Positions 1 to 35,406 of a DNA stretch of 35,406 nt are shown piece by piece. Source of the DNA: Bacteroidaceae bacterium (GTDB lineage Bacteria > Bacteroidota > Bacteroidia > Bacteroidales > Bacteroidaceae). The translations under genes and the position numbers were made by a program. The notes under the pieces are model-generated. The model did not search any database. It saw nothing but the letters and a program-made list of their open reading frames with translations, and was not told the DNA's origin. How positions within the stretch are numbered: position 1 is the stretch's first letter; every line of letters starts with the position of its first letter. Location: positions 1-35,406 of the forward strand of contig JAILRU010000035.1 in NCBI GenBank assembly GCA_024697945.1, written 5' to 3'.

Positions 1-11
1 TGCTTTGTTCG

Positions 12-99
12 GTGCAAAGATAGTGCTTGCAGCGTGTAAACACTATCTTTGCAGGCTGCAAACACCATTCTTGCAAGCAGCAAAAGCCGTTTTTGCAGT
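12..99. repeat. 22-bp tandem repeat array (4 units)
   Basis: Four consecutive 22-bp units start at 12, 34, 56 and 78. Each begins close to STGYAAA and ends close to TTGCAG, with a variable centre. Junctions are palindromic: 49-63 reads TTTGCAG-G-CTGCAAA. Units 1 and 2 also contain a perfect 13-bp inverted repeat (13-25 against 41-53). A period of 22 bp is about two helical turns. The array may begin before the window. No gene is supported here; the 70-codon ORF over it shows no protein-like features. Confidence 0.75.
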
Positions 100-164
100 C
101 ACCTCATGAATGGATGGTGACATTAAATAGCTGCTTCTTCTTCATGAAGTTTTTTTGCGATTTA

Positions 165-223
165 AATGTCACAATGTCATACCCATTGATATACAGTACG
201 TTGCGGCGTGACATTGTGACATT
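165..223. repeat. 15-bp perfect inverted repeat
   Basis: AATGTCACAATGTCA at 165-179 is the exact reverse complement of 209-223, with 29 nt between. A third copy of GTGACATTA lies at 116-124. Each arm is itself two copies of a TGACATT-type motif, so a repeated protein-binding site or a hairpin is possible. No function is assigned. Confidence 0.7.
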
Positions 224-283
224 AAGTTGCCGTTTTTAACACTAATTTAACGATATTTCACATTCTTTTACACAAAAAACGGC

Positions 284-314
284 CCGAAATCATACATTTT
301 GTGAGTTATTTCGG
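284..314 (+). other. 7-bp hairpin upstream of the candidate RNA
   Basis: CCGAAAT (284-290) pairs with ATTTCGG (308-314) around a 17-nt loop. It lies about 50 nt before the first long stem of the structured RNA candidate and could be part of its 5' end or an independent element. The loop holds TACATTTTG (293-301), one base longer than the TAnnTTTG consensus. Confidence 0.35.
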
Positions 315-366
315 CTCACTAGTACTGTTCTTACAGATTGTAATAAAGAAAAAAACAGGAAAAACT

Positions 367-732
367 CTTTTGGATGTTTGCAGCTCTTTCAGAGCTTTTG
401 CGCTAAGTTCTATGCCTTTGTCTTTAAGAACGAGTTCTTAAGCCTAAGTCATACCACTTATCACATAACTCCGTTATTACAAACACCCAAAAGCAAAAAC
501 ACCGTTACGCTACGCTTTACTAAAAAATGGCTGTGCATGGATAAAACGGTTTTTCAGCCCGAAGGGCGATGTTTTTGCTCACAAAGTATGTGGTGGCTTT
601 GTAAGAGACAAAGATTCGAGGTGGATATTTTTATCTGCGAGCTCGCTCACAAGGAAAAATAGTTACCTTGAATCTTATAAGGACTGTAAGTCCGACACAT
701 ACTGACGTGAGTGTTTTTATGTTTTTTTTCTA
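367..732 (+). ncRNA. candidate structured RNA, unassigned family
   Basis: Several long pairings nest without conflict apart from one or two shared end bases. 367-380 pairs with 480-493 (13 of 14 pairs) and encloses two hairpins (382-396 and 424-441). 494-501 pairs with 570-577 and encloses GCCC-GAA-GGGC (557-567). 578-582 pairs with 707-711 and 585-592 with 696-703, closing a multibranch domain with hairpins at 597-613, 614-673 (9-bp stem) and 681-693. The last stem is followed by a T-rich run (711-732), as expected for termination on the plus strand. I do not see the conserved cores of RNase P, tmRNA, SRP or 6S RNA. A 94-codon ORF overlaps it but looks accidental. The function is unknown and the 5' end is not defined. 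Confidence 0.55.
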
Positions 733-765
733 AATCTAAACACAGGGTGTTTGCGATTCTTATTA

Positions 766-813
766 TCTGAGACAAAAAAAAGGAACTGAGGCAGAGGGAA
801 TCCCCTGCCTCAG
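766..813 (-). terminator. intrinsic terminator for the 2926-903 minus-strand unit
   Basis: Read on the minus strand, CTGAGGCAG (813-805) pairs with CTGCCTCAG (794-786), with a further GGG/CCC inside. It is followed by TTCCTTTTTTTG. The stem is GC-rich and the U-tract lies only on the minus-strand side, so it most likely ends transcripts of the 57-aa gene and the gene upstream of it. A weaker hairpin, AAACAC/GTGTTT, lies at 738-752. Confidence 0.8.
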
Positions 814-860
814 CGCGTTTAAGTCACCCTTCCCTTTTTGTGATGAAAGTGGATAGGGTT

Positions 861-888
861 CAATTATCCATTGTCAATTATCAATTGG
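861..888. repeat. heptamer array (CAATTAT/CCATTGT type)
   Basis: Four 7-bp units (CAATTAT, CCATTGT, CAATTAT, CAATTGG) lie downstream of the 57-aa gene. The same unit family recurs at 1095-1129 and 14813-14847. Confidence 0.8.
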
Positions 889-902
889 AAGCTCTGCTTC
901 CC

Positions 903-1076
903 TTACCATTCATCATCCCAAACGTTGACGTCAGAAACGTTGGATTCTTCCTTAACATCAAACGTACTTGTCTCTCCAGTGAGATTGAGTGTCGTACCTG
1001 GAGCACTGGTAGCTATTGGGAGTTGGTGTGTTATGCTAACACAAACAATTTCAGGAATAATATATGTCTTTTTCAT
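903..1076 (-). CDS. 57-aa hypothetical peptide, acidic Trp-rich tail
   Basis: The ORF runs from ATG (1074-1076) to TAA (903-905). It starts MKKTYIIPEIVCVSI and ends NVWDDEW. Prevotella genomes carry many short proteins of this shape, with a basic MKK.YI.P start, a degenerate middle and an acidic tryptophan-containing end; their function is not known to me. It has no clear signal peptide or membrane segment. It lies 50 bp after the secreted-protein gene on the same strand, so the two may share a transcript ending at the terminator near 790. Heptamer arrays of one family flank it (861-888 and 1095-1129). It is real-looking because start, stop and family-like ends agree, but at this size the call remains moderate. 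Confidence 0.6.
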   Translation of the reverse strand: MKKTYIIPEIVCVSITHQLPIATSAPGTTLNLTGETSTFDVKEESNVSDVNVWDDEW

Positions 1077-1094
1077 CTTCGTAATTTTCTATTT

Positions 1095-1129
1095 ATAATT
1101 ATCAATTATCCATTATCAATTGTCCATTA
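1095..1129. repeat. heptamer array between two minus-strand genes
   Basis: Degenerate 7-bp units (ATCAATT, ATCCATT, TGTCCAT types) fill the gap between the 57-aa gene and the stop codon of the upstream gene. They touch the TAA at 1127-1129. They are in the same orientation as the array at 861-888. Confidence 0.75.
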
Positions 1130-2926
1130 ATAAAGGATTTTCTTTCCATTCACGATGTTGATGCCCTTCTGCATCTTGCTCAGACGCTGGCCTGCGAGGT
1201 TGAAGATAGCACCTTGAACTTCTTGAACATCTTGAACTCTTTCAAGGCCATCTGCATCTTCCTCGAACATGAAGGTCAAAGCTTTTACAGAAGAAGGCAG
1301 GCTTGATGTCAAGATATGTAAGTATGCCTTGTTAGCAGGAATAGTAGCACCAGCGCTGGCAACTTTCTTAAACTCATCGCCTGAAAGACCAAAGTTTGTA
1401 TAACTACCATCCACTTGTTCGAGGTCTGTATCAGTAGTGACGCCTATGAGCTTGTTAGTACCACTGATGTCAGAACCTGAAGCGGCAACAGGGATATCAA
1501 CAGTTGCACTAGCTGCACCCTTCAGCAACACACCAGTACCCTCTTCTACGGCACCGGTAATCTGCGAGAAATTGAGGGTAGTGCCAGTAACACCTGTTAT
1601 CTGCCAAGCGCTATATCCAGCTGCCTCAGAATCTGTGAAATTAAGAACACTTGCACTTGCATAGGTAGCATAGCCTGCACTATTCAAAGTAACCTGTTCA
1701 ACGGCCCTGTAGAAACTGATCTCTGCTGCTGAACCAGTACTTGTATAACCACGCCAGTCCTGGGGTGTCCCACTATTCTCATATATTGACACATAACGAT
1801 CAACATTAGAATCATTGGTAACCAAATAGCCATCACTGTCCAATACGAATTTACATCTTGTGCCAGTGCCTACTCGCAAATTGTTATTACTGCTAGAAGC
1901 TGCTGCTGTATTACAATATAGCCAATTGCTAGTATCTCCATTGGGATAGAATGTATAACCATCACTGGCATCTCCGCTGATGTTCCATCTAAGAGTAATT
2001 GAGACATCACTAGTTATCTTATCCCCTGAAACTGTTACTGCTGTTGCAGCAGGTGCATTGGTCGTACCACCATTGTTAGGAAGAGCATAAGCGTCGTTAC
2101 CAACAATAACAAAAATATCATCCTCTTTCAAGTCTTCAAGGTTTGTTTTTAGCCATACAACAGTAGAAGCAACAGGAACTTCTACCCATTGAGCATACAA
2201 TGTAGTATTGCCAGTGATTGAGAATTTTGTGCCTGGAGCATAGCTAGTACCACTGCCGTTAGCAGCTGTGTTCCAACCGTTGAAGGTGTAGTCTGTCTTT
2301 TTCAGACTGCCTGTGTTGCCCTTAACAGTAACTTCATCTCCGCTGCTATATGCGGTTTCATCAGTAGGAACAGAGCCAGAAGACGCACCATTGGCATTAT
2401 AAGTTACTGTATAGGTTGTGGGGCCACTGCTTGGTGTATAAGTTACTACCACCCTCGAAATCGAAGCTAAGGCATTGCTTGTACCAGAACTACGACGACC
2501 AACAAGCCTTAATTGGGTATAACTGCCAGAAACCGTGAATGTCTCTGTCGTAGAAGAAGAAGGATTGCTCTTTGCTTCCAGCTCTGTTCCTGTTGTAGTC
2601 TGTAATGCAAGATAGTAGTTAGCATTTCCAGACCATGTCACTGCAACAGAGGTTATAGTACCTGAGACTTCAGGCGTTTCCAGATAGTTTGCGCCGCCCT
2701 TACCAATTCCTATAGATACATACTGTGTTTCTTGGAAACCTACGGCTTTCCATGTCGAGCCATCATCACAATTGAATGTTGTTACATCTGTTGTGTACGT
2801 AGTGTGTGAAGCGTTCGTAACATCAGTTGAGGCATCAAACGTCACAGTTTCTGCCCAACTCATACTCGTTCCCGCTACGAGGGCGCATAGCAGGAGCATT
2901 GTTTTAAGTAAAAATTTTTGTTTCAT
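1127..2926 (-). CDS. secreted protein with InlB B-repeat and C-terminal sorting-like tail
   Basis: The 599-aa protein has a clear signal peptide (residues 1-25, cleavage probably after SWA). Residues about 171-247 form a Listeria-Bacteroides (InlB B / Flg_new) repeat, recognisable by YTVTYNANGA, FNGWNT and TTLYAQW. The rest is Ser/Thr/Gly-rich and probably beta-sandwich. The last 35 residues contain IFNLAGQRLSKMQKGINIV and end in NGKKILY. This is the tail typical of Prevotella secreted proteins, related to T9SS type A sorting domains, and the 1859-aa protein at 19878 has a near-identical one. No catalytic motif is visible, so an adhesin or substrate-binding role is inference. The start follows from the signal peptide. 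No TAnnTTTG element is seen immediately upstream. Confidence 0.8.
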   Translation of the reverse strand: MKQKFLLKTMLLLCALVAGTSMSWAETVTFDASTDVTNASHTTYTTDVTTFNCDDGSTWKAVGFQETQYVSIGIGKGGANYLETPEVSGTITSVAVTWSGNANYYLALQTTTGTELEAKSNPSSSTTETFTVSGSYTQLRLVGRRSSGTSNALASISRVVVTYTPSSGPTTYTVTYNANGASSGSVPTDETAYSSGDEVTVKGNTGSLKKTDYTFNGWNTAANGSGTSYAPGTKFSITGNTTLYAQWVEVPVASTVVWLKTNLEDLKEDDIFVIVGNDAYALPNNGGTTNAPAATAVTVSGDKITSDVSITLRWNISGDASDGYTFYPNGDTSNWLYCNTAAASSSNNNLRVGTGTRCKFVLDSDGYLVTNDSNVDRYVSIYENSGTPQDWRGYTSTGSAAEISFYRAVEQVTLNSAGYATYASASVLNFTDSEAAGYSAWQITGVTGTTLNFSQITGAVEEGTGVLLKGAASATVDIPVAASGSDISGTNKLIGVTTDTDLEQVDGSYTNFGLSGDEFKKVASAGATIPANKAYLHILTSSLPSSVKALTFMFEEDADGLERVQDVQEVQGAIFNLAGQRLSKMQKGINIVNGKKILY

Positions 2927-2956
2927 AATGTTTTGGTTTTAAATATGTTAATAAAT

Positions 2957-2984
2957 TACTTTTTACTTTTTCAATTTTCCAACT
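2957..2984. repeat. heptamer array (TACTTTT/TCAATTT)
   Basis: The 7-bp units are TACTTTT, TACTTTT, TCAATTT and TCCAACT. They lie about 30 bp upstream of the minus-strand start at 2926, where its -33 region would be expected. The remaining intergenic sequence (2985-3244) shows only small imperfect hairpins. Confidence 0.65.
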
Positions 2985-3244
2985 TCTCTTGTCTTCAGCC
3001 TGCAGAAGCAAGAGAAAATCTCAGCTATTCTCGCGAACCGCTGAGTCTTAATAACTTAAATTTAAACAACTATTTACAGGGATTTTGTCCCCCAGACCCC
3101 CAATATTCTCACGAACGTAGGGAATCTTTTGAGAAAATTTTCAAAAACGACGCAAAGGTACAAAATATATTTTGCGCTAACCCACCCTTGAATGTTAAAC
3201 TTTGTTAAAGCAGCGAAAGAATATGCAAAAATGCATCTGGGGTT

Positions 3245-3272
3245 GAAGAATGAAGAACGAAGAGTGAAGATT
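3245..3272. repeat. heptamer array (GAAGAAT type)
   Basis: The 7-bp units GAAGAAT, GAAGAAC, GAAGAGT and GAAGATT end 6 bp before the -7 element of the M64 peptidase gene, so the array covers its -33 region. Confidence 0.8.
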
Positions 3273-3278
3273 TTTTTG

Positions 3279-3286
3279 TAATTTTG
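3279..3286 (+). promoter_or_regulatory. -7 promoter element TAATTTTG (M64 peptidase)
   Basis: It matches the Bacteroidetes TAnnTTTG -7 consensus 26 bp before the ATG at 3313. The -33 position falls inside the heptamer array. Confidence 0.6.
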
Positions 3287-3312
3287 CCCTCGAAAGACAA
3301 CTAATAACCGCT

Positions 3313-4758
3313 ATGAACAACATTAAGAAATATGTGTTTGCGACGATGGTGATGCTCGGTCTTGCCACATCCGAGACCATTGCCCAGTGTATGGTGAATA
3401 CCTTCGACGACGTGAAACCAGGAAGAAGAAAGTCCGCCAGCGAGTTCCGCCAGCAGGAGGGACAGGATTTCCCCATCGATACGATACTTTATTCCGGCCC
3501 CGAAGCCATTAACTTTGTACTGCTGGGCGACGGATATACAGCCACTGAACAGACCAAGTTCAAGAGTGCTGTCGTTAAGCTGTATAACTCCCTGTTCAAG
3601 AAAGTCCCGATGAACAAGTACAAAAAATGGTTTAACCTATATTCCATCAAGGTCATTTCGAACGAATCGGGCATCTCCCATCCCGGAGTGCTGAAGAACG
3701 GCGTGTATGTATGTCCCGAAGGTTCTTCTTTGCCCATCAAGCATGTCGATACTTATTTCGGCATACACTTCGACGCTTACGGCATACACCGCCTGCCTTG
3801 TCCCGATAATTCGACAAAGATTTATAACCTGCTCAATGCCATCATTCCCGATTACCAGATGGTAGGTATCCTTTGCAACACATCGGAATACGGCGGTTCC
3901 GGAGGCTCCTACCTGACATGTACTACGCACGATAGTGCATCCGAAATATTCATACACGAATTCGGACACACTTTCGCATCCCTGGCCGACGAATACTATG
4001 CAGGCGACAACTATCTGGGAGAGTATCCCAACCAAACAACAAAAAACAATTCCAATACTATAAAGTGGAAGCACTGGTGGGGACTGAGTGGTGTAGGAGC
4101 CTTCCCGATAGGCGGTTCCACCAAGGGCAACAAATACTATAAGCCCGTGGACGGTACCTGCGAAATGGAGTATCTGAACAAACAGTTCTGTCCCGTCTGC
4201 CGCGAAACCATCATTGAGGAACTGCACAATCGCGTGAAAGTCATCGCCGAGTATGAACCGGCAGGCAGGAATGTAACGATGGACAACGAGGAACTGAAAT
4301 TTACCATTACGCGTTACTACAAGGGGGCGGGAAACAAAGTTGACTTTGAATGGAGCTTAGACGGCAACGTCCTGGAAAACGAGAAGGCTGACTTGCTGGT
4401 ATTGAGATACGATGCCTTCGACCTTGAATCGGTAACACCACACACCGTGAAGGTAAAGGCACATGAAGTAAACACGTTTGTGAAAGCTCCCACCCATACC
4501 ACCAAACACACAAGTACTGTCACTTGGAGGGTGCAGCTTGGCGATGTCGTTGGTGTAGAAGCTTTCGCCTATGACGACTTCTGCGTAGAGTCTGTCCCAG
4601 GCGGATTGCTGCTGAAGTCAGAGAAGCCGCACGCCCTTTCTGTCTTTGACCTGAGCGGACATCGCGTGGCTCATGTCAATGTATGCGGCTCAGAGATGAT
4701 ACAGCTGCCCGCAGGCATCTACATCGTGGATAACAAGAAGATGCTGGTTGACAGGTAA
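3313..4758 (+). CDS. secreted M64-family (IgA peptidase-like) zinc metalloprotease
   Basis: The 481-aa protein has a signal peptide ending near residue 25 (ETIAQ). The zinc-binding motif is HEFGH at residues 215-219, continuing to LADEYY, which fits the HExxHx6D pattern of peptidase family M64 (founding member: an IgA-cleaving enzyme from Clostridium ramosum). FVLLGDGYTATE near residue 70 is also typical of Bacteroidales M64 proteins. CEMEYLNKQFCPVCRETI follows the catalytic domain, as is usual. A beta-sandwich and a short sorting-like tail (LSVFDLSGHRVAHV...LPAGIYIVDNKK) follow, so outer-surface or secreted location is likely. Activity on immunoglobulin is not shown; the substrate is unknown. 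Heptamer units and a -7 element lie just upstream. Confidence 0.88.
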   Translation: MNNIKKYVFATMVMLGLATSETIAQCMVNTFDDVKPGRRKSASEFRQQEGQDFPIDTILYSGPEAINFVLLGDGYTATEQTKFKSAVVKLYNSLFKKVPMNKYKKWFNLYSIKVISNESGISHPGVLKNGVYVCPEGSSLPIKHVDTYFGIHFDAYGIHRLPCPDNSTKIYNLLNAIIPDYQMVGILCNTSEYGGSGGSYLTCTTHDSASEIFIHEFGHTFASLADEYYAGDNYLGEYPNQTTKNNSNTIKWKHWWGLSGVGAFPIGGSTKGNKYYKPVDGTCEMEYLNKQFCPVCRETIIEELHNRVKVIAEYEPAGRNVTMDNEELKFTITRYYKGAGNKVDFEWSLDGNVLENEKADLLVLRYDAFDLESVTPHTVKVKAHEVNTFVKAPTHTTKHTSTVTWRVQLGDVVGVEAFAYDDFCVESVPGGLLLKSEKPHALSVFDLSGHRVAHVNVCGSEMIQLPAGIYIVDNKKMLVDR

Positions 4759-4776
4759 GGGGGAGAAGTTTTTATA

Positions 4777-4797
4777 AATTTTGAATTTTGAATTATA
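4777..4797. repeat. heptamer array (AATTTTG)
   Basis: The units AATTTTG, AATTTTG and AATTATA lie between the M64 gene and the glycosyltransferase, ending 5 bp before the -7 element at 4803. Confidence 0.7.
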
Positions 4798-4802
4798 TGT
4801 CG

Positions 4803-4810
4803 TACCTTTG
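4803..4810 (+). promoter_or_regulatory. -7 promoter element TACCTTTG (glycosyltransferase), leaderless spacing
   Basis: It is an exact TAnnTTTG match with only 5 nt between its last G and the ATG at 4816. Transcription would start at or next to the start codon, which predicts a leaderless mRNA. Confidence 0.65.
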
Positions 4811-4815
4811 TGCCC

Positions 4816-5736
4816 ATGAAACTCTCAGTTCTCATACCAACATACAACTACGAGTGCTGCAACCTGGTCCGCCAAATACTGGCGCAACTGCCCGAAGATG
4901 GTGAAGTTATTGTGGGCGACGACTGTTCTACATACAGAATCGTCAGCGGAAGGCTGAAGGAAATGGAGGACCCTCCCAGGTTCCGTGTCATCAGGCCGGA
5001 ACACAATCTGGGACGCGCTGCCATCCGCAATGCTCTTGCCTACGAGGCAAAGGGCGACTGGCTGCTCTTCATCGACGCAGATGCCGAAGTGAAAAGTCCG
5101 ACGTTCATTGCCGACTACTTGGCAGCAACGGAAGAGGACAGACCTTCCACGACAACAGACGACGGTCAATCGTCGTTGGTTTATGTGGTTTGTGGGGGGA
5201 CGGGCAACGCGCCAAGGTGTCCGCGACCTGCCGCACGTCTGCGCTACGATTACGAGGTGGCAGCAGAGAGGCGTCTGACCCTGGAACACCGCCGCCGTAA
5301 CCCCTACGCGCAGTTCACGACTTTCAATTTCCTCATCCGCCGCACGCTCTTCCTCTCCGTCAAATTCGACGAGCGATGCAAGGAGTATGGGCACGAGGAC
5401 ACACAATTCGGACTGGAGTTGAAGCAGCGCAGCATAGCAATCAAGCACATCGACAACAAGCTGATGCACATGGGGTTGGAGGATGCTGAGGTGTATATAG
5501 AGAAGACAGAGACGGCGCTGCGCTCTCTGGCTTCGATGGACCTGGCACAGCGGAAGCATGTGCGTGTCTCAGCACTGGCCCTGCGACTGGAACGCTGGCA
5601 TCTGTTGTGGATAGTTCGTAAGCTGTTCAAGTTGACAAAGCCCCTATTGCGTTACAACCTGCTTGGATATTATCCCAGTCAGACGCTTTTCGCCTTCTAC
5701 AAACTGGGGTACTACGCTCAATTATCAAGAAGTTAA
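4816..5736 (+). CDS. family 2 glycosyltransferase
   Basis: The 306-aa protein begins MKLSVLIPTYNY, the standard GT-A first strand. DD at residues 35-36 (VGDDCST) binds the nucleotide. IDADA (residues 86-90) is the DXD metal-binding motif, and GHEDTQFG (about 192-199) carries the ED pair typical of GT2 acceptor-side catalysis. It transfers a sugar from an NDP donor to a glycan or lipid acceptor that cannot be told from sequence; probably cytoplasmic. An in-frame GTG at 4810 would add two residues, but that GTG overlaps the -7 element, so I chose the ATG. No other glycan genes are adjacent. The stop lies 1 bp from the stop of the convergent tamL gene. Confidence 0.85.
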   Translation: MKLSVLIPTYNYECCNLVRQILAQLPEDGEVIVGDDCSTYRIVSGRLKEMEDPPRFRVIRPEHNLGRAAIRNALAYEAKGDWLLFIDADAEVKSPTFIADYLAATEEDRPSTTTDDGQSSLVYVVCGGTGNAPRCPRPAARLRYDYEVAAERRLTLEHRRRNPYAQFTTFNFLIRRTLFLSVKFDERCKEYGHEDTQFGLELKQRSIAIKHIDNKLMHMGLEDAEVYIEKTETALRSLASMDLAQRKHVRVSALALRLERWHLLWIVRKLFKLTKPLLRYNLLGYYPSQTLFAFYKLGYYAQLSRS

Positions 5737-5737
5737 A

Positions 5738-8002
5738 TCAGAACGGCATTCCGACGGCGAAGTGGAGAGTGAAGTCGCGCTTGAAGCTGGGATGCACGAT
5801 GGGAAAATGCCTGCGGCTGTCAGTATAGGCGGGATGTACGGCCTTCATGCCGCCGTCGAGCCTGAGAATGAAGTAGTTGAAATTGAGGCGAAGGCCGAGA
5901 CCGTAGGAGACGGCTATCTGACGCCAGAACTCGTCGAACCGGAATTGCCCGCCCGGCTGGTCCTTATAGTCGCGTATGGTCCAGATATTACCGGCATCGA
6001 TGAAGGCTGCACCATCGAACTTCCAGAAGAGATGGGTGCGGTACTCGACATTCAGGTCCAGCTTGATGTCGCCAGTCTGATTGATGAAGTCGATTTTTCC
6101 ATCGGAGCCCTGGAAACTACCTGGTCCGAGTTCGCGGACGCTCCAACCGCGCACGCTGTTGGCACCACCGCTGAAATAGCGCTTTTCGTAGGGCAGGATG
6201 GTGGAGTTGCCGTAGGGGATGGCTATACCGAGGGCTGCGTGTAATGCCAATGAGTTGGCTTTGTTGATGAGGAAACTCTTGCAGAAGCTGAAATCGAACT
6301 TGGCATACTGGGCGTAGCCGATGCCGAAATACCTGTACTGTCCGTCGTCGTGCTGCTTGGCTTTCGATATGTTGCTGATGGCGTAGAGCAGGTTGCCGGC
6401 TGTCTCGACACCAAGCCTGAGCGTATAGGCATTGGTGCCGTAGTTGGAAGCGGAAGCACCGAGAGGCATGGAGTTGTAAACGAAATGGTAACTCCAGTTC
6501 ATGATGAAGATATTCTCGTAGTTGTACTTCAGGATGGCATTGCGATTCTGCGGGTCGCTGAGATACTTGTCGCGGAAAGTGTCGCTTATCCAGGGCATGA
6601 AGACGTAGTTGAGATTCAGGAGGTCGAAACGGTGTTGCAACTGACGGTTCATCTGCGTCCAGCGGTAACGAAGCACGCCTGTCAGAACCCTGCGATGGAA
6701 CTCAGGACGGTCCTGCGAATCGAAGGTCAGATTGACCTCGGTCGTAGCCTGGGCATTACGGCGGAATGCAGGGCGAAGGAATGGGAACTTGAAGTCGGGG
6801 AAAGCGAAAACCGTCTCGATGCTGTATTCGATGAAGTTCTGGTCGGCATAGCCGCTCAGTCCCTTGATGGCTTCGAAAGCACCACGAAGCTTGAGGTTGA
6901 AAAGCTCTGAACCTCGAAAGATGTTGCGGTTCTGATAGGTCAGGCTGGCAGCAGCACCGAAGTCGCCTGCGGAGTTCGTTCCCTCAAGCTCTGCGCTGAA
7001 GGAATTAGGCTTGTTGGGCGTCAGGGAGATATTCACGTCCAGCGTATCGCTACCGTCCGTTCTTGGGTCAACATGGACATTCGCAGCCATCACGGCACTG
7101 AGGCGCGTCATCCGGGCGTATGTCTCGTGCATATCGGCCTCGCGATAGAGCTGTCCCTGGGTGATGGCAGTGGCGTGACGCAGCACCTTCGGACGCAGGA
7201 AGGGCTTCTCCATAGGAAAGACGTAGCTGATGTTCCCAATATGGTAGCGGTGGTGCGAGGAATCCGTGGAGTCGGCTCCTGTCTGAGCCTGACGCACAAT
7301 CATTTCCACATCCGCCAGATGTTGACCAACGGTTGTGTCAACGCGGAAATGCACATATTCCTTATTAAAATAATAGAAGCCATTCTCCACGAGCAGGTCA
7401 TAAAGGCGACCACGCTCCGATTCCAGGGAGTTGATGCTGTAGGGACGGCCCTTTTTATCCACTTCACGGTTCACGGCAGGCTGGTAGTGGAGACTGTCAA
7501 GGACGCGTGCAAGCGCCTCATCCTGGACCGTGAGCGAGAAATCGCGGACATAATAGCGCTGATGCGGAGTGATGTGGTACGTGACATTCATCTTGTTCCG
7601 CTTCGGCTTCTCCTTCAAATCGACTTCGGCATTCAAATAGCCCATGTTGCGGATGATGAGCTGCATGTTGCTGCAGGCCTGAAGGGTACGGTCGCGGTCG
7701 TAGATGACAGGTGCTTCGCCAAGATGACGCAGAAAACGGTTGATGCGCTTTGTGCTGTCGCGGCCCGAAAGGCTGTAGATTCCGAGGGGAACCTTGAAGA
7801 TGGAGAACCACTTGCTGTTGGGATGCTGAGGCATGTAGGCCTGCAACTCCTCGGTTCCGAGATGCTTCCCTTCGCTGGTAATGCCTGTGCCTGTCAACAG
7901 ATAGTCGCCCTCGGGTATGAGACGCGAAGTGTGACATCCCCCGAAAAGGATGACAAAATGCAGCAGAATCAGCAGTTTTATGAGCCGTTTAATGGAATTC
8001 AC
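5738..8002 (-). CDS. tamL: TamL-type BamA/TamA-family outer membrane lipoprotein
   Basis: The 754-aa protein starts with a lipoprotein signal, RLIKLLILLHFVILFGGC, with the lipidated Cys at about residue 23. Periplasmic POTRA-like repeats follow (roughly 40-380). A C-terminal Omp85 barrel ends in FAVGMPF, with a terminal Phe as expected of BamA substrates; the lid-loop motif VRGWSVREL is present. Bacteroidetes TamL is a lipidated BamA paralog that works with TamB in envelope assembly. The start is GTG at 8000-8002: the upstream TTG-started extension runs through the -7 element, and the signal sequence needs a start before the first internal Met. A TrmH-family gene is divergent, an arrangement I recall from other Bacteroidales. 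Confidence 0.85.
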   Translation of the reverse strand: MNSIKRLIKLLILLHFVILFGGCHTSRLIPEGDYLLTGTGITSEGKHLGTEELQAYMPQHPNSKWFSIFKVPLGIYSLSGRDSTKRINRFLRHLGEAPVIYDRDRTLQACSNMQLIIRNMGYLNAEVDLKEKPKRNKMNVTYHITPHQRYYVRDFSLTVQDEALARVLDSLHYQPAVNREVDKKGRPYSINSLESERGRLYDLLVENGFYYFNKEYVHFRVDTTVGQHLADVEMIVRQAQTGADSTDSSHHRYHIGNISYVFPMEKPFLRPKVLRHATAITQGQLYREADMHETYARMTRLSAVMAANVHVDPRTDGSDTLDVNISLTPNKPNSFSAELEGTNSAGDFGAAASLTYQNRNIFRGSELFNLKLRGAFEAIKGLSGYADQNFIEYSIETVFAFPDFKFPFLRPAFRRNAQATTEVNLTFDSQDRPEFHRRVLTGVLRYRWTQMNRQLQHRFDLLNLNYVFMPWISDTFRDKYLSDPQNRNAILKYNYENIFIMNWSYHFVYNSMPLGASASNYGTNAYTLRLGVETAGNLLYAISNISKAKQHDDGQYRYFGIGYAQYAKFDFSFCKSFLINKANSLALHAALGIAIPYGNSTILPYEKRYFSGGANSVRGWSVRELGPGSFQGSDGKIDFINQTGDIKLDLNVEYRTHLFWKFDGAAFIDAGNIWTIRDYKDQPGGQFRFDEFWRQIAVSYGLGLRLNFNYFILRLDGGMKAVHPAYTDSRRHFPIVHPSFKRDFTLHFAVGMPF

Positions 8003-8006
8003 GCGA

Positions 8007-8014
8007 CAAAGATA
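8007..8014 (-). promoter_or_regulatory. -7 promoter element TATCTTTG (tamL), leaderless spacing
   Basis: It is an exact TAnnTTTG match on the minus strand, separated by 4 nt from the GTG start of tamL, so the transcript is predicted to begin at about the start codon. Confidence 0.65.
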
Positions 8015-8022
8015 CAACTTTT

Positions 8023-8056
8023 AATTCATAATTCATAATTCATAATTCATAATTCC
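8023..8056. repeat. heptamer array AATTCAT (4.7 units) in a divergent promoter region
   Basis: Four perfect AATTCAT units and a partial one fill the space between the -7 elements of tamL (8007-8014) and the methyltransferase gene (8068-8075). They therefore occupy the -33 regions of both promoters. Confidence 0.9.
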
Positions 8057-8067
8057 ACGAAAAGTCG

Positions 8068-8075
8068 TAACTTTG
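8068..8075 (+). promoter_or_regulatory. -7 promoter element TAACTTTG (TrmH-family gene)
   Basis: Exact TAnnTTTG match 18 bp before the ATG at 8094, divergent from the tamL promoter. Confidence 0.65.
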
Positions 8076-8093
8076 TGAGCAAAACAAGAAACT

Positions 8094-8846
8094 ATGTTAA
8101 GCAAGGCTCGTATAAAGTGGATTAAGTCGTTGGAGATGCGCAAGTACCGTCTGCTGCATAACGCATTCTTGGCAGAGGGACCGAAACTGGTGGGGGAACT
8201 GCTCCCCTACTTCACCCCGCTCTATGTGGTAGCGACGAAAGAATGGCTGACGCAGAACAGTCTCCTGCTCGGAGCAGCAAAGGAAGTGGACGAGGTAAGT
8301 CAGGAGGAACTGGAGAGGGCAAGTCTGTTGCGCAAGCCGCAGAGCGTGCTGGCTGTATTGCCAATGCGAAATACGGATTTTAAGATTCAAGACCCAAAAA
8401 GCCTTTATCTCGCTCTCGACGGCGTTCAAGACCCTGGGAATCTGGGAACTATACTCCGTATAGCAGACTGGTTCGGCATTCGGCATATTCTATGCGGAAC
8501 AGAGGGGACAGCAGACGTCTATAATCCGAAATGCGTACAGTCTTGCATGGGAGCCCTGGCCAGAGTGGAGGTTCACTACTGCAATCTGCCCGAAGTGCTC
8601 AAGGAAGCACAGATGCCCATCTACGGCACCTTCTTAGACGGCAAGGACATCTATCAGGAAGAGCTTTCGCCGAATGGCATCATCGTAATGGGAAACGAGG
8701 GAAACGGCATCAGCGAGGAAGTGGCTGAACTTGTCAGCCACCGCCTGTATGTACCAAACTTCCCCAAAGGCTCCCTGACAACAGAGAGCTTGAATGTGGC
8801 TGTTGCCACAGGCATCGTCTGTGCTGAGTTTCGCAGAAGGAGCTAA
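8094..8846 (+). CDS. TrmH/SpoU-family RNA 2'-O-methyltransferase
   Basis: The 250-aa protein has an N-terminal substrate-binding region (RKYRLLHNAFLAEGPKLV) and a SPOUT knot. All three SpoU motifs are visible: DPGNLGTILR (113-122, with the conserved Asn and Arg), GNEGNGIS (200-207) and LTTESLNVAVATGI (228-241). These bind S-adenosylmethionine and methylate a ribose 2'-OH in rRNA or tRNA; the target nucleotide cannot be read from sequence. The start agrees with the -7 element 18 bp upstream. The stop is 2 bp from the stop of the convergent Lys/Glu-rich gene, so no terminator fits between them. Confidence 0.9.
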   Translation: MLSKARIKWIKSLEMRKYRLLHNAFLAEGPKLVGELLPYFTPLYVVATKEWLTQNSLLLGAAKEVDEVSQEELERASLLRKPQSVLAVLPMRNTDFKIQDPKSLYLALDGVQDPGNLGTILRIADWFGIRHILCGTEGTADVYNPKCVQSCMGALARVEVHYCNLPEVLKEAQMPIYGTFLDGKDIYQEELSPNGIIVMGNEGNGISEEVAELVSHRLYVPNFPKGSLTTESLNVAVATGIVCAEFRRRS

Positions 8847-8848
8847 TC

Positions 8849-10174
8849 TTACTCCTCCTCGCCTTCTTCTTCGATGTCTTCAATAGAGAGACCTTCCTCT
8901 TCAAGTTCCTTTACATCCTCTTCGGGTGTAAGGCTGCTGTAGAAGGTATCGTCGTTGTCGAGGTTTTCGTCGTCTTCATCAAAATCCTCGCGACCCTCCA
9001 AATCTTCGTCGTGTGGTTCAGGCAGTTCCATGTGAATCTTCTCAACGAGGTCTTTCTTCTTGGCGAAAATGGCTTCCACCCATGTTCCCTTGGGAATCTC
9101 CAAAACATCGAAACCCTGTGCTATCTTCTTCTCGACGGTGCCGCCAGGAGCGTGAATGCGGCTCTGGGGCAACTGCGTAGTGCTTATCTCAAAGCCCCTC
9201 TCGATGATGTCGCGAATGGAGAGTGAAATAGAATCCCATCCGCCACCAAAGTTGCGATTGATGAGTTCGAGAAGCATTGCTGCGGAAATGTGCCTGATAT
9301 TCTCGTAGCTGAGGTCGGTGATACGCTCGATAGCCCTGCGACGGATGGCCACACAACCCTTTGCCTCCTGACAATGGGTGATTATTTCCCAACCGCCATT
9401 TACGAACTTGGCTGCCTCACGTTCATTTTCGGGGTCGAAGTGCACCACATCGAAAACCAGTCGTATGATGTTGAGAAGCTTCTGCTCACTGATGGTGAAG
9501 TCTTCCACTTCACGTCCTCTTTCCCATGCATCGGCAATGTCGTACTCGTCCAAATCCCAAATATTAGTGGCGTTCAGGTCGAGAATATTCTCCAACTTCA
9601 CCACACCTTTCCTTATCCTTGTTGGCTTCTTCTTGGGGCCTTTCTTTCCAGGCTTCTCATCGAGGTCCTCCTCATTCTCTTCCTCAGCTTCCTTCTCAGC
9701 TTTCGCCTTGACTTTCTTTGAGACTCTCTTCTTGGGCTTCTTCTCGACTTTCTCTTCGACTTCCTCCGCAGGTTCCTTCTCAGCTTCCGCCTTTACTTTC
9801 TTCGCAGTTTTCTTCTTCGGCTTCTCCTCGATTTTCTCCTCGACCTTTTCCTCGGTCTTCTTCTCAGGTTCGGCCTCAGCTTTCTTCGCTACTTTCTTCT
9901 TCGGCTTCTCCTCGACTTTCTGCTCGACTATCTTTTCGACCTTCTTTTCAGGTTCAGCCTCAGCTTTCTTCGTCACTTTCTTCTTAGGCTTCTCCTCTAC
10001 CTTCTGCTCGACTATCTTTTCGACTTTCTTCTCAGGTTCAGCCTCGACTTTCTTTTCAACTTTCTTCTCGGCTTCAGCCTTTACTTTCTTCACGACTTTC
10101 TTCTCCGCTTTCGCTTCGACTTTCTTCTCGGTTTTCTTTTCGGTTTTCTTCCCGACTTGCTTCTCTTCCTTCAT
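8849..10174 (-). CDS. Lys/Glu-repeat protein with unknown C-terminal domain
   Basis: The 441-aa protein is not a family I recognise. Residues 1-42 are Lys/Glu-rich. Residues 43-182 are five tandem repeats of exactly 28 residues with core EKK.E..VE.KVEEKPKKK. Residues about 190-380 form a globular, probably helical domain (ENILDLNATNIWDLDEYDI; NFGGGWDSISLSIRDII). The last 60 residues are strongly acidic and end DIEEEGEEE. The highly charged repeats suggest an extended or coiled segment that could contact nucleic acid, by analogy with histone-H1-like proteins, but this is inference. The ATG at 10172-10174 is preferred because a -7 element (10193-10200) lies inside the longer TTG-started ORF. 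It is divergent from uvrB. Confidence 0.7.
   Translation of the reverse strand: MKEEKQVGKKTEKKTEKKVEAKAEKKVVKKVKAEAEKKVEKKVEAEPEKKVEKIVEQKVEEKPKKKVTKKAEAEPEKKVEKIVEQKVEEKPKKKVAKKAEAEPEKKTEEKVEEKIEEKPKKKTAKKVKAEAEKEPAEEVEEKVEKKPKKRVSKKVKAKAEKEAEEENEEDLDEKPGKKGPKKKPTRIRKGVVKLENILDLNATNIWDLDEYDIADAWERGREVEDFTISEQKLLNIIRLVFDVVHFDPENEREAAKFVNGGWEIITHCQEAKGCVAIRRRAIERITDLSYENIRHISAAMLLELINRNFGGGWDSISLSIRDIIERGFEISTTQLPQSRIHAPGGTVEKKIAQGFDVLEIPKGTWVEAIFAKKKDLVEKIHMELPEPHDEDLEGREDFDEDDENLDNDDTFYSSLTPEEDVKELEEEGLSIEDIEEEGEEE
9629..10048 (-). repeat. five tandem 84-bp coding repeats
   Basis: These encode residues 43-70, 71-98, 99-126, 127-154 and 155-182 of the Lys/Glu-rich protein. The first two differ mainly at their first residue and near the end; the last is the most diverged. 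Confidence 0.85.
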
Positions 10175-10192
10175 ATTTTTCTCTTTTTGCCG

Positions 10193-10200
10193 CAAAAATA
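10193..10200 (-). promoter_or_regulatory. -7 promoter element TATTTTTG (Lys/Glu-repeat gene)
   Basis: Minus-strand TAnnTTTG match 18 nt before the ATG at 10174; it decides the start codon choice for this gene. Confidence 0.6.
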
Positions 10201-10243
10201 CAAAATATTTTTTAATTGTTGCTGTCCGCAAGGAAAAAATTAC

Positions 10244-10251
10244 TACTTTTG
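10244..10251 (+). promoter_or_regulatory. -7 promoter element TACTTTTG (uvrB)
   Basis: TAnnTTTG match 11 nt before the uvrB ATG at 10263, divergent from the promoter at 10193-10200. Confidence 0.6.
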
Positions 10252-10262
10252 CTAAATTAATT

Positions 10263-12269
10263 ATGAATTCTTTCGAACTTATCTCTAATTATGTACCTAC
10301 TGGTGACCAACCAGAGGCCATACAACAGCTGACGGAAGGCATCCGTCAAGGTGTGCGGGCACAGACTCTGCTCGGCGTTACCGGAAGCGGCAAGACATTC
10401 ACCATTGCAAACGTCATCCGTAACATCGGACGGCCTACTCTCATCCTTTCGCACAACAAGACTTTGGCAGCCCAGCTCTACGGCGAAATGAAGCAGTTCT
10501 TTCCCCATAACGCGGTAGAGTACTACGTCAGCTACTACGACTACTACCAGCCGGAAGCCTACATGCCCTCCACAGATACCTATATAGAGAAGGACCTGGC
10601 CATCAACGACGAGATTGACAAGATGCGGCTCGCAGCCACCAGTGCCCTACTCTCAGGAAGGAATGACGTCATCGTGATAAGCAGCGTCTCGTGCATCTAC
10701 GGCATGGGCAATCCGTCAACGTTCTACGAGAGTTTGCTGGAACTGCGCGTCGGACAGGAGATAGACCGCAACGAACTACTTCGCAGGTTGAACGAGATGC
10801 TCTACGTTCGCAACGACATCAGTCCTGGCAGGGGCGAAGTGCGCGTGAAGGGCGACACAGTGGATATCGCTCTTGCATACAGCGACTTGCTCCTGCGCAT
10901 CACCTTCTGGGGCGACGAAATCGAGAGCATAGAGGAGCTCGACCCTGAACTGTTTGTCCGTGTCCAGTCCTATGACTGCTACAAGATTTATCCTGCCAAT
11001 CTCTTCATGACTTCGAAGGATGCTCAGGAGCGAGCCATCGTGCAGATTCAGGAAGACCTGCGGGAGCAAGTTGCTTTCTTCGAAAGGCAGGGAAAGGAGC
11101 TCGAAGCAAATCGGTTGCACGAGCGTGTGACCTACGACATAGAGATGATTCGCGAACTGGGCCATTGCTCTGGCATCGAGAACTACAGCCGTTACTTCGA
11201 CGGACGCCCACCTGGCACTCGTCCCTACTGCCTGCTCGACTTCTTCCCCAAGGACTATCTCATGGTCATCGACGAAAGCCACGTCTCTGTACCTCAACTA
11301 CATGCAATGTATGGTGGCGACCAAGCTCGCAAGACGACGCTTGTGGAATACGGCTTCCGCCTGCCAGCAGCCAAGGACAACAGACCGCTGAAGTTCGAGG
11401 AGTTCAATGAAATGACGCACCAGGTCATCTACGTAAGTGCCACGCCTGCCGACTACGAGATTTCGCAGAGCGAAGGCATTGTGGTGGAGCAGGTCATTCG
11501 TCCAACTGGTCTTCTCGACCCCCCGATAGATGTACGTCCCACAGAGAATCAGGTGGACGACCTCATGGAGGAGATACAGCAATGCATCGAACGTAAAGAG
11601 CGGGTGCTGGTTGTGACACTGACCAAGCGAATGGCGGAGGAACTGACGGAATACCTGCAGGGCAACGGCATTCAGACAGCCTACATTCATAGCGACGTAG
11701 ATACGCTGGAACGGGTGCGCATCATCTCAGAACTGCGCTCGGGTGTCTATGATGTGTTGGTAGGCGTGAATCTTCTGCGCGAAGGACTCGACCTGCCAGA
11801 GGTATCGCTGGTGGCCATTCTGGATGCCGACAAAGAAGGGTTCCTGCGCAATCACCGCAGCCTGACACAGACCATCGGACGTGCCGCACGTAACGTGAAC
11901 GGACACGCCATCATGTATGCCGACATCATCACGGACAGCATGGCGGCAACCATCAACGAGACGAACCGTCGCCGCGAGAAACAGTTGCGCTACAATGCGG
12001 AACACAACATCACGCCAATGCAGATACGCAAAGCAGCCACGATGGGCGACCTGATTCAGCATGGTCAACAAGCCGATGCAAGGGCTTACGTGGAACCCGC
12101 ACCCTACGAAGTCCTTGCCGTTGCAGAGGCCGAGACAATGAATGTTGAAGAGAAGAAGAAGCGCATTGCAAGCCTCAAAAAGAAAATGGAGGAGGCTGCA
12201 AAGAAGCTGGAATTCATCGATGCAGCCATCCTCCGAGACGAAATGCTCCGCCTACAAGCGGAGTTGTAG
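10263..12269 (+). CDS. uvrB: UvrABC excinuclease subunit B
   Basis: At 668 aa it is the usual length for UvrB, the DNA-damage-verifying helicase-like subunit of nucleotide excision repair. Visible motifs are Walker A GVTGSGKT (38-45), the beta-hairpin region SYYDYYQPEAY, Walker B DESH (337-340), helicase motif VI QTIGRAARN (from residue 536) and the C-terminal UVR domain (KRIASLKKKMEEAAKKLEFIDAA) that contacts UvrC. The frame stays open for 295 codons upstream, but that extension is only the antisense of the Lys/Glu-repeat gene. The -7 element at 10244 and family length fix the ATG at 10263. The stop is 4 bp from the stop of the convergent lipoprotein gene. Confidence 0.97.
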   Translation: MNSFELISNYVPTGDQPEAIQQLTEGIRQGVRAQTLLGVTGSGKTFTIANVIRNIGRPTLILSHNKTLAAQLYGEMKQFFPHNAVEYYVSYYDYYQPEAYMPSTDTYIEKDLAINDEIDKMRLAATSALLSGRNDVIVISSVSCIYGMGNPSTFYESLLELRVGQEIDRNELLRRLNEMLYVRNDISPGRGEVRVKGDTVDIALAYSDLLLRITFWGDEIESIEELDPELFVRVQSYDCYKIYPANLFMTSKDAQERAIVQIQEDLREQVAFFERQGKELEANRLHERVTYDIEMIRELGHCSGIENYSRYFDGRPPGTRPYCLLDFFPKDYLMVIDESHVSVPQLHAMYGGDQARKTTLVEYGFRLPAAKDNRPLKFEEFNEMTHQVIYVSATPADYEISQSEGIVVEQVIRPTGLLDPPIDVRPTENQVDDLMEEIQQCIERKERVLVVTLTKRMAEELTEYLQGNGIQTAYIHSDVDTLERVRIISELRSGVYDVLVGVNLLREGLDLPEVSLVAILDADKEGFLRNHRSLTQTIGRAARNVNGHAIMYADIITDSMAATINETNRRREKQLRYNAEHNITPMQIRKAATMGDLIQHGQQADARAYVEPAPYEVLAVAEAETMNVEEKKKRIASLKKKMEEAAKKLEFIDAAILRDEMLRLQAEL

Positions 12270-12273
12270 ATTG

Positions 12274-13035
12274 TTATGGTTTTTCGACCGTCACACTGAT
12301 GAGTCCTGCAGCATAAGGCGCTATCTCGTACTGATTGAAAAGGAACAGGATGCTGTCGCCCTTGAACAGGAAGTTATCGGTCAGGTAGAGATCGCCAAGC
12401 ATTGTGATGCCGGTCTTTTCCTGTAAGTCAGCAAGGTCTTTTGCTTCCCAATCCTCGCAAAGCTGCTCCGCCATCGCTTTCAACACCGCCTTCTCTTTGT
12501 CAGCAGGGACAATGTCATTGATGCTAAGGAGCTTACCGCTTGCCTTATCAAAGTTATAATACTGCACGACATAGCTCCCATGTGCTCCACCAAGATAGCA
12601 ATCCGTTGTCGTCTGATAGGACACAATGCTGTCTTGCTCCTCCTCTACAGGACTGCCATTGATGGAGTAATAGTACTGGAACATGTCCTTGTACTCCGAC
12701 TCAACATCGTACGTCTCAGCCAGCTCCGCCTTCCATTCTGCTTCCATACTGTCGGCAAAAGCCACCATTGCCGCCTGGATCGTCTCTCGTCCTGAGGCGT
12801 TGAGCACACTGTCACGAAGCACCGAGGCAAGCTGCCGCGTCAACGCATTTTCTCCGGCCAGTGTATCAAGCTCAATCTTAATCTGATAACACACCTTCTC
12901 GCCAGGAGCGATTGGATTCTCAATGCTTAACTTGGCAGTACCCCAGTTGAGTTCCACCTGTTCGTCATTGTCCGCCTGCTGACCCGTACAGGCACAAATC
13001 AAAGCAGCAAGAGGAAGAAGATAAAGATGTTTCAT
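12274..13035 (-). CDS. lipoprotein with DUF3298 (RsiV-like) domain
   Basis: The 253-aa protein has a lipoprotein signal MKHLYLLPLAALICAC, with Cys16 the likely lipidation site. The body matches the DUF4163/DUF3298 arrangement: a strand-rich N-terminal half, then YLGGAHGSYVVQYYNFD followed by SGKLLSINDI, and a final strand region FLFKGDSILFLFNQYEIAPYAAG. Related domains occur in the anti-sigma factor RsiV, but in Bacteroidales this is normally a stand-alone envelope lipoprotein of unknown role. It starts 20 bp after the cysK stop on the same strand and is probably cotranscribed with it. Confidence 0.8.
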   Translation of the reverse strand: MKHLYLLPLAALICACTGQQADNDEQVELNWGTAKLSIENPIAPGEKVCYQIKIELDTLAGENALTRQLASVLRDSVLNASGRETIQAAMVAFADSMEAEWKAELAETYDVESEYKDMFQYYYSINGSPVEEEQDSIVSYQTTTDCYLGGAHGSYVVQYYNFDKASGKLLSINDIVPADKEKAVLKAMAEQLCEDWEAKDLADLQEKTGITMLGDLYLTDNFLFKGDSILFLFNQYEIAPYAAGLISVTVEKP

Positions 13036-13055
13036 TTTTAATTCTATCGTTTCCT

Positions 13056-14003
13056 TTAAAGTGGGTAGTCCTCGAAAGCGTAAAGTACGGTTGAAAGATA
13101 GCGCTCGCCTGTATCGGGCAGGAGGACAACAATCTTCTTTCCCTTGTTCTCAGGACGCTTGGCCACCTGGATGGCAGCAAAGAGCGCTGCACCAGCGCTG
13201 ATACCAACCAGCACACCTTCCTGCTGAGCAATCTCACGACCTGTGCGGATGGCATCGTCGTTCTCCACATCGAACACCTCGTCGATGACATCGGCGTCGT
13301 AGGTCTTGGGCACGAAACCGGCTCCGATACCCTGAATCTTGTGGGGACCGCTCTGACCGCCGTTCAGAACAGGCGAAGACTTTGGCTCCACAGCGATAAT
13401 CTGGATATTGGGGTTCTGTTCCTTCAAGTACTTACCTGTACCGCTGATGGTACCGCCAGTACCTACACCACCCACGAAGATATCCACCTTTCCGTCGGTA
13501 TCACGCCAAATCTCTGGGCCCGTTGTGGCATAGTGCTTGGCTGGATTTGCAGCATTCTCGAACTGCTGCAAGATGACGCTGCCTGGAATCTCATCACGAA
13601 GGGCTTCTGCGGCACGGATGGCACCCGGCATTCCGTCCTTGCCAGAGGTCAGACGAACCTCCGCTCCGTACGCCTTCACCAGGTTACGGCGCTCAATGCT
13701 CATCGTTTCGGGCATGGTGAGGATAAGATGGTAGCCCTTGACGGCACTCACGAGGGCCAGACCTACGCCTGTGTTGCCGCTGGTGGGTTCGATGATGGTG
13801 GCACCGGGCTTCAAGATGCCTTTCGCCTCAGCGTCCTCAATCATGGCCAGCGCGATACGGTCCTTCACGCTGCCGCCGGGGTTGAAAAACTCTACTTTGG
13901 CAATAACAGGAGTCTCCAGCCCCTTTGCCTGTGAATACTTGTTGAGCTCAAGAAGTGGGGTGTTGCCGACGAGCTCAGTCAGCTGTTTTGCAATCTTACT
14001 CAT
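13056..14003 (-). CDS. cysK: cysteine synthase A (O-acetylserine sulfhydrylase)
   Basis: The 315-aa PLP enzyme makes cysteine from O-acetylserine and sulfide. Lys47 in NPGGSVKDR is the PLP-binding lysine, PTSGNTG binds substrate, and the glycine-rich [16 protein letters not shown] binds the PLP phosphate. Length and ends ([34 protein letters not shown]) fit CysK. It has its own -7 element and probably leads a two-gene transcript with the DUF3298 lipoprotein. The O-acetylhomoserine sulfhydrylase and Lrp-type regulator lie within 2.3 kb, giving a sulfur amino acid neighbourhood. Confidence 0.95.
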
Positions 14004-14028
14004 AACTTTATTTTTATTTACTAATTTA

Positions 14029-14036
14029 CAAAATTA
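14029..14036 (-). promoter_or_regulatory. -7 promoter element TAATTTTG (cysK)
   Basis: Minus-strand TAnnTTTG match 25 nt before the cysK ATG. Confidence 0.55.
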
Positions 14037-14047
14037 TAATATTTAGG

Positions 14048-14069
14048 GCGGTAGCAAATTCTTCATTCT
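14048..14069. repeat. copy of a 22-bp motif also found at 30649-30670
   Basis: The 22 bp here match 30649-30670 at 20 positions; the shared core is CAAATTCTTCATTCT. Both copies sit at the 3' end of minus-strand genes, and the second leads directly into an ATTCTTC heptamer array. Confidence 0.6.
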
Positions 14070-14070
14070 C

Positions 14071-14781
14071 TCAGTCTTCCTTGACTATCGGGTAGAGTTC
14101 GATGAACTCGCCTTGGTGGTTTTGACCATCGTTGATGAGTTCGGCAAACTTCTGGCCGACTGTCTCTACGTCGTGGAAACCTGGGAGGGACATGTTGCCG
14201 TTGAGGTCGGTGGTTGTGGGGCCTGGATGAACGGAGAAGATTTCCACAGGCGTACCCGACTGCTCGAATTCTATAGCCATCACTCCCATCATCGCATTTT
14301 GGGCGGCCTTGCTGGCAACGTAGGCCAACGGATGCCAGTAGGGACTGATTTCCGAAGGTACGGTGACGTTGGCGATGCGACCATTGTTCTTGGCAATCAG
14401 GGGAATAAGTGCCTTGGTGAGAGCGAAGGTGCCGATGAAGTTCACATTGAGCGTCTCGCGAATGACACTGATTTCCGTGTGCGCACTATCGACACTCATG
14501 TCGCCAGGAATACCGGCATTGTTCACGAGCAGCGTCAGTTCTGGGAAGCGCTCGTTAATCTCCTTCACAGCCTTGTTGATGCCGTCGAGATCTTTTAACT
14601 CGATATTTACCCAGCTGAGCACGTCGATGCCCTGTGCCTTCAGCTCGCTGATGGCTTTCACTGCGCGCTGTTCATCGCGTGCACCAATGATTACTTTCCA
14701 GCCACTCAGGCCGAGATGCTTCGCAATTCCGTAGCCGATGCCCTTGTTGGCACCTGTCACCAAAACAACATTATCCTTCAT
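14071..14781 (-). CDS. short-chain dehydrogenase/reductase (SDR)
   Basis: The 236-aa protein is a classical SDR oxidoreductase using NAD(P)H. It has TGANKGIG (9-16) for the cofactor, NNAG (87-90), and the catalytic YVASK (Tyr154, Lys158). The body and HPGPTTTDL resemble carbonyl-reductase-like SDRs; the substrate is unknown. The ATG at 14779-14781 is chosen because the 16-codon upstream extension contains the -7 element TACCTTTG (14800-14807). It lies between metY and cysK on the same strand but has its own promoter, so a role in sulfur metabolism is not implied. Confidence 0.88.
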   Translation of the reverse strand: MKDNVVLVTGANKGIGYGIAKHLGLSGWKVIIGARDEQRAVKAISELKAQGIDVLSWVNIELKDLDGINKAVKEINERFPELTLLVNNAGIPGDMSVDSAHTEISVIRETLNVNFIGTFALTKALIPLIAKNNGRIANVTVPSEISPYWHPLAYVASKAAQNAMMGVMAIEFEQSGTPVEIFSVHPGPTTTDLNGNMSLPGFHDVETVGQKFAELINDGQNHQGEFIELYPIVKED

Positions 14782-14799
14782 CTTTTCCTTTTTTTCTTG

Positions 14800-14807
14800 C
14801 AAAGGTA
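14800..14807 (-). promoter_or_regulatory. -7 promoter element TACCTTTG (SDR gene)
   Basis: Minus-strand TAnnTTTG match 18 nt before the ATG at 14781, with a heptamer array 5 bp upstream. Confidence 0.65.
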
Positions 14808-14812
14808 CGAAA

Positions 14813-14847
14813 TAATTATCAATTATCAATTGTCAATTGTCAATTTT
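14813..14847. repeat. heptamer array (CAATTAT/CAATTGT) overlapping the metY stop codon
   Basis: Successive 7-bp units CAATTAT, CAATTGT, CAATTGT and CAATTTT run through the TGA of the upstream gene (14833-14835) and supply its last codons. The array also covers the -33 region of the SDR promoter. Confidence 0.85.
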
Positions 14848-16128
14848 ATCCAATGCTTGCTTGATGTCGTCGATGATGTCGTCGATGTGCTCGGTGCCGA
14901 TGCTGAGGCGGATGGTAGAGGGCGTGATGTGCTGCTCTGCCAGTTCCTCGGGCGAGAGCTGTGAGTGTGTGGTGGTGTAGGGGTGAATCACCAGGCTCTT
15001 CACGTCGGCAACATTTGCCAGCAAGGAGAATATCTGCAAGGCATCGATGAACTTCCAGGCTTCTTCCTGTCCGCCCTTAATCTCAAAGGTGAAGATGCTG
15101 CCGCCGCCGTTGGGGAAGTACTTCTGATAGAGTTTGTGGTCATGATGACTCTCCAAAGCGGGATGGTTCACCTTGGCCACTTTGGGATGATTGGCGAGGA
15201 AATCAACGACTTTCAGGGCATTCTCCACATGTCGCTCCACACGCAAACTCAACGTCTCGACACCTTGCAAGAGGATGAAGGCGTTGAAAGGCGAGATAGC
15301 AGCACCAGTATCGCGCAGGATGACGGCACGGATGCGGGTGACGTAGGCCGCAGCTCCTACGGCATCAGCAAACACGATGCCATGGTACGAGGGGTCGGGC
15401 TTGGCCAACGTGGGGAATTTGTCTGGGTTGGCCTTCCAATCGAACTTGCCACCATCCACGATGACACCGCCGAGAGAGGTGCCGTGACCGCCCAGGAACT
15501 TCGTGGCAGAATGCACTACGATATCTGCGCCGTGCTCCAAAGGACGGATGAGATAGGGCGTACCGAAGGTGTTATCCACGATGAAGGGAATGCCGTGCTT
15601 GTGGGCTACGGCAGCCACTCCCTCCAGGTCGAGCACATCGGAGTTGGGATTGCCGAAGGTCTCTGCATAAATCACCTTTGTGTTGGGCCGGATGGCGGCT
15701 TCGAGAGCTTTGAGGTCGTTCACATTGATAATAGTGTTCGAGATTCCCTGTGTAGCCAACGTGTGCGTAATCAGGTTATAGCTTCCGCCATAGAGGTTGT
15801 CGGCTGCGACGATGTGGTCACCAGCCTGAGCGATGTTCTGCAAAGCGTATGTGATGGCTGCTGCCCCAGAAGCGACGGCCAAACCAGCCACGCCGCCCTC
15901 AAGAGCTGCCACGCGGTCCTCGAACACACCCTGTGTCGAGTTTGTCAGACGGCCATAGATGTTACCTGCATCGCGAAGGCCGAAACGGTCGGCGGCATGC
16001 TGTGAGTTGCGGAACACGTAGCTTGTGGTCTGGTAGATGGGCACGGCGCGTGCGTCGGTTGCGGGGTCAGCCTGTTCCTGGCCTACGTGGAGTTGCAATG
16101 TCTCAAAGTGAAGTTTGTTCTGTGCCAT
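14833..16128 (-). CDS. metY: O-acetylhomoserine sulfhydrylase (Cys/Met metabolism PLP enzyme)
   Basis: The 431-aa protein belongs to the Cys/Met gamma-family of PLP enzymes. The PLP lysine is Lys210 in HSATKFLGGHG. ETLQLHVGQEQADPATDARAVPIYQTTSY at the N-terminus and the length are typical of O-acetylhomoserine aminocarboxypropyltransferase (MetY), which makes homocysteine from O-acetylhomoserine and sulfide. Related family members cannot be fully excluded. The ATG at 16126-16128 is chosen because the -7 element (16172-16179) lies inside the longer ORF. Its last codons and stop lie in a heptamer array. A divergent Lrp/AsnC gene shares the upstream region and is a plausible regulator. Confidence 0.9.
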   Translation of the reverse strand: MAQNKLHFETLQLHVGQEQADPATDARAVPIYQTTSYVFRNSQHAADRFGLRDAGNIYGRLTNSTQGVFEDRVAALEGGVAGLAVASGAAAITYALQNIAQAGDHIVAADNLYGGSYNLITHTLATQGISNTIINVNDLKALEAAIRPNTKVIYAETFGNPNSDVLDLEGVAAVAHKHGIPFIVDNTFGTPYLIRPLEHGADIVVHSATKFLGGHGTSLGGVIVDGGKFDWKANPDKFPTLAKPDPSYHGIVFADAVGAAAYVTRIRAVILRDTGAAISPFNAFILLQGVETLSLRVERHVENALKVVDFLANHPKVAKVNHPALESHHDHKLYQKYFPNGGGSIFTFEIKGGQEEAWKFIDALQIFSLLANVADVKSLVIHPYTTTHSQLSPEELAEQHITPSTIRLSIGTEHIDDIIDDIKQALDKIDN

Positions 16129-16171
16129 AGTTGTAATGCTTTTATTTCGATTTATGTTTGTTTTTCCGTTG

Positions 16172-16179
16172 CAAAGGTA
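16172..16179 (-). promoter_or_regulatory. -7 promoter element TACCTTTG (metY) with -33 TTTG
   Basis: Exact -7 match; a TTTG lies at 16201-16204 on the minus strand, 21 nt away, which fits the Bacteroidetes -33/-7 spacing. It is close to the divergent lrp promoter, so one bound regulator could affect both. Confidence 0.7.
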
Positions 16180-16231
16180 CGACAAAAAAGAAATATCATC
16201 CAAATTTCTTTTTAATTTCAGAAAATATCCC

Positions 16232-16239
16232 TATCTTTG
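16232..16239 (+). promoter_or_regulatory. -7 promoter element TATCTTTG (Lrp/AsnC gene)
   Basis: Exact TAnnTTTG match about 100 nt before the ATG at 16341, giving a fairly long 5' leader. Confidence 0.65.
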
Positions 16240-16268
16240 CATCCCGTAAAGAAAATCTTTCTGATTTA

Positions 16269-16283
16269 GACTCGTCACGAGAC
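16269..16283. promoter_or_regulatory. possible operator palindrome in the Lrp leader
   Basis: GACTCGTCACGAGAC is a 15-bp near-palindrome (core CTCGT-C-ACGAG). Lrp/AsnC proteins bind short palindromes and often control themselves, so this could be an autoregulatory site or a small leader hairpin. No second copy was found. Confidence 0.3.
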
Positions 16284-16340
16284 TTCAAACAGAATAAAAC
16301 TCTAAAAAACCTATAAACCTACAAACCGATAGACTCAAAA

Positions 16341-16805
16341 ATGGCTGAAATCCTCGACGAAACTGACAGGCAGATACTAAAAACGCTGCAAAAAAACGCC
16401 AAATTGACCACAAAAGAGCTGGCCGATGCCGTACATTTGACCCCAACACCTGTCTTTGAGCGTCAAAAGCGGCTCGAAAAGAAAGGTTATATCAAAAAGT
16501 ACGTGGCGGTACTCGACCCGGAGAAACTGGGGCTGGGACTACTGGTGTTCTGCAAAGTGAAACTGAAACAGATTAACCATGAGATTGCAGACAGCTTTGT
16601 ACGCAAAATCCAGCGCATCTCCGAAGTGACGGAATGCTACAACACCAGCGGAGCCTATGATTATTTATTAAAGGTACGCGCACGCGACATGAAACAGTAT
16701 CAGGAGTTCGTGCTCAACAAGTTGGGCGAGATAGAGAGTCTGGCCTCCATTGAGAGCACTTTTGTAATGAGCGAGGTAAAGCAAGACAGCGGCATCGTTT
16801 TCTGA
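16341..16805 (+). CDS. Lrp/AsnC-family transcriptional regulator
   Basis: The 154-aa protein has an N-terminal winged helix-turn-helix (LDETDRQILKTLQKNAKLTTKELADAVHLTPTPVFERQKRLEKKGYI) and a C-terminal RAM/AsnC effector domain with the usual GAYDYLLKV segment near residues 104-112. Family members form octamers that respond to amino acids. Its position, divergent from metY, suggests control of sulfur amino acid genes; the effector is not known from sequence. The outer-membrane gene starts 52 bp after its stop and may be cotranscribed. Confidence 0.92.
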   Translation: MAEILDETDRQILKTLQKNAKLTTKELADAVHLTPTPVFERQKRLEKKGYIKKYVAVLDPEKLGLGLLVFCKVKLKQINHEIADSFVRKIQRISEVTECYNTSGAYDYLLKVRARDMKQYQEFVLNKLGEIESLASIESTFVMSEVKQDSGIVF

Positions 16806-16857
16806 AAATCTCACACAACCGATTAAACCTTCTGCCTTTCGAAGCGTCTTAGTAAAT

Positions 16858-19794
16858 GTGAAGAATAAAGCTATAAAATACTTCGCCTCGCTTTTGCTCC
16901 TGTTCATGATTGCTACCACCCTGGCTTCAGCTCAGCAAAAGCAGGCGTTGTTAAACATACGCGGCACCGTCTTCGAGAACGAGAAGCTGCAACCGATGGA
17001 AGGGGCTGCCGTCAAGCTCTACAACGAGCGTGACTCGATGATTACCGGAGCGACGACGAAGCAGAACGGACAGTACCTCCTGCCCGGCATTCCTGCTGCC
17101 ACCTACACGCTGAAGGTTTCATTCATGGGCTACAAGACGCAGCAGTTCAAGCTCACCCTGCCCCAAAAGTCGGGCAACTACAAGGTGGCTGACGTCATGA
17201 TGCGCGAAGATGCAACCGTAATGGCAGAGGCTGTCGTGGAAGGGAAACTGCCGGAGATGACGGTCATCGACGATACTGTGGCCTATAACGCCGATGCCTT
17301 CAAGCTGCCCGAAGGTTCGATGGTGGAAGACCTCATCAAGAAGCTGCCCGGCATCGTGCAGGACGAGAACGGCAACTATACCTTCAACGGCAAGAACATC
17401 AGCCAGATACTGGTGGATGGCAAGGAGTTCTTCGGCAACAACCGTAACCTTGTGCTCCAGAACATTCCTGCCGAGATAGTCGATAAGGTGAAGGCTTACG
17501 ACCGAAAGAGCGATATGGCTCGCATCACTGGCATCGACGACGGCAATGAACGCACCGTGCTCGACCTCGCTATCAAGAAGGACAAGAAGAAGGGCTTCTT
17601 CGGACGCACCGACGGAGCATACGGCACACAAGACCGATACAGCGGCAACCTGAACGTCAACTCCTTCCGAGGCGACCAGAAGTTCAGCTTCGTCGGAAGT
17701 GCGAACAATACGCAAGGCAATGGCCTGACCGACCGACAGAGGCTCGGAACAACAATGAACTGGGAAAACAAGGAGGTGGAGCTGAACGGCAGCGCCTCCG
17801 GCGAGTTCCAGCAAAGCAGCAGCGCCTCGCAGTCCTACACGCAGAACTTCGAGCTCAAGAACTCAGCCTATTCAGCAAACAGGAACCACAACAGCAGCGG
17901 CAGCGGCAACTTCAACTTCCAATACAAAGTCGAGTGGAAGCCCGACTCGACCTGGAACATCCTCTTCCGCCCGGAGTTCAGCTATGGAAAGAACCACAGT
18001 TCCGGAGGCAACGAATCTGCCACATGGAACGACGACCCCTTCCAGTACACTTCTACCCCACTCGACGACTACCTGAGCCTCTCCAAGCTAATCGGTGTGA
18101 ACCATCGAGTGGGTGACAACTGGAACCGTTCGAAGAACATCAACGCCTCTGCCTCGCTACAGGTCAACAAACGCCTCAAGAAGCCAGGACGAAACATCAC
18201 GCTGAACCTCGGAGGCGGTTACGGCGACTCGGACAATAACAGCAACAGCTATTCACAGACGGACTACTACCTGCTTCAGGCACTGAGCGGCGGCGACTCC
18301 GTCTATCACAAAGTGCAGTACAACCGTGGTTCGAACTACAACTACAACTTCAATGTCCGCTTCAGCTACAGCGAACCCATCGCCTATCAGACCTTCCTGC
18401 AACTCACATACAACTACCGGTACAACTTCCGCGACAACGACAGAAACGTCCGCTCCATCTTTGACCCCTACAACGACATCCTGGGAGTGAACGCAGGCAA
18501 CTACGACCAGTTCTTCGATGCCCCCTACGTCGTGGAAGACAAGCAGCAGTGCAGCTACACACGCAACATCGGTCAGAACCACGACCTGCGTCTGCAGTTG
18601 AGGATGAACCGCACCAAGTATCGCTTGACCCTCGGAGCGAACATGCAGCCGCAAATCAGCAAAGTGGATTACCAGAAGGGCCGCATCGACACCCTGCTCC
18701 GTCGTACAGTCATCAACGCATCGCCCGTCGTGAACTTCCAGTACCGATTCAGCCGTCAGGAACAACTTGAGTTCCGCTACAACGCCGAAACCGGTTGGCC
18801 CAACATCACGGACATGATTCCCGACACCCTCTCCGATGCCAACCCGCTGAACATTCGCATCGGTAACGCAGGGCTCAAGCCCAGTTTCACACAGAACATC
18901 CAATTCGAGTATCGCCGCACAGTTGTCGAGTACCAACGGACCAATGCCGTCAACCTCCAGTTCCATACGACGAGGAACAGCACCACGAACCGTACGGAAT
19001 ACAACGAGGTGACCGGTGGTCGCGTAACGATGCCTGTCAACGTGAACGGCAATTGGAGTGCGTCGGCATCCTACAACTTCAACACGGCGCTCGACCAGAA
19101 GAAGCATTGGCGCATCAATGCCAACACACGCGCCAATTTCTGGAATTCCGTCGGATACCTCTACCGAAGTCAGGACAAGATGACGGTAGAGAACCAGACG
19201 AAGAGCGGCAACTTCAGGGAATCCGCACGCATCACCTACCGGCATGACTGGGAGAGCGGATGGCAAATAGAAGCCAACGCAGGCGGAGAATTCAGTTACA
19301 ACCTCAATCGGAGCAACAATGCCACGGCCTCGAACCTAGACCATCACGAATTCAGGTATGGCGGCAGCTTCGTCGTCACCTTTCCTTGGGGTATGACCAT
19401 CAGCAGTGACATCGAGCAGCAGAGTCGCCGAGGCTACTCCGATGCAGCGATGAACACCAACCACCTCATCTGGAACGGCAGCATCAGCCAACGCTTCCTG
19501 CCGTACAAGCAGCTGACCATCAGCCTTCGTGCCGTTGACATCCTGGGCGAACGCGACGACGTGAACCGCAATGTCAGTGCTGTGAGCCGAACCGACACAC
19601 AGAGCGCGATGATACGCAGCTACGTCCTGCTCTCAGCCAACTGGCGTTTCGGTCGTTTTGGCGGACGCGGCATGGGCGGCGGCAGAGGTCGTGGCGAGGG
19701 CGGCTCTCGTGGAGATGGTCCCAGAGGCGGCGAAGGCGGTCGTGGAGGCTTCGGAGGCGGAGGCGGCTTCGGCGGAGGCGGTGGAAGATTCTAA
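16858..19794 (+). CDS. large outer-membrane beta-barrel protein (TonB-receptor-like) with Gly/Arg-rich tail
   Basis: The 978-aa protein starts at GTG and has a signal peptide ending near residue 26 (TLASAQ). A carboxypeptidase-regulatory-like beta-sandwich covers about 32-115 (IRGTVFENEKLQPMEGAAVKLY). A plug-like region follows, with KLPGIVQDENGNYTFNGK near residues 162-179. About 700 residues of barrel follow, alternating strands and polar loops. This is the architecture of the Bacteroidetes 'outer membrane beta-barrel family', related to TonB-dependent receptors; the ligand is unknown. Unusually, the final strand (MIRSYVLLSANWRFGRF) is followed by about 44 residues of almost only Gly, Arg and a few Phe, ending GGGGRF. 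It probably shares the Lrp/AsnC transcript and ends at the hairpin at 19831-19857. Confidence 0.82.
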   Translation: MKNKAIKYFASLLLLFMIATTLASAQQKQALLNIRGTVFENEKLQPMEGAAVKLYNERDSMITGATTKQNGQYLLPGIPAATYTLKVSFMGYKTQQFKLTLPQKSGNYKVADVMMREDATVMAEAVVEGKLPEMTVIDDTVAYNADAFKLPEGSMVEDLIKKLPGIVQDENGNYTFNGKNISQILVDGKEFFGNNRNLVLQNIPAEIVDKVKAYDRKSDMARITGIDDGNERTVLDLAIKKDKKKGFFGRTDGAYGTQDRYSGNLNVNSFRGDQKFSFVGSANNTQGNGLTDRQRLGTTMNWENKEVELNGSASGEFQQSSSASQSYTQNFELKNSAYSANRNHNSSGSGNFNFQYKVEWKPDSTWNILFRPEFSYGKNHSSGGNESATWNDDPFQYTSTPLDDYLSLSKLIGVNHRVGDNWNRSKNINASASLQVNKRLKKPGRNITLNLGGGYGDSDNNSNSYSQTDYYLLQALSGGDSVYHKVQYNRGSNYNYNFNVRFSYSEPIAYQTFLQLTYNYRYNFRDNDRNVRSIFDPYNDILGVNAGNYDQFFDAPYVVEDKQQCSYTRNIGQNHDLRLQLRMNRTKYRLTLGANMQPQISKVDYQKGRIDTLLRRTVINASPVVNFQYRFSRQEQLEFRYNAETGWPNITDMIPDTLSDANPLNIRIGNAGLKPSFTQNIQFEYRRTVVEYQRTNAVNLQFHTTRNSTTNRTEYNEVTGGRVTMPVNVNGNWSASASYNFNTALDQKKHWRINANTRANFWNSVGYLYRSQDKMTVENQTKSGNFRESARITYRHDWESGWQIEANAGGEFSYNLNRSNNATASNLDHHEFRYGGSFVVTFPWGMTISSDIEQQSRRGYSDAAMNTNHLIWNGSISQRFLPYKQLTISLRAVDILGERDDVNRNVSAVSRTDTQSAMIRSYVLLSANWRFGRFGGRGMGGGRGRGEGGSRGDGPRGGEGGRGGFGGGGGFGGGGGRF

Positions 19795-19830
19795 AGAAGC
19801 CTTTCCTTAATGCCACAAGACAAATAGAGA

Positions 19831-19857
19831 GGGAGGCCGCATTGCTTGCAGCCTCCC
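19831..19857. terminator. hairpin terminator between convergent genes
   Basis: GGGAGGC (19831-19837) pairs with GCCTCCC (19851-19857) around a 13-nt loop and is followed on the plus strand by TTTCCTTTT. It lies between the outer-membrane gene and the convergent 1859-aa gene and can form on both strands, but the U-tract favours the plus strand. Confidence 0.7.
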
Positions 19858-19877
19858 TTTCCTTTTACTTATTGCAC

Positions 19878-22800
19878 TCACTTAATCGCGACCTTTTTCC
19901 CGTTCTGGATATTGATTCCCTTCAGAGGCTTACTCAGGCGCTGACCTGCGAGGTTGTAGATACTCTCGCCCTTTAAGGGAGAGTCAGAGAGGGTCTTTAT
20001 GCCAGTAACATATTCCAGGTCGTAGATGAAGACCTCATTGGTGTCGCCTCCGTTGGTCTTGCAGATGGATGCTCCGTCGTCGCTTATGCGTAGATCTTCG
20101 TCGAGCATGCCATCCTCGATGGTGATGCCGCCATTGAATTTATCAATGGCCAGATAGTACGATTTGGCATGGACGTTGGAGTTGCGTACCAGGAGTTTTT
20201 CGCCGCTCGAGTTACCCATGATGGCAAAGCTGGTGGTTTGCGGGAGTTCGATGTTAGCGTCTTGGATGGTGAGCTGTGCGCCATAGATAATGGCGATGTT
20301 ACCATAGAGCGTCAGCTTGCCGGGACCTGTGATAGTGGTTGATTTCCAGAAATAGAAGATGAAGTCCGGGCTTTCTGCATGCAGTTCCGCGTCGTTTGCC
20401 ACATAGATGGTCAGGTCATCGATTCCGAGGTTCCTTATCAGATACCAGTCATTGTAGGTGTAGCTGCCGTTGATGGATAGCGTCTTTGTCTTGGCATCGT
20501 AAGTGAACGTGCCGCTGTCGCCCAGTATGTCTTTGGCATTCGTGCTCGTCACCTGTACGCCGGCAACATAGAGTTCGTAGTCTTCGGGAGTATAGAGCCA
20601 TTGAATCCCGCTTTCGTGGCGTTCGCCGCCGCCGTAGTAGATGCTCTGGATGCCAATATTTGTGAAGTTAGCAACAGCCTCTACGGGGTTGATGTAGAAC
20701 AGGCCGCCACCCTTAAGGATGTCGTAGTTATCGTCATAGTCGTAGGGAATCTCAGTCATGTCCTTTTCAACGTAAATATAATCGTCTGCACGCACAACAA
20801 ACGGTTTCTTATCTCCGCCTTTTTCCACCCAAACGGTGTAGAAGAGCTTCGAGGCAAGAATCTCATTACCCTCTGTGTCTTTGGTTGGAATCACAAATTT
20901 GATGTACGGATATATGTCTTCAAACTCGTAATCTTCGATGGCCGAGTCGGCAGGTGTGGCAGCGAATTCCGCAATCTTGGTGATGGTTACGTCCGTGAAG
21001 CCCTGATAGGGGTTGTACACAAACATACTGCTGTTCAGCATGATGCTCTGGCTGGTGCTGAAAGTGTTGGTCTCGGCATCGTAACTCAGTACGATGTCTT
21101 CAAAATTGCCGTATTCATCAACAGCAGTGATGTAGTAGTCCAGATGTGAGTTTAAAGTCGGGATGGAGCCAAGGTACTGCTTGGCGGGGATGGTAACGGT
21201 CTTGCCGTCCTCACTCAACTTACCCTTAGCCCACATTTTATCAATGTAGTCGCTGAAGCCCTTGAAATAGACATCCTTGCCGTCGAAGCCAACCTGCATC
21301 TGGTAGCTGTATGCTTCTTCACTTCCTTCCACCAGCTCGTGAGCGCTGAAGAGATAGGTCTCAGTCTCCAAACCTGTGGGTACTTCAACAGCCTCCAATG
21401 CCAAGGGGTCACCAGCGTGGAAGTAAGAAACAATCCAGTCGCCCCATGATGATGCGATATTGCCCTCTTCGTCAAGTCCGCTCTTCGTCGAGGTCTCACA
21501 AACGTACGGCGTAACCTGTGTCAGCGTCTTTGCCAGGGAGTTGAATTTATACTGGATGTCGCAGCAATCGTGGTCGTCGTAGCCCACCATGTAGTGCTTG
21601 CCATATTTATTCTCACCAACGAACTGGCCACTGGGGAAGGTGACGATGCCAGTCTCGACGTCGAGCGTACCCTTCAGCCAAGAGTCCTCGAACCAATAGG
21701 CCAGACCCTTCACGTAGATGTCGGTGCCGTCGAAAGCCACCTCAGTAGCGCGGAACACGTCGTCACTAGAGTCGTAGTGGTAGTTGCCCTCTAATGCCCA
21801 TGCTTCAGGCTCTACGCCTACGGGAAGCGCCACAAGCTCTTCGGGCTCGGATTCGCCAGTCACTCTGAAAACAGATTCCATGAGTTCTGTCTCATAATAG
21901 TTGTTGATGTTTATTTCGGCCAGTTTTATGTTCTTCAACTGTATCGGATAGTTGCCGACAGCAATGTCATCTGAAAGCCTGACCTTCATAGTTATAATCT
22001 CACCGTCGTTGCCTGTGAATGACTCGTCGTATTGAGAGCCGCAGAGGAAGCGGATTGCACCGTCCACTTGTTCCTGAACTGTTAGCGTGTGCTCGTCGTC
22101 CTCTGGTAGGCGGCTGCTGCTGAGCGAGGCTGAATAGCGTCCCTTGTTGTTCTTCACTGCAGAGAAGCCTTCTGGCAGATACATGTCGAACTGGAAACCG
22201 CGAATGGCTGCCGTGTTTTTCATTTGGATAGAAAGTTCCACCTCTGCCCCTTTTGCCTCTTCGACAGGCAGCTCTGCGTCCAGCACATAGATGAAATTGG
22301 AATTCTCCGTATCTTCGGTGCTGAGGTATGTCAGGCAGAAGTTGTCGAACACTACCCATTGATGCTCGGCTGTTCCCTGGATGCCGATGGTCAGGTCGCC
22401 TGTGCCGTCGTAGTAGAAGGTGATGGGGTCGATGGTGTAGAGGCCGTTAGTGAAGGAAGCAGAGGCATCGCTTGCATTTGCCTCAGAACCTGCCTGCTTG
22501 GGCAATTGCGCCATTTTGCTGCCGATGAAGAACTGCGGAGCGGCTTCCGATGCGCCGTCGTCCTGACGGTAGAAGCCCTGTGCTGTCAGCTGATAGGTTC
22601 CCTTCGGAGCACCAACGAGAGTCTGGCTGATGGTGAAGGTGGAATGGAGGCTCTCAGCACAGTTGTTGACTAAGTTGCCCGTGCTGAGAGTGCAGTCACC
22701 GCTGACGTTCCAAGCTTCTGCGTTACGCTGGTCGTTGCGGTTGAAGTTGGGAGCCGTGATGAGGAAAGTTGCATCCTTGGGATTATCTATAGTGGCTTCT

Positions 22801-25457
22801 GCCAGTTCCTCCTTCCGCTCCTCCCTGAAACCTTCGGCACTGACGATAATAAATTCGCGCGGTGTGTCGCTCAGGACGAGACTGTTGTCTTCGTCGAAGC
22901 TGATATACTTGCCGCTGTTGGGGTCCTTAATGTAGAAGCCAAAGCCTTGGTACACGAGTCCCCAGCCCCATTCCTCGCTGTCCATGAAGAGGTTCTGGCT
23001 GAGGAAATGGCTGTAGCCACCGTTGCTGACGCGGCTGTCGATGGTCACGGTACGACTCTCAGTGTATGGCGTTAGCCATAGGTCGAGGCCCAGGTCGTTC
23101 ACGATGCCTTGAGTGCCAAAGCTGCCACCTGCTGCCATCATCATGCCTGTCTCGGCATCGATGATGTAGTATGAGCCTGCTGCAAAATCGATGTAGTAGT
23201 TGGCTTTCTCCGTATCTGCAATAAACTGGTCGATGGCGGCCTGTAACTGACTTTCATCGTCGTTCTCGAAAGCATATTGGATGGTTTCAAGCAACTTGTC
23301 CAGGGCCTCACCCTCATCGGCGGACGCAGCCAATTGAACAGCATACTGCATCAGATCGCTCGGGACGTAGATGAGGCTATACTCCTTGCCGTTCACAAAT
23401 TCTAAGTCAGCAGTCTGTGTCCTTCCGACCTTGCCTCCGACGCCGTTGCTGAAGATAATCTTCTCAGGAGCCACGTATGCCTCGAAGGTCAGCGTGTAGA
23501 TGTCATAGTCGTCGTTGCTGTCGTCAACGTCGGTCACCTTAGTGCCTGGCCAGTCGCCAAGGAACTTCACAGCAGTATCGCCGTCGCCGCTCCATGCGTA
23601 GGCATAGACCGACTCCCAAACCAGATTGGTCTTGAAGGTGGCGGTATAGGTGTTCAATGTGATGAGGCCTGTATGGTTATACACACCGCCATCCACAAAG
23701 TCAAGGTCAGAGGTTTGCTCAATTCCGTTGTTGAAGATGATGTAGCCGGGAATGAAGTCGCCAGTGTATGTCCAGACATAAACATCGTGTCCGTCAATCT
23801 GCTCGCCTGTTTTCGTTATCTCTTTGCCAGACCAAACATCATACAGGTTTTCTTCTTCATTCCATACCCATACGTAAACCTTTTCCCAGTCCTTGGTGTT
23901 GATGAATTTGGCGGTGTATGTGGATTGAACTTCTGGGCTGTAGATAGTGACCTGACAGAGTGTTTCGCATCCGGGTATGTCGAACTTTGAGTATGAATTG
24001 TAGAAGTTATAGTTAGTCGATTTCACGAAGGTCTCAGTATATGTGTTCACATCGAGACCTTTGCTGTTGATAACACGATAGAGTGTAATATCCTGAGGTG
24101 TACCTGTGTTCTCAATGGACACCGTTGTAGCACCGGATACACCACGACCGAAGCCGAAGCTTTCCATGAACTGTAAAGCCTTGGGACCGCGCAGCATGTT
24201 GTCCTTGTCAAGATAGATGTTGCCTTCAGCCTCACCTGTATAACTATAGACGTTATATTTGTCTCCGTAGATGCTGTTGTTTTTGTTCCAGTTGGCCCAA
24301 CGAGTTGGTGCACCCTTTGACCATTCTGTGCCCAGAGCATTTTGGACGCTTGCTTCGTCTGTAAGGGCGCTATAGTCCGCTGAAGCGTAGGTCTGATTGT
24401 AGGTGCAGTAAACAACTTCCGTCACTGTGCTGCTCTCATAACCTTCTGCTGTCGAAGTGACAATGAGTTTGCCATTTGCGCTGGGGATGAAAGTGCCAGC
24501 CAAGAGGTCGGCTGTGACATCTTTGCCAAGGAAAGAAGCCGATAAAGTAGCTGTGGGAGAACCGATAAGCAGAGAATTGTCGGCGCTAACACCATAGACA
24601 GGAGCGAACAGGCTTTCCTTAGCCTGCATTGCATTGATTCCCAGCACAGCATCGTTCAACTTGATTGTGAAGCCTGCCTCCACTTCCAGCGTTACCACCT
24701 TCGATGCTGTCTCACCACAATAGGCAACAGCCTTCACAGTGGTGGTCTCGCTAACCGTAAATGGAGCCGTGTACTCTGGGCTGGCATTAGTTGGCTCACT
24801 ACCGTCCAGCGTGTAATAGGCTGTCTGTGCGGTACCTGCCGACCCTATGTTGGCATCAATTGTTACCGTGCGCTCTGTATCGTTGGCAGCAGTAACAGTG
24901 ATGATGGGGTCGCTGGCTGCCTCGGCAGCAGACGATTCCACGACAATCTTTTTGATGGCAGTATAGCCGCCATACGAACCATAGATGTAACCATCAACCT
25001 TGGCAACCAGTTCCAAAGGTGCATCTTCTGTGTATGTAGCATCAAATGTCGTCCCTTTTTCATAACCTTCCACGTTGTCGCAGAGGATGGTTAAAGGAGT
25101 CAAAGCACCAATAATCTTCACCACGTCGCCAGCCTTCAGGTCGTCGAAAGCCATGTAGGAAGTCTTGCCTGCGCTGACGAACCAAGGACGACTGGCATCA
25201 CGGAACCAGAAGTTATTGCCATTGCCACTCTGGTAAAGGGCAGCAATACGCCCATTCACATTGACACCCACATCGCCACCAGCATTGGTGAACGAGGAAA
25301 TCACGTTGAGAGCTTTACCTTCAAAGCTCTTCGTGCCGGAACTGTTGATGGTTGTGTAGCCACCACTTAGGAGTGCTTCGAAGTCATAGACAATCGATGT
25401 GGCATAGGAAGCCGTCGTCAAGACCAAGAGACAAAAGAGAGTAAATAGTTTCTTCAT
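19878..25457 (-). CDS. 1859-aa modular secreted protein with starch-binding-like and cohesin-like domains
   Basis: Residues 1-19 are a signal peptide. About 185-260 is a chitobiase-type module (YYTLDGSEPTNASPEYTAPF). About 512-592 and 602-699 are two related modules beginning YTAKFINTKDWEKVYVWVW and YTATFKTNLVWESVYAYAW; these resemble CBM26-like starch-binding modules. About 715-760 is a short helical segment. About 1056-1199 resembles a cohesin fold (VELSIQMKNTAAIRGFQFDMYLP). About 1215-1460 holds two copies of a unit with V.FDG.D.Y.KG...W.KG.L. About 1690-1800 is strand-rich. The C-terminus carries IYNLAGQRLSKPLKGINIQ, the same sorting-like tail as the protein at 1127. No glycosidase catalytic domain is evident, so a scaffold or glycan-binding surface protein is the best guess. 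It has its own -7 element. Confidence 0.8.
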   Translation of the reverse strand: MKKLFTLFCLLVLTTASYATSIVYDFEALLSGGYTTINSSGTKSFEGKALNVISSFTNAGGDVGVNVNGRIAALYQSGNGNNFWFRDASRPWFVSAGKTSYMAFDDLKAGDVVKIIGALTPLTILCDNVEGYEKGTTFDATYTEDAPLELVAKVDGYIYGSYGGYTAIKKIVVESSAAEAASDPIITVTAANDTERTVTIDANIGSAGTAQTAYYTLDGSEPTNASPEYTAPFTVSETTTVKAVAYCGETASKVVTLEVEAGFTIKLNDAVLGINAMQAKESLFAPVYGVSADNSLLIGSPTATLSASFLGKDVTADLLAGTFIPSANGKLIVTSTAEGYESSTVTEVVYCTYNQTYASADYSALTDEASVQNALGTEWSKGAPTRWANWNKNNSIYGDKYNVYSYTGEAEGNIYLDKDNMLRGPKALQFMESFGFGRGVSGATTVSIENTGTPQDITLYRVINSKGLDVNTYTETFVKSTNYNFYNSYSKFDIPGCETLCQVTIYSPEVQSTYTAKFINTKDWEKVYVWVWNEEENLYDVWSGKEITKTGEQIDGHDVYVWTYTGDFIPGYIIFNNGIEQTSDLDFVDGGVYNHTGLITLNTYTATFKTNLVWESVYAYAWSGDGDTAVKFLGDWPGTKVTDVDDSNDDYDIYTLTFEAYVAPEKIIFSNGVGGKVGRTQTADLEFVNGKEYSLIYVPSDLMQYAVQLAASADEGEALDKLLETIQYAFENDDESQLQAAIDQFIADTEKANYYIDFAAGSYYIIDAETGMMMAAGGSFGTQGIVNDLGLDLWLTPYTESRTVTIDSRVSNGGYSHFLSQNLFMDSEEWGWGLVYQGFGFYIKDPNSGKYISFDEDNSLVLSDTPREFIIVSAEGFREERKEELAEATIDNPKDATFLITAPNFNRNDQRNAEAWNVSGDCTLSTGNLVNNCAESLHSTFTISQTLVGAPKGTYQLTAQGFYRQDDGASEAAPQFFIGSKMAQLPKQAGSEANASDASASFTNGLYTIDPITFYYDGTGDLTIGIQGTAEHQWVVFDNFCLTYLSTEDTENSNFIYVLDAELPVEEAKGAEVELSIQMKNTAAIRGFQFDMYLPEGFSAVKNNKGRYSASLSSSRLPEDDEHTLTVQEQVDGAIRFLCGSQYDESFTGNDGEIITMKVRLSDDIAVGNYPIQLKNIKLAEININNYYETELMESVFRVTGESEPEELVALPVGVEPEAWALEGNYHYDSSDDVFRATEVAFDGTDIYVKGLAYWFEDSWLKGTLDVETGIVTFPSGQFVGENKYGKHYMVGYDDHDCCDIQYKFNSLAKTLTQVTPYVCETSTKSGLDEEGNIASSWGDWIVSYFHAGDPLALEAVEVPTGLETETYLFSAHELVEGSEEAYSYQMQVGFDGKDVYFKGFSDYIDKMWAKGKLSEDGKTVTIPAKQYLGSIPTLNSHLDYYITAVDEYGNFEDIVLSYDAETNTFSTSQSIMLNSSMFVYNPYQGFTDVTITKIAEFAATPADSAIEDYEFEDIYPYIKFVIPTKDTEGNEILASKLFYTVWVEKGGDKKPFVVRADDYIYVEKDMTEIPYDYDDNYDILKGGGLFYINPVEAVANFTNIGIQSIYYGGGERHESGIQWLYTPEDYELYVAGVQVTSTNAKDILGDSGTFTYDAKTKTLSINGSYTYNDWYLIRNLGIDDLTIYVANDAELHAESPDFIFYFWKSTTITGPGKLTLYGNIAIIYGAQLTIQDANIELPQTTSFAIMGNSSGEKLLVRNSNVHAKSYYLAIDKFNGGITIEDGMLDEDLRISDDGASICKTNGGDTNEVFIYDLEYVTGIKTLSDSPLKGESIYNLAGQRLSKPLKGINIQNGKKVAIK

Positions 25458-25508
25458 AATATCATGATTTTGGGGTTAATTGTCGTCTGTTTTGTATGTT
25501 TCTGCTTA

Positions 25509-25516
25509 CAAAGATA
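25509..25516 (-). promoter_or_regulatory. -7 promoter element TATCTTTG (1859-aa gene)
   Basis: Exact minus-strand TAnnTTTG match 51 nt before the ATG. The rest of the 308-bp intergenic region holds a short GGAACACAT repeat (25583-25622) and the 22-bp repeats at 25692-25735; no gene is seen. Confidence 0.6.
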
Positions 25517-25691
25517 CGAATGTTTATTCAGAATTCAAAATAATTAAATCCAAAATTTTAGTTAAACTGCAAAAGTTTGCCAATGGAACACATGAACACA
25601 TGGAACACATCTGGAACACATTGTTATACTCACTCAAAGTGTTCCACGCTAATTCGTGAACTTCTGCCCGCTTTCCCTTATATATTTTTTC

Positions 25692-25735
25692 GCTACGCAG
25701 AGAAAAAATTATTGCTACGCAGAGAAAAAATATTT
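25692..25735. repeat. two 22-bp direct repeats (GCTACGCAGAGAAAAAAT)
   Basis: Units start at 25692 and 25714, sharing the first 18 bp exactly. An inverted copy of the leading GCTACGCA follows at 25740-25747. The 22-bp period matches the array at 12-99, with a different sequence. Confidence 0.8.
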
Positions 25736-25750
25736 CCTGTGCGTAGCAAT
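25703..25750 (-). terminator. hairpin terminator after korB
   Basis: On the minus strand ATTGCTACGCA pairs with TGCGTAGCAAT (25740-25750 against 25711-25721, 11 perfect bp, 18-nt loop). It is followed by AATTTTTTC, 15 nt beyond the korB stop. One arm comes from the second 22-bp repeat. Confidence 0.65.
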
Positions 25751-25765
25751 AAAAAGGGCTGTTAA

Positions 25766-26755
25766 TCACTGCACCTCCCAGATGTCGTTGGTCTCGAGGA
25801 GTTCGGCGAAGTTGTGGTACTTCTTCTTCCCCTTGATTTCCTCTATCTGCGACCAGACGCAGTCGTCGTAGGTGGGAGCCTCAACATCACGGATGACACC
25901 AAGGGCAATGGGCCACTCCATCTCTGCAAGCTTCAACTGCAAGGTGTTGTCCTCGCAATGGGCGTCGTGAACCAGCACATCGGCTTCGGTATAGCCTTCC
26001 TCACCTAATTTCACAGGCTTTATGCTGAAGCCATCCTGCACGATGCCGTATTCGTTGTTCTCTCCGAAGAGCATCTTCTCGCCGTGACGGAGGTAGATGG
26101 CATTCTTGGCGCGACCCTCCTTGCTATAGACGGCATCGTGTGTGCCGTTGTTGAAGATGACGCAGTTCTGCAGAATCTCGCAGACGCTGGTTCCCTTGTG
26201 GTTGTAGGCGGCCTTGAGCACCTCGATGGTGCCAGGAGCATCGGTGGCAACGGCACGGGCAAAGAAGTGACCACGAGCGCCGAAGCAGAGCTCAGCAGGA
26301 CGGAAGGGGTCCTCCACCGTACCGTAGGGCGATGACTTGCTGACGAAACCGCGAGGGCTGGTGGGGCTGTACTGTCCCTTCGTCAGACCGTAGATGCGGT
26401 TGTTCAGGAGAATCATGTTCAGGTTGATGTTCCTGCGGTTGGCGTGTATGAAGTGGTTGCCACCGATGGCGAGGCCGTCGCCGTCGCCGCTCACCTGCCA
26501 TACGGTCAGGTCGGGGTTCGCCACCTTGCAGCCCGTAGCAATGGCAGCGGCGCGACCATGAATGGTGTTCATGCCGTAGGTTGCCATATAGTGAGGCAGA
26601 CGGCTGGAACAGCCGATGCCGCTGATGACTGCTGTATCGGAAGGCGCTACGCCTATCTCTGCCATTGCTTTGTGCAGGTTGGCCAGGAAGAAATGGTCCC
26701 CGCATCCAGGACACCATCGCGGCTGTCCTTTCTTATAATCTTGTGCACTATACAT
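25766..26755 (-). CDS. korB: 2-oxoacid:ferredoxin oxidoreductase beta subunit
   Basis: The 329-aa protein is the TPP-binding subunit of the 2-oxoglutarate:ferredoxin oxidoreductase type. CPGCGDH (15-21) supplies iron-sulfur cluster cysteines. GDGDGLAIGGNHF (90-102) through LLNN is the TPP/Mg motif. With KorA it converts a 2-oxoacid, CoA and oxidised ferredoxin to acyl-CoA, CO2 and reduced ferredoxin; in anaerobic Bacteroidales this links the reductive TCA branch to ferredoxin. Substrate preference (2-oxoglutarate rather than another 2-oxoacid) is inferred from overall similarity. korA is upstream on the same strand but is separated from korB by a four-helix-bundle gene cassette. A terminator-like hairpin follows. 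Confidence 0.9.
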   Translation of the reverse strand: MYSAQDYKKGQPRWCPGCGDHFFLANLHKAMAEIGVAPSDTAVISGIGCSSRLPHYMATYGMNTIHGRAAAIATGCKVANPDLTVWQVSGDGDGLAIGGNHFIHANRRNINLNMILLNNRIYGLTKGQYSPTSPRGFVSKSSPYGTVEDPFRPAELCFGARGHFFARAVATDAPGTIEVLKAAYNHKGTSVCEILQNCVIFNNGTHDAVYSKEGRAKNAIYLRHGEKMLFGENNEYGIVQDGFSIKPVKLGEEGYTEADVLVHDAHCEDNTLQLKLAEMEWPIALGVIRDVEAPTYDDCVWSQIEEIKGKKKYHNFAELLETNDIWEVQ

Positions 26756-26757
26756 CT

Positions 26758-26790
26758 TTAGTTAAGAATTAAGAGTTAAGAGTTAAGAAA
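26758..26790. repeat. left 33-bp inverted repeat of the four-helix-bundle cassette (GTTAAGA heptamers)
   Basis: It consists of GTTAAGA/ATTAAGA 7-bp units. It is the reverse complement of 27174-27206 except at two positions. It contains the stop codon (26776-26778) and last codons of the four-helix-bundle gene and ends 2 bp from the korB start codon. Confidence 0.92.
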
Positions 26791-27171
26791 AATACCTTTT
26801 GCGTTATCATACTTTTCTGTGTTCTCTTTCGTTGATTTTACTATGGAGGCTAAGATAGCTGTAATCTCATCTGCCTCGTTATGAATTGAATTAAATGTTT
26901 TTTCGTCAATATATTCGCTATCATGTAAGAGTTCTAACCAATATAGAGTTTCGTTTGCTTCCTTCAGGGCTATAGAAGCTTTACTGACAAAGTCTGCACG
27001 ACTTTGTGCAAACTTTGCCTCTCGCATCATAGCTCCAATGGCAGTTCCACTTCGAAGCATCTGCTTTGACAGGACGTATTCATTATGCTGTTTCGTCAGA
27101 TACTTATAAGCTTTCACTATCCGGAGAGCAAACAGATAAGAACGTTTTTCTATAAGCAAGTCTTGAGACAT
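26776..27171 (-). CDS. four-helix-bundle protein (23S rRNA IVP / Avd-like family)
   Basis: The 131-aa, mainly helical protein matches the family named for proteins encoded in 23S rRNA intervening sequences, which also includes the Avd protein of diversity-generating retroelements. Recognisable segments are FALRIVKAYKYL, LSKQMLRSGTAIGAMMREA, FVSKASIALKEANETLYWLELL and NEADEITAILASIVKS. The molecular role of stand-alone members is unclear; they are basic and may bind RNA or DNA. The start codon touches one arm of a 33-bp inverted repeat and the stop lies inside the other, so gene and repeats form one 449-bp unit between korA and korB. No reverse transcriptase is nearby. It is more AT-rich than its neighbours. 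Confidence 0.88.
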   Translation of the reverse strand: MSQDLLIEKRSYLFALRIVKAYKYLTKQHNEYVLSKQMLRSGTAIGAMMREAKFAQSRADFVSKASIALKEANETLYWLELLHDSEYIDEKTFNSIHNEADEITAILASIVKSTKENTEKYDNAKGIFLNS

Positions 27172-27173
27172 TC

Positions 27174-27206
27174 TTTCTTAACTCTTAATTCTTAACTCTT
27201 AACTAA
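27174..27206. repeat. right 33-bp inverted repeat of the four-helix-bundle cassette
   Basis: It matches the reverse complement of 26758-26790 at 31 of 33 positions and is built of 7-bp units. The korA stop codon (27192-27194) and the codons for its last four residues (LVKS) are inside it. Confidence 0.92.
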
Positions 27207-29027
27207 GTTCAGGAACGAGGTAACGAGTTCCGAGGTATTGAATGGTTGTCCTTTCACTTGGTTGAACTGCATGGGTACGAAACCATCGACCTTCATGCGG
27301 AGCCAGGCGGCAAGCTGACCCATGTTCTGCTCTGCCACAACGACCTTCGGGTACTTCATGAGTACCTCGGCCGTGTTCTTGGGCAGCGGGTTGATGTAGC
27401 GGAAGTGTGCCAGTGCCACCTTCTTGCCCTGAGCTCGCAGTTCGTCCATTGCAGCGTGCAGGTGTCCGTATGTGCCGCCGAAGCCCACAATCAGCAGTTC
27501 TGCATCGTCCTTGTCGCCCAGCACCTCGAGGTCGGGAACAGGAATGGCATCTATCTTCGCCTTACGCTTGCGGGTCATAAGGTCGTGGTTCTCGGGATTG
27601 GTGCTGATGGCACCCGTCTTGTCGTCCTTCTCCAGTCCGCCCAGGATGTGTTCGAAGCCCTCGCGACCAGGCACAGCCCAGTAGCGGACGCCTTCTTCAT
27701 TACGCATATAGGGAGTCCATGAGCCCCTGAGTTCCTCAGGCACGTAGGGAGGATTGATGGCAGGATAGTCTGCCAAGTTGGGGAGCTTGAACGCTCCGGA
27801 GCCGTTGGCAACGAAGGCATCGGTCATAAGGATGACGGGCGTCATGTGCTCCAGCGCCATCTTGGAGGCAGCGAATGCCATCTCGAAACAATCGGTAGGA
27901 CTTGCGGCAGCCACGACAGGCATCGGGCTCTCGCCGTTACGTCCGAAGAGTGCCTGCAGCAGGTCGGTCTGTTCGCTCTTGGTGGGCAGACCCGTAGCAG
28001 GACCGCCACGCTGCACGTCGAGCACGACGAGCGGCAGCTCCATGATGACGGCAAGGTTCATCGCCTCGCTCTTCAGACAGATGCCAGGACCAGAGGTGCT
28101 CGTCACAGCCAAAGCCCCGGCGAAGGAAGCTCCGACGGCGCTGGCACAACCGGCTATCTCGTCCTCACACTGGACGGTAATCACGCCCAGGCTCTTGTGC
28201 TTCGAAAGCTCGTGCAGGACGTCCGTAGCGGGAGTGATGGGATAGGAGCCGAGGTAGAGCTTCAGCCCTGCCTTCTCGGCTGCGGCAATGAAGCCGTAAG
28301 CTGTTGCCTTGTTGCCCGTGATGTCCATGTAGCGACCAGGCACCTTGTGCTTCGTCTCGATGCGATAGACGTTCGCCACGCTCGAGTGCGTGTTGTGTCC
28401 GTAGTCGTAGCCCGCCTGAATGACCTTGATGTTGGCCTCAGCCACCTCGGGCTTCTTGGCGAACTTCTCACGCAGGAAGTTGAATGCCACGCTCAAGTCG
28501 CGGTCGAAGAGCCAGCAGACAAGGCCCAGGGCAAACATGTTGCGGCACTTGCTGACGCTCTTGGCATCCATTCCGCTGTCCTTCAGGCAGTCCTTCACCA
28601 TCGTCGTCAACGGACAGGCTATCACGCGGTCAGGGTCGATGCCCATCTCGCCCAGATAGTCCTCCGTCTTGAACTGTGCCTTCTCCAAGTCCTTCGGTCC
28701 GAAGCTGTCCGTATCGATGATGATGGCAGCGTCGGGCTTGGCATAGCGGTACTGCGTCTTCAGGGCGGCAGCGTTCATCGCCACCAGCACGTCGCAGAGG
28801 TCGCCAGGCGTATAGACCTGCTCTGCACCGATGTGCACCTGAAAGCCGCTCACACCCGTCAGCGAACCTTGCGGAGCGCGGATGTCAGCAGGATAGTCGG
28901 GGAAAGTGCTGATACTGTTGCCTACGGTAGCAGAGACCGTAGAAAAAATGTTTCCGGCCAACTGCATACCATCGCCGGAATCACCTGAAAATCTAACTAC
29001 TACAGATTCTTTTTCCTTGATTTCCAT
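27192..29027 (-). CDS. korA: 2-oxoacid:ferredoxin oxidoreductase, fused gamma-alpha subunit
   Basis: The 611-aa protein is a fusion of the gamma subunit (about 1-200, starting with VVVRFSGDSGDGMQLAGNIF) and the alpha subunit (about 215-611, with YPITPATDVLHELS and TSTSGPGICLKSEAMNLAV). This arrangement is usual for Bacteroidetes KorA. It pairs with KorB downstream. The last four residues come from an inverted-repeat arm of the inserted four-helix-bundle cassette, so the original C-terminus may have differed slightly. A -7 element lies about 58 nt upstream, with GTACGAT/TTACAAT heptamers in the leader (29037-29060) and GTGAAAA heptamers over the -33 region. Confidence 0.9.
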   Translation of the reverse strand: MEIKEKESVVVRFSGDSGDGMQLAGNIFSTVSATVGNSISTFPDYPADIRAPQGSLTGVSGFQVHIGAEQVYTPGDLCDVLVAMNAAALKTQYRYAKPDAAIIIDTDSFGPKDLEKAQFKTEDYLGEMGIDPDRVIACPLTTMVKDCLKDSGMDAKSVSKCRNMFALGLVCWLFDRDLSVAFNFLREKFAKKPEVAEANIKVIQAGYDYGHNTHSSVANVYRIETKHKVPGRYMDITGNKATAYGFIAAAEKAGLKLYLGSYPITPATDVLHELSKHKSLGVITVQCEDEIAGCASAVGASFAGALAVTSTSGPGICLKSEAMNLAVIMELPLVVLDVQRGGPATGLPTKSEQTDLLQALFGRNGESPMPVVAAASPTDCFEMAFAASKMALEHMTPVILMTDAFVANGSGAFKLPNLADYPAINPPYVPEELRGSWTPYMRNEEGVRYWAVPGREGFEHILGGLEKDDKTGAISTNPENHDLMTRKRKAKIDAIPVPDLEVLGDKDDAELLIVGFGGTYGHLHAAMDELRAQGKKVALAHFRYINPLPKNTAEVLMKYPKVVVAEQNMGQLAAWLRMKVDGFVPMQFNQVKGQPFNTSELVTSFLNLVKS

Positions 29028-29085
29028 CTTTATATGTACGATTTACAATGTACGATGTTAATATGTAAAATATTAAATGCGGGTG

Positions 29086-29093
29086 CAAAGGTA
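29086..29093 (-). promoter_or_regulatory. -7 promoter element TACCTTTG (korA operon)
   Basis: Exact minus-strand TAnnTTTG match; it would drive korA, the four-helix-bundle gene and korB. Confidence 0.65.
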
Positions 29094-29103
29094 CAATAAA
29101 AAA

Positions 29104-29164
29104 GTGAAAAGTGAAAAGTGAAAAGTGAAAAATTATTCTTTAATCTTTATTCCTTAATCTCTAA
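29104..29164. repeat. two abutting heptamer arrays (GTGAAAA; TCTTTAA)
   Basis: GTGAAAA is repeated at 29104, 29111, 29118 and 29125. After a short junction, TCTTTAA, TCTTTAT, TCCTTAA and TCTCTAA follow at 29137, 29144, 29151 and 29158. The second array holds the stop codon and last five codons of the symporter gene; the first covers the korA -33 region. Confidence 0.88.
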
Positions 29165-30610
29165 TCCGTTCTCACTCGAGAAGCATAACAGCCCCAGGAA
29201 CGTCAAAGTGGCATTTATGAGCAAAAGCTCATAGCTGAAATGGTAGCCCCACAAGACGGGGGCAAAGTAGTCCAGGAGTGCACATACGATGGGCGAGATG
29301 ACGGCGATGTAGGGAACTGCTGCGTCAACCACCTGCCTGCGCGTGAAAAGGCCAAAGCAGAAGAGACCAAGCAGCGGACCGTAGGTGTAGCCTGCCAGAC
29401 GGTAGATGGTATCGATGATAGTGCCGCTGCCTGCAAGATGGAAGACGGCAATGCAGAGGGCAAAGGTCAGAGCCACAGACGCATGAACCACATGGCGCAT
29501 GCTCAGAGCTTTGCTTGGGTCATAGCCTTCGCGTTCCACTCTAAGAATATCCACGCAGATGCTGGTGGTCAGGGAGGTCATAGCGCTGTCGGCACTGGAG
29601 AGTGCTGCAGCGGCAATGCCTATAGTGAAAGGGAATACCACCAACGTACCCAAAGCTCCGCTCCCCACAAGCATCGGCAACAGGCGGTCGCCGGCATCGG
29701 GGAGGGCTATTCCTTGACGGGCGGCAAAGGTGTAGAGCAGCACGCCAAGGACGAGGAACAGCAGGTTGACAGGAAGTATCAACATGCCGTACAGACACAT
29801 GTTCTTCTGCGCGGCACGCAGGGACGCACACGTCAGGTTCTTCTGCATCATATCCTGGTCGATGCCGTTCATGACGATGGTGATGAACATACCGTTGATG
29901 AACTGGCGCAGGAAGAACTGCGTACTCGACACATCCCAGCAAAACATCCGTCCCATAGGACTTTGGGCGATGGTCTCAGCGATGCCTGACGGCGACAGGT
30001 TCATCCTCGCTCCCATACTCCACACGATGCAGCCGACGGCAGCAAGCATACAGAAAGTCTGAAGGGCATCGGTACGGACGATGTTTTCTATGCCGCCACC
30101 TCTTGTATAGAAGAATATTGCCAACAACACCACGCCTACGGTGAACCAGAAGGGAAGTCCCAGCGGACGGATGGCCATTTCATGGAGCACCGTACAGGTC
30201 AGGAACAGACGGGCAGCAGCACCCGTGAGCTTGCTCAGCAGGAAAAAGCAGGCACCCGTCAGGTGGCTCCGACGTCCGAAGCGCTCAGCCAGGTAGCTGT
30301 AGATGCTGGTGAGGCGCAGACGATAGTAGAGTGGCAGCAGCAGGAAGGCAATGACCACAAAGCCAGCAGAGAAGCCCAGACACATCTGGATGTACGTCAT
30401 GCCGTTCTGATGCACCCACCCAGGCACGCTGACGAGACTCACGCCGCTGATGCTCGCCCCTATCATACCGAAAGCTACAAGGAGCCACGGGGACTTCCTG
30501 CCAGCACGGAAAAAGGCATTGTTGTCGCCCTTCGATTTCGCTAACCTGGCGAACAGGAACAACAGGAGGATGTAAAGCGCAAGCGCAGAAAACACGAGAA
30601 CATTTGCCAT
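29147..30610 (-). CDS. sodium:solute symporter family transporter
   Basis: The 487-aa polytopic membrane protein has about 13 predicted hydrophobic segments. Typical SLC5/SSS features are the early GRKSPWLLVAFGMIGASISGVSLVSVPGW segment, YSYLAERFG, and ALSSADSAMTSLTTSICVDIL, where SADS is the family's conserved Na+-site region. It imports an unidentified solute with sodium. The final residues LEIKE and the stop are written by a heptamer array. It begins 53 bp after the HU-HIG gene on the same strand, so cotranscription is possible. A small AATCGT/ACGATT inverted repeat (30621-30641) lies in the gap. Confidence 0.85.
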   Translation of the reverse strand: MANVLVFSALALYILLLFLFARLAKSKGDNNAFFRAGRKSPWLLVAFGMIGASISGVSLVSVPGWVHQNGMTYIQMCLGFSAGFVVIAFLLLPLYYRLRLTSIYSYLAERFGRRSHLTGACFFLLSKLTGAAARLFLTCTVLHEMAIRPLGLPFWFTVGVVLLAIFFYTRGGGIENIVRTDALQTFCMLAAVGCIVWSMGARMNLSPSGIAETIAQSPMGRMFCWDVSSTQFFLRQFINGMFITIVMNGIDQDMMQKNLTCASLRAAQKNMCLYGMLILPVNLLFLVLGVLLYTFAARQGIALPDAGDRLLPMLVGSGALGTLVVFPFTIGIAAAALSSADSAMTSLTTSICVDILRVEREGYDPSKALSMRHVVHASVALTFALCIAVFHLAGSGTIIDTIYRLAGYTYGPLLGLFCFGLFTRRQVVDAAVPYIAVISPIVCALLDYFAPVLWGYHFSYELLLINATLTFLGLLCFSSENGLEIKE

Positions 30611-30658
30611 GCTATTCTACAATCGTATATATTTCACGATTTATCAGTGCGGCAACAA

Positions 30659-30686
30659 ATTCTTCATTCTTCATTCTTCATTCTCA
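30659..30686. repeat. heptamer array ATTCTTC at the HU-HIG gene end
   Basis: Units at 30659, 30666, 30673 and 30680. On the minus strand they encode the last residues (MKNEE) and the TGA stop of the HU-HIG gene. Confidence 0.88.
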
Positions 30687-31326
30687 ACATCCAGACCTTG
30701 TGCGAGTGCCTTCCGCGAGTGGTGATGCCAGAATCGGCATCGGCCACCAGGCGCTTGAGGTCTTTTGAGGCCGAGCTCCTGGACTGCCCTGTTGCAATAG
30801 CATAGTTAGAAAGCGTCATGTACCCATATTTGTCGATAATCGCCTTGGCCTTTGCCAGACGCTCCTCGTGGCTGTACTTGCATTTCCTCGGAACCACCAC
30901 GTCCATGCTGACGCGGTCGAAAGTAGCCTGCAGGTTCATTTCCTTCAGCAACTCAGGGTCAGGCTTGAAATTGATGCCCTTGATGCAGACATGCCTGTTT
31001 TTCATCTTGATGCCCTCCTCGTCCTGCTGTTGCTGCGAAATGGCCTTCTCAGAAGGCGTGGACGTATCGAATCCCAAAGACAGGGAGAACACTCCCAATC
31101 CGTCAACTTTGAGGCTGTGTCCCAAAGGCATCCAGTTCTGCATCACAGACCCAAACGCATCGAAGACCGCTCGGATAAGCCCGTCGCTGATGCTGCCAGC
31201 ATAGGTGCGCATGTGCTTGATAACGGTCTCATATTCATGCAGAGAGTATGTCTGCATCTTGGGAAAAACGACTTTCTTGCCCTCTGTCATATTCTCAGGA
31301 AGCTCCTGTAACGTGTAATTTGCCAT
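30664..31326 (-). CDS. HU-HIG domain DNA-binding protein with C-terminal helix-turn-helix-like region
   Basis: The 220-aa protein resembles Bacteroidales 'HU family DNA-binding protein' variants of the HU-HIG type. Residues about 25-150 cover the HU-like fold, with SDGLIRAVFDAFGSVMQNWMPLGHSLKVDGLGVFSLSLG in place of the canonical HU helices and arm. Residues about 150-215 look like an added winged helix-turn-helix (MTLSNYAIATGQSRSSASKDLKRLV). It is probably a nucleoid or regulatory DNA-binding protein; targets are unknown. No clear TAnnTTTG element was found upstream; instead a 21-bp tandem array lies 74 bp upstream. Its five C-terminal residues come from the ATTCTTC array. Confidence 0.75.
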   Translation of the reverse strand: MANYTLQELPENMTEGKKVVFPKMQTYSLHEYETVIKHMRTYAGSISDGLIRAVFDAFGSVMQNWMPLGHSLKVDGLGVFSLSLGFDTSTPSEKAISQQQQDEEGIKMKNRHVCIKGINFKPDPELLKEMNLQATFDRVSMDVVVPRKCKYSHEERLAKAKAIIDKYGYMTLSNYAIATGQSRSSASKDLKRLVADADSGITTRGRHSHKVWMLRMKNEE

Positions 31327-31399
31327 ATCTCTTAGACATATTTTTAATTATTGTTCTATTGTTTTTTCTTTCCCTCTCGACAGAATTTTCATTTTTGTT

Positions 31400-31526
31400 C
31401 TGCAAATTTTATGTTTCCGCGCCATAAACATAAGTTCGCGGCCCGCGAACTTATGTCTACGGGCTGCGAACTTATGTTTACGGGCCGTAAATATAACTTT
31501 TTCCACTGCAAATTTACTTTTTCTTA
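31400..31526. repeat. 21-bp tandem repeat array (6 units) with palindromic junctions
   Basis: Units start at 31400, 31422, 31443, 31464, 31485 and 31506 (periods 22, 21, 21, 21, 21). Most start near CYGYRAA. Junctions are palindromic: 31428-31456 is a perfect 14-bp inverted repeat around one C, and 31478-31492 reads TTTACGG-G-CCGTAAA. It occupies most of the 316-bp gap between the divergent HU-HIG and TSCPD genes. It is not a CRISPR: there are no constant repeats with unique spacers of suitable size. Confidence 0.8.
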
Positions 31527-31580
31527 TCGATTCCACCAAAAAAAATAGACGAAAAGACAGAAAATAATAAATAAAATGTT

Positions 31581-31588
31581 TATATTTG
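31581..31588 (+). promoter_or_regulatory. -7 promoter element TATATTTG (TSCPD gene)
   Basis: TAnnTTTG match 54 nt before the ATG at 31643, just after the 21-bp array. Confidence 0.55.
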
Positions 31589-31642
31589 TAGCCCCAAATC
31601 ATTAATAACTCTTCTACAAACGACCAAAAATTGACTCAAGAC

Positions 31643-31918
31643 ATGAAAACGAAGCATGTACAATACCAGACTCACGGCACGTGTTCTCAATTGATTGACG
31701 TGACTGCCGACGAGAACGACATCATCCAGCAAGTATTCTTCCTTGGTGGCTGCAACGGCAACCTGCAAGGCATCTGCCAGTTGGTGCGAGGCCAGAAGAT
31801 TGACGACGTCATCCTCCGCCTGGACGGCATTCGCTGTGGCACGAAAGGCACCTCCTGTCCCGACCAGCTCTGCCGCGCCCTGGAACAGCTGAAAACCGCC
31901 CCTTTGCTGGAACATTGA
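31643..31918 (+). CDS. TSCPD domain protein (TIGR03905-like)
   Basis: The 91-aa protein carries the diagnostic TSCPD motif at residues 70-74 and the upstream pattern GTCSQLIDV...VFFLGGCNGNLQGICQLV. The domain is otherwise found at the C-terminus of some ribonucleotide reductases; as a stand-alone protein its role is unknown. Conserved cysteines (residues 14, 37, 45, 65, 72, 77) suggest metal binding. The ATG at 31643 is preferred to the TTG four codons earlier. It marks the end of the core-like region; the accessory, AT-richer segment begins right after it. Confidence 0.85.
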   Translation: MKTKHVQYQTHGTCSQLIDVTADENDIIQQVFFLGGCNGNLQGICQLVRGQKIDDVILRLDGIRCGTKGTSCPDQLCRALEQLKTAPLLEH

Positions 31919-31926
31919 CTTCCCTT

Positions 31927-31977
31927 AAAGATTGGCAAGAATTCACGTCCTGTGGGTGTGAGAAGATAGAAATATAA
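31927..31977 (+). pseudogene. 16-codon gene-end relic (...QEFTSCGCEKIEI stop)
   Basis: The last 16 codons and stop of an unidentified coding sequence are readable with no usable start. The same ending (QEFTSC.C.K.EI) occurs in the small ORF at 32793-32888 on the other side of higBA. Several differences between the two copies are synonymous, suggesting both were once coding. Confidence 0.45.
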
Positions 31978-31984
31978 TTAGTAG
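31934..31984 (+). repeat. 51-bp direct repeat, left copy (flanks higBA)
   Basis: It aligns without gaps to 32845-32895 with about nine differences in 51 positions. The pair brackets the toxin-antitoxin module. Confidence 0.75.
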
Positions 31985-32012
31985 AAGTCTTTGAACATTG
32001 TTGTTTTTAAGA

Positions 32013-32042
32013 TTTCCCGAAAAACATTTGGAATTTCCGAAA
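32013..32042. promoter_or_regulatory. candidate HigA operator pair
   Basis: Two short palindromes, TTTCCCGAAA (32013-32022) and TTTCCGAAA (32034-32042), have centres about 20.5 bp apart, so they face the same side of the helix. They flank the -33 TTTG (32027-32030), where an autorepressing antitoxin would be expected to bind. Confidence 0.5.
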
Positions 32043-32050
32043 AATAGCAT

Positions 32051-32058
32051 TATCTTTG
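32051..32058 (+). promoter_or_regulatory. -7 promoter element TATCTTTG (higBA)
   Basis: Exact TAnnTTTG match, 20 nt after a -33 TTTG (32027-32030) and 18 nt before the higB ATG. Confidence 0.7.
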
Positions 32059-32076
32059 TACCCAAAAACAACAAAG

Positions 32077-32373
32077 ATGAGAATAATATCCAAAAGTACA
32101 TTGGTTGAATACTATACCAAAAAACCTCAGTCTAAAACAGCATTAGAGGAATGGTACGAGAAAACGAGGAAAGCGGAATGGACTTGTTTCGCTGACATAA
32201 AGAGTACTTTTAACAGCGTAGATGCTGTTGGTAATCAGAGATATGTGTTCAACATCAAAGGCAACGACTACCGCCTCGTGGTTTTGATACTGTTTACGCC
32301 CAAAACGGTATATATTCGTTTTGTTGGAACACATTCAGAATATGACGCAATTAAGGATATAAAGAATTTATAG
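32077..32373 (+). CDS. higB: HigB-family toxin (mRNA interferase type)
   Basis: The 98-aa protein resembles the HigB_toxin family: MRIISKSTLVEYYTKKPQSK, then W..FADIKSTFNSVDAVGNQRYVFNIKGNDYRLVV, ending FVGTHSEYDAI. Family members have a RelE-like fold and cut mRNA in ribosomes. The ATG at 32077 is chosen because the earlier TTG at 32056 lies in the -7 element. The antitoxin starts 2 bp after the stop, the toxin-first order typical of higBA. It is more AT-rich than the preceding genes and lies between 51-bp direct repeats, suggesting acquisition as a module. Confidence 0.88.
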   Translation: MRIISKSTLVEYYTKKPQSKTALEEWYEKTRKAEWTCFADIKSTFNSVDAVGNQRYVFNIKGNDYRLVVLILFTPKTVYIRFVGTHSEYDAIKDIKNL

Positions 32374-32375
32374 GT

Positions 32376-32741
32376 ATGGCACAAATTAAGAGCGAAGCTG
32401 CCTATAAAGCAGCGATGAAAAGAATTGATGAACTACTTAAAGTGGTTAACGACTCTACTCCAGCTGAAGACCCAAATTATCTGGAGTTGGATATGATTTC
32501 TGATTTGGTAGCAGAATATGAGGATGTACACTATCCCATCAGCAAACCGACGCTGATAGATGTCATCAAGCTACGTCTTTACGAAATGGGCATCACACAG
32601 ACCAAACTCGCAGAGATGCTTGGCCTCAGCAATGCCCGTGTTAGTGAAATCATGAACAGCAAAAGCGAACCCTCCTTGAAAATAGGAAGGGAGATAAGTC
32701 GCAAACTGAATATCGACCCTGCTGTTGTGCTCGGAGTATGA
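32376..32741 (+). CDS. higA: HigA-family antitoxin, XRE helix-turn-helix
   Basis: The 121-aa protein has an acidic N-terminal helical region (PAEDPNYLELDMISDLVAEYEDVHYPI) and a C-terminal XRE helix-turn-helix (GITQTKLAEMLGLSNARVSEIMNSKSEPSLKIGREISRKL). This is the layout of HigA antitoxins that neutralise HigB and repress their own promoter. Two palindromes over the -33 region are candidate binding sites. It is 2 bp downstream of higB and certainly cotranscribed. Confidence 0.88.
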   Translation: MAQIKSEAAYKAAMKRIDELLKVVNDSTPAEDPNYLELDMISDLVAEYEDVHYPISKPTLIDVIKLRLYEMGITQTKLAEMLGLSNARVSEIMNSKSEPSLKIGREISRKLNIDPAVVLGV

Positions 32742-32792
32742 AAATAAATTGGTATAATCCCTAAGATTTTGTATTTAGGAACAACAAAGAAC

Positions 32793-32888
32793 ATGGCTAC
32801 CTATATTAACCAGTCCTATTATCAAGGGAGATTGGTTGAATACAGGCAAGAGTTCACGTCATGTAGATGTGTGAAGTCAGAAATATGA
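32793..32888 (+). CDS. 31-aa ORF, possible relic sharing its C-terminus with 31927-31977
   Basis: ATG-started ORF beginning MATYINQSYYQGRLVEY and ending QEFTSCRCVKSEI. The second half repeats the ending found left of higBA. No promoter consensus is obvious. It could be a short real peptide, a truncated gene or a passenger of the flanking repeat. Function unknown. Confidence 0.3.
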   Translation: MATYINQSYYQGRLVEYRQEFTSCRCVKSEI

Positions 32889-32895
32889 TCAGTAG
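32845..32895 (+). repeat. 51-bp direct repeat, right copy (flanks higBA)
   Basis: See the left copy at 31934-31984; about 82% identical over 51 ungapped positions. Confidence 0.75.
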
Positions 32896-32984
32896 TTCCT
32901 ATGATTCTATATCTTTTTAGCATATTTAAAAAAGAATGATGGAAAAGGAATTATTCAAAACATATTACTTTAATCCTGCCGAAT

Positions 32985-33455
32985 TTGAGTAAAGGCAGGA
33001 GAAAAAGTGATGGGAAAACTTTTCGCGATGTGGTAAAAAATTTCGAATTTGATTTCCATGTTACGTTTAGTACAGAGTATGCGTTAAACTTGTATGCCAA
33101 CTCTATGACGATGGCACTTTTAGCGAAGTCAAATGACGCAGCACCCTTCTTGATGTACGGAATGGATTTGACTCAGGGTAAATCATTTGATGCGATACAA
33201 GACCCCTTCGTCAATCATGAGATAGAAAAGTATAGTCGATACATATACGTCTATGGCATTGATTCAGCTTTTATGACTGAGTTTGATGAATATGGTTATC
33301 CACAATTTGATGAAGAAAGTGACATATATCCATTGACTCTGCTTGTTGACAACACCATGCGAGACAATGAAGTCCGTTTAGCTGTGCCAACTCTAGATGA
33401 TGGGGACGAGACAGAAAATGTTACAATTAATGTACCACAATATGAATATGCCTAA
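32985..33455 (+). CDS. hypothetical protein, possible 5' frameshift
   Basis: The 156-aa ORF opens at TTG and is not a family I recognise. It has a basic start (SKGRRKSDGKTF) and then mixed alpha/beta sequence with FDFHVTFSTEYALNLY and an acidic C-terminal part (LDDGDETENVTIN). An 18-codon ORF starting ATG at 32936 (MMEKELFKTYYFNPAEFE) ends in the +2-offset frame at 32990-32992, overlapping the TTG. Joined by a one-base shift they would read as one smooth N-terminus, so the gene may be frameshifted or the TTG may be translationally coupled. The next ORF starts at its stop codon (TAATG), so the two form an operon. Confidence 0.55.
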   Translation: MSKGRRKSDGKTFRDVVKNFEFDFHVTFSTEYALNLYANSMTMALLAKSNDAAPFLMYGMDLTQGKSFDAIQDPFVNHEIEKYSRYIYVYGIDSAFMTEFDEYGYPQFDEESDIYPLTLLVDNTMRDNEVRLAVPTLDDGDETENVTINVPQYEYA

Positions 33456-33673
33456 TGGAAGTAAAAGTTGAAGAAAGGAAATGGCATCTGGTTCGCAATG
33501 ACAATGGCGAATGGATAAGTGACGAGAATGTTGTGTCCCTTACTAAAGAAGAAATACGATTACTACAAATTAAAGCAAGGTCGTCTGGTAAGAAATTATT
33601 TATTCAGCATGGCTATGATGGAGAATTGTGGTGCTATAAACATGATATAAAAGCAATAACTAATAAAGCATAG
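33455..33673 (+). CDS. 72-aa hypothetical protein
   Basis: It starts at an ATG that overlaps the previous stop by one base, which implies translational coupling, and ends 4 bp before the next ATG. The sequence (KWHLVRNDNGEWISDENVV; IQHGYDGELWCYKHDI) looks like a small beta-rich protein with several aromatic residues. I recognise no family. Its tight packing between the unknown gene and the nuclease-like gene suggests a shared pathway. Confidence 0.6.
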   Translation: MEVKVEERKWHLVRNDNGEWISDENVVSLTKEEIRLLQIKARSSGKKLFIQHGYDGELWCYKHDIKAITNKA

Positions 33674-33677
33674 AACA

Positions 33678-34586
33678 ATGAGAGCAGATGATTATTCAAT
33701 GCTCAAGGATAGACTTGAGACGAAAGAACTTCCTGAGTTTTACACTTATTACTTAGACAAACGTCATAAGAATTTAACATTAACTCTTTCGAAAAAGGGG
33801 CTTTGGGCAAATATGCAAGATAACGAGAGTGCTTTTGAAAGTTGGGCATTAGTCTTAAGGTTCTACTTAAAAGATATTATTGAAACTGTTACAATTGATT
33901 GGGATGATTCATTAACCAATAATGAGGAGAATCTTCATTTTAACAGATTTGTATATCGCCTTACAAGATTTGTTCAATCATATGACTGGGCTCTCTCAAA
34001 GAAAGCTATTCCTCAAATACCATCGATACTTGTCTGTAATTTCCCCAATGGTGACGCAGCAAAAGCATCTGAACATAAAGAAGGGAGTGAAGGATGGATT
34101 GAGTGTAAGTATGTCGAAAAATACAAAACAGAATATGAGGTAATGGATCATCAATTACCTGTTGGCATATTCCGCGATAAAGTAAGCGGTACAACCCATT
34201 ATACGACAGGGTAGAAAAGTGCTATTGACATATGGTCGATTAAGGCTGGAGAACTTTCAATTTTTGAACTTAAAAAGCCTAATAATATTGTTTTGGGAAT
34301 CATATCTGAACTAATGTTCTATACTAATATCATTCACGATATTATGTCTCATAGAATACAATTCCAGAAGGATGCTAAAATGCAAAAGGCTATAAACGAG
34401 AATTATAGAGGATTTGGTGACTTCTATGATGCATATAAAAATGGCACTATCCAAAAAATTAATGCCGTTTTACTCGCCAAATCATTTCATCCACTGATAA
34501 AGCCAGAACTTCTTGATTTTATTAATGAATCTGCACGTTTTAGATATTGTCGAATTAGTTTCTCTATGAGAGAGGTTTGCTTATAA
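33678..34586 (+). pseudogene. PD-(D/E)XK nuclease-like gene interrupted by an in-frame TAG
   Basis: Codons 1-178 end in HYTTG followed by TAG (34212-34214). The same frame then stays open to 34586 with clear protein-like sequence: KSAIDIWSIKAGELSIFELKK, then GIISELMFYTNII. The D...ELK pair fits a PD-(D/E)XK nuclease core (Asp in AID, Glu/Lys in FELKK). All of this core lies after the stop, so the 178-aa product alone would lack catalytic residues. A full product would be about 301 residues. Possible explanations are a recent nonsense mutation, suppression or readthrough, or a sequencing error. An internal ATG (34314) lies past the catalytic Asp, so reinitiation would not restore activity. It ends 4 bp before the next gene. 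Confidence 0.65.
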
Positions 34587-34590
34587 CATA

Positions 34591-35406
34591 ATGAATATCA
34601 AAATCCATCGTGGCACACACCAAATAGGTGGCTGTGTAACAGAATACGAATATGGCGGCTGGCATTTATTTGTTGATTTTGGCGAAGAATTACCTGAAGG
34701 CCCCAAGACTGGAGATTTAGAAGTCGAAGGACTAACATATGGTGATTTATCCAAAAGTGCTCTTCTGATTACGCACTATCATGGCGACCATATAGGAAGT
34801 GTTGTTGATTTGCCAGAATCACTTCCCATTTATATGGGTGCATTGGGTGTAAAGATACAGAATTTGCTTTCATCACGGCTGTCTCATAGAGATGAACGAC
34901 ATGCAAAATTAAAGGAAAGGCTGGATAATTTCCATACGTTCAAACCATACGATGTGCTTGATATTGGCCCGTTTAAAGTAACTCCTATTAACATTGATCA
35001 TTCTGCCTTTGATGCCTATGCCTTCAAAATTGAGGCAGATGGGGTTAGTACCTATCATACAGGTGATTTCCGTACTCACGGATTCAGGAGTAGTAAATAT
35101 CCTGATCTTATGAGAAAATATGTGGGTAAGGTTGATTATGTTGTGAGCGAGGGTACCAATGTTGAGAGAATAACCAAAGAGGCTGAGAAGGAAAGTGTTC
35201 TTCAAAAGAGATTTATCAAATGTTTCAAAGAAAACTATGCTAATGTGGTATATATATCCTCAACCAACATAGACCGTCTCTTTAGTTTGTATCATGCTGC
35301 TTTGGAAGCTAAGAAACCGTTTTTGGTTGACGATTATCAGAAGGAAGTTATGGATACCATTGTAAATGATGGTGGCCTTTGGAACAAATCCTCACTTTAT
35401 CAATAC
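34591..35406 (+). CDS. metallo-beta-lactamase-fold hydrolase, partial (runs off window)
   Basis: The frame is open from ATG 34591 to the last base (272 codons, no stop). It begins MNIKIHRGTHQIGGCVTEYE. The metal motif is THYHGDH, an HxHxDH, at about residues 61-67; the later motifs INIDHSAFDAYAF and YHTGDFRTHG match the RNase J/CPSF-like branch of the fold. It is therefore probably a nuclease acting on RNA or DNA, but other hydrolases share these motifs. It directly follows the nuclease-like gene, 4 bp after its stop, and looks like the last visible gene of a four-gene operon. The C-terminal part, including any beta-CASP region, lies outside the window. Confidence 0.75.
   Translation, partial: MNIKIHRGTHQIGGCVTEYEYGGWHLFVDFGEELPEGPKTGDLEVEGLTYGDLSKSALLITHYHGDHIGSVVDLPESLPIYMGALGVKIQNLLSSRLSHRDERHAKLKERLDNFHTFKPYDVLDIGPFKVTPINIDHSAFDAYAFKIEADGVSTYHTGDFRTHGFRSSKYPDLMRKYVGKVDYVVSEGTNVERITKEAEKESVLQKRFIKCFKENYANVVYISSTNIDRLFSLYHAALEAKKPFLVDDYQKEVMDTIVNDGGLWNKSSLYQY

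Follow-up and report, generated by a model that had tools for sequence, protein, structure and literature searches.

To our knowledge, S23/IVP proteins are common, with solved structures and without a known function, and for bacterial heptamer repeats readers have been proposed, none of them established. The closest described setting of such a protein is the intervening sequence (IVS) of rRNA: excerpts of one report describe an S23-bearing rRNA IVS of 428-444 nt that is excised by RNase III and whose open reading frame (ORF) has undergone reductive evolution (PMC4990558). For the heptamers, the closest case is TAACTGA, which occurs in Beggiatoaceae, cyanobacteria and some Bacteroidetes; as excerpted, that report places most arrays directly ahead of start codons and in a single orientation, with direct repeats, one inverted case and no evident spreading mechanism (PMC4679880). 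Its excerpts propose a regulator acting after transcription, name S1, Csp and Csr proteins as possible readers, and consider the repeat-binding protein itself as a possible mobile part; the terms four helix, S23 and intervening sequence are absent from them. Among the papers listed by a literature search of open-licence PMC, no earlier report was seen to join IVP genes with inverted heptamers in operons.

The window, the whole 35,406-nucleotide stretch of Bacteroidaceae DNA analysed here, contains a unit of 449 bp between korA and korB. It consists of two arms of 33 nt, complementary at 31 of 33 positions and 383 nt apart, which enclose an IVP gene on the same strand as korA and korB (Table 1). 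On the sense (minus) strand, the two positions that depart from Watson-Crick pairing are one G-U and one A-C. The IVP stop codon (26776-26778) is inside one arm, whereas the start codon ends 2 bp from the other. Each arm comprises about four heptamer units, and the inverted-repeat score of the unit is 27; a threshold of 14 is reached by 1 of 600 random 330-bp windows taken from the flanks of IVP loci. In the predicted RNA fold of the 449 nt the arms pair end to end (-130.9 kcal/mol versus -91.7 +/- 5.8 for 100 shuffles, z -6.8). A preliminary description of this DNA had claimed a 449-bp unit with 33-bp inverted repeats tight around its gene, the end of korA in the outer arm, korB 2 bp past the inner arm, and 31 Watson-Crick pairs with one G-U and one mismatch. 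The unit proved exact to the base, the coordinates and arm letters agree, the mismatch being the A-C pair, and the arms and profile matches support the view that an IVP-family gene stands within korA-korB enclosed in an inverted-repeat cassette.

Table 1. Features of the korA-korB unit and the lone heptamer arrays in the window.
Feature	Position	Strand	Remarks
5' arm in operon sense	27174..27206	-	Heptamer array AGTTAAG/AATTAAG; last four korA codons and stop
IVP (S23 family) four-helix-bundle gene, 131 aa	26776..27171	-	PF05635, TIGR02436
3' arm, inverted heptamer array	26758..26790	-	Carries IVP stop; korB start 2 bp beyond
korA, 2-oxoacid:acceptor oxidoreductase alpha subunit, upstream cistron	27192..29027	-	TIGR03710 653.9 bits, cut-off 482.75
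korB, beta subunit, downstream cistron	25766..26755	-	TPP-binding domain PF02775 98.4 bits; NF008820 and TIGR02177 below own cut-offs
Lone array TTTTCAC in operon sense, 3'-arm type	29100..29131	-	Upstream of korA; within 900 bp, best inverted partner matches 18/32
Lone array AGATTAA-like, 5'-arm type	29133..29166	-	Overlaps end of gene 29147-30610
Lone array	860-887		ARTKNAN-like units, near gene end
Lone array	1093-1129		ARTKNAN-like units, near gene end
Lone array	3244-3270		ARTKNAN-like units, near gene end
Lone array	8022-8055		ARTKNAN-like units, near gene end
Lone array	14814-14845		ARTKNAN-like units, near gene end
Lone array	30659-30684		ARTKNAN-like units, near gene end

The 131-residue ORF matches PF05635 with 94.7 bits (cut-off 33.8) and TIGR02436 with 103.8 bits (cut-off 24). 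Its predicted structure is a four-helix bundle (pLDDT 94), and the solved structure nearest to this model is 2RLD, at 54-57% identity and an rmsd of 0.7-0.9. We take 2RLD to be BT_0352, an S23-family protein of Bacteroides thetaiotaomicron, likewise without an assigned function that we know of, and 2GSC to be XCC0516. Five chains are present in each of these two entries, and the Xanthomonas S23 protein is described, in excerpt, as a homopentamer (PMC4990558). The idea that the ring counts heptamers, one per pentamer subunit, was rejected on array lengths because arm length is steadier than unit number, with single deviating cases of period 10 and period 11. Structure alignment matched the IVP to Avd, an accessory protein found in diversity-generating retroelements, no better than to unrelated helical bundles, and the neighbours of the gene are korA and korB rather than the reverse transcriptase of such a retroelement. 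Between the arms there is no ORF of at least 80 aa besides the IVP gene and PF05635 is the sole domain matched, hence no transposase.

The unit resembles a 23S rRNA IVS with an S23/IVP ORF in its similar size, its protein family and its complementary, stem-closing ends, and RNA continuity is unneeded at either kind of site. Unlike an rRNA IVS, it lies between protein genes and has arms of tandem heptamers with a shared core, and its protein has a low dN/dS, in contrast to the reductive evolution that the excerpts report for the IVS ORF (PMC4990558). None of the fetched loci contained any of six conserved rRNA motifs, and the window gave no Rfam match. The module would work like an IVS, yet by location it is not one. 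With the TAACTGA repeats, as excerpted, it shares the unit type, and their place and orientation are those of its 3' arm; those repeats are direct, whereas the arms are inverted around an IVP gene (PMC4679880). One Nostocales module (L118) has arms of (TCAGTTA)n, which is TAACTGA read on the opposite strand. Insertion sequences and MITEs likewise have terminal inverted repeats and ORF-less short forms, but the module has no transposase, no recent copies were seen, and its ORF stands at fixed sites with low dN/dS; by the features tested, it is not an insertion sequence.

The korA-korB module is not a one-off. The window's assembly contains eight PF05635 matches, all above the cut-off, and seven have inverted repeat-array arms; the eighth (36 bits, in a 256-aa frame) is without them. 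Each armed gene lies between co-directional genes, which we take to be sdhA/sdhB, gmd/fcl, araD/araA, korA/korB, V-ATPase A/B, pgi/HAD hydrolase and pta/ackA, the names being recognised from sequence as partners, with HMM tests confined to korA/korB. Every one of the seven has its own distinct repeat: AAGGTTAT (period 8), GTTTAGA, AATTGAT, GTTAAGA, AATTCAT, AATTCAA and AGTGAAA.

A profile search of other genomes' contigs with the alignment of the type-ii subfamily confirmed at least 588 IVP loci, and the best 80 were kept. The preliminary description had proposed looking elsewhere for copies with flanking inverted heptamers, and such copies abound: of these best 80, 69 reach an inverted-arm score of 14 or more and 11 fall below the threshold, and the period is 7 in 70 of the 71 elements where one could be called. 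By record title, 27 of 30 non-Bacteroidota among the same best 80 of at least 588 qualify, including Clostridia, Cyanobacteria, Gammaproteobacteria, Sulfurovum, Patescibacteria and Thermoflexus, and some of these labels may be wrong because many records are MAGs. In the window's own and relative genomes 28 of 37 IVP loci score at least 14 and nine are without arms, versus 5 of 300 cross-locus pairs. The cross-locus null is high for the 80-locus set (56 of 500 at 14 or more) because the arms share a theme, so random windows are the fairer control there.

The neighbours of ten of the 80 loci were named by best NCBIfam match, some of them below the family cut-off. The pairs include murA/hisG, argC/argD (Bacteroides xylanisolvens), glyA/nrdR, rsgA/D-aminoacyl-tRNA deacylase, pflB/pflA (B. 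nordii), mraY/murD, glutathione reductase/ABC transporter and RluA family/murC; at two loci (L130 and L136) one partner each had no NCBIfam match at 1e-25. In an excerpted table headed phage elements, both strains of Flavobacterium columnare are listed with a four helix bundle protein flanked by guanylate kinase and a nicotinate-nucleotide adenylyltransferase. IVP genes, counted as genes rather than arms, are found on 25 plasmid records, mostly cyanobacterial. On a Planktothrix plasmid (L328) the gene lies between the DISARM helicase drmD and a PglX methyltransferase, and on a Dolichospermum plasmid (L329) it follows a helicase-related gene, upstream of a DNA methyltransferase.

The arms follow common rules. 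Their consensus, read in gene sense on the 5' arm, is ARTKNAN; ARTK is present in 84% of 413 5'-arm units from 85 elements, versus 36% after letter shuffling within units, and in 81% of 355 3'-arm units read inverted. The median array span is 24-32 bp for period 7 (4.3-4.6 units), period 8 and period 9, with few group exceptions. Both neighbours are on the element's own strand in 72 of the 97 elements scoring at least 14; where both lie within 100 bp (n=79), the orientations are 63 ++, 6 +-, 6 -+ and 4 --, all counted from simple ORF calls. In 44 of 92 cases the upstream stop falls within the 5' arm region, and in 28 of 92 it precedes the 5' arm by no more than 15 bp. Stops in all three frames occur in 60 of 93 5' arms, versus 22 of 93 among the 3' arms and 19 of 93 among shuffled ones. 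An RNA signature was sought as an excess of G-U over A-C among arm mismatches and was absent, with 50 G-U versus 65 A-C over two IVP sets (32 versus 43 and 18 versus 22). Selection on RNA pairing as such is therefore not demonstrated, and a DNA-level role fits this result equally well. In-register arm identity was 0.899, versus 0.828 after permutation (76 elements), a difference that is biased because the register was chosen as the best.

Six junctions that carry the module in the window's genome were compared, each over its 30 best-matching genomes, with that of the window among them. This gave 171 readable loci out of 180, with a junction choice biased by design and classes assigned by an automatic rule: 94 are empty, 19 hold IVP modules (six being those of the window's genome), 13 hold GxxExxY genes (PF13366), nine lone arrays, six ORF-less hairpins and 30 something else. 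With 94 of 171 loci empty, the module is dispensable. Every one of the 32 IVP (19/19) and GxxExxY (13/13) inserts is in sense. Where a junction is empty the two genes lie close together, in many species 0-5 bp apart at sdhA-sdhB and gmd-fcl, so the module breaks a close spacing. The korA-korB junction itself (n=30) is empty in 15 genomes, with two IVP modules (the window and G024), nine GxxExxY genes, two lone arrays and two other inserts. Empty sites in relatives had been suggested as a check, and 15 of the 29 relatives read provide them; the preliminary description had also named two contrary outcomes, the gene being at the same place in all relatives without repeats and four-helix-bundle genes elsewhere showing no association with repeats, and neither was found.

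The GxxExxY genes occupy the same junctions as the IVP modules, at korA-korB (L010-L013, L016, L023, L026, L030, L036) and at gmd-fcl (L300, L301, L302, L307), often with inverted arms of period 9 of the AACCACAGATTACACAGATT type. Over the own and relative genomes their arms score at least 14 at 14 of 30 loci, and the period is 9 in eight of ten callable cases; mismatches in these arms number 8 G-U versus 8 A-C. GxxExxY genes with inverted arms are a parallel type of module. Judged by eye, the arms of the ORF-less hairpins L251 and L263 are of the heptamer type. Yet another kind of insert, the third, at operon junctions (L196, L197, L205, L225, L226, L240, L021) is ORF-less, 140-357 bp long, and has CCCTCCC-like and GGGAGGG-like ends. 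In one species (L303) the gmd-fcl junction is taken up by a lone array, 96 bp long, of TTTTCAC-type heptamers.

Some empty sites resemble the elements found elsewhere. An empty pta-ackA junction (L210, AAGTGAAA) and two empty V-ATPase A-B junctions (L247 and L248, AATTCATAA) carry the heptamer of the element that stands at the same junction in another species, which may reflect target homology, target-derived arms or near-precise loss. Inspection by eye revealed no such match at sdhA-sdhB, korA-korB, araD-araA or gmd-fcl, and no target duplication among the empty sites compared, which were not near-identical to the filled ones.

A tree of 93 type-ii IVP proteins, built on few columns and with many open forks, leaves out the type-i copies (L001 and L002). 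Its clades follow the junctions, with three korA-korB rows (100/100), five pta-ackA rows (100/98) and two V-ATPase rows (100/100); four araD-araA rows group with two named MAGs that have araA downstream (97/69 for the six), the exception being the araD-araA copy of G014, placed elsewhere. The five type-ii copies of the window's genome (G000) are far apart, and same-junction copies of other species are nearest to them where present. With this grouping, no recent hop is seen. A third genome with the korA-korB module is a MAG (record CAMKTS010000015), with identities of 84% for korA, 83% for korB and 84% for the IVP. The IVP dN/dS is 0.03-0.11 in the seven unsaturated pairs among 12 same-junction pairs (five are saturated), as low as the 0.03-0.20 of korA/korB; these are simple counts at dS 0.65-2.2, where values of 1 to 2.2 approach saturation, and one trio supplies three of the seven pairs. 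In six orthologue pairs arm identity is 82-100%, against a difference at 43-71% of synonymous sites, with arms as delimited by the repeat finder and aligned at the best shift, which favours conserved parts. Distant araD-araA orthologues differ in their array, AATTGAT in one and AATGGAC in the other, on both arms. The L268-L296 pair at this junction shows seven two-sided, pairing-keeping changes versus two one-sided ones, and L268-L281 five versus five; one-sided changes equal or exceed paired ones in nine of 11 orthologue comparisons.

Judged from these substitution patterns, the korA-korB protein and its arms are under strong purifying selection. Because copies group by junction, dN/dS is low and the arms are conserved despite synonymous divergence, the unit looks like an old, constrained two-part module rather than a freshly hopping element. 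Of the inserted element claimed by the preliminary description, the cassette holds and a recent insertion does not, given three genomes in one clade and purifying selection on protein and arms; recent transposition was dropped in view of the tree and the low dN/dS.

Our preferred reading, at a probability of roughly 0.45, is an intercistronic IVP module whose arms would pair in the mRNA; the resulting stem, about 33 bp long, is a likely substrate of RNase III and a likely binding site of the IVP. What sequence comparison shows is the two-part anatomy, the recurrence between partner genes, the strong sense bias, the ARTKNAN core and a similar arm length whatever the period and, at the tested junctions, the grouping by junction, the low dN/dS and the conserved arms. 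In the cell, the arms of the shared korA-korB mRNA would pair between the two cistrons, and RNase III would cut the stem, as with the stems of 23S rRNA IVS, leaving separate korA and korB messages. Since either cistron functions by itself, the cut ends would not have to be rejoined. The IVP, with five chains in its solved relatives, may recognise its own heptamers and tune this processing, and the module would in this way set the amount of each partner protein.

Patchy presence with empty junctions, the occurrence of IVP and GxxExxY types at one junction, the lone arrays (9/171) and ORF-less hairpins (6/171), and the spread over many phyla by record title and onto 25 plasmid records would also suit a selfish IVS-like mobile element. 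The arms would then be its ends, the lone arrays and ORF-less hairpins its remains, and it would survive only in sense at stop-start junctions, as other insertions would be harmful. We regard this as unlikely, since it has no transposase or other long ORF inside and no target duplication was seen by eye. The type-ii IVPs also cluster by junction, the five type-ii copies of G000 being far apart (type-i copies are outside the tree), and dN/dS is low in place at dS 0.65 to 2.2, whereas a purely selfish, immobile insert should decay. Control at the level of DNA appears quite improbable: the IVP would bind the arrays as iterons, the inverted layout being two facing sites, and would repress or pause transcription between korA and korB or protect the junction. 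DNA binding alone explains neither the operon location nor the sense orientation, and a similar total length across periods 7, 8 and 9 ill suits a fixed helical phasing, although three heptamers make 21 bp, or two turns of B-DNA. The ARTKNAN core on both arms and the arm mismatches, which lack a G-U bias and include many T/G exchanges, would suit such binding, but no sequence-specific binding to DNA is known to us for 2RLD, 2GSC or Avd, which counts against it. That an unrelated gene is flanked by an AT-rich simple repeat through mere chance is hardly credible even in a window with eight more heptamer arrays; this reading is already refuted by 1 of 600 random windows versus 69 of the best 80 IVP loci and by the conservation of arms in orthologues.

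Beyond this locus, the processing-module reading would extend to a wider proposal, which we hold tentatively and at somewhat less than even odds: that a widespread, unrecognised system of IVP and inverted heptamers splits polycistronic messages as a non-splicing relative of the rRNA IVS, with the IVP as the missing heptamer reader, the orphan arrays of Bacteroidota and cyanobacteria as relics or outposts, and GxxExxY genes with 9-bp arms as a parallel system. The IVP protein is a new candidate reader of heptamer repeats, and tying it to heptamers at core-operon junctions gives both a concrete, testable role. A possible further implication is that an inserted protein-coding hairpin serves many bacteria in adjusting the ratio of partner proteins, and, if true, rRNA inserts that are cut but not spliced would fall into a wider class.

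Eight further heptamer arrays lie in the window (Table 1), each with a best inverted partner of at most 65% within 900 bp. Their units are similar to those of the arms, in line with the heptamer theme that the preliminary description had noted as common to the element and other arrays, and the link to the IVP may explain such orphan arrays. Several of the last six in Table 1 overlap a stop codon, or their end falls immediately ahead of a start. The window also contains an 84-bp tandem repeat in 5.5 copies (9651-10165), built of 12-bp units and located inside overlapping open frames.
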